The position numbers and the translations under genes are program-made. This document shows, one piece after another, positions 1 through 64,000 of a stretch of 64,000 bases of DNA. The notes under the pieces were generated by a model. That model searched no databases. It was not told the DNA's origin and saw only the letters and a program-made list of their open reading frames with translations. This DNA is from Fibrobacter sp. (GTDB taxonomy: Bacteria; Fibrobacterota; Fibrobacteria; Fibrobacterales; Fibrobacteraceae): assembly GCA_017412605.1 (NCBI GenBank), contig JAFPWY010000003.1, positions 62,001 to 126,000 of the forward strand. The letters are read 5' to 3'. The stretch's first letter is position 1. Each line of letters starts with the position of its first letter.

Positions 1-455
1 ACTTCGTAGATGTCTTCCTCGCTCAGTTTTGCTGCCGTGCTAAGTATCGGCTTGTCGAAGTGCTGGAACAGTTCCTTGAAGAAGGGGTGCGTGGGCATGC
101 GGATGCCGATTTCGGGGCGCTTGACGTCGAGCCGCCTTGCGATGTGCGGGGCCGCCGGCAAGATGAACGTGTACGGGCCCGGGACGCGGGGCTTCATGAC
201 GTTGAACGCGAAGTTGTCGATGCGGGCGTAGTCCGTCGCTGCACGGATGTCGGGGACGATGAGCGCCATGAAGAACTTCTTCATCGGCTTCTTGAGGGCG
301 TAAAGTTTGTGGATGGCCTTCGGGGATTCCGCGCTGCACCCAATGGCGTAGCCAGACTCGGTCGGGTAGAGGACAAGGGCATCGTCTTCAAGCGCTGCTG
401 CGGCAAGCTTGACGATGCGGGCTTGCGGGTTGTCTGGATGTACTTCAAATCGCAT
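1..455 (-). CDS. YciO-like Sua5/YrdC-family protein (C-terminus beyond window)
   Basis: About 151 codons are visible; the 3' end runs off the window. The N-terminus reads VHPDNPQARIVKLAAAAL, then VLYPTESGYAIGC and PGPYTFILPAA. These match E. coli YciO (IHPDNPQQR, VYPTDSGYALGC, PGNYTFIL) more closely than the TsaC/Sua5 proteins that make threonylcarbamoyl-AMP for tRNA t6A. The family fold binds nucleotides and double-stranded RNA; the role of YciO itself is unsettled. The ATG at 455 was chosen because the reading frame and YciO homology begin there. No Shine-Dalgarno sequence precedes it; a TACATT box ends 6 nt upstream. Family is secure from the motifs; YciO versus TsaC is likely but not certain. 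Confidence 0.85.
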   Translation of the reverse strand, partial: MRFEVHPDNPQARIVKLAAAALEDDALVLYPTESGYAIGCSAESPKAIHKLYALKKPMKKFFMALIVPDIRAATDYARIDNFAFNVMKPRVPGPYTFILPAAPHIARRLDVKRPEIGIRMPTHPFFKELFQHFDKPILSTAAKLSEEDIYE

Positions 456-461
456 GCCGGA

Positions 462-467
462 AATGTA
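462..467 (-). promoter_or_regulatory. -10-like box, start-proximal (YciO-like gene)
   Basis: TACATT ends 6 nt before the start codon, with no SD in between. If used, transcription would start at or next to the ATG. Inferred from position only. Confidence 0.4.
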
Positions 468-500
468 GCAAAAAGATGGTGAAAACCCTAGGGTTCGCCA

Positions 501-929
501 CTAGCACCTCGGGATGACCTGTGAGCATTCAAATGCGTTCTTGATGTGGTTGAACTGCAATGGGCGATGGTAGGCTCGCATGCTCATGACGTCGAATCGG
601 CAGGGCTGATCGAATCCCTTGGGCGCTAGGTCTTTCTGCGTGTACAAAAAGTGGCATGCCGTCTGCCAGATTTTGTACTGTTTCTTGCCGTTCACACGCG
701 CTGCGGGATTTCCCTGTTGGTTGTTCCAGACGGATTTCACCTCCACGAAGACGATGGTGTTCCCGTCTCGCGCGACGATGTCGAGCTCTCCGCCGCGGTA
801 GGCATAGTTGCGGGCGAGGATTTCGTAGCCCTCGCGCTTTAGGTGTTCCGCTGCGAGTCTCTCGATGTAGTTGCCCTTGGGCTTGTTCTGCTGCTTGGCG
901 TTGTGCGCGCCTGTATCTGTACCATTCAT
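501..929 (-). CDS. yraN: YraN/UPF0102 family endonuclease-like protein
   Basis: 142 residues, close to the usual family length. The core NYIERLAAEHLKREGYEIL, then GGELDIVARDGNTIVFVEVK, is the signature of UPF0102: a PD-(D/E)XK-like fold with E-x10-D and E-V-K acidic/lysine residues typical of Holliday-junction resolvase-like nucleases. Cellular function is not firmly established for the family. The start is set by a strong AGGAGG 5 nt upstream of the ATG. The gene lies downstream of the kinase/ABC operon on the same strand but is separated from it by a terminator-like hairpin (950-974), so it is probably transcribed separately. Confidence 0.88.
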   Translation of the reverse strand: MNGTDTGAHNAKQQNKPKGNYIERLAAEHLKREGYEILARNYAYRGGELDIVARDGNTIVFVEVKSVWNNQQGNPAARVNGKKQYKIWQTACHFLYTQKDLAPKGFDQPCRFDVMSMRAYHRPLQFNHIKNAFECSQVIPRC

Positions 930-944
930 GTTGCCTCCTTAAAA

Positions 945-974
945 AGAAAGGAACGTGCTGGCATCGCACGTTCC
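945..974 (-). terminator. Rho-independent terminator after the kinase operon
   Basis: Read on the minus strand, GGAACGTGC and GCACGTTCC form a 9-bp perfect stem with a 7-nt loop, followed by TTTCTTTTT. It lies 40 nt past the kinase stop and just before the yraN SD. Confidence 0.7.
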
Positions 975-990
975 ACAATAAGATTGTCGT

Positions 991-1005
991 GGGCGCCTTG
1001 CGCCC
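991..1005. repeat. GC-rich palindrome GGGCGCCTTGCGCCC
   Basis: Short perfect hairpin (GGGCG/CGCCC arms) in the gap between the kinase gene and yraN. It resembles the GC hairpins that sit inside the heptad-repeat elements elsewhere in the window. Confidence 0.5.
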
Positions 1006-1013
1006 GGTTTAGT

Positions 1014-2516
1014 CTACAGTTCCATTCCGAACAGGCGGATTTCCGAGATGGCGAAGTCGTCGCTTTCCGCTTCGTAAACGTCGTCTAGGTAAATCCTGAT
1101 TTCGCTCGTCTCGAGCGCCTGGATGTTCGGGTACTGCACGCCCTTGATGTTTTCCAGCTTGACCTTCTGCTTGAACCCGTTCTTGGTTTCGATGGTGAGC
1201 GTCTTCGGCTTCTTGAAGATGCGGAATCGGTCGCCATAGGAATCGTCGATGGACTTCTGGTAGCCGGTCGCGATGCCGATATGGGTGACGAACACGGGAC
1301 TATCGAAGAACAGCGTGAGAATCGGGTTCTGGGGCTTCTGCGGCATGGTGTAGAGCCATGCAGTGCGCAGGTCGCCGTCTTCCAGGTTCGAAAGCGGGTA
1401 GCCCTTGGTCTCGTCGCCTTCCATGCTGGTCTGCTCGAAGTTGCCGAGGGCGTCGGACCATTCAAGCTGCTGCATCATGTTGCTCGGCTTGTGCGTGAAC
1501 ATGAGCAGCACAAGGAGGATGATGATGAGCGGGAACAGCGAAAGCGCAATGGCGGTGAGCTTGAGGCGAATCTTGTTCGCCTGCGAGGGGAAACGCGTGG
1601 CCGCGTCGGCGAAGGAACGCTTGCCGATGCGCAGGAGCGACTGCTTTTTCGGGAATGCGGACGAAGTGCCGTCTTTCTGCGGGAACACCTGGTCGCAGGC
1701 ATCCAGGAATTCCTGCATGTCGTGGAAGCGTTCGTTGAGTTTTTTCTTGAGGCACTTGAGAATGAGTTCGGCGAGTCCCGGCGGCATGTCGGGCCGGAAT
1801 TGCCTCGGGTCGGGGGGCAATTCCTGCACGTGCTTGAGCGCAATTTCGATGGGGCGGTTCCCGTTGAAGGGCAACTTGCCGCATGTCATTTCGTACAAGA
1901 TAACGCCCATGCTATAGATGTCGGACTGGATGGTGACTTCGTCGCCGTGGCACTGCTCCGGGCTCATGTACTCTGGCGTACCCATCGTCATGCCCGTCTT
2001 GGTGAGGTGCTCCTTTTCCATCTCCTGGATGTACGAGATGCCGAAATCCATGATGTACACGCGGTTGTCGTGCGTGATCATGATGTTCGAGGGCTTCACG
2101 TCGCGGTGGATGATGTTCTTGGAGTGCGCGTAGAGCAGGCCTCTTGCAATCTGCTTGATGATGATTTCGATGGCTTCAAACGGGAGCTTGTTCTGCTTTT
2201 CGAGAATGTCGGCGAGCGAAATTCCCTTGACGTAGGTCATCGCGATGAACAGCTGACCGTTCTGTTCCCCGAAATCGAACACGTGGACGACGTTCTGGTG
2301 GTCCATCTCCTTCATCGCCTGCGCTTCGAGGTAGAAACGCTGGATGGCTTCGTTGTCGGAGGACTTGTCCAAAACCTTGAGCGCGACTTCGCGTTTCAGC
2401 TTCTTGTCGAGCGCCTTGTAGACGCAGCCCATGCCGCCCTTGCCGAGCGTGTCGAGGATGTCGTAGTTCTCGTTGAACGGACGGGGTGCTTTTCCGTCCT
2501 GTGCAGATGCTTTCAT
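1014..2516 (-). CDS. Transmembrane Ser/Thr protein kinase (PknB-like) with discoidin-like sensor domain
   Basis: 500 residues. The N-terminal half is a complete Hanks-type kinase: glycine loop GKGGMGCVY (about 25-33), the VALKVL lysine (about 47), the HRDVKPSNI catalytic loop, DFG, and the activation-segment motif GTPEYMSPEQ. One hydrophobic segment (about 325-347, KLTAIALSLFPLIIILLVLL) is followed by an extracytoplasmic tail of about 150 residues. That tail has DGDLRTAW and ISEIRLFG, which resemble discoidin/NADase-type glycan-binding domains, so it may sense a cell-surface ligand (inference). The start overlaps the stop of the FHA-ABC gene by 4 nt, so the two are translationally coupled. 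FHA domains bind phosphothreonine, making the ABC protein an obvious candidate substrate or partner. Confidence 0.92.
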   Translation of the reverse strand: MKASAQDGKAPRPFNENYDILDTLGKGGMGCVYKALDKKLKREVALKVLDKSSDNEAIQRFYLEAQAMKEMDHQNVVHVFDFGEQNGQLFIAMTYVKGISLADILEKQNKLPFEAIEIIIKQIARGLLYAHSKNIIHRDVKPSNIMITHDNRVYIMDFGISYIQEMEKEHLTKTGMTMGTPEYMSPEQCHGDEVTIQSDIYSMGVILYEMTCGKLPFNGNRPIEIALKHVQELPPDPRQFRPDMPPGLAELILKCLKKKLNERFHDMQEFLDACDQVFPQKDGTSSAFPKKQSLLRIGKRSFADAATRFPSQANKIRLKLTAIALSLFPLIIILLVLLMFTHKPSNMMQQLEWSDALGNFEQTSMEGDETKGYPLSNLEDGDLRTAWLYTMPQKPQNPILTLFFDSPVFVTHIGIATGYQKSIDDSYGDRFRIFKKPKTLTIETKNGFKQKVKLENIKGVQYPNIQALETSEIRIYLDDVYEAESDDFAISEIRLFGMEL

Positions 2517-4588
2517 TTCGCTCTCTTAGAGTAAGTGAGAATCAGTATGGCTATAATATAAAAACCCGCGGCCAAGGCGAGTGGCGCGACGATGTTCAGG
2601 ATGTCGTCTTTGCGTTCGAGAAACACGTTGAGTAGGGATGCCTGGTTGTAGCGCGACCAGATGATTGCCGAAAGGGCCCTGCCGACCTGTTGCATCTGGT
2701 CGAGAGGAACGAGCGCTCCGGCGAGTGCTACCTGCGGGATGATAAGGAGGGGGAGGAATGCGTTCGCTTGCCCCGCGTTCCTTGCAATCGAACTCACCAT
2801 GATGCCGATGGCGACGGCGGGGGCGACGGTACAGGCGAATGCCGCGGCCACGAGCGCCACGGAGGGGTGTGCCGAGAGACGGAATGCGCAGCAGGCGTAG
2901 GTAATGCCGATTTGCAAGAACGAGGCGAGCAGCGGCATGCCCATCTTTGCCGAGACGACCGCAAAAATGCCGGTCCCCTTGCGGAATTCGTTAACGAGAA
3001 TCTTCTTTTCTTGGACAATCTCGCGGATGGAAAGCGAGAGCGCAAACCAGTTGGCGCAAAGGATGAGCGCGAAGGCGGCTATCCCGAGCGGGGTCTGCTT
3101 GGAGAATATCTGCGAAAGCAGGAACCCGATGATGACCGGTTGCAAGAGCAGTGCCGCAAGTTTTCCCTTGTCGCGGGCCCACTGTTTGGCGGAAAGTCCA
3201 AGCGTGTAGAAGAACGCTGCCGGGCGCTTTGTGCGCGGGAAGTAGTAGTGCGAGTAATGCGTGGCTTCGGCGCTCGAAAGCTTTGCCCCGGATTTTTCCC
3301 AGCGGGCGTTCGTTTCGTCGTCCAGGTTGTTCAGGATTTCTTCAGCGTCGTTTGTCTTGAAATATTGGAAAGCGCCTTGCGTGGTGCCGAAGAATCCCTG
3401 GCGGCCCCTGTGCAAAAGCAGGACCTTGTTCGCGATGCGCAGCGCCTCGTAGCTGTGCGTCGTGAGGATGACGGTGTGGCCGAGGAACGCAAGTTGCTTG
3501 AGGTGGTTGCAGAGAATCCTGGAGTTGTAGGGGTCGAGCCCGGAAAGCGGCTCGTCGAGCAGGATAAGCCCCGGGGTTCCCATGAGTTCCTGGGCGAGGG
3601 CGGCGCGGCGGGCTTCGCCGCCGCTGAGCGTCGCGACACGGCTGTCGAGTCGCGCGCTCAGCCCGAAAAGTTCCGCGAACTTTTCGAGCCGCCCCTGGGC
3701 CTTTTCGCGGAAATCCTTCTTGTCCATCGAGACGCGGCCCCCGTTCACGAGCGTCTCGCGGACGGTCAGGTCCTTGCGGAGTTCCGGGTCTTGCGGGAGA
3801 ATTGCAATCCTCTGCCTTATGTCTTTGTTCCTATAATCAATCCCGCCGATGCGCACTTCCGAGCCCTTTTGCGCCCGGTGCAAGCCTTCGAGCAGGCGGA
3901 GCAGCGTTGACTTTCCTTGCCCAGATTGCCCGATGATGGCGAGTATCTCTCCTGCGGGCAAATCGAAGTTGATATCCTTGAGTAGCGTCTTCTTCCCGGT
4001 GCGGACTTCGAGATCCTTCACGTGAACATCGTAGCCGACGGGCGCTTTTTGTGAATAAAGTATTCCTTCCCTGTACGAAATGTCGCTCCAGGGAAATCTT
4101 ACGTGCTCGCCGTTCTTGAGCGTAATGCGCTTGAGCTTTTTTCCTGTCTCGTCGGTGACGGAATGGGGCAGGAGGAGTTCCCCTTCGCCGTTTGCGACGC
4201 GTACCTTCGTCTTTTCGAAGCGGTTCTCGCTTTCGCCGAGAGGGACTGTTTCCCAATTTTCCGAAAGTTGCGCTTGCAGCGGGATGTCGTTCAGTTCCAG
4301 CACGATGAGCGAAAGACGCCCGTCCTTCATGATAGCGCGGAGCTGGTGCGGCCCGATGTGGATGACGTCTCCGTCGTTGATTTCGGCCTCGTCAATCGGG
4401 GCGTCGTTCAGTTCGGTGATGCTGTTCTGCGTGAGGTTCTTGAGGAACCATTTGCCTTCGCGGAATTCGATGACCGCATGCTGGCGCGAGACGAGCATAT
4501 CCTGGATGCACAGGGAATTTTCCTGCTTGCGCCCGATGGTGAACGGGACTTCCGGATCCGGGTATGCAATCTGGAACGCTTCGGTCAT
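2513..4588 (-). CDS. FHA domain-ABC exporter (ATPase and ABC-2 permease in one chain)
   Basis: 691 residues in three parts. An FHA domain (about 10-80) has GR, SRQH and N-T residues for phosphothreonine binding. An ABC ATPase (about 190-410) has Walker A GQSGQGKST, signature LSGGEARRAALAQ, Walker B LILLDEP and switch TTHSYEAL. A C-terminal ABC-2/WHITE-type membrane domain (about 460-690) has roughly six hydrophobic segments. The half-transporter layout resembles FHA-containing ABC exporters of actinobacteria and myxobacteria. The kinase gene follows with a 4-nt overlap, so kinase-controlled export is likely. Substrate is unknown. It lies 12 nt after the aminotransferase gene, possibly in the same transcript. 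Confidence 0.9.
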   Translation of the reverse strand: MTEAFQIAYPDPEVPFTIGRKQENSLCIQDMLVSRQHAVIEFREGKWFLKNLTQNSITELNDAPIDEAEINDGDVIHIGPHQLRAIMKDGRLSLIVLELNDIPLQAQLSENWETVPLGESENRFEKTKVRVANGEGELLLPHSVTDETGKKLKRITLKNGEHVRFPWSDISYREGILYSQKAPVGYDVHVKDLEVRTGKKTLLKDINFDLPAGEILAIIGQSGQGKSTLLRLLEGLHRAQKGSEVRIGGIDYRNKDIRQRIAILPQDPELRKDLTVRETLVNGGRVSMDKKDFREKAQGRLEKFAELFGLSARLDSRVATLSGGEARRAALAQELMGTPGLILLDEPLSGLDPYNSRILCNHLKQLAFLGHTVILTTHSYEALRIANKVLLLHRGRQGFFGTTQGAFQYFKTNDAEEILNNLDDETNARWEKSGAKLSSAEATHYSHYYFPRTKRPAAFFYTLGLSAKQWARDKGKLAALLLQPVIIGFLLSQIFSKQTPLGIAAFALILCANWFALSLSIREIVQEKKILVNEFRKGTGIFAVVSAKMGMPLLASFLQIGITYACCAFRLSAHPSVALVAAAFACTVAPAVAIGIMVSSIARNAGQANAFLPLLIIPQVALAGALVPLDQMQQVGRALSAIIWSRYNQASLLNVFLERKDDILNIVAPLALAAGFYIIAILILTYSKRAK

Positions 4589-4600
4589 TGGCGCCCCGTG

Positions 4601-5797
4601 CTATTTCAGGGATTGCAGTCCGCGCTTGAATCTTTCGCAAGCCTGTTGCAGTGTGCTGTCGCTGGCCGCATAGGAGAAACGGACACAGTTGTCGTCACCG
4701 AATGCTGCACCCGGCACGATGGCTAGCCCCTCGGATTCGAGAAGATAGGAGCAGAGTTCGACGGAACCGCCGATAACCTTGCCGCTCGGCGTGGACTTGC
4801 CGTAAAACGCGCTCACGGGGGCGAACAGGTAGAACGCTCCTTCGGGGGCTCGCACGGGCTCGGGCACGATTTCGCTGACCTGGGAGACCATGTAGTCCCT
4901 GCGGCGCTTGAAGGCAGCGAGCATCTCGTTCACGTGGCTCTTGTCCATCTGCAGTGCGCCTAGCGCTGCGTACTGTGCAACGTTGCTCGGATGATGTGTC
5001 GCCTGTCCCTGGATTTTTCCGATAATCCTCGCGATGGGGGCGGGTGCGGCATCGTAGCCGATGCGCCAGCCGGTCATGCAGTGCGATTTGGAAAATCCGT
5101 TCACGACGATGGTGCGTTCCGGCATGCCGGGGAATGCTGCGGCGGAGCAAAATTCCGTATTGTAGACAAAGTATTCGTACACCTCGTCCGAGATGCAGTA
5201 GATGTCTTTTTCAACGATGACTTCGGCAAGCCCAGCCAGTTCCTGCTTTGTGTATGTGGCCCCGGTCGGATTGCACGGGTTGTTCAGGATGATGGCCTTG
5301 GTCTTGTCGGTGCAGGCGTTGCGCAGGGCCTCGGGGCTGAGCTTGAACCCGCTTTCAATCGTCGTGTTCACGATGACGGGGGTGCCGCCGAGCCACTTGA
5401 CAAGTTCGGGATAGGTGACCCAGTAGGGGGCGGGAATGATGATTTCGTCGCCTGGGTTGATGAGTGCGGCGAGCGCATTGAATATGGCGTGCTTTGCGCC
5501 GCTGGTCATGATAATCTGCGATGCGTCGTAGTCGAGGCCGTTTTCTGTGCGGAGCTTGTCTGCCACGGCTTCGCGGACTTCGAGGATGCCCACGGGAGCG
5601 GTGTAGCGCGTCTTGCCGTCGTTTATGGCCTTGCATGCCGCAGCACGGATGGGTTCCGGTGTCGGGAAGTCGGGCTCTCCGGATCCGAGACTCACGACAT
5701 CCTTGCCGTCGGCAATCATCTGCTTGGCCATCGTGTCGATGGCGACGGTGAGGGAGGCGGCGATGTTCTGGGTTCGAGTAGAAATGGGTTTAGTCAT
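4601..5797 (-). CDS. aspC: Aspartate/prephenate aminotransferase (class I, PLP-dependent)
   Basis: 398 residues, normal for the Ib subgroup. Seen: SLGSGEPDFPTPEPIR, KTRYTAPVGILEVREAVA, the PYWVTYPE substrate/PLP loop, NNPCNPTGATYT, and the PLP-lysine segment GFSKSHCMTGWRIGY. The enzyme transfers amino groups between aspartate or glutamate and 2-oxo acids in the cytoplasm; Ib members may also use prephenate. The start overlaps the 3' end of the RND gene by 8 nt, pointing to one transcript. Exact substrate cannot be read from sequence, so the symbol is used in the broad sense. Confidence 0.88.
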   Translation of the reverse strand: MTKPISTRTQNIAASLTVAIDTMAKQMIADGKDVVSLGSGEPDFPTPEPIRAAACKAINDGKTRYTAPVGILEVREAVADKLRTENGLDYDASQIIMTSGAKHAIFNALAALINPGDEIIIPAPYWVTYPELVKWLGGTPVIVNTTIESGFKLSPEALRNACTDKTKAIILNNPCNPTGATYTKQELAGLAEVIVEKDIYCISDEVYEYFVYNTEFCSAAAFPGMPERTIVVNGFSKSHCMTGWRIGYDAAPAPIARIIGKIQGQATHHPSNVAQYAALGALQMDKSHVNEMLAAFKRRRDYMVSQVSEIVPEPVRAPEGAFYLFAPVSAFYGKSTPSGKVIGGSVELCSYLLESEGLAIVPGAAFGDDNCVRFSYAASDSTLQQACERFKRGLQSLK

Positions 5798-8246
5798 GTT
5801 TTGATTGTTTCTTGCGAATTCTGTAGTTGTCTAGCGCCCCGGCTATCAGCGGGAATATGGTGAGCTGCGCTGCAAAGATGCAGAGGAGCCCGATGAGCGA
5901 GAGCACGCCGATGCTCCTGAGTCCAGGATGCGACGAGATGAGGAGCCCGTATGTTCCCACAAGGCATGCCATCTGCGAAATCACGATTCCAGTGAACTTG
6001 CGTTGGAGCACGATGAGTGCCGTGCCGCCTTGCTTCTCGTAGAACGATGCCCAGAGCTGTAGCGATCCGTCCACACTTGCCCCGATAAGGAACACGAAGG
6101 CGATGGCGCTGTAAATGGAAATCTCGATATTCAGGAACTTGAGTGCGATCAGCAGCCAGCTTACGGCGAAGCATGATGGAAGCACGGTGAACGTTGCGCG
6201 GCTCAGGTTGTTGTAGAAAACCAGGAGCATGAAGAACACGATGATGCAGCCGAAGATGATAGGCTTGTACAGGTTCGGGAAAATCTTGTCGAGTAGTGCC
6301 GCCCTCAGGATGGGTGTTCCGCTGAATTTCAGGGAACCGTCAATGACGCCGTCAAAGTTCTTGATGTCTTTGACGAGGCGGCGGCATTCCAGCCCGTTGT
6401 TGGGGTCGATGTTCGGGAATATGAAGGCGAAAACGCCCAGGTTACCCTGGTTGTCGCTGAATTTTTGACGCAGGGCCTGCGTAAACTCGGTTTCCTCGAA
6501 AGAGTGTACGTTGAGACTTGCGGTGATTCGCCGGAAGGTCGCCTTTTCTGCCGGGGTCAGCTTTTCGATGACAATGTTGTCCGAAATCATGGACTCGAGT
6601 TTTTCTAGCTTGGCCTTCTTTTCGGGCTGGAGAGCTGGAGAAATCTGTGAAAGCGTGAGTATCTTGTCGATGTTTTTCGCTAGCCCTTTCTTTTTAAGCC
6701 GCTGGAAGTTGTTTACCAGCGAGTCGCCCGCCTTTGCGCTCGGTAGCTGCACGATAATCGGATCGTACTGCGGAAATTCAGTCTGCGCGATGAGCGAATC
6801 CGCCACGGATTTCTTGTGCTGGAGCTCGGTCCGGCTAAAATCGTAGAACACACGGAGGCTTGTGCCGCCAAAGAACAATGCGACAAGGCTTACGACAACG
6901 ACCGCAGTGAGCACGATGGAGTTTGTCTTGAACGACATGAGCGTGAAGCGGTAGTTGTACTTGAAGTTGAACTTCGGGATCTTGAACGGCTTTTTTTTCT
7001 GGAGAATGCGCAAAAGCGAAGCGACCAACGTGGAACATACCGCCCAGTTCAACAGGCAGCCGATGACGCCCAGCACACCGAGTTCCTTGATTCCTGCGAG
7101 CGGGATGAACGTGAGCCCGGCGAACAGCAGTGCCATCATCAGTGCGGATGCCGCAGTGGAGGGGCCGATTCCGAGGATGGCGCTTTCAATGCAGAGGTCG
7201 GGACTCAGGTTATGGGCGCGTTCCTTGAAGTATCGCGTGAGAATATGCGTGATAATCTGGCTTGCAAGGCCCGGCAGAAACAGTACGAGTACGAGTGAGA
7301 ACAGATTTATCCTGCCGTACAGGACCTGCGCAATCGAAAGGACGAACAGAAGCGGAATTCCGATGGGGATTGCCGAGATGAGGATTAGCTGCGGTTGCTT
7401 GCGGAAGTTGATGACGAGGAGAATCAGGATGAGGATGGCCATGATTTTCCCGGCGTTCTTCGCTTCGGGGAGGATTGCGCGTCCGGTCTGGATGACGTCG
7501 TAGGCCTTGCCTGTGTAGTACACCTCGATTCCGTCCGAGCCTACGGTGTTTTCGATGCACTTCCGGACGGTTGCGACGAGTTCCCTGCTTGCGTAGAGGT
7601 CCGCAATGGAATGGGTCGGGTAGATGTCAATGACGCGGATTGTACCATCGCTATTGGAATGGCTGCGCTTGAGCCTGTCAAAGTACTTGCTCTCGATGTC
7701 TTCTAGGTCAAAGTTCGCAAAGGCGCTGACCTCGGAACTGTCCTGTGCCGTTATAGAGTCTTGTGCCGTAGAGTCTTGCTTGCTGCTCTTATCCGTCAGG
7801 TCCACATAAAGCGGGTTGTGCTTGAGCACATGCGAGTTGCGCAGCAATTCGACGCGGTTGATAATCGTGTCGAGATCGTCGTTGTTGATGTAGAAGAACT
7901 TGTATTTTTCGTAGAAGTTGATGTCTGTCTCGAACTCGACAAAGTGGATGATGTCCTTGTACGTCATGAGCTGGTTCGCGACGTTCTTTGCGAGCGTGTA
8001 GTTGGCAAGGCTGTCGTTGGACCGCAGTACGACGGTGAGGCTGCCGAGCCCCCCGAACGATTTCTCGATGGATTCAATGTCCTGGCTTACCGTGTCGTCT
8101 TTTTCCAGAATGTCCTGGAGCTGCAGTTCCCATCTCAAGTTCGAAATGAAATAGGGGCAGAGACAAAGGAGTACAAACGTTACGGCAATGACCGCTTTCG
8201 GAAATCTTGATATATGTCGAATTAATTTTGCAAGGAAGGAAAACAT
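5790..8246 (-). CDS. RND/MMPL-family membrane exporter
   Basis: 818 residues from the ATG at 8246. One N-terminal membrane segment (about 15-33) is followed by a periplasmic loop of over 200 residues, a five-helix bundle, a second periplasmic loop and another five-helix bundle, the two-fold repeat typical of RND transporters. The segment LVLVLFLPGLASQIITHILT resembles the MMPL/sterol-sensing core. The family moves lipids or hydrophobic compounds using proton motive force; the substrate here is unknown. The ATG at 8246 is preferred to a TTG two codons upstream because of position relative to a TATATT box. A divergent Omp85-like barrel gene starts 32 bp away, so the pair may act together in envelope lipid or protein traffic (inference). 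Confidence 0.85.
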   Translation of the reverse strand: MFSFLAKLIRHISRFPKAVIAVTFVLLCLCPYFISNLRWELQLQDILEKDDTVSQDIESIEKSFGGLGSLTVVLRSNDSLANYTLAKNVANQLMTYKDIIHFVEFETDINFYEKYKFFYINNDDLDTIINRVELLRNSHVLKHNPLYVDLTDKSSKQDSTAQDSITAQDSSEVSAFANFDLEDIESKYFDRLKRSHSNSDGTIRVIDIYPTHSIADLYASRELVATVRKCIENTVGSDGIEVYYTGKAYDVIQTGRAILPEAKNAGKIMAILILILLVINFRKQPQLILISAIPIGIPLLFVLSIAQVLYGRINLFSLVLVLFLPGLASQIITHILTRYFKERAHNLSPDLCIESAILGIGPSTAASALMMALLFAGLTFIPLAGIKELGVLGVIGCLLNWAVCSTLVASLLRILQKKKPFKIPKFNFKYNYRFTLMSFKTNSIVLTAVVVVSLVALFFGGTSLRVFYDFSRTELQHKKSVADSLIAQTEFPQYDPIIVQLPSAKAGDSLVNNFQRLKKKGLAKNIDKILTLSQISPALQPEKKAKLEKLESMISDNIVIEKLTPAEKATFRRITASLNVHSFEETEFTQALRQKFSDNQGNLGVFAFIFPNIDPNNGLECRRLVKDIKNFDGVIDGSLKFSGTPILRAALLDKIFPNLYKPIIFGCIIVFFMLLVFYNNLSRATFTVLPSCFAVSWLLIALKFLNIEISIYSAIAFVFLIGASVDGSLQLWASFYEKQGGTALIVLQRKFTGIVISQMACLVGTYGLLISSHPGLRSIGVLSLIGLLCIFAAQLTIFPLIAGALDNYRIRKKQSKHD

Positions 8247-8253
8247 CGACAAT

Positions 8254-8259
8254 AATATA
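8254..8259 (-). promoter_or_regulatory. -10-like box, start-proximal (RND exporter)
   Basis: TATATT ends 7 nt before the ATG at 8246, in a 32-bp A/T-rich divergent spacer with no SD. Suggests a leaderless transcript (inference). Confidence 0.4.
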
Positions 8260-8278
8260 ATTATAAATTGTAGTCGAA

Positions 8279-9802
8279 ATGTTGCGTTTTTTCGGTATGT
8301 TTAGCTTCTTCCGCATGTTGAAGTGTGGCTTGCTTATGGCCGCTGTGGTGGCTTTTGCTGCCGTACCTGTTTTTGCCGAAGGAGAAAAAGCCGAGGATAA
8401 GTCGGCCGCGGCGGCAGAGACAACTGCAGAAAATAACGCGGAAGAGGAATCTGGGGTGGGCAATCCGTTCGCCTGGACTTTGGACAACGTGATGCAGCCG
8501 TTCTTCAATGCAATGATTATGCCTATTTCGCTTCCGTTGCATTATGCATTCGACAACGGAGTCATTGAAACGTTTCAAAACCTCATAACGTTCGGCAAAA
8601 AACGCAATATTTTCATTTATCCAGTATTTAACTTCAAACCGGGCTCTTCGACGCTTATCGGCTTTTCTTACCGTCATCGCGAAATGCTCCTGTATCGGGA
8701 TTACTTTGCTTTAAATACGAATTATTATGCCAATGGAGATATTTATTTCAATACCCGTTATAGCAAGCACAGTTTGTTTGGCGTTCCGGTGTCTTTGGGG
8801 ACGAAGTTCACAATGGATATGGACCGCGATGCGTCATTTACGTTGCCAGGAAAGTGGGATTCTTATGTGCAACCGGATTCGTCTTACAGGATTGACGGAA
8901 ACATCGGATTCCCGCTGAACTCGTCGCGCACGCTTTCTCTGAGCTTTAATTCGGGCATAAAGTACGTGGATGCGAGTGTTCCTAACGTGGCCAAGGACAG
9001 CATCTATGTTGGCGACGACTTCCGTATAGAGGACAGGGGCCTTTACCAGAAACATTGGCAGTATCCGCTGGGCTTTACTTTTACCTTCGACAACCTTGAT
9101 TTTCCTTACGCTCCATCCAAGGGCTATAAATTTGTGTTGAGCGGAGACTACATGTTCGTCAAAAAATATAAGGGAGTCCGATTCGACGAACTGGGACTGG
9201 AAGGGGATTACGAGGGCGAGGTTCTGGAAGACGGTGGCCTTAACCACAATTATTTTATTGGTGAGTTGATTTTCCAGAAGTATTTTTATTTTGGCAAGGC
9301 GCAGCAGTACGTGATGTCTTCGAGCGAGGGACGCAAGAACAGGAGATTCTATACGAATTTCTCATGGAATGAGGCTGCACGTGTATGGAACCCCAACAAC
9401 ATGAAGGAAAACTTGTTTGAACGTCGTGTGATTGCGCTACAGTACAGGTTTGTTTCCATGTACGAGATGGAAAAGGGCGGAGCCCCCTTCAATGCCTATC
9501 CGGTCTTGAATCCTCGATTCCCATTGCGTGGCTACGGTGGGTTCCTTATGTCCAAAAACTTGATGGGCCTGAGTGCGGAATACCGTTGGCCGGTGGACCG
9601 CTATGTGGACGGCGTCATCTTTGACGAGTATGCCCTTTATTCCGACGAAATCAATGACTGGTCGTTCGACAGGTTCCTGAATTCATGGGGCTTTGGTGTT
9701 CGTGTACGCAGACCAGACATGTATTTCTTCCGCCTGCAGTTTGGCTTCCATGGAATCCAGGGTATAAAACTGGTGATTACCATCGCACCGGAATTCAAGT
9801 AA
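8279..9802 (+). CDS. Omp85-superfamily-like outer membrane beta-barrel protein
   Basis: 507 residues. An N-terminal signal sequence (MLKCGLLMAAVVAFAAVPVF, cut near residue 38) is followed by a short acidic/Ala-rich stretch and a barrel of alternating strands. FTFDNLDFPYAPSKGYKF and FPLRGYGG resemble the D15/BamA barrel (the RGY/F motif of strand 6). The chain ends in an aromatic-rich strand. No POTRA domains are visible, so it looks like a lone barrel (compare PF01103-only proteins) rather than BamA. It is divergent from the RND gene across 32 bp. Barrel is confident; Omp85 membership is likely. Confidence 0.75.
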   Translation: MLRFFGMFSFFRMLKCGLLMAAVVAFAAVPVFAEGEKAEDKSAAAAETTAENNAEEESGVGNPFAWTLDNVMQPFFNAMIMPISLPLHYAFDNGVIETFQNLITFGKKRNIFIYPVFNFKPGSSTLIGFSYRHREMLLYRDYFALNTNYYANGDIYFNTRYSKHSLFGVPVSLGTKFTMDMDRDASFTLPGKWDSYVQPDSSYRIDGNIGFPLNSSRTLSLSFNSGIKYVDASVPNVAKDSIYVGDDFRIEDRGLYQKHWQYPLGFTFTFDNLDFPYAPSKGYKFVLSGDYMFVKKYKGVRFDELGLEGDYEGEVLEDGGLNHNYFIGELIFQKYFYFGKAQQYVMSSSEGRKNRRFYTNFSWNEAARVWNPNNMKENLFERRVIALQYRFVSMYEMEKGGAPFNAYPVLNPRFPLRGYGGFLMSKNLMGLSAEYRWPVDRYVDGVIFDEYALYSDEINDWSFDRFLNSWGFGVRVRRPDMYFFRLQFGFHGIQGIKLVITIAPEFK

Positions 9803-9803
9803 A

Positions 9804-10403
9804 CTAGAAAACGGGATAGCCGTCCTTGAGGCTCTCGTCGTAGTGGGCACGTTCTCCGCCAATGAATTTGGGACGGGTGCGTGCCGCAATCAAAATCGCC
9901 TTGCCGATATGCGTCTGCTGCATGTGAACAGGTACCGCGACTTCTTTCAGGTGCATGCCGATAAGCGTCCCACCGATGTCTAATCCGGCGTCTGCCTTGA
10001 TATGCTCGATGGCGACAGGTTGTTCAAAAGCACTATAGCAGGCGGTGGCAAAAGAACCTCCCGCCTTGGGTTGCGGCACCACGTTCACGATTTCGACGTT
10101 CGGTACGGCCTTGTGCTCGACGATGATGGCGCGGTTCAGGTGCTCGCAGCATTGCGCCGCGATGTAGATGCCGAGCGGCTTGAATACGGACTGCAAACCT
10201 TCGAAAATCGCTTTGCCGACTTCGGGAACGGAATGGCTCCCGATGTCGTTCCCGAGTGTGGAACTCGTGCTGCAACCGATAACCACGATGTTTCCGGCGG
10301 AAAGTCGTGCTTTTTCTACAAGTTCCTTAGCGGCGTTCATCGCGTCGTTACGAATCTGTTCGACAATGTTCTTGTCGTCTATTTCGTATGTAATGCCTGC
10401 CAA
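9804..10403 (-). CDS. ywlG: UPF0340/DUF436 family protein, YwlG-like
   Basis: 199 residues. Recognisable blocks are VVIGCSTSSTLGNDIGSHS, IYIAAQCCEHLNRAIIVE, VNVVPQPKAGGSFATACY and DIGGTLIGMHLKEVAVPV, all characteristic of UPF0340 (YwlG of Bacillus). Function is not established. No ATG lies near the conserved start; TTG at 10403 fits the family N-terminus. A tandem CTACTGT-type heptad array runs up to that codon, so the leader of this gene is largely repeat DNA. The 3' end meets the convergent barrel gene with a one-base gap. Confidence 0.85.
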   Translation of the reverse strand: MAGITYEIDDKNIVEQIRNDAMNAAKELVEKARLSAGNIVVIGCSTSSTLGNDIGSHSVPEVGKAIFEGLQSVFKPLGIYIAAQCCEHLNRAIIVEHKAVPNVEIVNVVPQPKAGGSFATACYSAFEQPVAIEHIKADAGLDIGGTLIGMHLKEVAVPVHMQQTHIGKAILIAARTRPKFIGGERAHYDESLKDGYPVF

Positions 10404-10453
10404 CTTTCTACTGCCTACCGTCTACTGTCTACTGTCTACTGCGGCGAAGCCGC
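10404..10453. repeat. Heptad repeat array plus GC hairpin
   Basis: Four to five 7-nt units of consensus CTACTGT (about 10407-10440), then GCGGCGAAGCCGC (10441-10453), a 5-bp stem with a GAA loop. It fills the whole gap between guaA and ywlG. Confidence 0.8.
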
Positions 10454-12289
10454 TTATTCCCACTCAATGGTTCCGGGCGGCTTGTGCGTCACGTCGTACC
10501 ACAGGCTGCCAGCACCTTCGGCTTCGAACTTGCGCCAAAGACCGGCGAGCATTCCCTGGTCGATTTCGGCGAAGTTTGCGGTCATGGCTTCGGTGGAGTT
10601 CACCGGGCGCATCACGATGCAGGGCTTGTTTGCCGTGCGGAGCGGAACGAGCACGACCGGCATCTGCCAAATCTTTTCGTACAGGTCGTTTGCCTGCAGG
10701 AATTCGGTGCAGATGTTGTCGAACTTGCGGAGCGTATCGAAATTTTCGCGGGTGGCGAACTGTTCGACAAGCTTCGGATCTTCGTCAGCGACGCTACCGA
10801 TCTGGTAAATCACGCGGTTGATAGCCTTGAAGCGGTTGGCCAGTTCGGTCGAGAACTTTTCGCAATCCTTCCAAGAGAGGCCCGGAGTGGTGATGAGGAA
10901 CGGCTGTGCGTAAGTACGGCCGTCGCCCTGCACGCCCACGCTCTTGATGGGGAGCAGGCGGCCCGCAATGTTGTTCGCCTTCAGGTAGTCGGCGAGCGAC
11001 TGACCGGCGGTGTCCTTCACGTCTTCGAACTTCACCATGTCATTGGCGAGTACGCCGTCGCTGCAGAGCAGGCGCACGCCGAGGCCCGGACCCGGGAACG
11101 GGTGGCGCCACACGAGGTTGTGCGGGATGCCGAGTTCTTCACCGAGAGCACGGACTTCGTCCTTGTACAGGTCGGCGAGCGGTTCGAGCACGAGGCCCTT
11201 TTCCATGAGGTCCAAGACTTCTTGCACGCGGTTGTGGTGCGTCTTGATCTTGTCGGCGTTCTTGGTGCCGCCGCTCTCGATGGTGTCGGGGTAGATGGTG
11301 CCCTGAGCCATCATCCACTGGTTCGGATCGAGGTTGAGCTTCGCCATTTCCTCGTCCTTCACCGTCAGGAATTCCTTGCCGATGATGCCGCGCTTGGTTT
11401 CCGGAGCGGTCACGCCCTTGAGCTTGGCAAGGAAGTGTTCGCTCGCGTCTCGCACCTTCAGGTTGTTCATGCCTTCCTTCGTGAGGAAGTCCATGATCTT
11501 CTGGGATTCGCCGAGGCGCATCATGCCGTTGTCCACGTGCAGGCCCAAGACCTTTTCCGGTCCGAGCACGCGGTTCAAGAGCACGAATGCCACGGTGGAG
11601 TCCACGCCGCCACTCACGAGCAAGAACACCTTGCGGTCCTTGACCTGGTCCTTGATGCGCTGCGTGATGAGCGGCAGGTAGCTCTTCATGTTCCAAGTCT
11701 TCTTGGCGCCCGTGAAGTCGATGAAGTTTTCGAGTAACTTCATGCCGAACTTGCTGTGCGTGACTTCCGGATGGAACTGGATGCCGAAAATCTGGCGTTC
11801 GGGCTTGTCGCTGTCGAAGGCGACGGCGGCGATTTCGCAGTCCTTGGTGCTGGCCACGATCTTGTAGCCCTCGGGGAGCTTCGTGACCTGGTCGCCATGG
11901 CTCATCCACATGGGGGATGCCTTCGGGAGATTCTTCAAAATCGGGCACTTCTCGTCGCCCACGATGAGGTCGGCGATACCGTATTCCTTGACCTTGCCCG
12001 GTTCCACGTGACCGCCCAACTGCTGGGCGATGAGCTGGTGACCGTAGCAGATGCCGAGCTTCGGCACCGGGAGGTTCAAAATTTCGGGATTGTATTCCGG
12101 AGCGTCGGCCGCGTACACGCTGGAGGGGCCGCCACTGTAGATGATTCCCTTCACGCCTTCGAGTTCAGAAACCGGGGCGGCGGGGGAGTGGATTTCGGTA
12201 AACACGCCCAAGCGGCGCACGCGGTTCGCAATCAGGTGGGCGTACTGCCCGCCAAAGTCCAAAACGGCAATCGTATCAACGTTTTTCAT
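10454..12289 (-). CDS. guaA: GMP synthase (glutamine-hydrolysing)
   Basis: 611 residues, longer than the roughly 525 of E. coli. The amidotransferase domain has GICYGHQL with the nucleophilic Cys and FHPEVTHS with the His and Glu of the triad. The ATP-pyrophosphatase domain has the PP-loop LVSGGVDSTVAF, then HNRVQEVLDLMEKG and RHPFPGPGLGVR; the chain ends GTIEWE as expected. The extra length lies in the ATP-pyrophosphatase and C-terminal dimerisation parts. It converts XMP to GMP. The start follows the conserved IAVLDFGGQYAHLI; there is no SD, and a TATCTT box ends 8 nt upstream. pepA ends 19 nt before, same strand. Confidence 0.97.
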   Translation of the reverse strand: MKNVDTIAVLDFGGQYAHLIANRVRRLGVFTEIHSPAAPVSELEGVKGIIYSGGPSSVYAADAPEYNPEILNLPVPKLGICYGHQLIAQQLGGHVEPGKVKEYGIADLIVGDEKCPILKNLPKASPMWMSHGDQVTKLPEGYKIVASTKDCEIAAVAFDSDKPERQIFGIQFHPEVTHSKFGMKLLENFIDFTGAKKTWNMKSYLPLITQRIKDQVKDRKVFLLVSGGVDSTVAFVLLNRVLGPEKVLGLHVDNGMMRLGESQKIMDFLTKEGMNNLKVRDASEHFLAKLKGVTAPETKRGIIGKEFLTVKDEEMAKLNLDPNQWMMAQGTIYPDTIESGGTKNADKIKTHHNRVQEVLDLMEKGLVLEPLADLYKDEVRALGEELGIPHNLVWRHPFPGPGLGVRLLCSDGVLANDMVKFEDVKDTAGQSLADYLKANNIAGRLLPIKSVGVQGDGRTYAQPFLITTPGLSWKDCEKFSTELANRFKAINRVIYQIGSVADEDPKLVEQFATRENFDTLRKFDNICTEFLQANDLYEKIWQMPVVLVPLRTANKPCIVMRPVNSTEAMTANFAEIDQGMLAGLWRKFEAEGAGSLWYDVTHKPPGTIEWE

Positions 12290-12297
12290 ACGGTTCA

Positions 12298-12303
12298 AAG
12301 ATA
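12298..12303 (-). promoter_or_regulatory. -10-like box, start-proximal (guaA)
   Basis: TATCTT ends 8 nt before the guaA ATG, in the pepA-guaA gap. It would allow guaA to be transcribed independently of pepA. No good -35 at 17 nt. Confidence 0.35.
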
Positions 12304-12308
12304 GAAAT

Positions 12309-13775
12309 TTACTCGGCTGCACTCATTTCGCGAGCAAGCTCGATAAGTGTCTGCACGCCGAATCCGGTCGCACCGTACTCGGTGTATTTCCACTTCTTAT
12401 CGACGAAGGCGGTTCCTGCGATGTCCCAGTGGGCCCAGGCGGTGTCTTCGGGCACGAATTCCTGCAAGAATAGGGCTGCGGAGATGGCTCCTGCATCGCT
12501 TCCGGTGTTCTTGAGGTCGGCGAACTTGTCCTTGAGCGCGTCGGCGTACTCTTCTTCGAGGGGCATGCTCCAGAACTTTTCGCAGCAGGCTTCGCCGCAG
12601 TTGATGACCTTAAGGGCGAGTTCGTCGTCGTTGCTGAAGAATCCGGCGACGGCATAACCGAGGGCGCGGACCATGGCTCCCGTGAGGGTGGCGAGGTCCA
12701 CAATATGCGTTGCTCCGATTTCACCTGCTTCGGCAAGTCCGTCGGAGAGGACCAGGCGGCCTTCGGCGTCTGTGTTGTCGACCATGACGGTCTTGCCGTT
12801 CTTGGCTGTAAAGATATCGCCCGGTAGTACGGACTTGTTGCCGATGGCGTTCTCGGCGAGGCAGCAGACGGCGCTCACGTGGATGGGGAGCTTTAGTGTC
12901 GCAATGGCCTGGATGGCGGCGAGCGCGGTGGCCGCACCGCTCATGTCGCTAATCATCTCGGGCATGGATTTGGGCGGTTTCAGGCAAAGTCCGCCGGTGT
13001 CGAACGTGAGTCCCTTGCCGACAATGACCAGGTGGTCCTTGGACGTGCGCTTGGCGGGCTTGTAGTCGAGCGTAATCATGTAGGGCTCGCGGGAACTGCC
13101 CTTGCCGACGGTCACATGTCCCATGAAGCCTTCCTTTTCGAGCTGCTTCATGTCGCGCACCTTGATGGAAAGTCCCGGCGTGTACTTCGCGATGGTTTTT
13201 GCGTTCTCGACGAATTCGGCGGGGTAGAGGTCGGCGGCACAAGTGTTGATGAGGTTCTTTGCCAGAACGACAGCCTTCTGCTCGATGGCGACTTCTTCGG
13301 CGATTTTCTTGAATGCGGCGACGTGTTCGCCGGCGATAATTTCGTAGGTGACTTCGAAGTTCTTCTTTTGCTTGCTCTTGTAGGCGTCGAACTTGTAGTT
13401 CGCGTAATGCAGACCGTGGACGATGGCCTTGAACTGTTCGTCGGCGGCATCGGCAAGGAAGATGCTCACGCAGGGAATCTGCTTTTTCATGGCGCGGCCG
13501 GCGAGGCGATAGGCGGCCATGCGCAGGTGGTCAAGGTTAGAAAGTCCGCGCTCCTTGGCGGCATCGACGAAAATCGTGTTGTCTCCGTCGATTTCCAGGA
13601 GTTCGAGGTCTTCGAAGGGGCCGTCCTTCATGCCTTCGAGGACGGATTCCACCTGGGCGCTACCGGCTTCGGTAAGCACCTTGGAAAATTGGATGGACTG
13701 TTTGACAAAGAATAGGGTGTAGGCCTTGTTATCCTGGGCCTTTGCGGATTCGGAAGAAATGATATTGAGTTTCAT
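12309..13775 (-). CDS. pepA: Leucyl aminopeptidase, M17 family
   Basis: 488 residues. The C-terminal catalytic domain has GKGLTFDTGGLCLKPP (metal/active-site Lys and Asp), MSGAATALAAIQAIA, and the M17 signature NTDAEGRLVLSDGLA. The N-terminal half is the less conserved regulatory domain. It is a cytoplasmic dizinc/manganese exopeptidase releasing N-terminal amino acids. The ATG at 13775 gives normal length; a TAAATT box ends 8 nt upstream and no SD is present. Confidence 0.95.
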   Translation of the reverse strand: MKLNIISSESAKAQDNKAYTLFFVKQSIQFSKVLTEAGSAQVESVLEGMKDGPFEDLELLEIDGDNTIFVDAAKERGLSNLDHLRMAAYRLAGRAMKKQIPCVSIFLADAADEQFKAIVHGLHYANYKFDAYKSKQKKNFEVTYEIIAGEHVAAFKKIAEEVAIEQKAVVLAKNLINTCAADLYPAEFVENAKTIAKYTPGLSIKVRDMKQLEKEGFMGHVTVGKGSSREPYMITLDYKPAKRTSKDHLVIVGKGLTFDTGGLCLKPPKSMPEMISDMSGAATALAAIQAIATLKLPIHVSAVCCLAENAIGNKSVLPGDIFTAKNGKTVMVDNTDAEGRLVLSDGLAEAGEIGATHIVDLATLTGAMVRALGYAVAGFFSNDDELALKVINCGEACCEKFWSMPLEEEYADALKDKFADLKNTGSDAGAISAALFLQEFVPEDTAWAHWDIAGTAFVDKKWKYTEYGATGFGVQTLIELAREMSAAE

Positions 13776-13783
13776 ACTTCCAT

Positions 13784-13789
13784 AATTTA
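13784..13789 (-). promoter_or_regulatory. -10-like box, start-proximal (pepA)
   Basis: TAAATT ends 8 nt before the pepA ATG. Leaderless start inferred from spacing. Confidence 0.35.
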
Positions 13790-13842
13790 GAATAAAAGTG
13801 GGTTAGGGGCGCTTTTTGGCGGTGCATAGTAGCTTTTTTCGT

Positions 13843-13872
13843 TTGATAATTACTATAATAATCGTATATAAT
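13843..13872 (+). promoter_or_regulatory. Sigma-70-like promoter for the Ala/Pro-rich OMP
   Basis: TTGATA (13843-13848), 18-nt spacer, consensus TATAAT (13867-13872). The ATG follows after 17 nt with GGAG at 13880-13883. Confidence 0.6.
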
Positions 13873-13889
13873 GAAAAATGGAGTGAATT

Positions 13890-14963
13890 ATGAATATCAA
13901 GATGAAGTCCATTGTAACCGTACTTGCTATGTCCGCGCTCGCTTTCGCCGCTGAACCTGCGGCACCGACCGCGGTCCGTGCCGCCGATGCTGCAGCTCCT
14001 GTCGCTGCTGCTCCTGCTCCCGAAGCAGCTCCCGCTGCCCCTGCAGCCCAGGCCGCACCCGCTGCCGCTCCCGAGGCTCAGGCCCCAGCCGCCCCGGCCG
14101 AAGAACCTGTTGTTGAACCGGTTGCCCCGACCGCAGTCCGCGCCGCCGATGCGGCCGCTCCCGTCGCAGCCGCCCCTGCTCCGGCAGAACCGGCCCCCGT
14201 GGCCGCTGCTCCCGCTCCGACGCAGCAGCGCCGTGTCGACGTGGACACGCTCCAGCCGGCAGTTGTCTATCGCACAACCACCGTTCCGGTCAAGACGGTC
14301 TATGTAGCCGAAAGGTCCGGCGAGGACTCTGTTACGCTTGACGAACTCCGTGGCCTTGTCCCCCTGAGATTCGCCATTGGTGCCCAGGCTTTCCTCGGTG
14401 GGTATTTCCTGAACGATTACGCCTATTACGATAACTCCTTCAGCGATTATACTTGGCGAGTCGGTCTTTCGTCTGTCTTGCCGTTGAACAAGTTCACTGT
14501 GGCTTTGAAACTCGGTGTCCTTTACGAACAGAGCTTGGCTAGTGGCACGCTGCACTACGACGACCGCAGTGCGCGTTCCGTGACGGTCTACACTCTGGAT
14601 TTCAAGCAGCGCAAGATCGACGTTCCGGTGCTGTTCTCTTTCAAGGCTCCTTATTCCGGCCTCATGTTCGATCTGGGCCTCCAGGCGTCTTTCGCCGTGT
14701 ATGACAAGTTCAAACTTTCTACTACACAAGAAGGCGGAAAAAAGCATTCGGAGCGAATCGACATGCTCGACGAAGGTTACCGCAAAAAGATGGGCTGGGA
14801 CCTGGTGTTCGGCATCGAGTACTGGGCTAACAAGCACATCGCCTTGGATGTCCGCTTTGAAGGTGGCTTCTCCGACCTGTATGATTCCTTCGAGGACGAT
14901 GTCATCAAGCTGAGCGACCTTTCCTCGTCTGCGTTCCTCATAGGTTTTTCTTACTACCTGTAA
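13890..14963 (+). CDS. Outer membrane beta-barrel protein with Ala/Pro-rich N-terminal linker
   Basis: 357 residues. Signal peptide MKSIVTVLAMSALAFA is followed by about 95 residues almost entirely Ala/Pro/Val/Glu with an internal repeat (PTAVRAADAAAPVAAAPAP occurs twice). From about residue 125 the sequence becomes barrel-like with amphipathic strands (FAIGAQAFLGGYFLNDYAYY, VLFSFKAPYSGLMFDLGLQA) and ends SSSAFLIGFSYYL, a terminal aromatic strand. The linker may span the periplasm or peptidoglycan. Strong promoter and GGAG SD suggest high expression. The antiporter gene starts 3 nt after the stop, so the two are probably co-transcribed. No closer family identified. Confidence 0.75.
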   Translation: MNIKMKSIVTVLAMSALAFAAEPAAPTAVRAADAAAPVAAAPAPEAAPAAPAAQAAPAAAPEAQAPAAPAEEPVVEPVAPTAVRAADAAAPVAAAPAPAEPAPVAAAPAPTQQRRVDVDTLQPAVVYRTTTVPVKTVYVAERSGEDSVTLDELRGLVPLRFAIGAQAFLGGYFLNDYAYYDNSFSDYTWRVGLSSVLPLNKFTVALKLGVLYEQSLASGTLHYDDRSARSVTVYTLDFKQRKIDVPVLFSFKAPYSGLMFDLGLQASFAVYDKFKLSTTQEGGKKHSERIDMLDEGYRKKMGWDLVFGIEYWANKHIALDVRFEGGFSDLYDSFEDDVIKLSDLSSSAFLIGFSYYL

Positions 14964-14966
14964 TAG

Positions 14967-15968
14967 ATGCTCCTTCCTATAGTTGCTGTTGTTCTTGGCC
15001 TTGCCGTCCTGGTCTGGAGCGCGGATAAATTTGTGGATGGCGCTGTGGGCGTGGCTCGTTTCTTTGGAATGAGCACGCTCCTTATCGGGATGGTTATCGT
15101 CGGCTTCGGGACTTCTGCTCCGGAAATGGTCGTGTCGGCCTTGTCGGCGATGGAAAATGCGCCTGAACTCGCCCTAGGTAACGCTTACGGCAGCAACATT
15201 GCAAATATCGCTCTCATTCTCGGCGTCACGGCGCTGATTTCCCCGGTCATCGTGAAACGCGAAGCGCTCAAACGCGACGTCCCGATCCTGATTGGGGTGA
15301 CTGCGGTTGCTATCATCCAGGCTGCGGATGGTTCCATAAGCCGCTTGGACGGCGTCGTGCTGCTCCTGTTTTTTGCCGGAATCATGGGTTTCAACATTTG
15401 GAGCGAAATTCGTGCGAAAAAGAAGGCTTCTGCACTGCAGAAGGAAGCCGAAGACGGTGATGAGTCCGGGAAAGCTTCTCTGCCGAAATCCGTTGCCTGG
15501 CTTTTGCTCGGCCTCACTTTGCTCGTGCTGAGCTCGAGGTGCCTTGTCTGGGGAGCCGTGTCCATCGCGCAGGCGCTGGGCGTGAGCGACCTCCTGATTG
15601 GCCTTACCATCGTGGCCGTGGGAACATCCCTGCCGGAACTGGCGAGCTCCATAGCCGCTGCCCGCAAGGGCGAAAACGATTTGGCTTTCGGCAATATTGT
15701 CGGGTCTAACTTGTTCAATACGCTTACGGTTGTGGGCATCGCGTCGACGATTTCGCCGATGCGTACGGTCAACCCGCTGGTGTTCAGCCGCGACTTGCCT
15801 GTGGTTGCCGTGTTGACAGTGTTGCTGCTATTGTTCGGGCTGCCGGTGCGCAAGAAACGTTTGGATGCGAACGGACTCCGGATTGGGCGAATCAATCGCC
15901 TCGAAGGATCGGCCTTCCTCGCCATTTACGTAGGATACATTGGGTTCCTGATAGCGCAAGCGATGTAG
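14967..15968 (+). CDS. Calcium/sodium antiporter, CaCA family (YrbG-like)
   Basis: 333 residues with the two inverted alpha repeats of Na+/Ca2+ exchangers: GFGTSAPEMVVSALSA then GNAYGSNIANIALILG, and VGTSLPELASSIAAA then GNIVGSNLFNTLTVVG. About ten membrane segments are separated by one charged cytoplasmic loop (residues about 150-170). It exchanges Na+ (possibly K+-dependent) for Ca2+ across the inner membrane. Directly follows the Ala/Pro-rich OMP gene. Confidence 0.93.
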   Translation: MLLPIVAVVLGLAVLVWSADKFVDGAVGVARFFGMSTLLIGMVIVGFGTSAPEMVVSALSAMENAPELALGNAYGSNIANIALILGVTALISPVIVKREALKRDVPILIGVTAVAIIQAADGSISRLDGVVLLLFFAGIMGFNIWSEIRAKKKASALQKEAEDGDESGKASLPKSVAWLLLGLTLLVLSSRCLVWGAVSIAQALGVSDLLIGLTIVAVGTSLPELASSIAAARKGENDLAFGNIVGSNLFNTLTVVGIASTISPMRTVNPLVFSRDLPVVAVLTVLLLLFGLPVRKKRLDANGLRIGRINRLEGSAFLAIYVGYIGFLIAQAM

Positions 15969-16049
15969 AGCGATGAGCAATGAGCTATGAGCAGTGAGCT
16001 ATGAGGCTAGAACCTCATACCTCATAGCTCAGAGGCGCAACGCGCCGGC
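15969..16049. repeat. Palindromic heptad-repeat element
   Basis: Left arm: about five 7-nt units of the type ATGAGCA (15971-16008). Right arm: inverted units CCTCATA/GCTCAGA (16013-16033), then the GC hairpin GGCGCAACGCGCC (16034-16046). It fills the gap between two convergent genes. Confidence 0.8.
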
Positions 16050-17294
16050 CTAAACTGGCGGGAAGAACAGGTACGCAATCGCGATGGCGGCAATCACTCC
16101 GACGGCATCGGCGATGAGTGCGCAGGTGACGGCGTGGCGTGTCTTCTTGACTCCGACAGAACCGAAGTACACCGCGATGATGTAGAACGTCGTATCGGCA
16201 GCTCCCTGGAACATACAACTTAAACGGCCGGCAAAACTGTCGGGACCGAGCGCCTTCATCGCGTCGATCATCATGCCGCGGGCGCCGCTACCGCTTAGGG
16301 GCTTCATGAATGCGGTGGGGAGTGCGGGCACAACGTCGTTGCCGACGCCGAACAGCCCGAGCACCCAGGAAATCCCGTTCATGAGCAGGTCCATTGCGCC
16401 GCTTGCACGGAACACCGCGACACCCACGAGGATGGCGACAAGGTTCGGGATAATCATCACGGCGGTGTGGAAACCATCCTTTGCGCCTTCGACGAACGCT
16501 TCGTAGGCTTGCACCTTGCGGTACACGGCGAGCCCGAGGAACGCGACGATGATGCCGAACAGCACGATGCCGCTGATGAAGAGGCTCGTGGTGCCGATGG
16601 CTTCGGCAGTGAGGTGGCTGAAGTAGAACATGATGGCGATGACGCAGGCCGAAAGCCCGCCGAGCCATGCGACCGTCACCGGGTCCTTGAGTTTGACCTT
16701 CTGGAAAAAGCTGAGCGCGAAGATGCCCGCCATGGTGCTGAAGAACGTCGAAAGCAGGAGCGGGAGGAAAATGTCGCTCGGGTTTGCGGCCCCAAGCTGT
16801 GCGCGGTACGTCATGATGCTGACCGGGATGAGCGTAAGGCCGCTCGCGTTCAGCACGAGGAACATGATTTGCGAGTTGCTTGCGACGGTCTTGTCTTCGT
16901 TCGGGTTCAATTCCTGCAACTGCTTCATCGCCTGCAGGCCCATCGGCGTGGCGGCGTTGTCGAGGCCCAGCATGTTCGCGCTGATGTTCATGAGCATCGT
17001 GCCCACGACCGGGTGGTTCTTCGGGATTTCGGGGAACAAGCGGCTGAACAGCGGGGAGACGATTTTCGCGAGAATCTGGACGGCTCCCGCCTTCTCGCCA
17101 ATCTTCATGATGCCGAGCCAGAGGGAAAGTATGCCCGTAAGGCCGAGGGCAATCTCGAACGCAGTCTTCGACATGTCGAATGCGCCGAGGATGGCCTTGT
17201 TGAAGATTCCGGTGTCGCCGAAGGCGAGCCACTGCACCATGCACGCGACAAACGCGCCAAAGAAGAAGATTAGCCAAATGACGTTTAGAACCAT
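16050..17294 (-). CDS. Fused SpmA-SpmB-like nucleoside-recognition (Gate) membrane protein
   Basis: 414 residues with about ten hydrophobic segments. The N-terminal half matches spore maturation protein A (NVIWLIFFFGAFVACMVQW; MLMNISANMLGLDNAATPMG). The C-terminal half matches SpmB (FVEGAKDGFHTAVMIIPNLV; GRLSCMFQGAADTTFYIIAV). In Firmicutes these are two genes needed for spore core dehydration; here they are one chain in a lineage not known to sporulate. Transported molecule is unknown for the Gate family. No SD is evident before the ATG. Confidence 0.87.
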   Translation of the reverse strand: MVLNVIWLIFFFGAFVACMVQWLAFGDTGIFNKAILGAFDMSKTAFEIALGLTGILSLWLGIMKIGEKAGAVQILAKIVSPLFSRLFPEIPKNHPVVGTMLMNISANMLGLDNAATPMGLQAMKQLQELNPNEDKTVASNSQIMFLVLNASGLTLIPVSIMTYRAQLGAANPSDIFLPLLLSTFFSTMAGIFALSFFQKVKLKDPVTVAWLGGLSACVIAIMFYFSHLTAEAIGTTSLFISGIVLFGIIVAFLGLAVYRKVQAYEAFVEGAKDGFHTAVMIIPNLVAILVGVAVFRASGAMDLLMNGISWVLGLFGVGNDVVPALPTAFMKPLSGSGARGMMIDAMKALGPDSFAGRLSCMFQGAADTTFYIIAVYFGSVGVKKTRHAVTCALIADAVGVIAAIAIAYLFFPPV

Positions 17295-17339
17295 GTTGAA
17301 AATTTAAATAAAAAAAGTCGGAATCAGCCCTTAATAAGT

Positions 17340-17345
17340 TATCTT
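17340..17345 (+). promoter_or_regulatory. -10-like box, start-proximal (FGE lipoprotein)
   Basis: TATCTT ends 6 nt before the ATG at 17352, supporting the first of two adjacent ATGs. No SD. Confidence 0.4.
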
Positions 17346-17351
17346 TCGTCC

Positions 17352-20102
17352 ATGATGGCCGCCAAGAATTTCGTATTTCCAATTCTATTGATTCTTTTGG
17401 GATGTTTTGTTTCGTGTTCCAATAGTGGCACTTCCAGTTCGTCTGATGATGGAAAAGTTCAATTCGAAGTTCCCCGTGGAATGGTCTATGTTGCCGCACA
17501 TGGGAAGTCCGTGTTTCTTGGAACCTCTGCCGAAGGGGCCTCTGTCAAGGAATCTCCGGCGATGCGGGTTGATTTTACCTACGATTATGCTCTGGGTGAA
17601 AGCGAAGTGACCCGTGGTGAATTCCATAAATTGCTGAAAAGGCCTGCGGATGCATCCGTTGACGATTCTCTTCCCGTGACAAGTGTGACTTATTTTGATG
17701 CGATTCTCTTTGCCAATGCCAAAAGCCGCTCCGAGTCAATAGATACGGCTTACACGTACACGGCTGCACAATTCGATTCCCTGGGAAACTGTATTAGTTT
17801 GGAAGGACTGGAATTCCATCCTGAAGTTCAAGCTTACAGGTTGCCGACCGAGGCGGAATGGGTTTTTGCCGCATTGAACGGATGGAATGTGGAGAATAGT
17901 TGGAGCGGCGGTAATTCCGGTTACGAGATGCACAAGGTCTGTTCTCGAGAGAAAAACGGCCTGGGACTTTGTGACATGGAAGGCAATGTGGTCGAGTGGG
18001 TGCAGGATTGGTTCTCCTACTTTGCCGATACGGTTTACACGAATTTCGTGGGTGGCAAAGACGGAGGGCGCTTGGGCGAACGAGTCGTGAAGGGGGGCTA
18101 CTACGGAAGTGACCCGCAGCATGTCAGCTTGGTTTCTCGCAGCGATGTTTATACCGTGTTTTCGGCGAACCGCTATGCCCATTTGGGGTTTAGGCTCTGT
18201 TACGGAAGCATTCCCGATGCGGAATGGAGTGGCCAGTCCAGTGCCGATGCGTTATCCAATATTAAGGTTGTAGCCTCGGGAACCTCGCTCAGGCCTATTA
18301 CGGGCACATTCAACATGCGGCTTGCCTTCCGGAACGATATGACAGGGAACTTGGTGCTTGTCAATTTCGCTGCCGACGGGCAGACGTATTTCGAAATTCA
18401 AGATACGATAGACGTCTATCATCCTGAAATTTCACCTGACGGGAATTGGGTCGCTTTTTGCACTCAGTACGAGGGTGCTTCGGGAAAGTCTAGTTTGTAT
18501 GTGCGCTCCATGAACGAAGACAGTACAAAGGTGTTCCGGCTAGATGTGGAATCGGCGGCGGTTCCCCGGTGGAGGATTTTGCCCTCGGGCGATACGGCTA
18601 TCGTGTATGTGACCAATGCCGGAATCAATAGTGATGAAATGGTTTGGAATGAGGCTTCTACATGGCAGGTCGTCTGGTCTGGCGGAAAATTCAAGAAGCC
18701 GGAAAAACTTTTTGATGGTGCTTACCGTGACGGGGTTTCGTCGGAGAATTCCTTGGCTGTGAGTGGGGCTAGACTTCTTCGGGTACGGGTAGACGGGAAA
18801 GATACGGTGTGGTTTGACGGGGCGCAGGCCTGTAATGCGTCGCTCTCGGGAGATGAATCGAATCGCGTCTTGTTCCTGGATTTTGACGGTGCTATCGGGA
18901 AAGAAATTGTCGGGCAAAAATATGGAACTCACGGATACGTTCTCGTTGCCGATAGCACAGGAACTCTAGTCCAGTATGCCAAGGCACCGGACGGGTATGC
19001 GTTTGACCATACGGAATGGGCTTACAAGTCGGGCTTGGTTGTAGCGATACTGACGAATGTGAACGGGGCGCATTCCAGGATTGTCCTTGTAGACTTGTCG
19101 ACAAACAAGGTGACTGAACTCGTTACAGGGACCGAAATATGGCATCCCAGTTTTTGGATGCAAAAAATTGAATCTTCGGGGAATGGTGAATTTGTTCTAA
19201 ATCCGGACAGTGCGGGTGTTTATTACGTAGAAAATGGCAGTTCGGCCGCTTCGATACTGCGTGAAAAAATGGAAATGTTCTGGCGTTACAGGGATTCCGT
19301 GAATCTTATCATTCTTGGCTCGTCGCGCCCCTCGTCGGGCTTGGATCCTTTTGTATTTAGCGACAGCATTTTTGCCTTCAACATGTCGTGCATCCCGGAC
19401 AATATGGAACTGAACCGCTTCTTGTTCGAAAACTATGTGCTGAACCACATGTCCCGATTAAAGTATGTGGTCGTTTCACTTGATATCGATTTGTGGTGGC
19501 GCACCGAAGACGATGTGGACAGTTACTTCTTTGCTTACGAATACAAGTCTTATCCGGGATTCGTGTACGACGAAAATCACGATTTCTGGAAGGACGGCTA
19601 CCCAGAAAATCTATTGGAATATACGGAAAACAACCTCTATGTGGCCCTCGACAAGACTGTACATTCAAAAAATCGCGGGATGCAGTGGCTCCTGAGCGGC
19701 ATGGGCTGGTTTGAAAACCCTCCCGTGGAACACGACAGCACGTGGCTAGATACTTATCCTCAGTATTACAAAAAGAATCTGGAAGCACTGAAACGCCTGA
19801 TTGGCCTTGCAAAACTCCATGACGTGAACGTGGTGGGGATTGTGTTCCCGCAGAGTCCCGGATACAGAAAAACGGGCTCTTTTGGCCGTTACGGCATTAG
19901 GCGGAGCGAAGCCGACAGCCTTCTGAATGAGCTCAAGGATTTGGAAAATGTCTACGGCAATTTCCGTTTTATGGACGAAAACAAGATGGGATTGCATGAC
20001 TATCCCGATTCACTTGCGTACAATCAGGATCATTTGCTGAACGAAGCTGCGGCCATTATGGTTCCGCGGATAGAAAATGTCTTAAAGCAATTTAGCCGAT
20101 AG
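17352..20102 (+). CDS. Lipoprotein with FGE/SUMF1-like domain, PD40-like propeller and C-terminal SGNH-like region
   Basis: 916 residues. A lipoprotein signal peptide (lipobox LLGC at residue 17 or FVSC at 22) and a serine-rich linker come first. Residues about 35-290 resemble the formylglycine-generating/sulfatase-modifying fold: EVTRGEFHKLL, RLPTEAEWVFAALNGW, LCDMEGNVVEWVQDW, VVKGGYY, GFRLC. Residues about 320-610 have PD40-like turns (HPEISPDGNWVAFCTQYEG), suggesting a beta-propeller. The last 280 residues contain LIILGSSRPSSG, reminiscent of the SGNH/DHHW block I serine. Overall role unknown; surface attachment or carbohydrate binding is a guess. The stop overlaps the convergent YfcE gene by 11 nt. 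Confidence 0.7.
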   Translation: MMAAKNFVFPILLILLGCFVSCSNSGTSSSSDDGKVQFEVPRGMVYVAAHGKSVFLGTSAEGASVKESPAMRVDFTYDYALGESEVTRGEFHKLLKRPADASVDDSLPVTSVTYFDAILFANAKSRSESIDTAYTYTAAQFDSLGNCISLEGLEFHPEVQAYRLPTEAEWVFAALNGWNVENSWSGGNSGYEMHKVCSREKNGLGLCDMEGNVVEWVQDWFSYFADTVYTNFVGGKDGGRLGERVVKGGYYGSDPQHVSLVSRSDVYTVFSANRYAHLGFRLCYGSIPDAEWSGQSSADALSNIKVVASGTSLRPITGTFNMRLAFRNDMTGNLVLVNFAADGQTYFEIQDTIDVYHPEISPDGNWVAFCTQYEGASGKSSLYVRSMNEDSTKVFRLDVESAAVPRWRILPSGDTAIVYVTNAGINSDEMVWNEASTWQVVWSGGKFKKPEKLFDGAYRDGVSSENSLAVSGARLLRVRVDGKDTVWFDGAQACNASLSGDESNRVLFLDFDGAIGKEIVGQKYGTHGYVLVADSTGTLVQYAKAPDGYAFDHTEWAYKSGLVVAILTNVNGAHSRIVLVDLSTNKVTELVTGTEIWHPSFWMQKIESSGNGEFVLNPDSAGVYYVENGSSAASILREKMEMFWRYRDSVNLIILGSSRPSSGLDPFVFSDSIFAFNMSCIPDNMELNRFLFENYVLNHMSRLKYVVVSLDIDLWWRTEDDVDSYFFAYEYKSYPGFVYDENHDFWKDGYPENLLEYTENNLYVALDKTVHSKNRGMQWLLSGMGWFENPPVEHDSTWLDTYPQYYKKNLEALKRLIGLAKLHDVNVVGIVFPQSPGYRKTGSFGRYGIRRSEADSLLNELKDLENVYGNFRFMDENKMGLHDYPDSLAYNQDHLLNEAAAIMVPRIENVLKQFSR

Positions 20103-20730
20103 TTTGGCTAGCGAGTTCGCATCCGTCATTGAGCCTGTGGATGCTGAATTTGGCGGGGGCGGTTTCGCTTGCGCTCTCGTAAAGCCCGAAGGTAGGCGGG
20201 TTGCCGCCCTTGGGGAGGCTCGTGGAGCCCGGATTCACCAGCAGGACGCCCTTGAAATTCTTTTCGAGTTTCCAGATGTGCGTGTGGCCGTACAGGTAGG
20301 CGTCGATTTTCGGGTACGGATTCTCTTTTTCGAGATCAGGTGCGTACGGGGCGAGGCTCTGGAGCGCGTCGGCGGGGAAACATTCCGGCGTGTAGATGTG
20401 CCCGTGGCTCAAAAAGAGGTGGCAAGATGCGCCATTCTCGTTGGCGTCTTCCACGACGGTGTAGCTGTCCTCGACAGGGAAATCGAGCATCATCAGGTCC
20501 ACGTCGGCGTCGCAGTTGCCGCGCACGGCGGTGATGCATTCCTTGTACGGAGCCAGCGCCTCGACGACTCCCATGGGGCCGTGCCCTGCGGGGAGCGGAT
20601 TGCGCGGGCCGTGGTAGAGCGTGTCGCCCAGCAAGAAGATGCGGTCGCAGCGGAACTTTTCAAAGAAGGAAAGCGCCTGCCTCGCGGCAATCGCAGAACC
20701 ATGAATATCAGATAGGATGAGGGATTTCAT
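20092..20730 (-). CDS. yfcE: YfcE-like metallophosphoesterase
   Basis: 212 residues from the ATG at 20730, which is preceded by TGGAG at a normal distance; the frame remains open 14 codons further upstream but that stretch is repeat DNA. Metal ligands are visible in order: SDIHGS, LLGDTLYHG, RGNCD, SHGH and YGHTH, then VNPGSTSLPKGG. The family (MJ0936/YfcE) consists of cytoplasmic Mn2+-dependent phosphodiesterases acting on model diesters; the natural substrate is unclear. Overlaps the convergent upstream lipoprotein gene by 11 nt. Confidence 0.9.
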   Translation of the reverse strand: MKSLILSDIHGSAIAARQALSFFEKFRCDRIFLLGDTLYHGPRNPLPAGHGPMGVVEALAPYKECITAVRGNCDADVDLMMLDFPVEDSYTVVEDANENGASCHLFLSHGHIYTPECFPADALQSLAPYAPDLEKENPYPKIDAYLYGHTHIWKLEKNFKGVLLVNPGSTSLPKGGNPPTFGLYESASETAPAKFSIHRLNDGCELASQTIG

Positions 20731-20734
20731 TTTA

Positions 20735-20834
20735 GGCTCCAGGAATAGCAACGAGCAATGAGCAGTGAGCAATGAGCGGTGAGTCTAGATACCTCAAAGG
20801 CGCTTGCGCCGACCTCATAGCTCATCCCTCATCG
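20735..20834. repeat. Palindromic heptad-repeat element
   Basis: Left arm: five 7-nt units of type GAGCAAT (20753-20787). Centre: GGCGCTTGCGCC (about 20809-20820). Right arm: CTCATAG-type units of opposite orientation to 20834. Lies in the gap between the YfcE gene and the TPR lipoprotein gene. Confidence 0.82.
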
Positions 20835-23800
20835 CTACTTTACCATAATCATCGGGCTCGTTTCGCTCAGCAGGTAGTTCCACTCGGCGCGGATTTTCTC
20901 GTATTCGGCGGGGTCCGCGTACAGGGCGAATGTCGTCCAGCGGATGGAAGTGCCTGCGCTTGCCCCGCTGGTGGATTCTTTACCCTTTTCGAAGCTCACG
21001 TAGTCCGGCGTTTTCGGGTACGCCTTGGGCGGCGTAACCGTCACGGTATGGCCGCTCGGGGCGGTGACCTTGAGCGTGTAGCTGAACTGCGTCTCGTGCG
21101 GCATGCGGATGGGGTGGTGGCGCTTGGAAACCTTCGGAATCTTGAACAGGCTCCTTTCCCACACGTTCGGGAAGCGGCCCTTGAGCTCGGAACCGCCCTG
21201 GCCGAAGTATCCCTTCGAGGCGTAGGTGTTCACGATGATCAGCGGCTTGTTGAACTCGTTCAGGTTCTCGATTCTTACGTTGCCGATGCTCACGTCGGGG
21301 ACTCCGCTTGCGAGGAAGTCCTCGAGCAGGGTTTCCTGTTCCTTGACATCGTGGCTAAAGAACTTGTTGCGGATTGCCGACGCGAACTTGCCCTGCAGCG
21401 TGACGGAATCGCGGAATTCGCAGGCTCCGTCGGTGCCGATGTGGAGGCGGTGCTCTATGGCAATCTGGTGTTCCTGGTTGTCTTCGAGGATAGGCGTCGT
21501 CACGACCTTGCTGTTGTCGTCGTCGATGATGAGCGCGACCTTGCCTTCCATGTCGAGCGGCACGGGTCGGTCGTTGCCAGTCTTGTCGGTTGCATCGATC
21601 CAGCGTTCGCTAATCTTGTCTTGCTTGGGAATGTAGAGAATCATGTGGTTGAACTGCTGGATGGTCGGCAGCTGCTCGAACCCTTCTTCGGTGAGGTGGA
21701 TGGCCACGAGATGGCTCTTGACCCCGATGGCCTCGAGCATTTCCTTGAGCAACAGGGCCATGTCCTTGCAGTCGCCACGACGCTCCTTGAGCGTCACTTC
21801 GGCGGTCTGCGGGATAAGGCTGTGACCGCCGAAGCGGACATCGCGATAGCGGATGTCGTGGCGCACGAAGTTGACAATCGCCTTCACGGCCTCGTCGCCG
21901 ATACGGCTGCCCCGCACCTCGAAAGCCTTCTCGCGCACGCTCACGGCCTGCTTGAACTGGTGCTTGATGAGGTTCTGGTAGTCTTCGCCCACGTTCTTCC
22001 ATTCCTGCTTGCCGGTGAGCATGAGGCCTGCGCCAAAGTCGCGGTACACCGGCATGTACATTTCCTTGCGCACGATGACCGGGTTCTCGATGCTCCATTC
22101 CACGCCGCCCTTGAACGTCTTCTTCTCGAGCGGGCCGTATTCTTCGGTCACGAAGCGGTTCGGGTCGGCATAGATGCGGAAAATGCTCTTGCCTACGGGC
22201 ACGTCGCTGCTGCTCACGTAGTCGGTGTAGGGAATCATGCCCTTGTTCTCGATGTTGGTGCGGCTGAACTGCACGTAGATAAAGTCGCCCGGTTCGAGTT
22301 CCTGCAGCGGGAAGTGCGCCGTCTGGCTCTCGTTTCCGCCGCCGATTTCTGTGGCGTAGGTGATGTAGGCCCCGTTCAGGCCGACTTTCTGCTTCAGGTT
22401 CCAGTTGCTGTCGTAGACTTCGAGCGCGTTGATGTAGATGCGGTCAAAACCGGGCAGGAAGTCGAAGGTGAACTCGCGGTAGATGGCCGTGCCGCGCAGG
22501 TCGAGAATTTCCATGAGCATCTCGTCGGTGCGGACCCAGTTGGAACCCTTCTCGGCCTTGAGCGCTTCCTTGTGGTAATGCACGACGGCGGGGAAGTCTC
22601 CCTCGGTCCCGGCCTTCTTCGCGGAGGGAGAGAGCAGACCCTTGATGCTTGCCGTGCGCTCCTCGACCGGGGTGATGGGCTTTTGCAGCGTGCGGTTGTC
22701 GGCCTTGCCGAGGAACGCCTTGGTGGCGCTCAGGAAGCTTTTGGCGTCTTCGTTGTCGGGCTTGAGCGAAAGCGCCTTGGTGAGCGACTTTTCGGCTTCG
22801 CGGTAGTTCCTGCTATAGAAGAGGATCTTGCCCTGGGTGGTCCATGTCTTGTAGTTGTTGCGGTCCTTGGCGATGGTCTCTTCGCTGATGGCGCGGGCTT
22901 CCTCGTAGCGGCCGAGGAACACGAGCGCGTCCATGAGGGTGGAACCGAGGTCCACGCTCATGCCGAAGCGTCCGCGCACGCCGTAGAGCACGTCGACGGC
23001 TTCGGCGTACTGGTCAAGGCCCATGTAGGTCTTGGCGAGGTAGACGCCCAGGCGGCTGCTGGGCTGCGTGTCGTACAGGCGCTGCACCACGATGAGCGAC
23101 TGGTTGCGCTGTCCGAGTCCCCAGAGCGCGTCGCTCAGGTTGATGACGTATTCCGGATTGTTCGGCGTGTAGCGGAGCGCCCCTTCGGCGCATTCGCGGG
23201 CGTGCCCGTAGTCGAACAGCGCCTCGTACATTTCGCCCAGAATGGAGAGCAGCTTGCCGTTCTTGCGCACGAGATCCATCTGGCTCGTGAAATAGCTGAT
23301 GCCCGGCCCGTAAAGTTCCTTGAGCTGGTACACGAAACCGCAGTTGATGAGGTACAGCGGTTCTTCGGGGTCCATCTTGTTCGCGCGTTCAAAATAGCTG
23401 AGCGCGACGAGCGGCTGGTTTTCTACGAGGCGTAACAGGCCGACCTGGCTCATGATGGCAGCGTTGAACTTCGCCTGTTTCTTGTCGTTGGCGAGGCTCG
23501 GCTTTGCACCGACTTTGAGGCCTTCGACGGCGTTGTCCATGATTTTTGCGTACTTTTTCTTGTTGATGCCCTGCGTCCAGCTGACCACGAGGATACCGCG
23601 GCCGTCGTCGTAGAAATAGCGGCCCTTGTAGTAGAAGTCGAACTTGTTCACTACGTGCGTGAGCGTGAATTCCTGGGCGTAGCGGTCACCGACCTTGACT
23701 CGGCGGACATCCATGCTCGGTTCATTCGGGTCGACGCCGAGGCGGGTGAGGAGTACCTTGAACATGTCGGATTGGCTGACCTCGTCGCTCGGGACCATGG

Positions 23801-24659
23801 CGCCGTACACGAACATGGAAATGTCTTCGTCCTTGTTGCTGAGCACCAGATCCGGGTCTTCGTTCTGACGGGCGACTCCGTTCCAGATGTGCCAGAAGTT
23901 GTCCTTGACTTCCCAGCGGTAGCCCAAAGCGTCGCTGCTGTGTTCGCGGATGGTTTCCGGGGAGAGTTCCGGGCCGGATTCCTGCGTGGTTTCCTTCATC
24001 GCGAAGGAGGCGAAAAATTCCTTCCATTCCTGCTTGAGCGCCCCTGCGTCTAGCGTCACGTCGGTGGCTGAGAGCGTGAGCGTGTAGACCTTGCCTCCGG
24101 AGCCCGTGACAAGCCCGACCGCCTCGTAGGGCGTCTCGTAGCGCTTGCCGGCCACGTCGAAGAATGCGCCCGTGACGCCGAAAGCCTCTTCGGGGTAGGT
24201 CTCGGCGAGCGTCGCCTTCTTGCCGCTCGATTCAAAACTCTGCATTTCCATTTGGGCGCGGTCCATCAGGCGCATCGGTTCGCCCTGGGGGAGTTCCACC
24301 TCTACGAGCACGGCGCGGCGGCCCGTTTCGGCGTTGTAGAATTCGTAGGGGGCGCCGTCTTCGCCGCCGATGATAGACCAGTTCCCTGCAGGAGGCTCAA
24401 AGCGGTAGCCCGGTGCATCTATGACCCCATTCTTGAGGGAAATGCCTGCGGAGTTGTTCCCGCTTGCCGGGAGGGATGAACCGTCAAAGTCGGCTGTGTA
24501 GTCGTCGCTGTAGTAGCTGCTTGCGTTGGAGCTGCTTTGCTGCGCGTCGGGCTCGGTGGTGGGAGCCGGGTTCCCGGCACAAGAAACCAGGACGGAAAAA
24601 CCGAACAGGGAAGTACAAAAACGGACAATGTGGCGTGAAATTTTAGACGAGTCGCTCAT
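20835..24659 (-). CDS. Large lipoprotein: TPR array, DUF3857 and transglutaminase-like domain
   Basis: 1274 residues. Lipoprotein signal with lipobox LVSC (near residue 27), then a Ser/Ala-rich linker. The region of about 70-370 is unassigned. Residues about 400-680 contain TPR-like helical pairs (ALSYFERANKMDPEEPLYL; AEKSLTKALSLKPDNEDA). Residues about 690-900 resemble DUF3857. About 920-1080 is a transglutaminase-like fold with Cys in RRGDCKDMALLLKEML, His in FNHMILYIP and Asp in RWIDATDK, i.e. an apparently intact triad. A further beta-rich part follows. DUF3857-transglutaminase proteins are common in the FCB group; substrate unknown, acting at the envelope. Confidence 0.82.
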   Translation of the reverse strand: MSDSSKISRHIVRFCTSLFGFSVLVSCAGNPAPTTEPDAQQSSSNASSYYSDDYTADFDGSSLPASGNNSAGISLKNGVIDAPGYRFEPPAGNWSIIGGEDGAPYEFYNAETGRRAVLVEVELPQGEPMRLMDRAQMEMQSFESSGKKATLAETYPEEAFGVTGAFFDVAGKRYETPYEAVGLVTGSGGKVYTLTLSATDVTLDAGALKQEWKEFFASFAMKETTQESGPELSPETIREHSSDALGYRWEVKDNFWHIWNGVARQNEDPDLVLSNKDEDISMFVYGAMVPSDEVSQSDMFKVLLTRLGVDPNEPSMDVRRVKVGDRYAQEFTLTHVVNKFDFYYKGRYFYDDGRGILVVSWTQGINKKKYAKIMDNAVEGLKVGAKPSLANDKKQAKFNAAIMSQVGLLRLVENQPLVALSYFERANKMDPEEPLYLINCGFVYQLKELYGPGISYFTSQMDLVRKNGKLLSILGEMYEALFDYGHARECAEGALRYTPNNPEYVINLSDALWGLGQRNQSLIVVQRLYDTQPSSRLGVYLAKTYMGLDQYAEAVDVLYGVRGRFGMSVDLGSTLMDALVFLGRYEEARAISEETIAKDRNNYKTWTTQGKILFYSRNYREAEKSLTKALSLKPDNEDAKSFLSATKAFLGKADNRTLQKPITPVEERTASIKGLLSPSAKKAGTEGDFPAVVHYHKEALKAEKGSNWVRTDEMLMEILDLRGTAIYREFTFDFLPGFDRIYINALEVYDSNWNLKQKVGLNGAYITYATEIGGGNESQTAHFPLQELEPGDFIYVQFSRTNIENKGMIPYTDYVSSSDVPVGKSIFRIYADPNRFVTEEYGPLEKKTFKGGVEWSIENPVIVRKEMYMPVYRDFGAGLMLTGKQEWKNVGEDYQNLIKHQFKQAVSVREKAFEVRGSRIGDEAVKAIVNFVRHDIRYRDVRFGGHSLIPQTAEVTLKERRGDCKDMALLLKEMLEAIGVKSHLVAIHLTEEGFEQLPTIQQFNHMILYIPKQDKISERWIDATDKTGNDRPVPLDMEGKVALIIDDDNSKVVTTPILEDNQEHQIAIEHRLHIGTDGACEFRDSVTLQGKFASAIRNKFFSHDVKEQETLLEDFLASGVPDVSIGNVRIENLNEFNKPLIIVNTYASKGYFGQGGSELKGRFPNVWERSLFKIPKVSKRHHPIRMPHETQFSYTLKVTAPSGHTVTVTPPKAYPKTPDYVSFEKGKESTSGASAGTSIRWTTFALYADPAEYEKIRAEWNYLLSETSPMIMVK

Positions 24660-24695
24660 AGGGCGAAAAATAAAAAATTAAGGAGGATCGTAACG

Positions 24696-24722
24696 AAAGA
24701 GCCTCCCGTCGGGAGGCTCTTT
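24696..24722 (-). terminator. Terminator of the 50-codon gene
   Basis: A perfect 12-bp stem (AAAGAGCCTCCC / GGGAGGCTCTTT) with a 3-nt loop. It lies 7 nt past the stop of the small minus-strand gene and is well formed on both strands. Confidence 0.75.
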
Positions 24723-24729
24723 GCTATAA

Positions 24730-24882
24730 TCATGCAGATGCAAAATCCTTTGTGGCTTGCGCCCTCAACTTGAGGACCTTTTCTTTGGGTAACTTGGTGA
24801 TATCGGTATACCCTTCTAAAGATACATCTTTTGCGAAGTCCTTGTCAAGCAGTTTCTTTAGCCTGTCTTCTTTGCGATTCAT
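24730..24882 (-). CDS. Small hypothetical protein, 50 residues
   Basis: A short reading frame starting MNRKEDRLKKLLDKDF and ending ATKDFASA, lysine- and aspartate-rich, probably helical and soluble. No family recognised. Support for a real gene: its stop is followed after 7 nt by a strong terminator in the right orientation, and nothing else on that strand could use it before the next gene. No clear SD is seen. It is divergent from the broken lipoprotein gene at 24915. Confidence 0.5.
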   Translation of the reverse strand: MNRKEDRLKKLLDKDFAKDVSLEGYTDITKLPKEKVLKLRAQATKDFASA

Positions 24883-24914
24883 AACGAATAAAAGGTTTGG
24901 ACTGCGGGGGTAAA

Positions 24915-25079
24915 ATGAAGCGATTGAGTGCTTTTATGGTAGGTGCGAAAGGCCTTACGCTGGTAGGGATCTTTGCATCGGTCCTTCTTGTTGCCTGAGA
25001 CGGTTCCAATAACGGCACCGATGCTGCTGATGCTGCCGATATTGTTGTGGATGCCATTAGTATATTCTATATTTGTGCC
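24915..25079 (+). pseudogene. Lipoprotein remnant with stop codon at the lipobox cysteine
   Basis: ATG at 24915 follows a GGGGG SD-like tract. It opens a classic lipoprotein signal peptide (MKRLSAFMVGAKGL then FASVLLVA). The codon that should be the lipid-modified Cys is TGA (24996-24998), one base from TGC. The frame then reads DGSNNGTDAADAADIV, a typical mature lipoprotein linker, and runs without further stops into thiS. I read this as a decayed gene whose 3' part has been lost; 27 codons remain translatable. Alternatives: sequencing error or a short regulatory leader peptide. Confidence 0.6.
25068..25073 (+). promoter_or_regulatory. -10-like box, start-proximal (thiS)
   Basis: TATATT ends 6 nt before the thiS ATG. 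It supports starting thiS at 25080 although the frame is open upstream. Confidence 0.4.
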
Positions 25080-25274
25080 ATGCTTACCATAAATGGACAG
25101 AGTGTCGATGCGGCGGGGAAGACCGTTGCTGAATACCTTGCAGAAGCGGGGTACAATACCGTGCGCATTGCCGTGGAGCGGAACGAAGAAATTGTTCCGA
25201 AGGCGAAGTATGCCGAGACGGTGCTCGCCGATGGCGATGTGGTCGAGGTCGTGAACTTTGTAGGTGGCGGGTGA
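25080..25274 (+). CDS. thiS: Sulfur carrier protein ThiS
   Basis: 64 residues, standard length. Starts MLTINGQSVDAAGKTVAEYL and ends VVNFVGGG, with the C-terminal Gly-Gly that is adenylated and thiocarboxylated to carry sulfur for the thiazole ring of thiamine. The frame is open further upstream, but that part belongs to the broken lipoprotein. The stop overlaps the ThiF start by one base (TGATG), so thiS-thiF are coupled. No TPP riboswitch is visible upstream. Confidence 0.93.
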   Translation: MLTINGQSVDAAGKTVAEYLAEAGYNTVRIAVERNEEIVPKAKYAETVLADGDVVEVVNFVGGG

Positions 25275-25912
25275 TGGAATCTCGCGTGCCGACTCGCGAA
25301 GAGATGCTTGCCGCGCTCGAAAAGCGCCAGGGTGCCGATGCCGTGCGCAAGTTGCAGGCGGCGACCGTTGCTGTATGCGGACTGGGTGGGCTCGGCTCGA
25401 ATATCGCGATTTCTTTGGCGCGTGCCGGTGTAGGGAAACTTATTCTCGTGGATTTTGACCGCGTCGATGTGACGAACTTACATCGCCAGCAATACAAGGC
25501 GTGTCAGGTTGGCCTCCCTAAACCCGAAGCATTGCTTGCGAACTTGAAAGAGATTGCCCCGTACACGGAATACGAAACGCATTTTGAGAAGGTGATTGCC
25601 GAGAATGTAGCGACGCTCCTTGCAAATGCCGACGTGGTTTGCGAGGCGTTCGACAATGCTGAGGCGAAGGCGATGCTCGTGAATGCGGTCCTTGAGACGA
25701 TGCCCGAAAAGTTTTTGGTGGCGGCGTCCGGAATGGCGGGCTTCGAAGGCGGGAACACCATCCGTACCCGCAAGATTACGGACAAATTTTACCTCTGCGG
25801 CGACGGGGTGAGCGATGTTGCCGACGGAATCGGGCTGGTAGCTCCGCGAGTGATGCTTTGTGCCGCGCACCAGGCCCTTACGGCGGTTCGGCTGATTCTT
25901 GGCATGGATTAG
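25274..25912 (+). CDS. thiF: ThiS adenylyltransferase ThiF
   Basis: 212 residues. E1-like Rossmann start VAVCGLGGLGSNIAISLA, then LILVDFDRVDVTNLHRQQY (adenylate-binding Asp, Arg/Gln). No zinc-binding Cys pairs are seen; this is the short ThiF type rather than the MoeB/HesA type. It activates the ThiS C-terminus with ATP. The ATG at 25274 overlaps the thiS stop; a GTG one codon earlier is less likely. Confidence 0.92.
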   Translation: MESRVPTREEMLAALEKRQGADAVRKLQAATVAVCGLGGLGSNIAISLARAGVGKLILVDFDRVDVTNLHRQQYKACQVGLPKPEALLANLKEIAPYTEYETHFEKVIAENVATLLANADVVCEAFDNAEAKAMLVNAVLETMPEKFLVAASGMAGFEGGNTIRTRKITDKFYLCGDGVSDVADGIGLVAPRVMLCAAHQALTAVRLILGMD

Positions 25913-25984
25913 ATAGCCCCGGGGCGGCTTGCTTAAAATAATCTTCCATCTTTCTTATGCGGGTTTGAAAGTCCTTTTTCCGAG

Positions 25985-26013
25985 TTGACCGGATTGTTAA
26001 CAATTTTTATCTT
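25985..26013 (+). promoter_or_regulatory. Promoter of the acyl-CoA carboxyltransferase gene
   Basis: TTGACC (25985-25990), 17-nt spacer, TATCTT (26008-26013). A leader of about 30 nt contains AAAGGAG before the ATG at 26053. Confidence 0.6.
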
Positions 26014-26052
26014 TGGCTACGAAATTATTACAGTAAAGGAGTTCTTTACACT

Positions 26053-27675
26053 ATGTGGAATGAAAAGCATATGACGAAACTGGAAGGCCTCCTGGCTCAG
26101 GCCCAGGCGGCCGGTGGTGCGGCACGTGTCGATAAGCAGCACCAGTCTGGTAAGTTTACTGCACGTGAGCGCATGGAAATGCTGTTTGATGCAGGCACCT
26201 TTGTCGAAATTGGCGCTCTCCGCAAGTCCAGCAACCGCGTCCTTAAAGAAAGCAAGGTTATTTTGGGCGACGGTGTCGTGACGGGTTATGGCAAGGTGAA
26301 TGGCCGCCTTGTTTTTGCTTCTTCTCAAGATTTTACCGTGGGTGGCGGTGCCTTGGGCCAGTGCCACGCCGAAAAGATTTGCCGCGTTTTGGATATGGCC
26401 GTCGAGGCCGGTGCCCCGTTTGTCGCGCTGAACGATAGTGGTGGAGCCCGCATTGACGAAGGCGTGTTCTCGCTCGCCGGTTATAGCGCCATCATGGCCC
26501 GCAACGTGTGGGCTTCGGGTGTGATTCCCCAGATTGCCGTGATTATGGGCCCCTGCGCTGGTGGTGCCTGCTATTCTCCGGCTCTGAGCGACTTTATCTT
26601 CATGACCAAGCAGACGAGCCAGATGTTCCTGACTGGCCCGGCCGTCGTGAAGCAGGTGATGGGCGAAAACATTACCGCTGCCGAACTGGGTGGCGCTCCG
26701 GTGCATACTTCCAAGTCTGGCGTGGCTCACTTCATGTACGACGACGACAAGTCCTGCCTCGAAGGCGTGCGCAAGTTGCTGAGCTACTTGCCGCAGAGCA
26801 ACCGCAAGGGATCTGCCGAATGCAGCTGCAAGTTTGCCGAAGCCGCCAAGAATGATGAAGCGGGCTTCTTCAAGAAGTTGTTCTCCAAGGCCGAAGCAAG
26901 CGATGTGGCTGCTTCGTTCGACAACAGCGCAACAATCCAGGACATTGTTCCGGATAACTACAAGCAGGCCTACGACGTGAAGGCGGTGATTGCCGCCTTT
27001 GCCGATGTCGACAGCTTCTTCGAAGTGCAGAGCGACTGGGGCAAGAACGTGGTGATCGGTTTTGCTCGCTTGGATGGTGAAGTTGTTGGTATTGTTGCGA
27101 ACCAGCCCAAGGTGCTCGCGGGTTCCTTGGATGTGGACGGTTCCGACAAGGCTGGCCGTTTCGTGCGCTTCTGCGATGCGTTCAACATTCCGCTTCTCGC
27201 GCTTGTTGACGTTCCGGGGTACATGCCGGGTTCCAAGCAGGAATACTCGGGCATTATCCGCCACGGTGCAAAGCTCCTGTACGCCTTTGCCGAAGCGACC
27301 GTGCCGAAGGTGACGCTGATTCTGCGCAAGGCCTTCGGTGGTGCTTACATCGCCATGAACAGCAAGGACGTGGGTGCCGACTACGTGTTCGCCCTCCCGA
27401 TTGCCCAGGTGGCCGTGATGGGTGCCGAAGGTGCCGTGGAAATCATCAACAAGAAGGAAATCGCTGCGGCTCCGGATCCGGTGGCTGCCCGTGCTCAGTG
27501 CATTGCCAAGTACGAAGAAGAACTGATGAACCCCTACGTGGCCGCCTCCATGGGCGTGGTCGACGAGGTCATCCGTCCTGCCGACGTGCGCAAGCGCCTG
27601 GTGACTGCTTTTGACGCCTTGAAGACCAAGGAACAGAAGAGACACTGGAAAAAGCACGCCAACATCCCGCTGTAA
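26053..27675 (+). CDS. Acyl-CoA carboxylase carboxyltransferase subunit (PccB/MmdA type)
   Basis: 540 residues, typical of the family. Both crotonase-like halves are present: FTVGGGALGQCHAEKI, LNDSGGARIDEGV and IMGPCAGGACYSPAL in the N-half, and VDVPGYMPGSKQEYSGIIRHGAKLLYA and RKAFGGAYIAMNSKDVGADY in the C-half. Such subunits transfer carboxyl between biotin and propionyl/methylmalonyl-CoA (or acetyl-CoA). In a succinate-forming anaerobe, methylmalonyl-CoA decarboxylase alpha is the likely role (inference). No biotin carrier or other subunit lies nearby. It has its own promoter and terminator and interrupts the thi cluster. Confidence 0.9.
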   Translation: MWNEKHMTKLEGLLAQAQAAGGAARVDKQHQSGKFTARERMEMLFDAGTFVEIGALRKSSNRVLKESKVILGDGVVTGYGKVNGRLVFASSQDFTVGGGALGQCHAEKICRVLDMAVEAGAPFVALNDSGGARIDEGVFSLAGYSAIMARNVWASGVIPQIAVIMGPCAGGACYSPALSDFIFMTKQTSQMFLTGPAVVKQVMGENITAAELGGAPVHTSKSGVAHFMYDDDKSCLEGVRKLLSYLPQSNRKGSAECSCKFAEAAKNDEAGFFKKLFSKAEASDVAASFDNSATIQDIVPDNYKQAYDVKAVIAAFADVDSFFEVQSDWGKNVVIGFARLDGEVVGIVANQPKVLAGSLDVDGSDKAGRFVRFCDAFNIPLLALVDVPGYMPGSKQEYSGIIRHGAKLLYAFAEATVPKVTLILRKAFGGAYIAMNSKDVGADYVFALPIAQVAVMGAEGAVEIINKKEIAAAPDPVAARAQCIAKYEEELMNPYVAASMGVVDEVIRPADVRKRLVTAFDALKTKEQKRHWKKHANIPL

Positions 27676-27695
27676 TAGCGAAGAAGGTGTTTTGC

Positions 27696-27727
27696 AAAAC
27701 TCTCGGCCTCGTTGGCTGGGAGTTTTT
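27696..27727 (+). terminator. Terminator after the carboxyltransferase gene
   Basis: AAAACTC..GGCC pairs imperfectly with GGC..GGGAGTTTTTT around a 5-nt loop, ending in a T run. Confidence 0.7.
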
Positions 27728-27728
27728 T

Positions 27729-27848
27729 GTTGTAGAGACTAGAGGCTAGGGGCTAGAGGCTAGAGTAGATAATCGCGGCGAAGCCGTGATATTTTTCCCT
27801 AACCCCTAGATTCTAGCCCCTAACCCCTAATCACTAATTCTATATTTA
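27729..27848. repeat. Palindromic heptad-repeat element with GC hairpin
   Basis: Left arm: five units of type TAGAGGC (27733-27767). Centre: CGGCGAAGCCG (27776-27786), then GTGATATTTTTCC. Right arm: six units with CTA in fixed phase (type CCCCTAA) from about 27797. The centre and right arm closely resemble 54511-54563. Confidence 0.85.
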
Positions 27849-27877
27849 CCTCCGAAAAATTTCATAAAGAAGGCTTT

Positions 27878-28645
27878 ATGGACGACAAATTGGTTATCGG
27901 CGGGCATGAATTTACTTCCCGCTTTATCCTGGGCTCGGGAAAATACTCCCTCAAGTTGATTGAAGCCGCGGTGCGCGATGCGGGGGCACAGATTGTGACC
28001 CTGGCGGTGCGCCGTGCGAATACGAAGGACCACGAGAATATTCTGGATTACATCCCGAAGGGCGTGACGCTGTTGCCGAATACGTCCGGCGCCCGCACCG
28101 CCGACGAGGCGGTCCGCATCGCGCGCCTTTCCCGCGAACTCGGCTGCGGTGATTTCGTCAAGATCGAAATCATGCGCGACACGAAGTACCTGCTTCCCGA
28201 TAACTACGAGACAATCAAGGCGACCGAAACCCTCGCGAAGGAGGGTTTCGTGGTGATGCCGTATATGTACCCGGATTTGAACGTGGCGCGCGACCTCGCT
28301 AACGCGGGTGCCGCAGCCGTGATGCCGCTTGCCGCCCCGATTGGTAGCAACAAGGGCCTTTCCACACGTGAGTTCATCCAGATTCTGATTGATGAAATTG
28401 AATTGCCCATCATTGTGGATGCGGGTATCGGCAAGCCTTCCGAAGCCTGTGCCGCGATGGAAATGGGTGCTGCCGCCATCATGGCGAATACGGCGCTTGC
28501 CACTGCGGGCGACTTGCCGCTGATGGCTCAGAGTTTCAAGCTTGCCATCGAGGCGGGTCGCAAGGCCTACCTCGCAGGCCTTGGGCGCGTTCTCACGCGC
28601 GGCGCTTCCGCGTCCGACCCGCTCACGGGATTCTTGAGAGATTAG
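27878..28645 (+). CDS. thiG: Thiazole synthase ThiG
   Basis: 255 residues. Family blocks visible: [26 protein letters not shown]-like [45 protein letters not shown] with the Schiff-base Lys, [19 protein letters not shown] and [24 protein letters not shown]-barrel enzyme joining DXP, dehydroglycine and ThiS-thiocarboxylate. AGAAGG lies upstream of the ATG. The thiH gene begins 83 nt after the stop, across a short repeat. Confidence 0.97.
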
Positions 28646-28657
28646 AAACGAGATTCG

Positions 28658-28722
28658 ACATAAGGTCACTGAGCTGGTTGGTGAGCTTGTCGAACTAGCC
28701 GAAGTGCTTTGTCGAAGGATCT
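28658..28722. repeat. GAGCTTGTCGAA-type interspersed palindromic repeat
   Basis: Contains CACTGAGCTGG, GGTGAGCTTGTCGAAC and GAAGTGCTTTGTCGAAGG, forming overlapping inverted repeats (CACT/AGTG ends). A related copy, CTGAGCCTGCCGAAG, lies at 32819-32833 inside a gene. Sits between thiG and thiH. Confidence 0.6.
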
Positions 28723-28728
28723 AATAAA

Positions 28729-29994
28729 ATGAATTCAGAAAGAAAAGACAACAACTACCTGTTCGATTCCGGAAACCTTTCGGAAGACGCTCTCGCGAAG
28801 AAGCACCGCATAGAGACGGATCCGAGCGCCCGCACGAACATCATGGATTACCTGCCCGGCATGGAAGTCATTCAGTCGGACATTGCCGACAAGGTCCTCT
28901 CCGAATCCGAGAACTACGATTACAGCAAGTACACCGGCAAGGACGTGAAGCGCGCGCTCGAACATGAACGCTGCACGCTCGAAGATTTCAAGGCGCTCCT
29001 TTCTCCGGCGGCCGCCCCGTACCTGGAGCAGATGGCCGCGAAGGCGAAAATCGAGACGAGCAAGCACTTCGGCAACAACGTCTATTTCTTCACGCCGCTC
29101 TACATCGCGAACTATTGCGAAAACTACTGCGTCTATTGCGGGTTCAACTGCTACAACCACATCAAGCGCATGCAGCTTACGATGGAGCAGATTGAGCACG
29201 AGATGAAGGTCATTGCCGACAGTGGCATGGAAGAAATCCTGATTCTCACCGGCGAAAGCCGCGCGAAGAGCAGCGTGGAATACATCGGCGAGGCTTGCAA
29301 ACTCGCACGCAAGTATTTCCGCATGGTGGGCGTGGAAGTCTACCCGGTCAATGTCGACGAATACCGCTATTTGCATGAATGCGGCGTGGACTACGTGACC
29401 GTCTTCCAGGAAACCTACGACAAGGTACGTTTCGAAAAGCTCCACCTGCTGGGCCACAAGCGCGTATTCCCATACCGCTTCGACTCGCAGGAACGCGCCC
29501 TCATGGCGGGTATGCGCGGTGTCGCGTTCTCCGCACTCCTCGGCCTCTCGGACTTCCGCCGCGATGCGCTTGCATCCGCGCTGCACGTGTATTACTTGCA
29601 AAAGAAGTACCCGCATGCCGAGATGAGTCTCAGCTGCCCGAGGCTGCGCCCTATCATCAACAACGACAAGATTGACCCGCTCGACGTTCACGAGAAGGAA
29701 CTCTGCCAGGTGCTCTGCGCCTACCGCATATTCCTCCCGTTCGTGGGCATCACGGTCTCGAGCCGCGAAAGCAAGGAATTCCGCAACGGCATCGTGAAGA
29801 TTGCAGCAACCAAGGTTTCCGCTGGCGTTTCGACGGGCATTGGCGACCACGAAAGCAAGTACAGCGGTCACGATGACGGGGAAGGTGGCGACGAGCAGTT
29901 TGAAATCAACGACTCTCGTAGCTTTAACGCCATGTACAGCGACATCTCGGGCGAAGGTTTACAGCCCGTGCTGAACGATTACCTTTACGTGTAG
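28729..29994 (+). CDS. thiH: 2-iminoacetate synthase ThiH (radical SAM tyrosine lyase)
   Basis: 421 residues. The radical SAM cluster motif C-x3-C-x2-C is in NYCENYCVYCGFNC (about 130-143). ILILTGESRAKSSVEYIGEA, VEVYPVNVDEYRYLHECGVD and SLSCPRLRPI are further ThiH blocks. It cleaves tyrosine to dehydroglycine for ThiG; oxygen-sensitive, consistent with an anaerobe. The longer N-terminus compared with E. coli ThiH is seen in other anaerobes. thiE follows 9 nt later. Confidence 0.95.
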   Translation: MNSERKDNNYLFDSGNLSEDALAKKHRIETDPSARTNIMDYLPGMEVIQSDIADKVLSESENYDYSKYTGKDVKRALEHERCTLEDFKALLSPAAAPYLEQMAAKAKIETSKHFGNNVYFFTPLYIANYCENYCVYCGFNCYNHIKRMQLTMEQIEHEMKVIADSGMEEILILTGESRAKSSVEYIGEACKLARKYFRMVGVEVYPVNVDEYRYLHECGVDYVTVFQETYDKVRFEKLHLLGHKRVFPYRFDSQERALMAGMRGVAFSALLGLSDFRRDALASALHVYYLQKKYPHAEMSLSCPRLRPIINNDKIDPLDVHEKELCQVLCAYRIFLPFVGITVSSRESKEFRNGIVKIAATKVSAGVSTGIGDHESKYSGHDDGEGGDEQFEINDSRSFNAMYSDISGEGLQPVLNDYLYV

Positions 29995-30003
29995 GACTTG
30001 CTT

Positions 30004-30633
30004 ATGCGCAAAAATCTCGATATGACGCTTTACTTTATCACCGACAGCACTTGCGTTCCCGAAGAACGCTTCTTGCCCGTGGTGGAGGCTGCTTGCAAAG
30101 GCGGCGCGACGATTATCCAGCTGCGCGAAAAGGACAAGTCTACACGGGAGTACATGCGGCTTGCTACGGCGACGCACGAAATTACCGCCCGTTATGGAAT
30201 CCCGCTGATTATCGACGACCGCGTGGACGTGGCGCTTGCCATCGGTGCGGAAGGCGTACATGTGGGGCAGAGCGACATGCCGGCGCATCTGGCTCGCAAG
30301 CTCATGGGTGATGACAAGATCGTGGGTGTTACGGCCAAGACGGTGCCGCAGGCGCTCGAAGCTTACGAGCAGGGTGCGGATTACTTGGGCTGCGGTGCAA
30401 TTTACCCCACGACGACTCACGTAAACACGGTCATTACCCCGGTAGAAACGCTCAAGGACGTTGTGAAGGCCGTGCCCATTCCCGTAAACGCCATCGGCGG
30501 GCTCAACAAGGACAACATCTTTGTGCTGAAGGGCTCCGGCATCGCGGGAATCTGCGTAGTATCTGCCATCATGAAGGTGGCCGACCCCGAGACTGCTACC
30601 CGCGAACTCAAGCAAGCGTTCTTGGAGCTGTGA
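30004..30633 (+). CDS. thiE: Thiamine-phosphate synthase ThiE
   Basis: 209 residues. Seen: LYFITDSTCVPEE, ATIIQLREKDKSTREY (pyrophosphate/thiazole site), PLIIDDRVDVALAIGAEGVH, VGQSDMPA, DYLGCGAIYPTTTH and VNAIGGLNKDNI. It couples HMP-pyrophosphate with the thiazole phosphate. The ATG at 30004 is 9 nt after the thiH stop; a TTG two codons earlier is an alternative. Likely the end of a thiG-thiH-thiE transcript. Confidence 0.95.
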   Translation: MRKNLDMTLYFITDSTCVPEERFLPVVEAACKGGATIIQLREKDKSTREYMRLATATHEITARYGIPLIIDDRVDVALAIGAEGVHVGQSDMPAHLARKLMGDDKIVGVTAKTVPQALEAYEQGADYLGCGAIYPTTTHVNTVITPVETLKDVVKAVPIPVNAIGGLNKDNIFVLKGSGIAGICVVSAIMKVADPETATRELKQAFLEL

Positions 30634-30665
30634 GCTATGAGCAATGAGGCTCGAGGCCCGAGATT
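30634..30665. repeat. Short heptad-repeat segment
   Basis: GAGCTAT/GAGCAAT/GAGGCTC-type units and GAGGCCCGAG between convergent thiE and the M23 peptidase gene. Confidence 0.5.
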
Positions 30666-31655
30666 CTAATTTTTGCTTCCGTGCAGTTTCAACCCGATCC
30701 GTAGCGGGGCGTCTTTATTGAGATTGTTGATTCTGCAGAGCGACTCAACAGAAATATTGAACCAGTTGGCGATATCCCCGAGGGTGTCGCCTTTCTTGAC
30801 CACATAATAATTGTATTTCTTGAGTTTGTTCTGAATATTCCGGTGGGCGATAGTGGCTTTTTTTATCGAAAACTTTTCTACGCCTTTTTTCAAAGACCAG
30901 TGCGGAAAGTCAATGACGGTGGCGGGATCGATATTGACTTCGCCATAACGGATTTCGAAGTGGAGATGCGCTGCCGAGGATTTGCCTGTGCTGCCAGCCA
31001 GTCCGACGATATCTCCGGGATAGACGTAATCGTCGACTTTCTGCAATCTTTCGGACAAGTGTCCGTAAACGGTTTGGAGCCCGTTCTCGTGTTCCACGAT
31101 GATGTAGTGCCCGTATCCACCCGCATTGTACCTTGACATGATGACTCTGCCCGGCAACGCTGCGACGACAGGTTCGTTCTTGATGACGTTCACGTCGACA
31201 CCCCTGTGCAGGCGGTGGTCTCGGATTCCGTAAGGGGAGCCGACCAGAGCCTCGTGCGTGATTGGCACAAGCATCGTGGAAAGGTCGAGGTAGATGTCTA
31301 TGGGTTTCTTTTTTTGTTCGACCTTGGGTGCGGCCGGACGCTTTTCTCCGACGACTTCGTACTTGACTCCCTTCTTTTCCATGAGGATGGCCTTGGTGAA
31401 GGCCTTGGGGTCGTTTGCGTCAATCAGGACCTTGTCCGAACCCTTGCTGCTTTTTTTGCCTTTGCTCTTTGCCGGGCTGGATTTCTTTGCGGGCTTCTTC
31501 TTTGCCGTGCTTTTGCTTTTGTCCTGGACCGAACTCTTCTCGTCCTTCTTTGCTCCGGTAGTAGCCGCGGCTTCTGCGGGCGTGGCTATGCACGCTAGCG
31601 AAAGCACTATGGGGGCGAGAATGCTGCCTAGGGCTACTTTCCGGAAAAACTGCAC
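30666..31655 (-). CDS. M23 family metallopeptidase with C-terminal LysM domain
   Basis: 329 residues from a GTG start at 31655, chosen because GCAGGAG lies 6 nt upstream and a signal peptide (ALGSILAPIVLSLACIATPAEA) follows at once. Residues about 35-90 form a Lys/Ser/Ala-rich linker. Residues about 150-260 are the LytM/M23 fold: HRGVDVN (zinc His, Asp), GYGHYIIVEHENGLQTVYGH and HLHFEIR (zinc ligands present). The C-terminus has LysM: YYVVKKGDTLGDIANWFNIS. It probably cleaves or remodels peptidoglycan in the periplasm. Starts 16 nt after the DUF486 stop. Confidence 0.92.
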   Translation of the reverse strand: MQFFRKVALGSILAPIVLSLACIATPAEAAATTGAKKDEKSSVQDKSKSTAKKKPAKKSSPAKSKGKKSSKGSDKVLIDANDPKAFTKAILMEKKGVKYEVVGEKRPAAPKVEQKKKPIDIYLDLSTMLVPITHEALVGSPYGIRDHRLHRGVDVNVIKNEPVVAALPGRVIMSRYNAGGYGHYIIVEHENGLQTVYGHLSERLQKVDDYVYPGDIVGLAGSTGKSSAAHLHFEIRYGEVNIDPATVIDFPHWSLKKGVEKFSIKKATIAHRNIQNKLKKYNYYVVKKGDTLGDIANWFNISVESLCRINNLNKDAPLRIGLKLHGSKN

Positions 31656-31671
31656 GGTAAACTCCTGCGGG

Positions 31672-32043
31672 CTACCTGAGGAATGCGAAGAACACCGCGG
31701 CGACAATCAGCACGAAGGCGACGATGTGGTTCCACTGGAGCGCTTCGTTGTTGAATACCGTGGTCGCGATGACCGTGAATACGGTGATGGAGATGGCTTC
31801 CTGGATGACCTTGAGCTGCATGAGGCTGAACGGCCCGCCATTGATGCGGCTGCCGATGGTGTTTGCTGGGATCATGAAGAAGTACTCGATGAGGGCCACG
31901 CCCCACGATGCGAGAATCACGAGGATGAGCGGCCAGTCGGTGCTGATGTGCATTTCCTTCAGCTTGAGGTTGCCGTACCAGGCGGCGGTCATGAACACGT
32001 TGCTGATGATGAGGAGGATGATGGTAAAAATTCCGGCTTTCAT
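31672..32043 (-). CDS. DMT-superfamily small membrane protein, DUF486
   Basis: 123 residues with four hydrophobic helices. MTAAWYGNLK, DWPLILVILASWGVALIEYF, PANTIGSRINGGPFSLMQLK and VIQEAISITVFTVIATTVF match the DUF486 family of small drug/metabolite-type membrane proteins. Function unknown. The ATG is directly preceded by a heptad array. Next to the M23 peptidase gene in one orientation, 16 nt apart. Confidence 0.9.
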   Translation of the reverse strand: MKAGIFTIILLIISNVFMTAAWYGNLKLKEMHISTDWPLILVILASWGVALIEYFFMIPANTIGSRINGGPFSLMQLKVIQEAISITVFTVIATTVFNNEALQWNHIVAFVLIVAAVFFAFLR

Positions 32044-32183
32044 ATGTTTAGTAGGAAGTTAGAAGTTGGAAGTAGGAAGTGGTTTAGGTATGAGGTCGGT
32101 CGCCGGGGGCTCCCTTTGAGCCATGAGCAGTGAGCAATATATAGCATAAATTCAGCATTACTACGTCCCTCATTGCTCATCGC
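32044..32183. repeat. Mosaic heptad-repeat element
   Basis: Four units of type GTAGGAA (32049-32077), then GAGGTCGGTCGCC, then GAGCCAT/GAGCAGT/GAGCAAT units (32118-32138). Finally inverted CTCATTG/CTCATCG/CTCACTG units (32169-32189) run into the last codons of the DUF4416 gene. Confidence 0.78.
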
Positions 32184-32750
32184 TCACTGCTGATTTCTCA
32201 GCCTATACGGCTTTCCCGTGCTCATCTGGTAGGCGAGGCGGGCGCGGACTTGTTCCAAATATTGGATATACTTTTCGCTCTGGTAATCGCGGTAGGTCCA
32301 ATCGAAGGCGTGGAAATGCCCGTCCTGGAAGTACAGCGTGGGCTCCACGAAAATTCCGCGTTGCATGTACACGCGCTGGCGCTGGTCCTTGGTGGTGGCG
32401 AGGAAAAACTGCCCGAGCGTCATGTAGCCCGGGTCGAGGTTCACAGGCCGCAACCCCGGAGTGCCGTTCTTTTCGGCGATTTCGAGCTCGATATCGTTTG
32501 TCCAGAGCTTGATGTCTACGATGGTTTCGCGTTCCACCAGGTTCTCGTAGCTAAAGAACGCACGGACGGGTGCTGTGCCGATTTCGTCGACATAGTAGTT
32601 GGTGAACGTGAAGGGGAAGGGGTCGAGGTTCAGGTCCTCGGGGCCGAACTTTTCGCGCAAAGTCTCCCGTACCGATTCGACCGCCTGCGAATCTTTTGCG
32701 AGGATGCCCACGATAATCTTCACCTTGGCCGGTGTCCTGAGTTCGCCCAT
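32184..32750 (-). CDS. DUF4416 family protein
   Basis: 188 residues. Start PAKVKIIVGILAKDSQAV, middle PFTFTNYYVDEIG and DIKLWTNDIELEIA, then LDPGYMTLGQFFLATTKD and FDWTYRDYQSEKYI, the pattern of DUF4416 proteins found in Nitrospirae, FCB and delta-proteobacteria. Cytoplasmic, function unknown. The last codons lie in heptad-repeat DNA. The start is 26 bp from the divergent glutaminyl cyclase gene, with a TAAATT box 7 nt upstream. Confidence 0.85.
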   Translation of the reverse strand: MGELRTPAKVKIIVGILAKDSQAVESVRETLREKFGPEDLNLDPFPFTFTNYYVDEIGTAPVRAFFSYENLVERETIVDIKLWTNDIELEIAEKNGTPGLRPVNLDPGYMTLGQFFLATTKDQRQRVYMQRGIFVEPTLYFQDGHFHAFDWTYRDYQSEKYIQYLEQVRARLAYQMSTGKPYRLRNQQ

Positions 32751-32757
32751 GCCAAGT

Positions 32758-32763
32758 AATTTA
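32758..32763 (-). promoter_or_regulatory. -10-like box, start-proximal (DUF4416)
   Basis: TAAATT ends 7 nt before the ATG at 32750. It abuts the opposite-strand box at 32765 with one base between them. Confidence 0.45.
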
Positions 32764-32764
32764 G

Positions 32765-32770
32765 TAATTT
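32765..32770 (+). promoter_or_regulatory. -10-like box, start-proximal (glutaminyl cyclase)
   Basis: TAATTT ends 6 nt before the ATG at 32777; divergent partner of the box at 32758-32763. Confidence 0.4.
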
Positions 32771-32776
32771 TACGCC

Positions 32777-33580
32777 ATGAGCATTTTCAACCGAAGTTTT
32801 CTTTTGGTGATAAGATCCCTGAGCCTGCCGAAGGGATCCTCTCTCGTATCTCGTCTCCTGCCTCTTGTCTTATTACTCTCGTCTCTCGTATTCGCCGAAA
32901 CCCCGCGCGTTGTGCCGACCATTGTGGATTCCGTTTCGCACGAGACGTCCCATTTTACGCAAGGCCTTTTCTTTGATGGCTCCGATTTGATCGAAAGTAC
33001 GGGCCAGTATGGCGGCTCGGGACTTTACCGCCGCACGCTCGAAGGGAAAATCCTCGATTCCGCGCGCCTTGTCGAACGCTATTTCGGCGAGGGTTCCGTG
33101 GCCGTGGGGGAGGACATCTTCTACCTCACTTGGAAATCGAAAAAAGCGTTTATCTACAATCGCAAGCCGTTCAAGGCGAAGGGCGAGTTCCGCATCCCGA
33201 CAGAAGGATGGGGGCTTACGTATTGGCACGACGCCCTGCTCATGAGCAACGGCTCGGATGAACTTTTGAAAATCGCCCTGGGCGGCTTCTATGTCACCGG
33301 GACCATCAGCGTGACCGACGGGGACAAGCCTGTGCCCATGCTCAACGAACTGGAAGTGGTCGGGAACACCCTCTACGCCAACATCTGGCAGACTGCGCTA
33401 ATCGCCGTCATTGAACTCCCCAGCGGCAAGGTCGTCAAGTATCTGGATTTCTCCGCCAAGGCCAAGGACGTGAAAAAACGCTATCCCTCCGCCGACGTGC
33501 TGAACGGAATTGCCTACGACGGCAAGACCCTGTGGGTCACAGGGAAAAACTGGCCGCAGATTTACAAGATAAAGTTTTAG
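32777..33580 (+). CDS. Glutaminyl-peptide cyclotransferase (plant/bacterial type), secreted
   Basis: 267 residues. The mature part begins about residue 41 and has SHETSHFTQGLFFDGSDL, ESTGQYGGSGLYR, PTEGWGLTYWHDALLMSNGS and LNELEVVGNTLYANIW, diagnostic of PF05096, a five-bladed propeller that cyclises N-terminal Gln to pyroglutamate. The signal peptide is unusual. Codons 13-21 lie in an inverted repeat of the CTGAGCCTGCCGAAG type, and codons 22-38 lie in seven tandem 7-nt units (32841-32889), giving LVSRLLPLVLLLSSLVFA. No SD; a TAATTT box ends 6 nt upstream. Confidence 0.9.
   Translation: MSIFNRSFLLVIRSLSLPKGSSLVSRLLPLVLLLSSLVFAETPRVVPTIVDSVSHETSHFTQGLFFDGSDLIESTGQYGGSGLYRRTLEGKILDSARLVERYFGEGSVAVGEDIFYLTWKSKKAFIYNRKPFKAKGEFRIPTEGWGLTYWHDALLMSNGSDELLKIALGGFYVTGTISVTDGDKPVPMLNELEVVGNTLYANIWQTALIAVIELPSGKVVKYLDFSAKAKDVKKRYPSADVLNGIAYDGKTLWVTGKNWPQIYKIKF
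32814..32838. repeat. REP-like palindrome inside the signal-peptide coding region
   Basis: GATCCCT and AGGGATC arms flank GAGCCTGCCGA. Same family as the copy at 28658-28722. Confidence 0.65.
32841..32889. repeat. Seven heptad units inside the signal-peptide coding region
   Basis: Seven consecutive 7-nt units, consensus CTCTCGT (three exact copies, four variants), without any frame-breaking change. Confidence 0.8.
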
Positions 33581-33623
33581 AAAATTTTCCAGACAAAATT
33601 GGCTGTAAAAACGTCTATAGCAA

Positions 33624-33645
33624 CAGACGGGCATGCGCCCGTTTG
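33624..33645 (+). terminator. Weak terminator-like hairpin after glutaminyl cyclase
   Basis: ACGGGC / GCCCGT arms (33627-33642) with a 4-nt loop and only three following Ts. Confidence 0.35.
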
Positions 33646-33675
33646 CGAACCGGCGCGTTCCGGAATGGGAAAAAT

Positions 33676-34617
33676 ATGACAAGAGAAGAATTTGCCAAAT
33701 TTCTCAAGGAACTCAAGACGGCCAAGGAGAACAACCAGGACATCGACGCTATCGTCAAGGCGCGCGAGAACGAAAATGTCTACGTCTACAACGACGCATG
33801 TTTCAAGAGGATTTTCGCTGACGAAAGGAACATCGCCCTCACGAAGGATCTCGTGAACGCCTGCCTGAACCTCGTGGGTTCAGACCGCATCGCCAACGTG
33901 AAACTGACGAACCCCTACATCCCCGGCGAGCTGGGATACAAGTCGGGCGAACCCGACTTGGTGCTTGTTAACGAGCGAAACGACGGCGAGCCCTGCGACC
34001 GGATTTCCCTGGAAGTGCAACACGAGGGAAGCGATTTTTACAACGACAGGCTTGTCTTCTACGTGGCGCGCCACACCGGCAACATGGTGGCGAGCGGCGA
34101 GATTCCGAAACTCAAGAATCTCCAGCTTGTCAGTTTCCAGTTCTTCGACGCGTTCCCGTGGAGCATGTCGCACAATTACCGCCATACGGTGCAGCTTCGG
34201 AACCAGGAGCATCTGCTTTTCTTCGAGAAGCAGACCATCACCATCATCGAGGTGAAAAAGTTCTTTGAGCAGACAAGCGCATTCGCCGAAGACCGCAGCC
34301 GCCTTGCCCAGTGGCTCCGCGCCATCGACACGCTGAACCGCGAGGCCGATTTCAGCGAATTCGAGGGCGACCCTATCTTCAAGGACTTGCGCGACGCCGT
34401 CAAATTATATAACTTTAGTTCGGGATATCTCCTGAAGGAGGGTATGAAGGTGATGGACGTCGTTTACGCCGAATACATCGGCGAAGAGAGAAAGGCCAAG
34501 GCGATAGCGAGGAAACTGCTCGCCATGGGGGATTCCGTTGAAAAAATTTGCGCAGCAACGGGCCTTTACAAGAAACAGGTCCTCAAATTGCAGAATGAAG
34601 ATACGGAAGAGTCCTAA
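33676..34617 (+). CDS. Rpn-type PD-(D/E)XK nuclease/transposase-like protein
   Basis: 313 residues from the ATG at 33676. DACFKRIFADERNIALTKDL and the core GEPDLVLVNERNDG followed by DRISLEVQHEG fit PDDEXK_2 / Rpn-family proteins (D...E-x-Q catalytic pattern). Later blocks QFFDAFPWSMSHNYRH and LLFFEKQTITIIEVKKF are also typical. The C-terminal tail (about 270-313) has a helix-turn-helix-like stretch (EERKAKAIARKLLAMGDSVE; ICAATGLYKKQVLKL). Rpn proteins promote RecA-independent DNA exchange in E. coli; many copies occur per genome. The frame is open upstream into the preceding gene but homology starts here. Confidence 0.85.
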   Translation: MTREEFAKFLKELKTAKENNQDIDAIVKARENENVYVYNDACFKRIFADERNIALTKDLVNACLNLVGSDRIANVKLTNPYIPGELGYKSGEPDLVLVNERNDGEPCDRISLEVQHEGSDFYNDRLVFYVARHTGNMVASGEIPKLKNLQLVSFQFFDAFPWSMSHNYRHTVQLRNQEHLLFFEKQTITIIEVKKFFEQTSAFAEDRSRLAQWLRAIDTLNREADFSEFEGDPIFKDLRDAVKLYNFSSGYLLKEGMKVMDVVYAEYIGEERKAKAIARKLLAMGDSVEKICAATGLYKKQVLKLQNEDTEES

Positions 34618-34636
34618 AAGCAACGTATAACAAACG

Positions 34637-34670
34637 GCCCTGCATTGGTGAAATACAGGGCTTATTGTTT
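34637..34670 (+). terminator. Terminator after the Rpn-type gene
   Basis: GCCCTG / CAGGGC stem with an inner ATT/AAT pairing, followed by TTATTGTTTT. Confidence 0.6.
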
Positions 34671-34677
34671 TAAATTT

Positions 34678-34851
34678 ATGAAGATGGCGAAAAGATTCCT
34701 TTTATTTCTGTTCACATTCGTTTTCCTAATTGGATGCGGCGATGATAAATCATCAGGGAACAATCCTGTCGTCCCTGACGAACCGTCGTCATCGGTAATT
34801 GCTGAACCGGAGTCTTCCAGCAGCAAGGAACAGTCCTCCTCTATAAATTAG
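34678..34851 (+). CDS. Short Ser-rich lipoprotein (possibly truncated)
   Basis: 57 residues: MKMAKRFLLFLFTFVF then lipobox LIGC, then GDDKSSGNN and a Pro/Ser/Glu linker ending in SSSS-type runs. It looks like the signal peptide and linker of a Fibrobacter lipoprotein with no following domain. Start set at 34678 because the upstream frame lies in the preceding terminator. Its 3' end overlaps the convergent lipoprotein gene by 11 nt, so it may be a remnant cut off during rearrangement, or a real minimal lipoprotein. Confidence 0.6.
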   Translation: MKMAKRFLLFLFTFVFLIGCGDDKSSGNNPVVPDEPSSSVIAEPESSSSKEQSSSIN

Positions 34852-36019
34852 TTTTTTTCTCCCAGGCAGGATTGTCCTTGATCATTTCCTTGAAACAATT
34901 TTTATAGGTGGATTCAAAACCAGAGTCTTCTAGCTCATATATTTTATTTTGTGTATTATAGCCCCTTATTTTGATATAATCCTTGTATGTGCGACCGCAG
35001 AATTCGGACGTCATTAATTCCTGCGTGTAGTTCGTGTACGAACAGCGGGTGTCTTCGGATCTCAGGATGTGTTGAATTGCGGTAGTCATTTTTGTGTATT
35101 TCTTTTTGACAAGGAATTCTATTTTCAGACCGTTCATGTCGATGAAAATACTGGAATCGCTTTGTGTCAGTTTGATTCCGCGAGTGGGAATGTCCCCTAA
35201 GATATTGTATCCGGCATGGAAGTCATCTGAAATTTCATGGTAAATTCCGCTGCCGAAAATATCGCCGAATAGAAAATAAAGTTCGTTGGGGGTTGTGTAA
35301 TTGATTTCGGGGTTTATGTAAGTTAAGAGGTGAACGCTATCCTGTGTCAAGATGATGGCTTCACCTTCTCTGGGAGTTGAAGTATCTTTGCGTTGGAGAG
35401 TCCATTCGCCGTAGATGTTCTCAGAGGTCCCGGAATAGAAGGACATTGTTGCTAAAGAATCTGGATCCTGGTTTGTTGCAATCTCGTCATATATGTAATC
35501 CATTGAGCTTGTGCCAATTCTTGATACATAGAGCCCATTGTCGACTTTTTTCATGAGTAAGATTCTATAGCCGTTCGACCCAAAGTCCCATTGGTAAGTC
35601 GATGAAATACCGCCACTATTGTACGTCGTTCCGTTACAGTAGTGACGATCATAATCAACAATGGTGAACCCGTCTTTTTCAGTAATCGAATTGATTGCGT
35701 ATGACCTGTAGTGTGGACCATCCTGGTCCTCTACTTTGGGCAACCTGCTTTCTTCGCTTATGGAACTGCTGGACGTTATTGTAGAGGCGGAGTCCAGCAT
35801 GCTACTTGAAGAATCGCCGGATTCCGAACCCTGCTGGCTGTCAGAAGAGTCGCTGGATCCCGAGTCCGACGATCCGTTTGCGGTGTCTGTCGAAATGCTC
35901 GAAGAACTGTCTAAATCAAAATTATCGGGCTCGCTAGAAGCGTCGTCGCCACATGCGTTAAACATGGACACTGCCGCAATCAGGGCCGCTCCAATGAGTC
36001 CCTTTTTCTTAATGAACAT
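34841..36019 (-). CDS. Ser-rich lipoprotein of unknown function
   Basis: 392 residues from the ATG at 36019 (GAGGT 11 nt upstream). Signal peptide GLIGAALIAAVSMFNAC gives lipobox FNAC, followed by GDD and a long Ser/Asp linker to about residue 95. The mature part (about 100-392) has no family I recognise: beta-rich, with YAINSITEKDGFTIVDYDRH and four or five Cys towards the C-terminus (RCSYTNY, SEFCGRTY, YKNCFKEM). Base composition is more A/T-rich than its neighbours. Exported, probably surface-anchored. Confidence 0.75.
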   Translation of the reverse strand: MFIKKKGLIGAALIAAVSMFNACGDDASSEPDNFDLDSSSSISTDTANGSSDSGSSDSSDSQQGSESGDSSSSMLDSASTITSSSSISEESRLPKVEDQDGPHYRSYAINSITEKDGFTIVDYDRHYCNGTTYNSGGISSTYQWDFGSNGYRILLMKKVDNGLYVSRIGTSSMDYIYDEIATNQDPDSLATMSFYSGTSENIYGEWTLQRKDTSTPREGEAIILTQDSVHLLTYINPEINYTTPNELYFLFGDIFGSGIYHEISDDFHAGYNILGDIPTRGIKLTQSDSSIFIDMNGLKIEFLVKKKYTKMTTAIQHILRSEDTRCSYTNYTQELMTSEFCGRTYKDYIKIRGYNTQNKIYELEDSGFESTYKNCFKEMIKDNPAWEKKTNL

Positions 36020-36052
36020 AATTTTTTTTACCTCGGTAGACGAATTTTCGTA

Positions 36053-36080
36053 CTGTCTACTTCCTACTTTCAACTATCCT
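36053..36080. repeat. Short CTACTTC-type heptad array
   Basis: About four 7-nt units (CTACTTC/CTACTTT/CAACTAT) between the lipoprotein start and the proA stop, reaching into the last proA codon. Confidence 0.5.
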
Positions 36081-37345
36081 CTTACTTGTCCGTTGCCGCG
36101 GAGAATCCACTTGTAGCTGCAGAGGCTTTCCACGCCCATGGGGCCGCGGGCATGCAACTTGTCGGTGGAAATTCCCACTTCGGCGCCGAGGCCGTATTCG
36201 CCACCGTCGGCAAAGCGCGTACTGGCGTTCACCATCACGCTGCTGCTGTCCACGTTCGCGACAAAGTAGTCCTGCACGGAGGTGTCTTCGGCAACGACGG
36301 CTTCGGTGTGGCGGCTGCTGTTCTTCTCGATGTGATCGCAGGCTTCGGCGACGTTATCGACGAACTTGACGCTGGCCTTGAGGGCCAAGTATTCGTGGTG
36401 GTAGTTGCTGTCGTCGCCGATGTCTGCGATGCGGCTGTCGTGGCTCTGGGCGTCCTTGTTGCCGAAGAGTTCCACGCCACGGTCGGCGAGGCAGTCAATC
36501 AGTTTCTTGACGTTGGCGTCGTCGATATGGCGGTCGATAATCACGCATTCCATGGCGTTGCACACGCCGGTGCGCTGCGTCTTGGCGTTGATGAGAATGT
36601 TCACCGCCTTGTCGATGTCGGCGGACTTGTCCACGTACACGTGGCAGATGCCGTTGAAGTGCTTGATCACGGGAATCTTGCTCTGTTCCACGACGGCGCG
36701 GATCAGGCGTTCGCCACCGCGGGGAATCACGAGGTCGATGCAGTCGTTGCGCTGCAAAAGCATGCCCACCAGGTCGTGGCTCGTTTCGGTCACGAGCTGC
36801 ACGGCGTCTTCGCTAACGCCGTTTGCGGCAAGCGCTTCGTGGAAAATCCCGGCGAGGCACTTCGCGGAGTTGAGCGATTCCTTGCCGCCGCGCAAAATCA
36901 CGGCATTGCCCGCCTTGAAGCAGAGGCATGCGCCGTCAATCGTCACGTTCGGGCGGCTTTCGAAAATAAAGAACACGGCGCCTATGGGCACGGCCACGCG
37001 GCTGATCTTGATGCCGTTCTTGAGTTCGCGGCTTTCGAGCACGCGGTTCAGCGGGTCGGCAAAGGAGGCAATTTCTTCGGCGCCCTTGGCCATGGCTTCG
37101 ATGCGGGCGTCATTCAGGGTCAAGCGGTCCATCTTCGAGTCGTCGAGTTTCCCGGCGGCGGCTTCGAGGTCAAGCTTGTTGGCGGCCAAAATCTCCGGTT
37201 TCTTCTCGCGGATGAGCTTTGCCACGAGGTTCAGCACGGCGCTCCTCTTCTCGGCGGTCAGCGTGCGGAGGTTCTTGCTTGCGTTTTTGGCGTTATTTGC
37301 CAAAATGTCAGAGTATTGGTCCAAGTTGGAATATTTTTGAGTCAT
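36074..37345 (-). CDS. proA: Gamma-glutamyl phosphate reductase
   Basis: 423 residues, normal length. Visible: RVAVPIGAVFFIFESRPNVT, AGNAVILRGGKES, VIPRGGERLIRAV, HFNGICHVYVDKSAD, and the catalytic-Cys region KTQRTGVCNAMECVIID. It reduces gamma-glutamyl phosphate to the semialdehyde with NADPH in proline synthesis. No proB lies in the window. No SD; TATATT ends 6 nt before the ATG. Confidence 0.96.
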   Translation of the reverse strand: MTQKYSNLDQYSDILANNAKNASKNLRTLTAEKRSAVLNLVAKLIREKKPEILAANKLDLEAAAGKLDDSKMDRLTLNDARIEAMAKGAEEIASFADPLNRVLESRELKNGIKISRVAVPIGAVFFIFESRPNVTIDGACLCFKAGNAVILRGGKESLNSAKCLAGIFHEALAANGVSEDAVQLVTETSHDLVGMLLQRNDCIDLVIPRGGERLIRAVVEQSKIPVIKHFNGICHVYVDKSADIDKAVNILINAKTQRTGVCNAMECVIIDRHIDDANVKKLIDCLADRGVELFGNKDAQSHDSRIADIGDDSNYHHEYLALKASVKFVDNVAEACDHIEKNSSRHTEAVVAEDTSVQDYFVANVDSSSVMVNASTRFADGGEYGLGAEVGISTDKLHARGPMGVESLCSYKWILRGNGQVRG

Positions 37346-37351
37346 AATTTT

Positions 37352-37357
37352 AATATA
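37352..37357 (-). promoter_or_regulatory. -10-like box, start-proximal (proA)
   Basis: TATATT ends 6 nt before the proA ATG. Confidence 0.4.
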
Positions 37358-37451
37358 GAAATTTGGATTTTTTCCCGTTTGGAGTTATTTTAAAATTTAC
37401 AGGTTTGTTTTTATTTGCGACGAGGGTGAATAGTTGCGAATATCGGACTTG

Positions 37452-37497
37452 GGTGATTAGGGCCCGGCGCTCTCTCTCTGCGCTAGGGTCCTTTTTT
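37452..37497 (+). terminator. Orphan terminator-like hairpin in a 278-bp gap
   Basis: AGGGCCCGGCGC and GCGCTAGGGTCC pair imperfectly around a TCTCTCTCT loop, followed by six Ts. No plus-strand gene ends upstream, so it may end a short non-coding RNA begun within 37346-37450 or act as a leader for the FISUMP gene. Nothing else is recognised in this gap. Confidence 0.4.
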
Positions 37498-37623
37498 GTG
37501 CATAAAAATCGGTTTTTCTGGATGAAAACATTTTTTTAGATGCCAGAAATCCATTTTATGCTACATTTCTTTTTCCTTTTTGCGTTTGGACTCGCTTTCC
37601 ATGTGCATCTGTAGTGGGGGATT

Positions 37624-38316
37624 GTGAAGAACGTTTCTGTAAAGGACATCTCCGTTAATTTCATGCTGGGCGCAGCGTTTCTGGCCGTCCTCGTCTGGGC
37701 GTGTACCGACGCGGAATCCGATGCGCCCGCTGAACCGGCGGTAGAAAGTTTAGTACAGGAAGGTACCCCGTTCACGGACCCCCGCGACAATCGCGTGTAC
37801 AAGACCGTGAAGGTGGGCGAGCAAGTCTGGATGGCCGAGAACATGAAGTTCTATGATGCCGACAAGAAAGGGGACTTTTACGGCAAGTCCTGGTGCTACG
37901 GCAACGTGGAGGAGAACTGCGAAACCTACGGGCGGCTCTACCACTGGAGCGCTGCGGCCAAGGTTTGCCCCGCAGGCTGGCATCTCCCTTCCAAGGAAGA
38001 ATTCATGAGATTGTACGAGGATGTCGGCGGTGTCGAAGTGGCGGGAACAGCCTTGAAGGCTTCGGAAGGCTGGCCGGAATCCGACAAGAACGACGATGCT
38101 TACGGGATGCGCATCGTGCCGGGCGGTTACTACTACATGAAGAACTTCTTTTACGGCGGCGAGAACGCCTACTTGTGGACATCGACCGAAGTGCGCCCGA
38201 ACAACATGAACAGTGCGGGTTTTGTCTCCGGCCGTGCTTCGGGCTCCATTGACGAGACTTATGCAGAATTCGGGCTGTCCGTCCGCTGTGTCCAGGACTC
38301 GTCCGCAAACGAATAA
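37624..38316 (+). CDS. Fibrobacter major paralogous domain (FISUMP) lipoprotein
   Basis: 230 residues. GTG start with GTGGGGG just upstream. An N-terminal hydrophobic stretch ends in a lipobox-like LVWAC. The rest is the FISUMP domain (TIGR02145): DPRDNRVYKTVKVGEQVWMA, ENMKF, GRLYHWSAA, VCPAGWHLPSKEEF, LWTSTE and a C-terminal LSVRCVQ. The family is expanded in Fibrobacter and some Bacteroidetes; a lectin-like, surface-exposed role is often assumed but not established. Stand-alone single-domain copy. Confidence 0.92.
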   Translation: MKNVSVKDISVNFMLGAAFLAVLVWACTDAESDAPAEPAVESLVQEGTPFTDPRDNRVYKTVKVGEQVWMAENMKFYDADKKGDFYGKSWCYGNVEENCETYGRLYHWSAAAKVCPAGWHLPSKEEFMRLYEDVGGVEVAGTALKASEGWPESDKNDDAYGMRIVPGGYYYMKNFFYGGENAYLWTSTEVRPNNMNSAGFVSGRASGSIDETYAEFGLSVRCVQDSSANE

Positions 38317-38325
38317 AATAAACCA

Positions 38326-38357
38326 AAAAAAATCGGCCCGACGGATCGGACCGATTT
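38326..38357 (-). terminator. Terminator after the GH2 gene
   Basis: AAATCGG..CCG and CGG..CCGATTT arms; on the minus strand it is followed by eight Ts. Lies between convergent genes. Confidence 0.7.
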
Positions 38358-38377
38358 CAAACTAACCGTATAACCAA

Positions 38378-41206
38378 TTAGAGCAGGTCGACGATGGCCT
38401 TGAAGAGCCTGTCGGCCAGCGCGTTCGTTTCGAGACCTTCGATAACGCTGAACTGGTTGAACATGATGCGTCCCTTGCCGAACGGGTAGAGCTGCAGGTC
38501 GACGCCCGTCTTGACTTCGCCGTCCTTGATGCTGACGGAGCGTGCGTAGACGGTCGCGTTCGGGAGCTCGTTCAGCGAGATGCCCGGCATGGCCGCTGCC
38601 GAGTTGTGATCGAGAACCTTCTTGTTGCCGAACACGTGCAGGAGCGGGGAACCTTCGGGGAGGTAGTGGACGCTGATTTCCTTTGCGCCGGTAGACCACT
38701 GAGCTTCGATCGTCGAATCGAAGTGGTGGCTCTGGTTCAGGAAGTCGATATCTTCGGTCGTGAGGTCGGAGAGCAGGAGCGTCTTGCCGCCGTTCTTCGT
38801 GACGTCGATAATCTTGTACAGGATTTCGTCGGGCCAGGAACTCAGGTTGGCCGTGAAGATAATCTGCTCCGGGCCGGAGAGTGCGGCGAGGGCGTCGCTC
38901 GATTCCTCGTTTTCGTCGAGGAAGCAGACCTTCTTCATCGCGCTCTTCACGTCGGACTGCTCGATGACAATCAGGTCTTCGAAGGAAGAATGGATTTCCT
39001 TGCCGTTGTCCTTGAGCGTGAGCTTGATCTGGTAGAAGCCCAGGTTGCGCGGGGCGACCATCGTGCAGATGCCCAGCTGGGTAAGGCTCGTCTTGCCGGC
39101 GGGCTCTTCCGGGGTGATGGTCTGGGTAGAAAGCACCTTGTCGTTTTCCAGCAGCGAGACTTCGACTTCCACGTTTTCGTAGCGGCTGTTGTTGAGCAGC
39201 GTGAGCTGGAAGTTGATTTCGCTTTGCGGAGTGACCACGTGTTCCAGTTCGCTGATGAGCACGCGGCTCGGCGCGGTGATTTCACGGGTGAACTTCTCGA
39301 GGCCCTTGCTTTCGCGGTTCTCGTTGCAGATGCCGCTGAAGTCGGTGCCGTAGTCGGCCCATTGGTCGAGGAAGAAGCCGGCGACCTGCGGGTTGCTCTG
39401 GAGGGCGGTAATCTGGTCGAGCTTGCTCTTGGTCGCGATGGCGCGGAGGTCCTTGTTGAAGTCCTCGAAGGACGCCCAGACGGACTTGCCGCTTTCGCTC
39501 AGGAAGGTCTCGACGGCCTTGTAGAGGTTCTTGATTTCCTTCTGGCTCTTGATGCAGCGCGGACCGTTGATGTTGGTCGGCTTGTTCGGGAGCAGCGTGT
39601 GGTTCTTGAGCGTGACCAGCAGCTTGTTCTCGATGTCGGCCGCGAAGTTTTCTTCGCCTTCCTGGAAGTTCGAGTCGCCGAGGCCGGTATCCGGGATGTC
39701 GAGCTCGTCGTTTTCCTTGTCGAAGCAGTGGGCGAGGTAATGCGTGTAGGCCGCGCTCGGGTTCAGGCGCGGGTTGATGCGCAACGTGGCGTACTGGAAA
39801 ATCCTGTCGTTCGAGACGGGCAGGAGCTTGCCGGTATCCTTGTAGAAGGCGCCTTCGTTGTCGAGGTAGATACTGTCGAGGTTGCTGATGGCCGGGCGGC
39901 ACATGTCGAGCGGGCTAATCATGTTCAGGAGCTTGTTGCCGTTCTGGAGCATGAAGGTGCCGTTCTCGGAGCCGAGGACCCACACGGCGATACACGGATG
40001 GTGCTGCTGTTCCTTGACGATATCGTTGATGAGTTTTTTCGCGATTTCGAGGCCCTGCGGGGTGGAACGCATCGTGTGGAACGGGAATTCCTGGAACACC
40101 AAAAGGCCGATGCGGTCGCAGATGTCCAGAGCGTCGGTGCTGAGCGGGGCGCCGCAGCTGCGGATGGCGTTGAATCCCGCCGCCTTCACGGCGCGGAGGT
40201 CCTTTTCGAGCTTGGGGTTGTCGGTGGTCCAGAGGCCGCCTTCGCTCCATTGCTGGTTGTAGCTGACGCCCTGGATCTTGAGAATCTGGTCGTTCAGGTA
40301 GTAGTCGCCCTTGAGGCAGTCAAACTTGCGGAAGCTGAACGTCTTGACGACGGGGAAGGAATACTCGGGGGCCTTGCCCTTGTTGCCCTTGATTTCGAGC
40401 TGGAGCTCGATGGCGAACAGGTTGGGCTTGTCCGGGCTCCACACGCACTTGTCCTTTTTCCAGTCCTTGATGCCGAGGACCATCTTGGTCGTTGCGTTTT
40501 CGCGGTCGAGCTTGAGCGTCTTGTAGCTTTCGTACACGTCGCCACTCGGGCTCTTCATGAGGATGCGCAGGCGTGTCTGGAATCCGCGCGGGTTGTTGAA
40601 CGTCGTCTCGACGGTGACCCTTTCCTGGTCCATGTCCGGTTCGAGGTGGACGTCGGAGATGAATGCCGCGTTACCGAGGATGAGGTCCACGTGGCCGTAG
40701 ATACCGCCGAAGGGGTACTGGTTCCACGGGAGGCCGACCGGCATTTCGCTCGGGTGGGCGTAACGGTCGTCGGCGCCTTCGCGGCTTTCGCGGCCGAAGT
40801 CGATGCGGCTGTTTGCAGCACCCATGTTGGCCACGCGCACGCAGAGAATATTTTCTTCGCCAATCTTGAGCGCCTTCTGGGTTTCCAGGATGAAGGAGGT
40901 GTAGGCGCCAAAGTGCGTTCCCAGGAACTTACCGTTGAGCCAGATGGAGGCGTGGGTCGAAATGCGCTCGAAACGCAGGAAAACTCTCTTCGCGACCAGC
41001 TTTTCGTCGTCCAGGGTGAACCGCTTGAAGTAGTATGCGCAATCCTGGGACATCAGGAGCTTGCTGAAAGCGCGTTCCCAGATGTGGGGGACAGTAACGG
41101 TTTCGGTGTTTTCGGGGTATGTCGCATACCAGCGATTGGAGATGCCGGAATCTTCAGTGTCCCATTTCATCTGCCAGTCGCCGTCAAGGCTCATAATCTT
41201 GTTCAT
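38378..41206 (-). CDS. Glycoside hydrolase family 2-like enzyme (cytoplasmic)
   Basis: 942 residues from the ATG at 41206 (AAGGAC SD). GH2 layout: sugar-binding jelly roll (DGDWQMKWDTED; PHIWERAF; FLRFERISTHASIWLNGKFL), immunoglobulin-like domain, then a TIM barrel from about 330 (GVSYNQQWSEGG; AAGFNAIRSCGAPLSTDALD; LLVFQEFPFHTM). The acid/base region reads AVWVLGSENGTF, where the Glu is kept. I do not see a standard nucleophile block (such as TEFG or CEYAHAMGN), so activity or specificity may be unusual. No signal peptide, so it would act on imported oligosaccharides. A C-terminal part of about 230 residues is unassigned. Confidence 0.82.
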   Translation of the reverse strand: MNKIMSLDGDWQMKWDTEDSGISNRWYATYPENTETVTVPHIWERAFSKLLMSQDCAYYFKRFTLDDEKLVAKRVFLRFERISTHASIWLNGKFLGTHFGAYTSFILETQKALKIGEENILCVRVANMGAANSRIDFGRESREGADDRYAHPSEMPVGLPWNQYPFGGIYGHVDLILGNAAFISDVHLEPDMDQERVTVETTFNNPRGFQTRLRILMKSPSGDVYESYKTLKLDRENATTKMVLGIKDWKKDKCVWSPDKPNLFAIELQLEIKGNKGKAPEYSFPVVKTFSFRKFDCLKGDYYLNDQILKIQGVSYNQQWSEGGLWTTDNPKLEKDLRAVKAAGFNAIRSCGAPLSTDALDICDRIGLLVFQEFPFHTMRSTPQGLEIAKKLINDIVKEQQHHPCIAVWVLGSENGTFMLQNGNKLLNMISPLDMCRPAISNLDSIYLDNEGAFYKDTGKLLPVSNDRIFQYATLRINPRLNPSAAYTHYLAHCFDKENDELDIPDTGLGDSNFQEGEENFAADIENKLLVTLKNHTLLPNKPTNINGPRCIKSQKEIKNLYKAVETFLSESGKSVWASFEDFNKDLRAIATKSKLDQITALQSNPQVAGFFLDQWADYGTDFSGICNENRESKGLEKFTREITAPSRVLISELEHVVTPQSEINFQLTLLNNSRYENVEVEVSLLENDKVLSTQTITPEEPAGKTSLTQLGICTMVAPRNLGFYQIKLTLKDNGKEIHSSFEDLIVIEQSDVKSAMKKVCFLDENEESSDALAALSGPEQIIFTANLSSWPDEILYKIIDVTKNGGKTLLLSDLTTEDIDFLNQSHHFDSTIEAQWSTGAKEISVHYLPEGSPLLHVFGNKKVLDHNSAAAMPGISLNELPNATVYARSVSIKDGEVKTGVDLQLYPFGKGRIMFNQFSVIEGLETNALADRLFKAIVDLL

Positions 41207-41324
41207 TCGGGTGTCCTTTATGGAAATTTCGGTGTAAAGATAGAAATTAGACAGGGGACGAGTGGAAAGGTGCGAGAGAAATATGCTTGAAATGCGGAAT
41301 TTGGCTCTTTTTCCCCAAAACCCC

Positions 41325-41352
41325 TTTACACTCCCCAAACTTTTACTATATT
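41325..41352 (+). promoter_or_regulatory. Promoter of rplU-rpmA
   Basis: TTTACA (41325-41330), 16-nt spacer, TATATT (41347-41352), giving a leader of about 28 nt. Confidence 0.6.
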
Positions 41353-41387
41353 TGTGGCCCCAATAGCAACCAAAAAAGGATTACAAA

Positions 41388-41873
41388 ATGTATTCTATTG
41401 TTGAAACAGGTGGTTTCCAGTATAAAGTCGAGCTGGGCAAGGCCTACAAGGTCCCCACTCTTGACGCCGCTGTTGGTTCCGAACTGGAGCTCAAGTCCGT
41501 CCTTCTTTTCGCAGGAAAAGAAGTGCAAGTCGGCACCCCTGTCCTGAATGACGCCTCCGTGAAGGTCGAAGTCCTTGCCCACGGCAAGTACGACACCATC
41601 ATCGTGTACAAGAAGAAGCGTCGCACCCGTTACGAACGCCGTAACGGTCATCGTCAGGGCTATACCGAGGTGCTGGTCACGGAACTTCGCTCCGGCGCAG
41701 AATCCGCAAAGGTCGATTCCAAGGTTATCGAACGCAACCGCGCTCGCGTGGCTGCCCTTGCCAAGCAGAAGGAGCAGAACAAGCCCCTCACTCGTAAGGA
41801 AAAGATTGCCCAGGGTATCGCCAAGCCGGCCAAGGTCAAGAAGAACTCTCTCCGCAAGGCTAAGGAGGCTTAA
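41388..41873 (+). CDS. rplU: 50S ribosomal protein bL21 with C-terminal extension
   Basis: 161 residues. Residues 1-103 are standard bL21 (MYSIVETGGFQYKVELGKAY; KKKRRTRYERRNGHRQGYTE). A further 58 residues, rich in Lys/Ala/Arg (RARVAALAKQKEQNKPLTRK), extend beyond the E. coli length and probably contact rRNA. rpmA follows after 3 nt, the usual arrangement; its SD GGAGG lies in the last rplU codons. Confidence 0.97.
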   Translation: MYSIVETGGFQYKVELGKAYKVPTLDAAVGSELELKSVLLFAGKEVQVGTPVLNDASVKVEVLAHGKYDTIIVYKKKRRTRYERRNGHRQGYTEVLVTELRSGAESAKVDSKVIERNRARVAALAKQKEQNKPLTRKEKIAQGIAKPAKVKKNSLRKAKEA

Positions 41874-41876
41874 TCC

Positions 41877-42140
41877 ATGGCACATAAGAAAGGTCAAGGT
41901 TCAGTACGTAACGGCCGCGACAGTAACGCCAAGTATCTTGGTGTTAAGAAGTACGCAGGCGAAGTCGTCAAGGCTGGCAACATCATCGTTCGTCAGCGCG
42001 GTTCTCACTTCCACAAGGGCACCAATGTCGGTATGGGCAAGGACTTTACCCTGTTCTCCCTCGTTGATGGCAAGGTGAAGTTTGAACGCCTCGATGCAAA
42101 GCGTCAGAAGGTCTCCGTTTACCCGGAAGAAGCCAACTAA
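41877..42140 (+). CDS. rpmA: 50S ribosomal protein bL27
   Basis: 87 residues. [20 protein letters not shown] and [18 protein letters not shown] are the family signature. The N-terminus starts directly with AHKK, with no Firmicutes-type cleavable leader. It reaches the peptidyl-transferase centre of the ribosome. Co-transcribed with rplU and followed by a strong terminator. Confidence 0.98.
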
Positions 42141-42160
42141 CTCTTTTGAGTCGAATTTGA

Positions 42161-42190
42161 AAACCGGACGCATCTGCGTCCGGTTTTTTT
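42161..42190 (+). terminator. Terminator of rplU-rpmA
   Basis: AACCGGACGCA / TGCGTCCGGTT perfect stem followed by T7. Confidence 0.9.
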
Positions 42191-42233
42191 GTCTCTTGCC
42201 CGCCGTTTCTCGTTTGTCGTCTTCCGTTTTTTC

Positions 42234-42239
42234 TAAATT
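42234..42239 (+). promoter_or_regulatory. -10-like box, start-proximal (FGE lipoprotein)
   Basis: TAAATT ends 6 nt before GTG 42246, favouring GTG over the ATG at 42255. Confidence 0.35.
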
Positions 42240-42245
42240 AATGTC

Positions 42246-44555
42246 GTGAATTACATGCGATTTTTTAGACTCTACAGTTTTTTTGTTGTTTCGGTTCTTG
42301 CGCTAATCCTTTCTGCCTGTTCCGACGAAGACGACGGTACGGACTACCCGTTCGACCGCGAGGTTATGGATATGAGCGTCATGCTCACTTGCGGTCCCAA
42401 GGCTGCCGAAGGCGATTCGTGCTACCGGGTTCGCTTCCAGTATCCGATGTCGACGGATAAGCTGGAGGGGATTTATCTTTGGCTGGGCACCGATGTCATT
42501 GACGACACGTCGAAGAGCGTGTCTTCTTCGCAGTTAGACAAGAGCGACACCGTTCTGAAGTATTCCAAAAAGAAGGGGAAGACTGTTGACACGATTGATG
42601 TTTCCCGTAAAGTCAAGAAGCTTCTCAAGAAGGGGAGTTACGATACCCTTCAGGTGGCGATTTACTGCAAGTATTCCAAGGGCGATGCGGGCCTTGTTCA
42701 GCGCGCGTTTTTCTTCTTGAGGGATAGCCAGGCTCCGTCCCTTGTCAGCATCCGCGACTCTGTGTGGACTTTGGGTGGCTGGATCGAGTGGACGCGTCCT
42801 ACAGATCAGAGAAATTTCCATACGCCATCTGAGATATCAGGTCCGATTGCGGGTTATAACGTTGTTATTTCGAGCGATGACAAGAGTGAGGACCTGCGCA
42901 AGCTCAAACTGTCTATGGAAGGTGCGTTTTCGGATACCGTCCGGCATGCTAGGATTCGCATGCTTCACGATAGCCTGGTCGTCGATTCCACGTCGCGCTC
43001 GTCAAAGGAAAAGAATGTCCTGCGCTTGGCCGTCCTCGATGGGAATGGGTTTGACATGGAGAACGATTCCGCCAACCTCTTCAAATTGACGATTCGGGGA
43101 CTCCATAGTGAATCCAAGTATACTATCGGTATCACTTCATTGGATTCCGCAGGTAACTCGTCGAAAGAGGTCTCCCATGTGCTCAGCACCACGGATTCCA
43201 TTGCCCCGCTCTTGTCGACGGCCGTTGTCACAATCGAGGATACGCTGTATCCCGGGACCGGGCTTGCAAGGCTCGACAGCAACAACAGGCTTGTCATTTT
43301 CTGGAGCCGCTCGGTCGACCCGCTCATGATGGATCATGGCATCGTGGCAGATACGACCTTGGTCTTCCCGAAGGGCTGCGTTGAATCTTCCTGCTACGAC
43401 TCTGTTGCGTCGTACGAGATCTTGCGCTATAATCCTTTGAAAGACTCCTGGGAACCGATGCGCTTTTCTGGCGGCCCCTCGTCAAATTACGTGAAGGATT
43501 TTGACTGGGAAGACGGCGAAATGGTCGTTGTCGATGGCGGTCGCTATATTGCGGATACGATCCGCTGGGTATCTCCGGGAGATACGGTTATCTTGAGAAT
43601 ACGCTCCAGGGATGTGTCCGGCTATTATTCCCGTGCACTGATTGACACTGTTTATGTATCACCGGGCGCACTCTCCAAGGAACTTGAATGTCCGGAAGGT
43701 TTTGTCGCGATTTCCCTTTCTGATACGAATAAGTTCTGCATGGAGAGGTTTGAACACATGAACGACTCCGGTGAGTTTGTTCGTGATATCTTCCATTCCG
43801 AAGCGCAGGCTGCCTGCGAGGCTATTTCGGCGAGCGGTTTCAAGGTGAGCCTTTGCAACGAACGCGATTGGGAATTGGCCTGCCTTTCGGGGGGTACGCT
43901 CACGTATGGCGTAATTCAAGACGACACCATTCCCATGTCCTCGTTCTTGTTCGAAAACTGCGGTGTGGGTTCTGAAGACTCCTCGTCTGCGGTGGGATTG
44001 GCAAAGAGAAATCATCGCTGCGTCAATTTGTGGGGCGTTCATGATTTGTCGGGAAATTTGCAGGAATGGGTCAATGGACGTTCCGAAGATACTATCGCTG
44101 TTCTCAAGGGCGGTTCCTACAAGACGATGAACGGGCTTGACATCGAGACGCAGGCGCAGTGCACCAATAGGGGATTCCCCGTCTTTACTCGTCTCGCCTA
44201 TACCAAGGATTCCGTTTTCCTGTACCGCGAAGGGACTAGGGTAGACACTGTTTATGAGGCGGATACATCGAGGACCTTGTTCAAGGTACTTACGAAGAAG
44301 GACTTCAAGGATTCGCTGCAGTTCTTCAATGTCCAGGATTCCAGCGGGAATTCCCTCGGTGTCGATTATGCTCCTTATTCTGAGTACAAAAATGGCGGTG
44401 AAGAATGGTTGAAGTCCATTTCTAATGGTTTGGTCTATGTGCCCGACCATATTGAAAAGGTCTTCCTTACCGGTGAGAAGGTCCCCTACAGGATGGCGGC
44501 CTCGTTCTATAAGTCGTCGTCTATCGGCTTCCGCTGCTGCGCATACCCCGAATAA
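42246..44555 (+). CDS. Lipoprotein with fibronectin-like region and FGE/SUMF1-like domain
   Basis: 769 residues. Signal peptide SFFVVSVLALILSAC gives lipobox LSAC, followed by SDEDDG. Residues about 150-480 read like two or three Fn3/Ig modules (SVWTLGGWIEWTRPTDQ; YTIGITSLDSAGNSSKEVSH; GDTVILRIRSRDVSGYYS). Residues about 480-769 resemble a degenerate sulfatase-modifying factor domain: VSLCNERDWELACLSGG, NLWGVHDLSGNLQEWVNG, VLKGGSYK, and the terminal SSIGFRCC. Such domains in Fibrobacter lipoproteins may have lost enzymatic function and bind ligands (inference). GTG at 42246 is preferred; ATG 42255 also possible. Confidence 0.75.
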   Translation: MNYMRFFRLYSFFVVSVLALILSACSDEDDGTDYPFDREVMDMSVMLTCGPKAAEGDSCYRVRFQYPMSTDKLEGIYLWLGTDVIDDTSKSVSSSQLDKSDTVLKYSKKKGKTVDTIDVSRKVKKLLKKGSYDTLQVAIYCKYSKGDAGLVQRAFFFLRDSQAPSLVSIRDSVWTLGGWIEWTRPTDQRNFHTPSEISGPIAGYNVVISSDDKSEDLRKLKLSMEGAFSDTVRHARIRMLHDSLVVDSTSRSSKEKNVLRLAVLDGNGFDMENDSANLFKLTIRGLHSESKYTIGITSLDSAGNSSKEVSHVLSTTDSIAPLLSTAVVTIEDTLYPGTGLARLDSNNRLVIFWSRSVDPLMMDHGIVADTTLVFPKGCVESSCYDSVASYEILRYNPLKDSWEPMRFSGGPSSNYVKDFDWEDGEMVVVDGGRYIADTIRWVSPGDTVILRIRSRDVSGYYSRALIDTVYVSPGALSKELECPEGFVAISLSDTNKFCMERFEHMNDSGEFVRDIFHSEAQAACEAISASGFKVSLCNERDWELACLSGGTLTYGVIQDDTIPMSSFLFENCGVGSEDSSSAVGLAKRNHRCVNLWGVHDLSGNLQEWVNGRSEDTIAVLKGGSYKTMNGLDIETQAQCTNRGFPVFTRLAYTKDSVFLYREGTRVDTVYEADTSRTLFKVLTKKDFKDSLQFFNVQDSSGNSLGVDYAPYSEYKNGGEEWLKSISNGLVYVPDHIEKVFLTGEKVPYRMAASFYKSSSIGFRCCAYPE

Positions 44556-44563
44556 TCTGGCCG

Positions 44564-44603
44564 TGAGCCCCCTCATAGCTCACTGCTCATAGCTCATCGC
44601 TAA
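44564..44603. repeat. CTCATAG heptad array
   Basis: Four to five 7-nt units (CTCATAG, CTCACTG, CTCATAG, CTCATCG) that end 8 nt before the next start codon. Confidence 0.8.
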
Positions 44604-44608
44604 CACTT

Positions 44609-45400
44609 ATGTCCGAATATCAAGATTTTTTATCTGTTGCTGAAGCTCTCGCGAAACAGGCGGGGGCTCTTTGTCTTGAACTCCAGCAGAACCTGGGCGA
44701 CGTGAAGTACAAGTCCAAGAAGGACGTGGTGACCCGCGCCGATATCGCTAGCGAGAAACTGATTGTCGATGGGCTCAGGAGTGCGTTCCCGACGCATTCC
44801 ATCCGTACCGAAGAGGCGGGCGTCATCGAGGGCGCGGACTCGCGTTACTGCTGGATAATTGACCCGGTGGATGGAACCGTGAATTTTAGCCGCGGCATCC
44901 CGTTCTGGGGTATTTCCATCGCGCTCCATTTCGAGGGCAAACCGTTGGTCGCGGTCGTAAACCTTCCTCGGTTGGGCGAAGTCTTTACTGCTGTGAAAGG
45001 TGGTGGCGCCTTCATGAACGGCAAAGCAATCCATGTGAGCGAAGAAGCCGACCCGGTGCACGCCATCGTTTCGAACGGCGACTTCAACGTGGGCAATCCC
45101 GAAAAGATCAATCCGCAGAACTCTCGCAACTTCGCCCGCGAGGCCGAGGTGTTCGAGCGAGTCAAGTGCTTTGGCTCGGCAGTGGTGGAGGGGTGTTTTA
45201 CCGCGTGCGGCCGCATCGACTGCTTCGTGATGACGATGAGCTACCCTTGGGATATCGCTGCGATAGCCCTGATTGTCGAGGAAGCCGGCGGAAAATCCAC
45301 CCATATTGACGGGTCCCCGATGCTGTTCGTGGATGGCGAGCAGGTGGTGTTCTCGAACGGCATCCTGCATGAAACGCTCGTGAACTGCGTAACGATGTAA
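44609..45400 (+). CDS. Inositol monophosphatase family protein (SuhB/HisN-like)
   Basis: 263 residues. Metal-binding motifs TEEAG (Glu), WIIDPVDGTVNFSRGIPFWG, and a third site YPWDIAAIALIVEEAGG are intact, so it should be an active Mg2+-dependent sugar or inositol phosphatase. Substrate (inositol-P, fructose-1,6-P2, histidinol-P) cannot be decided from sequence. The region before the ATG is heptad-repeat DNA with no SD. Confidence 0.92.
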   Translation: MSEYQDFLSVAEALAKQAGALCLELQQNLGDVKYKSKKDVVTRADIASEKLIVDGLRSAFPTHSIRTEEAGVIEGADSRYCWIIDPVDGTVNFSRGIPFWGISIALHFEGKPLVAVVNLPRLGEVFTAVKGGGAFMNGKAIHVSEEADPVHAIVSNGDFNVGNPEKINPQNSRNFAREAEVFERVKCFGSAVVEGCFTACGRIDCFVMTMSYPWDIAAIALIVEEAGGKSTHIDGSPMLFVDGEQVVFSNGILHETLVNCVTM

Positions 45401-45433
45401 AATGATTTTTACTTTTGTGCTGGAAAACCGCTG

Positions 45434-45451
45434 ACTTACAAAAATGTAAGT
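45434..45451. promoter_or_regulatory. Inverted-repeat operator 1 upstream of gdhA
   Basis: ACTTACA-AAAA-TGTAAGT, a perfect 7-bp inverted repeat. An identical core recurs 82 bp downstream. Confidence 0.65.
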
Positions 45452-45515
45452 TTTTGTTCCGTAGCTCGTTGAAATTTTGTTAAAATTGGCTATTTTGATT
45501 TATTTCAAAAAAGTA

Positions 45516-45533
45516 ACTTACAAAAATGTAAGA
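45516..45533. promoter_or_regulatory. Inverted-repeat operator 2 upstream of gdhA
   Basis: CTTACA-AAAA-TGTAAG core, same 16 bases as operator 1. Centre lies about 60-70 bp upstream of the probable transcription start. Confidence 0.65.
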
Positions 45534-45557
45534 AATTGAAGATTTTTGGCTCTGTTT

Positions 45558-45586
45558 TTCACTTTTTGTCGCGGGTTTGCTATCTT
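45558..45586 (+). promoter_or_regulatory. Probable gdhA promoter
   Basis: TTCACT (45558-45563), 17-nt spacer, TATCTT (45581-45586). The leader of about 45 nt carries GGAG before the ATG. Confidence 0.5.
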
Positions 45587-45607
45587 TAGACCCGTTAAAA
45601 ACTTTAA

Positions 45608-46987
<1,380 letters not shown>

Positions 46988-47030
46988 TAGCGATGAGCTA
47001 TGAGCATTGAGCGATCAGTTATAAACTGAC
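46988..47030. repeat. ATGAGCT-type heptad segment
   Basis: GCGATGA/GCTATGA/GCATTGA/GCGATCA units after the gdhA stop, then an AGTTATAAACT palindrome. Confidence 0.6.
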
Positions 47031-47043
47031 TGCAAAATCTTGC

Positions 47044-47081
47044 AAAAAATCCCCCGGTTTCAAAAACCGGGGGATTTTTTT
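47044..47081 (+). terminator. gdhA terminator
   Basis: AATCCCCCGGTTT / AAACCGGGGGATT stem with a 3-nt loop and T8; also A-rich on the other side. Confidence 0.92.
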
Positions 47082-47139
47082 TGTTTTTTTCCAAAAAAAG
47101 GTTAGATTTGAATTGATTGTATAAAGGGGCCCTGAGAGC

Positions 47140-50100
47140 ATGCGCTTGTTCACGATTTGGATTGTATTGTCTTTGATGCACTTGTCCGTTTTTGCCGCAC
47201 CATCGGTATGGACCGGCAAGGTGGCGGAAAAGTTCCAACATGGTGAAGGCAAAATTGAAGACCCTTACCTTATCAAGACCCCCGAAGAATTTGCCTTGAT
47301 GGCTAAAAAATATGCCGATTCGGCGTATTACCGTTTGGCCGAGGACATCGTCTTGAACGAGGGCGATGCCAAGGACTGGGCCAAGAAGGCTCCGAAGAAT
47401 AAATGGACTGTTTATGGCGATACGGCTAAATATGCCCGGGTTCATCTAGACGGTGAAGGGCATTCGATCAGCGGCCTTTATATCAATAGTGACAAGGATT
47501 ATCAGGGCTTGTTTGGTGCCTGGACCGGTGTCGTTGCAAATATTAAAATCAAGAATTCCTATGTCAAGGGGCGTAATTATGTAGGGACGCTTGCGGGTGT
47601 ATTTGGCTCTGAAGAACGATGGCTTTTAACTCGTCCTAATCCTTTTGGAAACGAGAACAATGGACATATTGTAAATATAGATGCGGATGTTGTTGTCGAA
47701 GGCCACAATTTTGTGGGTGGGTTGGGTGGATTGCTCAATGAAAAGAAAGCGTCAATTGATTCGAATGGCTACGTTTCTTATGAATCAAAAGGTAGCAGTT
47801 CTTATAGTCCCATTTATCAGTATGATCTTACTGTATCGGGTTCAGTCCAGGCTGATTCTGTAGTTGGCGGTATATTTGGTAGTTATATAAGTGTATCTAA
47901 CGATTGTATGGGGCTATGGAACAAAGCTTCCGTGACAGGATCTTTTGATGTGGGTGGGATTTTTGGTTATTTATATTCGTATAATTCATCTTCGCCAAAT
48001 AGTTTTATTAATTCAGGCGTTGTTAAAGGAACCAGAAAAGTAGCCGGTATAATAGGTGGTTTTGCGTATAATGAATCCCCGGACTTGGAAAACTTGGCAA
48101 ATTTGGGGGCGGTTTCGGGTAAAAGCCGAGTAGCTGGACTGGTAAATTCTGATATTTCGAAGATTCGTCGAAACATATACAATTCCTATAATGCTGGTGA
48201 AATTACGGGTGATTCGGTGGTTTCTCCTCTATTTTACGATGATTCCTGTTCTCGTGAATGTCTTGATACTTTGCATGTCTATGACTTGTTTACTGAACAC
48301 GCGGACTCGATCCATGAGTATGCGGATTCCATGGGAGCCTATTTTTTCCCGGATACAGGAGCGTCGCCTATCAATAAGGGATTGCCTGTATCGGCATATT
48401 TCTATCCGGAAAAAATCTACAGTCATGGGCATGGGATTCACGATGATCCGTTCTTGATTGCTAGTGTTGATGATTTACGCCGTTTTGAACGCCATGCGGC
48501 GTTGAGGACTTCGCAGTATGGGAAGGATACTTATAGATACTATAGGCAAACTGCCGATATTGTATTCCCCAAGGAGAATAACGAATGGACTCCTGTAACG
48601 GTAAACAAGATCCACTATGATGGCGGGGGACATTCAATTTCGGGTTTCGCTATTCATGAAGCGCGTTTAGAAGTTGATTCGACTGTTTTAAAACAGATAG
48701 ATGCGTCTACAAGTTATTCTACCAATTTAGATAGATATACGGAAGCCTCGCGATGCACTGGTTTTTTCAGGAGGATTCAAGACGCTACGATTGACAATTT
48801 AAAACTCAAAGATATAGATGTTGAGGGTGACTTTCAAGTAGGAGGCCTCATTGGATGTAATTATGGACCCTCTCCCATTGTGAAGCGTGTTTCTGTGGAA
48901 GGAACTGTCAAAGGACTTTTTCAAGTTGGGGGCATTGCTGGCGTATCTATTGCAAAATTTCATGATGTCGTAAATCATGCAACTGTATCTGGAAGGAAAT
49001 ATGTCTCTGGAATTACAAATACAAGACAGTCTATCAATGTGGATTTGCTTCGTTTCGTGCGAAACCATGGCAAGGTGACAGGTAATGCTTATGTTGCTGG
49101 AATTGTTAGTGAAATTGAATTAGAAGGAATCTTGAACAGCTATGTTTATAACAGGGGGGATATCATTGCCGAAAAAGGTCCGGCCGGCGGGTTGTTTGCC
49201 GTGGCATCGACAGGCACTTTCCATACTAATATAACTAATTCATACAATGCGTCGAATGTGACGGCAGAAAAAGATTATGGGGCTTTCTTTGGTATTTTGA
49301 ATACAAAATGGGATTGGAAAGAAAGTATAGATTCCATGATGCTTTATGACAAAGCTTTGATGAACGATCCAAGAAACATGTATCGTATAGTAAATGGAAA
49401 CGATTCAAGTCTTGTGTCGGATGCTGCTTTTGCTGCCGTTGATTCTAAAACGCTTAAGTCTGCGGGGGCAAAGGAATTGGGCGCGTTATATGGCGCCGAT
49501 GAAAAGAATGAGAATGGTGGATATCCTGTATTTAAAATGCTTAAAGGCAATGGCACGTCGGATTCGCCTTACCTTATCGAAACCGCAGATGATTTATGGA
49601 AACTAAGTGAACTGGCCTGCTGTGATATTAAACTGATGAGTCTATATCAGAATTCGCATTACAAGCTGATTGCCGACATTGATTTGAAAGCATCTGCAAA
49701 GAAACCTTGGGTTCCTATTTATATAGGTGTGTGGGGTGTCTTCGATGGGGACGGACATACGGTATCTGGGATTTATGTTGATTCGACGAGAAAAGATGAC
49801 TACACTATAATAAGGGGAGGATTGTTTTTAAATAATTTTGGAACCATAAAAAACTTGGGTATTGCCGATTCTCACATTTATGGCGATACCGCTGGCGCAA
49901 TTGTGGCCATAAATGCCGGAGTTATTGAAAACTGTTGGAATAAGAATGCCGTTGTGGAGGCTTCCGATGTTGCAGGGGGTATTGCTGGCGTGATGTATCC
50001 AGGGGTTGTTGCTACTTATGCCGTTATGTCCGATTTAGAAGAATATCAGGCTATTGCAAACCGTGAAGTGTACATAAACAAAGCGTATAATGGAGGAACT

Positions 50101-50763
50101 ATTCGCTCGGGTGATGCCAGTGCGGGAATTGTTGGAGTGGTTGTAGATGTTCCTTATCGAACAGATTTTGTTGCCCGTAGGAATGTTAATATGCGTATCG
50201 CCAATTCGTATAATGTGGGGACGGCTGGCGCTGGTATTGTTTGGTCCACTGCTTTAATTGGAGAAGGTATTGTGGAGATAAAGAATGTGTATGATGCGGG
50301 AACTGGATGCACCGAAAACGGTGATACTAGGCGTGCTCAGAATGTCATAAATTCCTACTTTGTGGACAAGAATCGTAAGGGTTGCGTGAATTACGGAACG
50401 CCCATGACGGCGAAAGAAATGAAGACCAAGGATTTTGCCAAAAAGATGGGCGAGGCGTTTAAGTATGATGCCAATGGCGTGAACAATGGTTTCCCCATCT
50501 TTTCCGACAATAGGGGCTTTGATCCTGACGAACCCTTCAGTGTCAAGCAGCAACGGCTTGTCTACAAGGCGCTGCAGGTGAGTGTCGCCGGGCGAGAGAT
50601 CCGTATCGACAACATGATAGAGGATGTAAATACGGCCCTGTTCGACCTGCGCGGCAAGCGCGTCTGGAGCGGGACGGGAAAATCCGCCGTAATTCCGGTC
50701 CAAAAGGCGGGCGTGTATATTGTCCGGAACAAGTACCAGATGGCTAAAATTGTAGTCCGATAA
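47140..50763 (+). CDS. Secreted GLUG-repeat protein with T9SS-like C-terminal domain
   Basis: 1207 residues. Signal peptide MRLFTIWIVLSLMHLSVFA. The body is built of GLUG-type modules: blocks like YLIKTPEEFALMAKKYADS, YRLAEDIVLN, DGEGHSISGLYI and YVGTLAGVFG recur near residues 25-160, 430-620 and 800-960. These form a beta-helix typical of adhesin-like surface proteins. The last 80 residues (LFDLRGKRVWSGTG; VQKAGVYIVRNKYQ; ending IVVR) resemble type A C-terminal sorting domains of the type IX secretion system; this assignment is inferred. Base composition in the middle (47640-50200) is clearly more A/T-rich than in neighbours. Confidence 0.82.
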   Translation: MRLFTIWIVLSLMHLSVFAAPSVWTGKVAEKFQHGEGKIEDPYLIKTPEEFALMAKKYADSAYYRLAEDIVLNEGDAKDWAKKAPKNKWTVYGDTAKYARVHLDGEGHSISGLYINSDKDYQGLFGAWTGVVANIKIKNSYVKGRNYVGTLAGVFGSEERWLLTRPNPFGNENNGHIVNIDADVVVEGHNFVGGLGGLLNEKKASIDSNGYVSYESKGSSSYSPIYQYDLTVSGSVQADSVVGGIFGSYISVSNDCMGLWNKASVTGSFDVGGIFGYLYSYNSSSPNSFINSGVVKGTRKVAGIIGGFAYNESPDLENLANLGAVSGKSRVAGLVNSDISKIRRNIYNSYNAGEITGDSVVSPLFYDDSCSRECLDTLHVYDLFTEHADSIHEYADSMGAYFFPDTGASPINKGLPVSAYFYPEKIYSHGHGIHDDPFLIASVDDLRRFERHAALRTSQYGKDTYRYYRQTADIVFPKENNEWTPVTVNKIHYDGGGHSISGFAIHEARLEVDSTVLKQIDASTSYSTNLDRYTEASRCTGFFRRIQDATIDNLKLKDIDVEGDFQVGGLIGCNYGPSPIVKRVSVEGTVKGLFQVGGIAGVSIAKFHDVVNHATVSGRKYVSGITNTRQSINVDLLRFVRNHGKVTGNAYVAGIVSEIELEGILNSYVYNRGDIIAEKGPAGGLFAVASTGTFHTNITNSYNASNVTAEKDYGAFFGILNTKWDWKESIDSMMLYDKALMNDPRNMYRIVNGNDSSLVSDAAFAAVDSKTLKSAGAKELGALYGADEKNENGGYPVFKMLKGNGTSDSPYLIETADDLWKLSELACCDIKLMSLYQNSHYKLIADIDLKASAKKPWVPIYIGVWGVFDGDGHTVSGIYVDSTRKDDYTIIRGGLFLNNFGTIKNLGIADSHIYGDTAGAIVAINAGVIENCWNKNAVVEASDVAGGIAGVMYPGVVATYAVMSDLEEYQAIANREVYINKAYNGGTIRSGDASAGIVGVVVDVPYRTDFVARRNVNMRIANSYNVGTAGAGIVWSTALIGEGIVEIKNVYDAGTGCTENGDTRRAQNVINSYFVDKNRKGCVNYGTPMTAKEMKTKDFAKKMGEAFKYDANGVNNGFPIFSDNRGFDPDEPFSVKQQRLVYKALQVSVAGREIRIDNMIEDVNTALFDLRGKRVWSGTGKSAVIPVQKAGVYIVRNKYQMAKIVVR

Positions 50764-51039
50764 TGCCCGGCCGTCGGCCTTTATTGCGCCGATGTGACGG
50801 GCGTCATATTTCTCGTTTGTTCTAAGTGTGGGCTGGGTCACACAAGCGTTTTTGGCTTAGTTTATTTTATTTTATATGCAACATTCAAAAAACCCGTTTT
50901 TTGGAGCGTTTTCGGGCAATTTGGAGTGAATTTTTGTTGGTTGCTTTTTGGAAAGTCTTTGTATTCTTTTTGTAATGAATTATTCCATCCTGAAATATAT
51001 TTTGAATGTATATTTTTTTTGTCATAAATCGGAGCACAG
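50764..51039. other. 276-bp intergenic region
   Basis: A/T-rich. It holds a small GGCCGTCGGCC hairpin just after the upstream stop, possibly terminating it, and TATATT at about 51008-51013 that could serve the GGDEF-EAL gene, which has GGAG before its ATG. A 78-codon minus-strand frame here looks spurious. Confidence 0.4.
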
Positions 51040-53034
51040 ATGAGACCTTTTGATGAACATGTTGTTTTGCGTTTCGCTTTGCTGATTGCTAGCCTCATTT
51101 TTGCTGCGCTTATTCCGGACTTTGTCAGCCATTCTGACCACCTGCTTATTCTCGTTCCCTATGCAATTTGCATTCTGTTCCTTGTCTACCTTGCCTTGTT
51201 CTATCGTTTTCCGTCTTCGTCTGCACAGAAAAAGATGCGCAGCGATGTCAACGTGAACGAAGTCGTTCTGGAACCCATCCGCAATTACGAGCGCGACCTG
51301 CAGGAGAAGGACCGCCTTTTCCAAATGATGATCGACGTATCTTCTGAAGGCTTCTGGACCTTTGATGTCTCTTCGGACAAGGTGTTCTGGTCAAACAAGG
51401 TGGGGAAGATTCTCGGGATAGAATCTCTGGGGGACTCTTTTGATGTCGTGAAGAGCTGTGTGCTGGAAAGCGACTGGGAGTCCTTCCGTAAGTCCCTGCA
51501 GGAATGCTTGAACGACAAGCGTAACTTTACGATTCGCATGCGCCTTTTGAACAAGCATGCTAGCTGCGAAGAAATCGTTGTTTCTGGCCGTCCGCAGTGC
51601 AACGATGCTGGCTTGCTGATCCGCGTGATTGGTTCGCTTTCGGCAATTTCCGATTCGCATGACCTGGTTCGCGAAAACGATTTCCTCTCGACCTGTGATT
51701 CGCTGACGGGTGTCAGCAACCGCCAGGAGTTCCTGAATGAGCTGGCGAAGGATGTCGAGAAGGCTGCCGGGCGTCCGGACTATATTTTTGCAATCGCCCT
51801 TTTGGATATTGACAGCTTTGCTGCGATTAACGATTCCTATTCCATTGATGTTGGCGACCAGGTTCTGCGTATTGTCGCAGACCGCATCACGGCTTCGTCG
51901 CGTACGGGAGATTGCATTGCCCGTATCGGTCCCGATGTCTTTGCGCTGATATTTAGGGATGTCCAGGGGAACGACGTGAATTCCGAACTTATTTCCATTG
52001 TGCGGAATCTTCATTCCAAGGTCAAGATGCCGCTCAAGCTGGAAGGCAAGGAACTTTACATCAGCGTCTCGATGTCTGTCGTGATTAATAAGGATGGCGA
52101 TTGCGTGGAAGACCTGCTGGCCAATGCGAATGCAGTCCTTCGCGATATGAAGAAGGGCGGCAACCATGGCGGTGTGCAGTTCTTTACGGGAGGTATCCGC
52201 GAGAAGGCGATGAACCTCTACAAGCTGGAATTCGAAATCCGCAGGGCTATCCAGGCACGGGAATTTATGCTGGTCTACCAGCCCATCGTCGATATTAGCA
52301 ACGGCGACCGCATTGTGGGCTTCGAGGCGCTTGTCCGTTGGAACAACAGCGAACGCGGCGTGATTTCTCCGGGTGAGTTTATTCCCATTGCCGAGGAGAC
52401 GGGCTTGATTGTACCGATGGGCGCCCAGATCCTGCGCATGGCCTGTGAACAGACAAAGGTCTGGGTCGACATGGGCTACGAGAATATCCAGGTGTCGGTC
52501 AATTTCAGTGCAAAGCAGTTTGCGCTCGACAACATGGTTGACGATGTCCGCCGCATTTTGCAAGAAACTAAGCTGAACCCGAAGAATCTGAAACTGGAGA
52601 TTACGGAATACACGGCGCTGTGTGAATCGGAAAAGACCATCGAGATGATGCGTGCGCTTGCGAGCATGGGCTTGCAGATTTCCATCGATGACTTTGGTAC
52701 GGGTTACAGCAGTTTGGCTTATCTCAAGCGTTTCCCGGTGAATACGCTCAAGATGGACAAGTCGTTTGTCGACCACGTGACGGATGACGAGGAAGATGCT
52801 TCGTTTGCGCGCATGGTCATTGGCATTGCCAATTCGATGAACTTGGGACTCATTGCCGAAGGTGTCGAGACGCGGGACCAGCTTGACTTCCTTAGGAGCG
52901 AAGGTTGCCGGTTCATCCAGGGATTCTTCTTCAGTAAGCCGTTGAACTCCGAGGCTGCGCTGGCCTACTTGCGCAGGCATTATTCTGCCGATTCGAGTTC
53001 TTCGCAGGTTTCCATGGCGCTTCAGATGCCGTAA
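51040..53034 (+). CDS. Membrane GGDEF-EAL protein with PAS domain (probable c-di-GMP phosphodiesterase)
   Basis: 664 residues. Two N-terminal membrane helices (about 12-27 and 34-54), a PAS domain (about 90-210, EGFWTFDVSSDKVFWSNKVG), a GGDEF-like domain (about 220-380) and an EAL domain (about 395-650). The cyclase motif is RIGPDVFAL instead of RxGGDEF, so cyclase activity is probably lost; it may bind GTP as a regulator. The EAL domain keeps FEALVRW, NFSAKQF, LEITEY, IDDFGTGYSSL, LKMDKSFV, IAEGVET and IQGFFFSKP, i.e. all metal and substrate ligands I can check. It should hydrolyse c-di-GMP at the inner membrane. Confidence 0.9.
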   Translation: MRPFDEHVVLRFALLIASLIFAALIPDFVSHSDHLLILVPYAICILFLVYLALFYRFPSSSAQKKMRSDVNVNEVVLEPIRNYERDLQEKDRLFQMMIDVSSEGFWTFDVSSDKVFWSNKVGKILGIESLGDSFDVVKSCVLESDWESFRKSLQECLNDKRNFTIRMRLLNKHASCEEIVVSGRPQCNDAGLLIRVIGSLSAISDSHDLVRENDFLSTCDSLTGVSNRQEFLNELAKDVEKAAGRPDYIFAIALLDIDSFAAINDSYSIDVGDQVLRIVADRITASSRTGDCIARIGPDVFALIFRDVQGNDVNSELISIVRNLHSKVKMPLKLEGKELYISVSMSVVINKDGDCVEDLLANANAVLRDMKKGGNHGGVQFFTGGIREKAMNLYKLEFEIRRAIQAREFMLVYQPIVDISNGDRIVGFEALVRWNNSERGVISPGEFIPIAEETGLIVPMGAQILRMACEQTKVWVDMGYENIQVSVNFSAKQFALDNMVDDVRRILQETKLNPKNLKLEITEYTALCESEKTIEMMRALASMGLQISIDDFGTGYSSLAYLKRFPVNTLKMDKSFVDHVTDDEEDASFARMVIGIANSMNLGLIAEGVETRDQLDFLRSEGCRFIQGFFFSKPLNSEAALAYLRRHYSADSSSSQVSMALQMP

Positions 53035-53825
53035 CAGCGGCGCGTATTTTCGCGACAGTGCCCGTAGATAGCCTCTACGGGTTCATTTTTTATTGTGGCG
53101 AGCGCCTGGGCGATGTAGGGAATGTACCCGGAATGGCAGGGCTTGCCGCGGTAGGGGATGGGGGCCATGTAGGGCGAGTCCGTTTCCAGGAGCATTTGGC
53201 TTGTGGGGACAATGGCTGCGGCGTCGCGCACATTCTGTGCGTTCTTGAACGTGATGATTCCGGTGAATCCGATAAAGATGTTTGCGCCCTTGTTTCCGAG
53301 ATCGAGCATTTGTTCGCAAAATTCAGGAGAGCCTGTAAAGCAGTGGACGTGTATGTTCTTGCCCTGGATATCGGCGTTCCGGAGTACGGCGAGGGCGTCG
53401 TCGTCGGCTTCGCGCAGGTGTAGTACTATGGGCTTGCCGCTCTCGATGCCGAGTTGTAGGTGACGCTCGAATAGCTTAACTTGTTTGTACTTTGTTTCTG
53501 CGCCGTAGTGGTAGTCGAGCCCGAATTCGCCGCAGGCGACGCACTTGGGGTGCTTGAGAAATTCCATCATGCGCTTTTCGTCTTCGGCGGTTTCTGTTTC
53601 GACATATTCCGGGTGGATGCCGTAGGCGGCGTAGACGTTCGGGTATTTCTCGGTGAGTTCGCGGGCGTAATCGAAGTCGACGGGGTCGCAGGCTACGTGG
53701 ATGAAGGCTTCGGGCAACAAGACCTGTTTGTCCGCATCGTTCGGGAGGCGGGCGAGGAGGCTGTCGAAACTTTCTCCGGCATGCCGTTCGTAGGAATCAA
53801 TATGGCAGTGAGTATCGATGAACAT
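53022..53825 (-). CDS. tatD: TatD family metal-dependent hydrolase (DNase)
   Basis: 267 residues. MFIDTHCHIDSYE (metal HxH), ECGEFGLDYH-like VACGEFGLDYHYG, LFERHLQLGIESGKPIVLHL, IHVHCFTGSPEF and LLETDSPYMAPIPYRGKP are TatD landmarks. A TIM-barrel 3'-5' exonuclease acting on DNA damage in other bacteria. The 3' end overlaps the convergent GGDEF-EAL gene by 13 nt. The start abuts a heptad-repeat element. Confidence 0.93.
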   Translation of the reverse strand: MFIDTHCHIDSYERHAGESFDSLLARLPNDADKQVLLPEAFIHVACDPVDFDYARELTEKYPNVYAAYGIHPEYVETETAEDEKRMMEFLKHPKCVACGEFGLDYHYGAETKYKQVKLFERHLQLGIESGKPIVLHLREADDDALAVLRNADIQGKNIHVHCFTGSPEFCEQMLDLGNKGANIFIGFTGIITFKNAQNVRDAAAIVPTSQMLLETDSPYMAPIPYRGKPCHSGYIPYIAQALATIKNEPVEAIYGHCRENTRRCYGI

Positions 53826-53927
53826 GATGCTAGTGGTTAGAGGCTAGAGATTAGGATCTAGTGAATAAGAATCACGCACTTCATGCGTCTAAATTTTCTC
53901 TAGCCCCTAGATTCTATTCTCTAGATT
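53826..53927. repeat. Palindromic heptad-repeat element
   Basis: Left arm: units of type TAGAGGC/TAGAGAT (about 53830-53865). Centre: CACGCACTTCATGCG. Right arm: about five units with CTA in phase (type TCTCTAG) from 53893. The right arm continues into the greB stop. Confidence 0.85.
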
Positions 53928-54395
53928 CTAATAAGTAACTTCCAAGATTTCGTACGTGATCGTTCCGCGGGGGGCTTGTACTTGCACGGTTTCGCCTTTC
54001 TTCTTGCCGAGCAGAGCTTCGCCGATGGGCGACTTCATGCTGATGCGTCCCTTGAGCGGGTCGATTTCTTTTTCACCGACGATGCTGTATGTCTTTTCGC
54101 GTTTTGTCTTGATGTCCACCATTTTGATTGTCGCACCGAACTTGATGGAACCGTCTTCGGGAGCGACGTTTTCGACAATCTTTGCTCCGTCCAGGATGCG
54201 GTCCAGTTCGCGCAGGCGGCGGTCAATCTCGCGGACGCGCATGCGTCCGTAGGTGTAGGCGGCGTTTTCGCTGCGGTCGCCTTCGGCGGCGGCGGCCTGC
54301 ACCTGGTTGATCATGGCGGGGCGTTCCTCGTACTTGAGGTGTTCCCATTCGGCCTTGAGTTTTTCGAAACCTTCTTTGGATATCAAATGCTTCAT
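53928..54395 (-). CDS. greB: Transcription elongation factor GreB-type
   Basis: 155 residues. The N-terminal coiled coil has AAAEGDRSENAAYTYGRMR then REIDRRLRELDRIL, closer to GreB (YGKKRLREIDRR) than GreA; the C-terminal FKBP-like domain ends PRGTITYEILEV. It rescues backtracked RNA polymerase by transcript cleavage. No SD; TATATT ends 9 nt before the ATG. Confidence 0.9.
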   Translation of the reverse strand: MKHLISKEGFEKLKAEWEHLKYEERPAMINQVQAAAAEGDRSENAAYTYGRMRVREIDRRLRELDRILDGAKIVENVAPEDGSIKFGATIKMVDIKTKREKTYSIVGEKEIDPLKGRISMKSPIGEALLGKKKGETVQVQAPRGTITYEILEVTY

Positions 54396-54404
54396 AGAGC
54401 GTAA

Positions 54405-54410
54405 AATATA
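54405..54410 (-). promoter_or_regulatory. -10-like box, start-proximal (greB)
   Basis: TATATT ends 9 nt before the greB ATG. Confidence 0.35.
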
Positions 54411-54415
54411 TAAAA

Positions 54416-54659
54416 AGGGGCGAGGCTCGAGGCACGAACAGTGAGCGGTGAGTCTTTGAGAGACTAAAGGCTAGTGAAAAGAATCACGCACTTCGTGCGT
54501 TAATAACAGACGGCGAAGCCGTGATATTTCTCCCTAGATCCTAGATTCTAACCCCTAATCACTTCCTACTTCCCACTTTCCTCATACCTCACACCTCAAA
54601 GTGGCTTTAGCCCCGACCTCATAGCCTCTAGCCCCTAGATTCTAGCCTCTATATTTTTC
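54416..54659. repeat. Largest mosaic heptad-repeat element
   Basis: About 245 bp. Left part: GAGGCTC/GAGCGGT-type units. Two GC hairpins follow, ACGCACTTCGTGCGT (54486-54500) and ACGGCGAAGCCGT (54510-54522). Then ten consecutive 7-nt units (54532-54601) change from CCCTAGA through CACTTCC to CTCACAC without loss of period, and five GCCTCTA-type units (54617-54651) reach the promoter of the next gene. Confidence 0.88.
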
Positions 54660-54665
54660 TATATT
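54660..54665 (+). promoter_or_regulatory. -10-like box, start-proximal (DUF2062-DUF1015)
   Basis: TATATT ends 9 nt before the ATG at 54675, at the very end of the repeat element. Confidence 0.4.
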
Positions 54666-54674
54666 TGGCACGCA

Positions 54675-56516
54675 ATGATTCGTTTTAAGCACACCCCTAT
54701 TGATCGTAATGAGTCGAAGTACAAGCGACTCAGCCGTATTTACTATAATCGTATGTTCCCGCGCCGCCAGGATGCCCTTAAGGTTGCGTGGTCCGTGTTT
54801 ATTGGTGTCTTTATTGGCGTTTGGCCCACTATTGGTTTTGCCATTATTCTCACTGTTGCCCTTTGTGCCGTTTTCAGGCTCCCAAAGGTTCCCGGTGTTA
54901 TCGCGGATTTTGTCGCGAATCCTGTCACGCAGTTCGGGTTCTTCTACCCGGGCGGATACTACATCGGTTGCAAGATTTACAATCCGGACACCATTTCCTT
55001 TGACTTCTTGGGCGAGTTCGAGCGCATGTCCATACGCAACTGCGTCGTGATTCTCAAGAACCTCTGGGTGAATGCCGCCGACCACTTGATTGCTTTCATG
55101 ATTGGTATTACCATCATGGCTGCTGCGACGGCGTTCGTGTTCTTTGCCATTGCGTATTTCGTGGTGAGCTACCGCAAGAAGAAATGGATTGATGGCAAGA
55201 CCGGCTACATCCACAACCTCATTTCCGAGGACGAAGTTTTAATTAAGGAATCCCACAAAGGAAAGAAGCCTATGATGCACATCTATCCGTTCAAGGCCTT
55301 GCGTCCGGTCAACCCGGCCGAAGCCGAAACTATTTCCGCCCTCCCGTACGACGTGATGAATCGCGCCGAGGCCAAAGCTATGGCCGAAGGGCTCCCGCAC
55401 TCCTACCTCCGCGTCACGCGTGCGGAACTTGAGTTGCCCGACTCCGTGGACGCCTACGACCCGAAGGTCTATGCGCATGCCCGCGAGAACCTGGACAAGA
55501 TGATTGCCGACGGCGTGATTGCCTACGACAAGAAGCCTTGCCTCTATGTTTATCGCCAGACGATGAACGGCCGCGAACAGTACGGCCTGGTTTGCTGCGT
55601 TCCTGCCGCCGACTACTTCAACGGCATTATCAAGAAGCACGAACTGACCCGCGCCGACAAGGAAGAAGACCGTCTGCGTCACGTGCTCGCCACGAACGCC
55701 AACACCGGTCCGGTGTTCCTGACCTACCGTGACCAGGGCCAGTTCGATGTGTTCGGCGCCGTGACCAAGCGTCCGCCGGTCTACGACTTCGTGAGCAAGG
55801 GTGATGGCTTTGGACACACGGTGTGGGTTATCGACGATGACGCCGAAATCGAAGCTATCCGCAAGTCCTTCGAGGCTGTGCCGGTGAGCTACATTGCCGA
55901 CGGCCACCACAGGAGCGCTGCCGGTGCCCGCGCTGCCAGCTACCGCGCCCAGCAGAACCCGAACAATACGGGAGCCGAGGAATACAACCGTTACCTCGCC
56001 ATCCTCTTCCCGAGCACACAGCTCAAGATTCTCGACTACAACCGCGTGCTCAAGGACCTGAACGGTCGCACTCCGGAACAGCTCATGGCCGAGATGAAGA
56101 AGGTGTTCGATATTGTCGAACTCGATAGCATGCAGAGCCCTGCCAAGCAGAACCAGGTGAACTTCTACATGGGCGGCAAGTGGTACGCTTGCAGCTTCAA
56201 GGCGGAATACCTCAAGAACCTTGGCCCGGTCGACAGCCTGGATGTTGCCCTGTTGCAGAGACTCATCCTGAAGCCGCTCTTCGACATCGACGACCCGCGC
56301 ACTTCCAAGCGCATCGACTTCGTCGGTGGCATTCGCGGTCTCGGCGAGCTCGTGAAGCGCGTGGATAGTGGTGAATGCGCCTGCGCCTTCGCCATGTACC
56401 CGACGACGCTCGACCAGCTGATGAACATCGCCGACGCCGGCGAAATCATGCCGCCGAAGAGCACTTGGTTTGAACCCAAGCTGCGCGATGGCCTGTTGGT
56501 CCACTCGCTCGACTAA
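54675..56516 (+). CDS. DUF2062-DUF1015 fusion protein
   Basis: 613 residues. Residues 1-190 are a DUF2062-like membrane domain: YYNRMFPRRQDALKVAWSVF, IGVFIGVWPTIGFA and two or three further helices up to about 170. From residue 200 it is a full DUF1015 protein: MMHIYPFKALRPVN, ALPYDVMNRAEA, HARENLDKMIADGVI, EDRLRHVLATNANTGPVFL, VSYIADGHHRSAAGARA and VDSGECACAFAMYPTT. DUF1015 proteins are often called SerC-associated or HTH domain proteins; function unknown. No stop or frameshift at the join. Fusion would tether the DUF1015 part to the inner membrane. Confidence 0.88.
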   Translation: MIRFKHTPIDRNESKYKRLSRIYYNRMFPRRQDALKVAWSVFIGVFIGVWPTIGFAIILTVALCAVFRLPKVPGVIADFVANPVTQFGFFYPGGYYIGCKIYNPDTISFDFLGEFERMSIRNCVVILKNLWVNAADHLIAFMIGITIMAAATAFVFFAIAYFVVSYRKKKWIDGKTGYIHNLISEDEVLIKESHKGKKPMMHIYPFKALRPVNPAEAETISALPYDVMNRAEAKAMAEGLPHSYLRVTRAELELPDSVDAYDPKVYAHARENLDKMIADGVIAYDKKPCLYVYRQTMNGREQYGLVCCVPAADYFNGIIKKHELTRADKEEDRLRHVLATNANTGPVFLTYRDQGQFDVFGAVTKRPPVYDFVSKGDGFGHTVWVIDDDAEIEAIRKSFEAVPVSYIADGHHRSAAGARAASYRAQQNPNNTGAEEYNRYLAILFPSTQLKILDYNRVLKDLNGRTPEQLMAEMKKVFDIVELDSMQSPAKQNQVNFYMGGKWYACSFKAEYLKNLGPVDSLDVALLQRLILKPLFDIDDPRTSKRIDFVGGIRGLGELVKRVDSGECACAFAMYPTTLDQLMNIADAGEIMPPKSTWFEPKLRDGLLVHSLD

Positions 56517-56536
56517 TTTGTTTTAGTTGGAATTTG

Positions 56537-56570
56537 CCCCGGATGGTTCGCTGTCCGGGGTTATTTTTTT
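56537..56570 (+). terminator. Terminator after DUF2062-DUF1015
   Basis: CCCCGGA / TCCGGGG stem with a 10-nt loop, then TTATTTTTTT; the T run overlaps the convergent gene's stop. Confidence 0.8.
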
Positions 56571-57697
56571 ACCGGTTCCGTTGCCGGTTTGGGGTCGATG
56601 GCCTTGGGGGCGTGCGGCCTCCTGATTTCCCTGATTCGGTTTACATTGGGGCGGGGCCTGTTGTCGCTGAGCGCGTCCGTCCCCTTGTTGACATTCTGAC
56701 GGAGGTCCGGTCTTTCATCCACATTGATTGCCTGGACTTCCGCTTTTATTTTTGGGGGATTCTTCTTCGGAGCGTCCTTCGGCTTTTCCTTTTTCTTGAT
56801 GGGGAGGATGGTCTTCTGAAATTCCTGCAACTTCTTTAGGACAAATTGCTTCGCGATGTCGGGCTGCTTGATGTAGCGCCCGAGAATACGTTCCTTGGTG
56901 AAAAAGCCGAGTTCGCGCGAGTCGACGCAGTGGTTTCCTTTTTCGCAGGCGAGGTAGTAGTTGTCGCTTTCGACGATGAAGGTGTCCATCGGGACGGAAT
57001 CCCCTTCCATGAAGAATTGGCGCTTGATCTTGATTGGCGAGTTGCCGGGTTCCGCCTGACGGATTTGCATTTCGATGAGGCGCCTGTCTTGCCAGGGGAG
57101 CACGTCCAGTTCCTTGAGGCTTACCAGACGGTGCCCCAGTTTGGTCGACCCGATGCGTTCAACGGAAATTTCGCGATTTCCTTGCCAAAGAGTGGACTTG
57201 ATGGTGAGGGGGAGCCCCTGCTCGTTCATCAGCCTGAGAATGTAGTCCTCTTCCACGTCATTGAGCGCAGAAAGGATGATTGTGTCGCCCTGCTTGGGTA
57301 CATAGAACTTGCGCGTCTCGATAAAGGAGTCTTCGCCACGCCACATGAAGCGCTTTTGCTTGGTCTTGATGCGCCCTTTGTCCGAAATTTCGATGGTGTC
57401 GCCCGGATAGCCTATGATTTTGCGGACGAGCGTTTCGTCGTTCGGCTGCTTGGCCCAGACGATGTCCCCGAAGGTGGCCTTGTCGATGCATTGCGGTAGA
57501 CGGCAGACCCATATCAGAGAACCTTCCTTGATGCGGGGCTGCATGGCCGTGTCGCGCAGAAGTATCGGCTCGATGGCGTAGTAGCGGATGGCGAGTGCTC
57601 CGGTGAAGGCGATGAGCATGATGAAGACGGCAAAGAAGAGGCGGGACTTGGATGTCCGCCACTGCAATCGCCTAACTTTTCTGTCCAGGTATGCCAT
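56561..57697 (-). CDS. Signal peptidase I homologue lacking the catalytic Ser and Lys
   Basis: 378 residues. One N-terminal membrane helix (about 20-40), then an S26 fold. EPILLRDTAMQPRIKEGSLI aligns with E. coli EPFQIPSGSMMPTLLIGD, placing Ala where the nucleophilic Ser90 should be. LVRKIIGYPGD aligns with YIKRAVGLPGD, placing Arg at Lys145. The box E region DSRELGFFTKERILGR is kept. The last 90 residues are a Lys/Pro-rich tail. It lies 16 nt after lepA, the position of lepB in many bacteria. Likely catalytically dead and repurposed; a relocated dyad is less likely. Confidence 0.8.
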   Translation of the reverse strand: MAYLDRKVRRLQWRTSKSRLFFAVFIMLIAFTGALAIRYYAIEPILLRDTAMQPRIKEGSLIWVCRLPQCIDKATFGDIVWAKQPNDETLVRKIIGYPGDTIEISDKGRIKTKQKRFMWRGEDSFIETRKFYVPKQGDTIILSALNDVEEDYILRLMNEQGLPLTIKSTLWQGNREISVERIGSTKLGHRLVSLKELDVLPWQDRRLIEMQIRQAEPGNSPIKIKRQFFMEGDSVPMDTFIVESDNYYLACEKGNHCVDSRELGFFTKERILGRYIKQPDIAKQFVLKKLQEFQKTILPIKKKEKPKDAPKKNPPKIKAEVQAINVDERPDLRQNVNKGTDALSDNRPRPNVNRIREIRRPHAPKAIDPKPATEPVKK

Positions 57698-57705
57698 CGC
57701 TTTCG

Positions 57706-57711
57706 AATATA
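57706..57711 (-). promoter_or_regulatory. -10-like box, start-proximal (signal peptidase homologue)
   Basis: TATATT ends 8 nt before the ATG at 57697, in the short lepA-lepB-like gap; an internal promoter is possible. Confidence 0.3.
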
Positions 57712-57713
57712 GA

Positions 57714-59534
<1,821 letters not shown>

Positions 59535-59699
59535 AGATGCGATAAAAATATCGTTGTGAGTCTTTTTTGGGGGTAAATATAGAAAAATAGGCGATTGACG
59601 AGGGCCGCAGCATGCCTTGCACAATATTTGATTTGAAAAAATGTATATTTGGAATGCACATTCCGTGTGTTGTGCTGCACAACATTGAGAGTCTTGAAC

Positions 59700-60227
59700 G
59701 TGGTAAAAAAAATCATTCTATTCTTGGCCTTTTTTGGTCTGTGTTCCTTGGTGTTTGCCGAAGGGAAAGTTTTCAACAAAGATTATAGTGGCATCAAGGA
59801 AATCCAGGCTACGATTACTACCGAAGAAGGTGAAATCGTCATCGATTTGAATTTCAAGGAAGCCCCGAACACGGTCGCCAATTTTGTCGACCTTGCGGAG
59901 AAGGGGTTCTACAACGGTCTTACATTCCATCGTGTGATTAACGGATTCATGATTCAGGGTGGCGATCCCGACGGTAACGGCACGGGTGGCCCCGGCTACA
60001 CAATCGACGACGAGCCGAACAAGTTGCGTCATGAATATGGGGTTATCTCCATGGCGAACCGCGGTCCGAATACGGCCGGTTCCCAGTTCTTTATCACGCA
60101 AATGCCCCAGCCCCACCTGGATGGAAAGCATACCGTGTTTGGCCGCGTAACCAAGGGGCATGACGTGGTGTGCCGCGTGGAACAGTTTGATTCGATTATT
60201 AACATCAAAATTGTGGAAAAGAAATAA
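59700..60227 (+). CDS. Cyclophilin-type peptidyl-prolyl isomerase, exported
   Basis: 175 residues from the GTG at 59700, chosen because a signal peptide ([20 protein letters not shown]) begins there; the frame stays open to 59649. Cyclophilin core: [20 protein letters not shown] (catalytic Arg), [53 protein letters not shown]. Short bacterial single-domain type, periplasmic. The next gene starts 2 nt after the stop, so the two form an operon. Confidence 0.9.
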
Positions 60228-60229
60228 GT

Positions 60230-61417
60230 ATGAGTTCTAAGAAAGTGTCTTCGAAAAAATCCGCTGCGAAGAGCGCTCCGGCGAAGAAACCTGCCGCAAA
60301 GAAGCCCGCTGCTAAGCCGGCAGCCAAGTCGGCGGCCAAGGCTCCGGCCAAGAAAGCGGCTGCCAAGCCTGCGGCGAAGTCGGCCAAGCCGGCTCCGAAG
60401 GCTGCTGCAAAGAAGTCTGCTGCAAAACCGGCTGCCAAGCCTGTAGCAAAGCCCTCCAAGTCGGCCAAGCCGGCTCCGAAGGCTGCTGCAAAGAAGCCTG
60501 CCGCAAAGCCTGCTTCGAAACCGGCGAAGGCTCCTGCCAAATCCGCAAAGCCCGCCACAAAACCAGCGGCAAAGCCGCAGAAACCGGCTGCGAAGTCCAC
60601 TTCGAAGGCTCCTGCCAAACCGGCTCCGAAGGCCCCGGCCAAAAAGCCGGCCGCCAAGCCAGTGGCAAAACCGGCTGCAAAGCCCGCTAAGCCCGCACCG
60701 AAGCCTGCTGCAAAGCCTGCTGCCAAGGTCGCCAAGCCGGCTCCGAAGGCTGCAAATGCTCCCGCAGCCAAGAAGGCAAATGCCGTTGAACCGGAAGCCA
60801 AGGTTGTCAAGAAGGTCGCCGAAGTCGAGGCTCCTGCTGCTGTTGAACCGCAGCCTGTGGCCGAAGTCGCCGAAGAAACGAAGGGCAAGAAGTCCGGCAA
60901 GGAAAAGGTCGAAATCCCCTACGCTGTCCTGCTCGAAGGCGGCAAGAAACTGAGCAAGTCCATCTTCTTCTTCGAAATAGACGAGAACGAGGAACGTGCC
61001 AACAAGAAGAAGGTCTCTTCCGAAATGAAGAACCTCGACATGAAGCCGACCTCGGCCATCCGTCACAAGATTTCGCTTGCTGAAGAAACGCAGGAAGAGC
61101 TGACCGAGCGCCTGCTCAAGGAACTCGAAGAGCAGAATCTTGCGTTCACGCGTGAGGCGGCTACCCAGATTTGCACGCGCTGCAACAAGAACCTGGTTTC
61201 TCCCGAATTCTGGGTGGACAAGCATCTCGGCTACTGCGAGGAATGCGCCGCCATCCTGAAGCTCGGCCAGTCCAAGGAAGCCCGCAAGGTCGAATACCAG
61301 CTCGGCGCCATGGGCGGCGACTCCCTTGACGAGGCTGAGGACGATAGCGAGTTTGGCGAAGGACCGGACGCAGCCGATATCAAGGACGCCGAAGAAGAAT
61401 TCGCCGATTTCGAATAG
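60230..61417 (+). CDS. Histone H1-like Lys/Ala/Pro-repeat protein with DksA-type zinc finger
   Basis: 395 residues. Residues 1-190 are almost only Lys, Ala and Pro (units like KPAAK and KAPAK), resembling the tails of histone H1, AlgP and chlamydial Hc proteins; a nucleic-acid-binding tail is expected. Residues about 190-235 are acidic. Residues about 235-330 end in a helical stretch (EETQEELTERLLKELEEQN) and then C-x2-C-x17-C-x2-C (CTRC ... CEEC), the spacing of DksA/TraR fingers. An acidic tail closes the chain. The coding DNA at 60240-60770 is internally repetitive. Possibly a nucleoid or RNA-polymerase-binding regulator (inference). Follows cyclophilin by 2 nt. Confidence 0.8.
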   Translation: MSSKKVSSKKSAAKSAPAKKPAAKKPAAKPAAKSAAKAPAKKAAAKPAAKSAKPAPKAAAKKSAAKPAAKPVAKPSKSAKPAPKAAAKKPAAKPASKPAKAPAKSAKPATKPAAKPQKPAAKSTSKAPAKPAPKAPAKKPAAKPVAKPAAKPAKPAPKPAAKPAAKVAKPAPKAANAPAAKKANAVEPEAKVVKKVAEVEAPAAVEPQPVAEVAEETKGKKSGKEKVEIPYAVLLEGGKKLSKSIFFFEIDENEERANKKKVSSEMKNLDMKPTSAIRHKISLAEETQEELTERLLKELEEQNLAFTREAATQICTRCNKNLVSPEFWVDKHLGYCEECAAILKLGQSKEARKVEYQLGAMGGDSLDEAEDDSEFGEGPDAADIKDAEEEFADFE

Positions 61418-61443
61418 TCGACTGTTCGCACAAGTCTAAAACG

Positions 61444-61468
61444 AAAAGGACCCCTCGGGGTCCTTTTT
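61444..61468 (+). terminator. Terminator after the H1-like gene
   Basis: AAAAGGACCCC / GGGGTCCTTTT perfect 11-bp stem, 2-nt loop, T run. Confidence 0.9.
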
Positions 61469-61514
61469 ATGTTGTATGAAATATGCGGGCTGGCTTTTGT
61501 TTTGCCTGTCGGGC

Positions 61515-62162
61515 TTAGTTGACCTTGCGCATCACGCCGATGACGCGGCCGGCAATCGAGAAATCCTTGCGGTTGTTGACGATAATCGGGCGGTACTTCG
61601 GGTTTGCGGCTCTTAGCTCGATGTGGTCGGAGCTCGGGTGGTAGTACTTGACCGTAGCCTCGTTGTCGATCTGGGCGACAACGATTTCACCCTGTTCGGC
61701 GCTCTTCTGCTGGCGGGCGAAAATGAGGTCACCGTCAAAGATGCCGGCATTGATCATGGAGTCGCCCTTGACGCGGAGTGCGAAAACGTCGCTGCGGCAG
61801 GCGAGGAAGTCGCGGTCGATGGTGACGGTGCCTTCGAGGTTCTGCACAGCGAGAATCGGCTGGCCGGCGGCGACGCGGCCGACGATAGGAATTTCGATGG
61901 TGTTGTTCGCTGCGGGTTCCTGGCTGTCGTTACCATTCGAGAGAATCTCGAGGCCACGGCTGAGGCGCGGGGAGCGGTTGATATATCCCTTCTTGATGAG
62001 GGCGGCAAGTATGGAGCGCACCCCGTTCGTGGAGGAAATCTCGAAATGGTTGCCGATTTCGCGCACGGTGGGTGGCATGTGGTTTTCCTTGGAGTACTTC
62101 TTGATGTACTCGTAGATTTCCGCTTGACGGTCTGTCAGTTCCTTTTTCTTCGTGTTGTCCAT
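61515..62162 (-). CDS. lexA: SOS repressor LexA
   Basis: 215 residues. The winged-helix N-terminus ([40 protein letters not shown]) binds operator DNA. The cleavage region reads [10 protein letters not shown], with Ser in [15 protein letters not shown] and Lys in EATVKYYH forming the self-cleavage dyad used with RecA. GCGAGG serves as a weak SD. The promoter carries an exact match to the Fibrobacter LexA box in its spacer, so lexA is autoregulated. Confidence 0.97.
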
Positions 62163-62257
62163 CTTTTGCCTCGCTTTTTAGCCTCGCAGTGGTTTGTTTT
62201 GCCTTGCCCGGATTCGCAATTTTAATCGTAAATCCAGTTTTAGCAGCGACTTATATA

Positions 62258-62286
62258 AATATAGTGCACTCTTGGGCAAATGTCAA
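62258..62286 (-). promoter_or_regulatory. lexA promoter
   Basis: On the minus strand: consensus TTGACA (62281-62286), exactly 17 nt, TATATT (62258-62263). The leader is about 90 nt. Confidence 0.8.
62265..62278. promoter_or_regulatory. LexA operator (SOS box)
   Basis: TGCCCAAGAGTGCA on the minus strand, fitting TGCNC-N4-GTGCA described for Fibrobacter succinogenes LexA. It sits inside the -35/-10 spacer of the lexA promoter. Confidence 0.85.
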
Positions 62287-62409
62287 TAGTTTCACTGCAC
62301 ATTTTTTCACTTTTTTAGAATATTCGCAAGCCGGAGCGTTTGGTTGCGAATCATTTATGGTTGTGCAGCGATGGTCAGAAAGGCTAAAATAATCGAAAAA
62401 ATGGCTCAG

Positions 62410-63027
62410 TTACAGTGTGGACTGGAACTGGTGGAACTTCTCGAGAAGCTCGTCGTAGGTCTTGGTGGCCTCGAGTTGCGGGAACTGGGCCACGATGGAA
62501 TCCGGCGCACAGAAGAACACGCCCTTTTCGGCCTGCTTGAGCATTCCCGTATCGTTGAAGGAATCGCCCGAGGCGAACACCTTGAAGTTGAGGGCCTGCA
62601 GGTGCTTCACGACTTGAGTCTTCTGGTCGCTCATGCGCAGACGGTAACCCTTGATGCGGTCGTTTTCCACGATGAGGTTGTGACAGAAAATGGTCGGGAA
62701 AGCGAGGTTCTTCATGATGGGGTAAGCGAATTCCTGGAACGTGTCCGAGAGGATGATCACCTGCGTTTCGTCGCGGAGCTTGTCCATGAAGTCGCGGGCG
62801 CCATCGAGCAAGCCGAGGTTCGCGATGACGTTCTGGATGTCCGAAAGCTTGATGTTCTCGCGGTCGAGAATCGCGATGCGGCCCTTCATGAGCACGTCGT
62901 AGTCGGGAATGTCGCGGGTGGTGAGGCGGAGGTCCTTGATGCCGGTTTTTTCGGCGACGGCAATCCAGATTTCAGGGGCAAGGACACCTTCAAGGTCCAG
63001 GGTGACGACACATTGCTTAGTGAACAT
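62410..63027 (-). CDS. thrH: Phosphoserine phosphatase/homoserine phosphotransferase ThrH
   Basis: 205 residues. TLDLEGVLAPEIWIAVAEKT carries the HAD nucleophile Asp in DLEG. Then TTRDIPDYDVLMKGRIAIL, ILSDTFQEFAYPIM and ASGDSFNDTGMLKQAEKG complete the HAD motifs. It matches Pseudomonas ThrH, which dephosphorylates phosphoserine and can transfer the phosphate to homoserine. The hslO stop lies one base upstream on the same strand, so hslO-thrH are co-transcribed. Confidence 0.93.
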   Translation of the reverse strand: MFTKQCVVTLDLEGVLAPEIWIAVAEKTGIKDLRLTTRDIPDYDVLMKGRIAILDRENIKLSDIQNVIANLGLLDGARDFMDKLRDETQVIILSDTFQEFAYPIMKNLAFPTIFCHNLIVENDRIKGYRLRMSDQKTQVVKHLQALNFKVFASGDSFNDTGMLKQAEKGVFFCAPDSIVAQFPQLEATKTYDELLEKFHQFQSTL

Positions 63028-63028
63028 T

Positions 63029-63904
63029 TTACTTTCTCTCGTTTATAATGCTTTGCAAATCTTCTACGGTAATCTTGTATTTGGTGCGGCAGAAATCGCA
63101 GACGACTTCGAGATCCTTGCCCTCTTTCATGAGGTCTTCCAGGTCGGCCGTCTTGAGGGTCGCGAGCGTTGCGACGGTGCGTTCCTTGCTGCAGGGGCAG
63201 TACGGCTTCGGGTCGATCTCTTTTACGATGTCGATATCGTAGGGACCGCGCAGCTGGTCCAAAAGTTCGTCCAGGTTGAAGCCCTCGGGCGTGTTCATGT
63301 CCTTGAACTTCGGCAGGTTCTGCACGATGACTTCGATCAGGTTGATGTCCTTGTCTTCAAGGTCGGGGAAGGCTTCGATGTAGAAACCGGCAGCGTAGTC
63401 GAGCTTGCTCGGGTCTTCCTTGTTGAAGGCTGCCTCGATACCCACAGCGGAGCGGATTTGCTCGGACTGCAGCAGGTAGGTGGCGAGGTTCTGGCCCATC
63501 GACACGGAAGGCGCTTCAATAATGCTTTCGTGGACGCGCTTGCCCAGTTCGTTCAGCTTTATGACACTCACGCTCTGCGGGAGGAGGGCCGGTTCGTTCC
63601 CACCGACGGCCTGGAGTTCGGGCTGTGGAATCATGGCGCGCACGAGGCCCTGCGGCGTGGAGTCCGACTGGATGTGGGTGATTTCACCCGAAAAACGCGT
63701 GGTCAGGCTCACCGTGCCGGGGAACTTGAGGCTTGCGCTCAGGAAAATGCTTGCGATGGAGTTCTCGGCGAGGAGTTTCAACGCGAAACCTTGCGCATTG
63801 TGGAATTTGCCGATTTCGTTCATCGTCGCGGTCAAATCGACGACTATCAGGCGGAAGGGCGTCTTTTTGCCCGTAGCGCGGATGATGCGGTCCTTGAAAT
63901 TCAT
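63029..63904 (-). CDS. hslO: Redox-regulated chaperone Hsp33
   Basis: 291 residues from the ATG at 63904; a GTG two codons upstream is less likely because it lies one base from a TATCTT box. The C-terminal zinc centre is complete: C-x-C in PYCPCSKERT and C-x2-C in VVCDFCRTKY. The N-terminal domain has GFALKLLAENSIASIFLSAS and GLVRAMIPQPE. The chaperone is switched on by oxidation and heat, which in an anaerobe would guard against brief oxygen exposure. Confidence 0.94.
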   Translation of the reverse strand: MNFKDRIIRATGKKTPFRLIVVDLTATMNEIGKFHNAQGFALKLLAENSIASIFLSASLKFPGTVSLTTRFSGEITHIQSDSTPQGLVRAMIPQPELQAVGGNEPALLPQSVSVIKLNELGKRVHESIIEAPSVSMGQNLATYLLQSEQIRSAVGIEAAFNKEDPSKLDYAAGFYIEAFPDLEDKDINLIEVIVQNLPKFKDMNTPEGFNLDELLDQLRGPYDIDIVKEIDPKPYCPCSKERTVATLATLKTADLEDLMKEGKDLEVVCDFCRTKYKITVEDLQSIINERK

Positions 63905-63911
63905 GGGCACA

Positions 63912-63917
63912 AAGATA
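63912..63917 (-). promoter_or_regulatory. -10-like box, start-proximal (hslO)
   Basis: TATCTT ends 7 nt before the ATG at 63904. Confidence 0.4.
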
Positions 63918-63919
63918 GT

Positions 63920-64000
63920 AAAAAGGTGTGAGGTCGGCGCGTTGCGCCTTTGAGGTCGCTGCGCTTTGAGCTATGAGATGTGAGGTCGCGACCTTCGGTC
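63920..64000. repeat. Heptad/GC-hairpin element running off the window
   Basis: GTGTGAGGTCGGCGC, GCGTTGCGCC, then TTTGAGGT/TTTGAGCTATGAGATGTGAG-type units and GGTCGCGACC. Same ingredients as the other intergenic elements. Confidence 0.65.

Follow-up and report, generated by a model that had tools for sequence, protein, structure and literature searches.

Twin palindromes upstream of gdhA in Fibrobacter: probable operators of a nitrogen-assimilation regulator related to sigma-54 enhancer-binding proteins

The window analysed here, a stretch of 64,000 nucleotides from a Fibrobacter sp. contig, carries gdhA (45638..46987, + strand), which encodes an NADP-specific glutamate dehydrogenase (Pfam PF00208 and PF02812; NCBIfam NF006929 above cut-off). 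Ahead of it lie two exact copies of the 16-base core CTTACAAAAATGTAAG (CTTACA-AAAA-TGTAAG), a distal operator at 45435..45450 and a proximal operator at 45517..45532, neither assigned to a strand. The cores are 82 bp apart from start to start and lie 106 to 203 bp ahead of the ATG at 45638. The earlier note had described them as inverted repeats with 18-base spans, which is correct, with an outermost pair of A/T for the distal copy and A/A for the proximal one, and had placed their spacing close to eight helical turns, which also holds (82/10.5 = 7.8). The 66-bp spacer between them (45451..45516, no strand) is conserved in length and keeps an A/T-rich block in part, as seen in an alignment of 56 upstream regions. 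The window has no further perfect match to the core, and its five other matches with up to three mismatches are at chance level. The whole genome (3,534,652 bases) contains two perfect copies of CTTACA-N4-TGTAAG, both before gdhA, and none of the reversed control pattern. With one mismatch allowed, three more places bring the total to five, versus six for the reversed control, which reveals no further sites above chance. The twin sites before gdhA are therefore confirmed. The closest proteins to gdhA among the matches listed come from Clostridia MAGs, at no more than 78% identity, in a search that apparently excludes records of this group.

For footprinting, we collected as much as 600 bases of gdhA upstream sequence from relatives. 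Within the same genus (g1), 80 genomes gave 69 usable regions, and 11 genomes were dropped for want of a gdhA match (seven) or because the region had no start or was gapped (four); in G040 the region is a run of N. The pair is found at exactly 82 bp in 65 of the 69 congeners (61 scored automatically; G048, G055, G083 and G089 seen by reading), at 83 bp in G044 and at 93 bp in G042, and it is absent from G043 and G045. Scored at any spacing, the best pair has at most two mismatches in 65/69 real regions, compared with four to eight in 207 shuffles of the 69 regions. The outcome named in the earlier note as a refutation, repeats that are not conserved before gdhA in close relatives or that lie at random positions, is thus not what is seen: the pair is kept in position and spacing. 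The distal copy is frequently weakened to TGTAGG among congeners, and both arms have changed together (CCTACA/TGTAGG) in G033, G035 and G055. The operator centres vary between AAAA, ATTT and TTTT while the arms are kept, and the sequence further upstream differs between genomes.

The alignment also points to a promoter. A predicted –10 box, TATCTT (45581..45586, + strand), lies within the conserved string TTTG[CA]TATCTTT at a fixed distance from the proximal site: from the start of the proximal 14-mer to TATCTT we counted 63 nt in 61 of the 69 regions and 62 nt in two, and of the six unscored regions G048 and G083 show the majority distance as well. The distance from TATCTT to the ATG, by comparison, ranges from 55 to 299 nt, and inserts of about 10–240 bp fall in the leader and none between the sites and the promoter. 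The two sites and the promoter thus form a rigid unit, whereas the leader is free to vary. Inserts of about 165 to 240 bp separate the –10 box from the gdhA ATG in G026 (L099), G053 (L013) and G086 (L109). A poor –35-like hexamer, TTCACT (45558..45563, + strand), is suggested by its 17-bp distance to the –10 box. If TATCTT is the –10 box, the operators would be centred near –68.5 and –150.5. No sigma-54 –24/–12 box (GG-N10-GC near TGGCACG-N4-TTGCA) occurs in any of 87 gdhA upstream regions; the same scan found one in 21 of 21 promoters of the glutamine synthetase paralogue GSIIIb, which served as the positive control.

A third conserved palindrome, TGTAAA-N6-TTTACT (45396..45413, no strand), is everted and resembles a TyrR box. 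The pattern TGTAAA-N6-TTTAC is present in 37/69 gdhA upstream regions (shuffle mean 0) and occupies a fixed position ahead of the distal site in 54/63, 38 bp from it centre to centre. It occurs in no GSIIIa or GSIIIb region, and TyrR-like boxes show no excess genome-wide (21 versus 19 in the control).

Outside gdhA, the motif recurs at one other nitrogen locus. The pattern TACAWWWWTGTA matches this genome five times (control 0), twice at gdhA, twice within a single divergent intergenic region and once inside a gene. The intergenic twins lie between the gene for a type III glutamine synthetase (GSIIIa; PF12437) and that for a divergently encoded 378-aa enhancer-binding protein, EBP-a (contig C13 of this genome, G000; L207:234-1370), so that four of the five matches fall at gdhA or GSIIIa/EBP-a. 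In another 12 genomes TTACAWWWWTGTAA matches 28 places, of which 26 belong to the same two loci and the others are G059:C3:81983 and G108:C138:5516. TTACA-N4-TGTAA twins stand between GSIIIa and EBP-a in 66 of 67 scored genomes, 29 bp apart in 60 and 28 bp apart in six; the sole exception, G040, has neither the twins nor an EBP-a neighbour. G043 and G045 fall outside this count, though in G045 two exact sites are spaced 29 bp apart. In 67/69 genomes EBP-a is encoded next to GSIIIa and divergently from it, the exceptions being G040 and G090, where the contig ends. A sigma-54 box has a single weak match among the 67 GSIIIa regions. On the EBP-a side, a TATATT or TATTTT box lies 20–21, 31–32 or 42 nt from the nearest site depending on the clade. 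One clade has no such box, and in one clade the sites adjoin the start codon of EBP-a, suggesting that the gene represses itself in that clade.

In the sister genus g6 the gdhA pair is kept in six of six genomes, at 82 bp (G097), 93 bp (G098) or 83 bp (G099–G102), with altered outer bases (TGTCA, TGTAAC). Twins also head the gltB-gltD genes in this genus, exactly 30 bp apart in all five genomes examined (G097, G098, G100, G101, G102). In G102, gltB, gltD and a gene for a NifA-like EBP follow one another with gaps of about 10 bp, the EBP gene coming directly after gltD. A pattern search of the six g6 genomes also gave a few other single matches, among which those read in G097, G100 and G101 (one each) have no evident tie to nitrogen genes. 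In both genera, then, the N4 motif accompanies genes of ammonium assimilation, gdhA and GSIIIa in g1 and gdhA and gltB in g6. This near restriction to ammonium-assimilation genes speaks for the earlier guess that one regulator, concerned with nitrogen or amino acids, acts at both sites. No EBP-a was detected in g6 at E<=1e-60, and the HTH of the EBP present there differs from that of EBP-a, so that the N4 motif may have a different binder in that genus. The motif would be read there either by g6's own EBP or by some other factor.

The promoters of GSIIIb, sampled in 21 regions, provide a contrast in spacer length and sigma factor. None of the 21 carries an N4 site. In the spacer table, which covers 20 regions (G102 dropped), exact N4 is found in 0/20, whereas TTACA-N5-TGTAA lies upstream of the sigma-54 box as an exact match in 15/20 and with one mismatch in 20/20. 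N5 twins 29–30 bp apart, with one mismatch allowed, occur in 10/20. At GSIIIa the counts are reversed (exact N4 66/67, exact N5 0/67), and only one of 69 gdhA regions has an exact N5 site. The N4/N5 contrast rests on exact counts alone, since N5 with one mismatch also matches 33/69 gdhA and 12/67 GSIIIa regions. The GSIII promoter of G107 (genus g10) joins an exact N4 site and a mismatched second site 31 bp on to a sigma-54 box matching at 12 of 12 positions, a link between the N4 motif and enhancer-binding proteins. In some genomes (L344, L349, L356) GSIIIb and gltBD diverge from each other, and G108 and G015 have an ammonium transporter and the enhancer-binding protein EBP-b near GSIIIb as a nitrogen cluster.

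EBP-a and EBP-b group as sister clades (support 0.986 and 0.958), and their HTHs are much alike. EBP-a combines an AAA+ sigma-54-interaction domain (PF00158, E 6.5e-58) with a Fis-type HTH (HTH_8, PF02954; 34 bits, cut-off 22). There is no receiver domain among the Pfam hits of this 378-aa protein, which sets it apart from NtrC proper, and no sensor domain was recognised. EBP-a proteins are often 60–68% identical between genomes whose gdhA proteins are 99–100% identical, as if fast-evolving. EBP-b has a GAF domain, an AAA+ domain and a Fis HTH, and it is encoded near GSIIIb in several genomes. We surveyed the GAFTGA motif in 39 EBP-a proteins and 10 EBP-b proteins (three from g6). Its threonine position is T in 23, A in eight, I in five and L in three of the EBP-a proteins, a loss in 16/39, while none of the 10 EBP-b proteins has lost it; the EBP-a of this genome carries GAFAGA and not an intact GAFTGA. 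GAFTGA mutants are mostly unable to activate (PMC7175178), and in Caulobacter and Rhodobacter there are NtrC proteins that lack GAFTGA and work at sigma-70 promoters (PMC10274813). Sigma-54 itself is present in 13 of the 13 genomes searched.

The spacings of the twins (28, 29, 30, 82, 83 and 93 bp) differ in phase by no more than roughly a quarter turn, for a helix of 10.5 bp per turn, and the 93-bp spacing has been arrived at in different genera (G042 and G098). A phase test on 29, 30, 82 and 93 gave p of about 0.004, a rough value since the test was made after the spacings had been seen. The spacings support a phase-dependent interaction of the two sites, so far as one can judge from sequence. 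Relative to the predicted start, the proximal site would lie near –68.5 at gdhA, –73.5 at GSIIIa and –62.5 at g6 gltB, which do not share one helical phase.

Our favoured interpretation, which we consider likely, is that the gdhA twins are operators of a nitrogen-assimilation regulator, most probably EBP-a, working with the housekeeping sigma factor and probably activating. Each 16-bp palindrome would be occupied by one EBP-a dimer, and a pair of dimers, spaced 28–30, 82–83 or 93 bp and thus facing the same side of the helix, would cooperate, presumably under a nitrogen signal. The complex at gdhA would stand immediately ahead of a weak promoter of the housekeeping type (TATCTT –10), which it would probably activate. 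EBP-a would have arisen by duplication of the NifA-like EBP-b, whose putative targets are sigma-54 promoters with TTACA-N5-TGTAA enhancers; on the EBP-a branch the half-sites are the same but spaced by 4 bp and unaccompanied by a sigma-54 box, and the sigma-54-contact motif is partly lost. Against this interpretation stand the 23 of 39 EBP-a proteins that retain GAFTGA, the genomes G043 and G045, which retain EBP-a yet have lost the gdhA sites, the unequal helical phase of the proximal site relative to the predicted start at gdhA, GSIIIa and g6 gltB, and g6, with its N4 twins and no EBP-a at the threshold used. The earlier interpretation is thus upheld in part: two operators of one regulator, and a nitrogen or amino-acid regulator, both stand, and of its two modes of action the upstream activator would fit better. 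The candidate regulator beside GSIIIa and the N4/N5 contrast between paralogues are additions to it.

A different transcription factor common to g1 and g6 could bind the N4 palindromes, EBP-a being merely one of its targets through the sites in its own promoter. The twins before gdhA and gltB in g6, where EBP-a went undetected, would fit such a factor, as would the clades whose sites lie at set distances from the EBP-a TATATT box, as if regulating EBP-a. We think this unlikely, because the EBP-b-type GSIIIb promoters share the half-sites and the twin spacing, with N5, and because G107 unites N4-type twins with a sigma-54 promoter. A Crp/Fnr protein was the best alternative factor tried, but 11 of the 12 sequences read show the canonical recognition helix GTTRETVSR, and each of the 13 genomes has a match whether the motif is present or not. 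Should EBP-a, or EBP-b as well, be the binder, it might instead repress gdhA through a small DNA loop between dimers. The rigid phase of the twins and the clade in which sites adjoin the EBP-a start codon could be read this way. However, the predicted promoters of gdhA, GSIIIa and g6 gltB are each preceded by both sites, with no overlap of –10 or –35, and the –35 region of gdhA is poor, as in activator-dependent promoters. The location of the gdhA sites in particular favours an upstream activator, and repression by looping seems to us quite improbable. That the palindromes act as RNA hairpins, as terminators or leader elements, is hardly credible: TTTTTG does follow the first copy, which is located behind the upstream gene, but 45380–45660 contains no terminator-like site, the sites lie upstream of a conserved promoter with inserts confined to the leader, and their centres and upstream sequence vary while the arms stay.

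Known operators were also compared with the sites. The NifA upstream activator site, TGT-N10-ACA, occurs in 2/69 gdhA regions (shuffle mean 7.35), and the NtrC site, TGCAC-N7-GTGCA, in 0/69. CopY/BlaI operators (TACA-N2-TGTA) share the TACA/TGTA half-sites, but their spacer is 2 compared with 4 here, and spacer 2 was not clearly enriched in the promoters scanned. A sigma-54 promoter was likewise rejected at gdhA and GSIIIa on the scan results above. TyrR, which acts with sigma-70, and GcsR resemble the proposed system in being EBP-type regulators that use TGTAA half-sites and several palindromes per promoter (PMC4894688); their sites (TGTAAA-N6-TTTACA and TGTAACG-N4-CGTTCCG) have half-sites everted relative to TTACA-N4-TGTAA. 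The TyrR box was rejected for the twins on this orientation, and the element at 45396–45413 alone resembles it.

Among regulators, NifA is the closest model for the sister proteins, TIGR01817 being the best match of both EBP-b (458 bits, below the cut-off of 529) and the g6 EBP (550 bits), with GSIII and gltB as their putative targets. The NtrC proteins of Rhodobacter capsulatus and Caulobacter have a receiver domain. They resemble the proposed EBP-a in other respects, as EBP-family nitrogen regulators with a broken or missing sigma-54 contact that control glutamine synthetase from housekeeping-type promoters (PMC10274813). Their L1 loop is deleted, as against the threonine substitutions and missing receiver of EBP-a. 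By analogy, EBP-a would resemble these sigma-70-acting NtrC proteins in its working while, with no receiver, falling outside NtrC. Searches of open-licence PMC papers on this fibre-degrader group or on GSIII control, which brought up PMC5552732 on Prevotella among others, yielded no such nitrogen regulator or operator.

A broader scenario, whose chances we judge evenly balanced, is that a NifA-like nitrogen regulator and its glutamine-synthetase target were duplicated and the copies came to be separated by one base: EBP-b with N5 sites and sigma-54, and EBP-a with N4 sites and the housekeeping sigma factor at GSIIIa and gdhA, losing its sigma-54 contact, with twins in one phase (about 29, 82 or 93 bp) as the common architecture. 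Our analysis thus offers a testable regulon, consisting of gdhA, GSIIIa and EBP-a, with gltB in the sister genus, together with a candidate for its regulator. It also brings out a natural series that bears on how sigma-54 activators turn into ordinary regulators: after duplication, an enhancer-binding protein appears to switch sigma factor and to shift its operator spacer by a single base.

Follow-up and report, generated by a model that had tools for sequence, protein, structure and literature searches.

Heptad arms around GC hairpins: dispersed palindromic elements in the intergenic spacers of Fibrobacter

Many intergenic spacers of Fibrobacter hold elements in which a GC-hairpin core is flanked by arms of 7-nt units, the AG-rich strand of the arms being directed to the core from both sides. 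At least two dispersed core families occur, here called A and B. The elements were studied in a window of 64,000 nucleotides (the whole stretch of DNA analysed), in further sequence of the same genome and in other genomes. With slightly better than even confidence, they are read as non-autonomous, REP/MITE-like palindromic intergenic repeats specific to Fibrobacter. The presence of cores with arms at scattered loci calls for copying from one to another, and slippage or a similar process is needed to account for the way arrays differ between species; the favoured view is therefore that of mobile palindromes whose heptad arms are prone to slippage. The evidence suggests a mobile repeat, peculiar to this lineage, by which the ends of genes are remodelled. 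An earlier note, made from the sequence of the window, knew of no description of such arrays in Fibrobacter, and none was found in the open-access literature searched.

The same note had listed twelve gaps with 7-nt-periodic arms, and direct reading, Tandem Repeats Finder and a lag-7 scan bore these out in 12/12. Arrays were called in the window at a minimum of 15 of 21 lag-7 matches and are collected in Table 1. The gap at 53826-53927 lies below this cut (lag-7 match of 0.46 across the gap), with arms that are plain by eye and a fold z of -2.8. Two arrays were absent from the earlier list, one at 32837-32870 within a predicted CDS and one at 42203-42231. Intergenic lag-7 autocorrelation in the window was 0.302 vs 0.259 ± 0.006 in shuffles preserving single-base composition only (z 7.4). 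A genome sample of 464 kb, comprising 400 kb of contig C9 and the window, was scanned at a cut of 16 of 21. It yielded 27 intergenic arrays at lag 7, 29 at lag 14 and 0-3 at other lags, the 21-nt harmonic excepted, and lag 7 is the sole non-codon period enriched between genes in these 464 kb. Autocorrelation had been proposed as a check, and it returns a genome-wide excess. Nor are the arrays confined to this assembly, as they are present in others; the sampled genomes are drafts, mostly metagenome assemblies and several of them incomplete, in which short-read assembly may shorten long arrays. The pattern CCTAGATTCTAACCCCTA, with up to 3 mismatches, has 146 matches in this genome vs 1 for the reversed control. 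The period had been called strict, which is nearly so: some junctions between unit families lie 8 nt apart (e.g., GAGTCTTTGAG). The drift through three motifs in a single phase was recovered at 54533-54601 (CCTAGAT, ACTTCCT and TCATACC families), and the GC palindromes were found where they had been described (core A in Table 1).

Table 1. Heptad arms and hairpin cores in the window, with the arrays reaching 15 of 21 lag-7 matches.
Feature	Coordinates	Strand	Arrays at the cut	Description
Left heptad arm, index element	54417..54476	+		From outside to inside AGGCTCG, TGAGCNN and TAGAGGC families; direct reading
Core A, index element	54477..54539	+		GC hairpins ACGCACTTCGTGCGT (54486-54500) and ACGGCGAAGCCGT (54510-54522) between conserved flanks
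Right heptad arm, index element	54533..54601	-	54533-54601	Ten units, three families, one phase; lag-7 scan
Core B-like hairpin, index element	54594..54620	+		CTCAAAGTGGCTTTAGCCCCGACCTC, imperfect stem; core B family with compensatory stem changes
Outer TAG-family arm, index element	54622..54651	-	54622-54651	Adjoins promoter of rightward gene
Second full element, downstream of greA	53830..53930	.		TAG arms flanking ACGCACTTCATGCGT (53874-53888)
Single arm, ACAGTAG	10401..10447	-	10401-10447	Beside GCGGCTTCGCCGC hairpin
TGAG-family palindrome	15963..16035	.	15963-16035	Between convergent genes; fold z -4.2
TGAG-family arms	20742..20839	.	20742-20786, 20809-20839	Flank core B hairpin GGCGCTTGCGCC
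TAG-family arms	27729..27841	.	27729-27773, 27805-27841	Flank ATCGCGGCGAAGCCGTGAT; fold z -3.1; orthologous copy retained in G063
Single TGAG/AGGCTCG arm	30618..30662	+	30618-30662	In phase with the gene's own GAGCTGTGA end
AGTAGGA arm, core B-like hairpin, CTCA arm	32048..32198	.	32048-32085, 32164-32198	TAGGGTT-type element in its place in G063
Single arm, AGTAGGA/ACAGTAG family	36050..36079	-	36050-36079	Lag-7 scan
CTCA arm	44570..44605	-	44570-44605	Unit count differs in G063 and G046; other family in G017
TGAGC arm	46985..47018	+	46985-47018	After stop codon, upstream of intrinsic terminator
TGAG-type element	63920..64000	.	63957-63987	Truncated by window end

The unit length and the inward direction of the arms are constant, while the unit sequence varies by gap and species. 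Read 5' to 3', the AG-rich strand leads away from the closest gene edge, be it a stop or a start, in 83 of the 98 intergenic arrays. Arrays begin at stop codons or a few nucleotides from them; the median distance from a stop codon is ~1 nt and that from a predicted start ~24 nt, as given by a simple gene caller whose start sites are rough. The stop codon often stands in heptad phase, with 2 or 3 positions matching in 20/37 cases vs 37/222 at other phases. Downstream of greA, the stop codon is itself the TAG of the last unit of the element. At core-A loci, TAG stops account for 72% beside arrays vs 33% elsewhere (p = 3e-6); in the sister and distant sets, this enrichment was not significant. 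The index element was read directly within its gap (54396-54674), and the family order of its left arm recurs in other core A copies. Around core A, TAG units are innermost, followed by TGAG or AGTAGGA units, with AGGCTCG outermost, and AGGCTCG and TGAGC units succeed each other in one 7-nt phase. A strong intrinsic terminator (17 bp stem, T-tract) is located at 47044-47080, immediately behind the TGAGC array.

Core A spans ~65 nt plus arms, contains two GC hairpins in the frame GTGAAAAGAATCAC...GTGATATTTCTCCCTAG, and has 42 matches in this genome. The long matches are 83-95% identical, and nearly every copy read carries TAG arms. Many copies are also present in four sister species. A search of 84,980 species' genomes returned core A in 76 stretches, all labelled Fibrobacter. 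The frame of core B is constant (CTCAAA...GACCTC), while its stem varies on both sides with compensatory changes. A stem of at least 4 bp at the base is formed in 30 of 44 sites (chance ~0.02 per site), with at least 10 different stem sequences, such as GGGGCT/AGCCCC, GGCAC/GTGCC, GCGACC/GGTCGC, GGCGC/GCGCC and GCACC/GGTGC. Other repeats are found in the same surroundings. The dispersed hairpin repeat GAGATTGCTTC(A/G)GGGCTNCGCCC(T/C)TCGCAATGACA is repeatedly joined to TAG arms (right flanks of L111-L118; L129; L268), and its TGTCATTGCGA end may recall the CGTC-tagged REP class. A dispersed multi-hairpin module (ACTTAGTGCTTTAGCACTTATGTGGGCATGGCCCCTTTTGGGGGAG) stands in several copies between heptad units and core A (left flanks of L102, L106, L121 and L125). 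A repeat of ~150 bp ending in GCGCTCGCCTTACGCATTTGTCC lies within an AGTAGGA array that resumes on both sides (G046:C18, about 5100-5250, L137), with a relative in L300.

This genome and its relatives G010, G012, G015, G017 and G021 are rich in the TAG family, which is near absent in others; these carry other units such as GTGTGAG, ATTCGGA, TAGAACT, TAGGTTT and AGACGAA. A further 20 Fibrobacter species, sampled at 20 kb each, gave 26 intergenic arrays at lag 7, 13 at lag 14 and 16 at lag 21, with 6 or fewer at other lags. The density varies, several species having no array in their 20 kb. In seven genomes of other Fibrobacterota families, each represented by little sequence, no lag-7 excess was seen (6 arrays at lag 7, up to 9 elsewhere).

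Alignment of orthologous gaps, which the earlier note had suggested as a way to find empty sites, revealed presence/absence, family replacement and one clean empty/filled site. Between flanking genes of 80-98% identity, elements are gained, lost or swapped for another heptad family. An array was present on at least one side in 36 of 122 gap comparisons with sister species, which share history and are not independent; these 36 comprise 10 with the same family, 2 with a similar one, 4 with a different one and 20 cases of presence/absence. Downstream of greA, the gap has arms of TAGAGGC in this genome and in G046, AGACGAA and AGTAGGA in G012, GATAATG in G017, ATTCGGA in G002, G015, G072 and G076, AGTTCAT in G074, AATTACG in G023 and AGTGTGA in G048 and G058; G051, G061 and G065 have only a short spacer. 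The groES-groEL gap, identified from the protein sequences, holds core A here and in G046 and G067, and an AGACGAG element in G012, G017 and G063. The G063 counterpart of the 30618..30662 arm is down to GCTCTAC, and G046 carries a 126-nt near-perfect array of another family at the ortholog of 46985..47018. Wholesale replacement of a gap could also be due to allelic exchange between strains.

The clean insertion is that of G046 at C9:223457. The empty site ATTATAGTAACTATATTT is present in G000 and G063, G017 and G067 have an empty spacer related to it, and G046 is filled as ATTATAGTAA[TTAAGTAGG...CAACGAA]TAACTATATTT. The insertion is consistent with a TAA duplication. The right-arm unit TAACTAT is identical to the flanking TAACTAT, and the arm could thus have been made on the spot. 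A search for empty sites of core A found replacements only, with no clean insertions, and no general target duplication was seen with this single clean case. Set against the terminal inverted repeats and target-site duplication of MITEs, the arms are inverted but ragged, and one site has the possible TAA duplication. In addition, the CTCA array and the whole 69-nt gap at C9:228360-228428 (L020) are nearly identical in four species, in which the adjacent coding sequence differs by 10-14% or more. This reflects either local conservation or recent transfer, and the near-unchanged array argues against constant turnover everywhere.

The preferred explanation can be phrased as a series of steps. New copies would enter short spacers, chiefly right after the stop codon, probably because they are harmless only there. 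Slippage in 7-nt steps would afterwards make the arms grow, shrink and drift, with the period kept and the unit free to change. The hairpin may be acted on by an enzyme, host or mobile, that copies the cores, and the elements would be tolerated at gene ends with short ancestral spacers. The data can be explained without a host function. Three options had been offered in the earlier note, and two of them apply to different parts of the elements: mobile palindromes agree with the two dispersed cores and with gain, loss and replacement at orthologous gaps, and slippage agrees with the copy-number changes and the long near-perfect arrays of the arms in one species. Candidate enzymes were sought, and no mobilising enzyme was found. 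The RAYT-type Y1_Tnp (PF01797) is absent from this 99.5% complete genome and from the element-rich G012, G015 and G021 (77-82% complete), and RAYT/REP mobilisation was rejected on these grounds. Between the pairs of neighbouring core copies examined, no transposase of a usual type was present; host genes were found, one of them for an Rpn-like protein by eye. Every one of the 22 Fibrobacter genomes listed (G000-G021) has 3-25 copies of PDDEXK_2 (PF12784, Rpn-like), which was absent from the f3-family genomes searched. It was rejected as a partner, as the gene count does not follow the element number.

It is unlikely that local slippage alone has produced the elements, through 7-nt tandem duplication at each spacer and palindromes formed by template switching, with nothing mobile. 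Among long simple repeats, heptamers rank first in many bacteria, and slippage with a polymerase contact of ~7 nt has been proposed as their cause (Mrazek et al. 2007, cited in PMC4679880). The number of units differs at gaps 44556 and 46988, the 113 arrays have 67 different consensus units, and arm and flank agree at the G046 site. However, near-identical cores with arms are present at dozens of loci, and a 60-nt two-hairpin core cannot repeatedly arise in this way; unit families are also shared between loci far beyond chance (43 near-identical pairs vs 9.6 ± 2.7). A function at the RNA level, in which array and hairpin in the 3' UTR terminate the transcript or shield it, possibly together with a protein that binds heptads, is considered quite unlikely. 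The start of arrays at stop codons fits the mRNA-end structures of the earlier note, as do the covarying stems, the sense orientation of 26 single arms in tandem gaps vs 16 antisense, and folding that beats shuffles in 4/5 elements tested, in one only marginally. Yet convergent gaps are not preferred (arrays in 16% of convergent, 14% of tandem and 12% of divergent gaps), and T-tract terminators are not in excess, with 15 found vs 13.9 ± 4.1 in shuffles of 44-56 kb and T-tracts that are weak. The array at 46988 has a separate terminator behind it, no Rfam family is matched by the elements, and families and presence vary freely among species. Intrinsic terminators as such were rejected for want of an excess over shuffles and of a preference for convergent gaps.

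The remaining readings concern the heptad step itself. Seven nucleotides correspond to two thirds of a helical turn, and three units to two turns; a protein binding as an oligomer could accordingly cover the arms and thereby serve chromosome folding or recombination. Such DNA-level binding arrays are improbable: a period fixed while the unit changes and an inward polarity that is the same at start and stop edges would suit them, whereas 67 different units leave no common recognition sequence and presence is not conserved. An equally long shot is a Fibrobacter machinery with a built-in 7-nt step, which would use the sequence at gene ends (often the stop codon and 4 further nt) to write arms inwards at either side of a hairpin, thereby creating unit families and not merely copying them; the agreement of flank and arm in G046 and the stop codon in heptad phase are compatible with it. 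There is very little probability that the units serve as stop cassettes closing any reading frame by a TAG or TGA every 7 nt. Many units do contain TAG, TGA or TAA, and 7 is not divisible by 3, but AGGCTCG and other units have no stop, and the excess is weak (inward stops in 42 of 67 distinct units vs 32.8 ± 3.3 by chance, with a similar outward excess). The addition of templated heptads at broken ends by a telomerase-like or reverse-transcriptase activity is scarcely credible and largely refuted. On direct reading, the unit runs 5' to 3' to the junction on both strands, as in fused telomeres; however, the units are too variable for one template, and RVT_1 does not track the arrays, being absent from G005 (100% complete, with arrays) and not seen in the array-rich G012 and G015.

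Among known systems, the cyanobacterial STRR named in the earlier note are an apt comparison as short tandem heptanucleotides, compared here by period, but they are not the nearest. The heptamer arrays of Xanthomonas (GGGAATC) and Nostoc (GGGGA(T/C)T) described by Rehm et al. 2015 (PMC4692102) share heterogeneous 7-nt units and a mostly intergenic position, often with two convergent arms forming an inverted repeat, and the Xanthomonas heptamers form such pairs near 3' ends. They lie ~28 nt from the upstream ORF end, with long arrays at differing genes in related species, which is counted as a likeness. Heterogeneous units in convergent intergenic pairs, as in that definition, are found in Fibrobacter. 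In contrast to Fibrobacter, the Xanthomonas/Nostoc arrays have one G-rich unit family with quadruplex potential, no multi-family elements, and no described GC-hairpin core; most Fibrobacter consensus units are without GGG and thus lack the G-tract of this class. In the Nostoc tRNA-Leu intron, degenerate heptanucleotide repeats occupy the P6b stem (PMC3488679, citing Costa et al. 2002). In that stem, the arms pair into a hairpin, vary in copy number and contain inserted non-heptad elements, as in Fibrobacter, but at a single site inside an intron and not as a dispersed gene-end element. REP, BIME and REPIN (PMC3733652, PMC3116915) are likewise small dispersed palindromes near ORF 3' ends, with stem subfamilies of paired changes and nested mosaics, and CGTC REPs also have no known transposase. 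As dispersed extragenic palindromes near 3' ends, the Fibrobacter elements belong to this class in its broad sense. The REP-type repeats are without heptad arms, however, and their GTAG class is tied to RAYT, a family absent from this genome; the frames of cores A and B differ from the GTAG tag at the hairpin foot. The TAACTGA direct repeats of marine Beggiatoaceae (PMC4679880) are also abundant intergenic heptamers, but consist of a single unit upstream of start codons and have no palindrome. The Fibrobacter elements thus combine features of the Xanthomonas, Nostoc and REP systems, yet without G-tract, GTAG tag or, in this genome, RAYT.

In this one genus, dozens of unit families share a single period and polarity and a hairpin centre, and often several of them occur in one element; in dozens of sequenced species, arrays come and go in orthologous gaps. 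The origin of the 7-nt step and of RAYT-less REP-like elements is testable through resequencing. In these inhabitants of gut and rumen, a repeat overlooked by annotation has a part in shaping both intergenic sequence and the choice of stop codons. The window also contains coding tandem repeats of the alanine/lysine/proline type at 60302-60753, with periods of 81 and 45 nt and no relation to the heptads.
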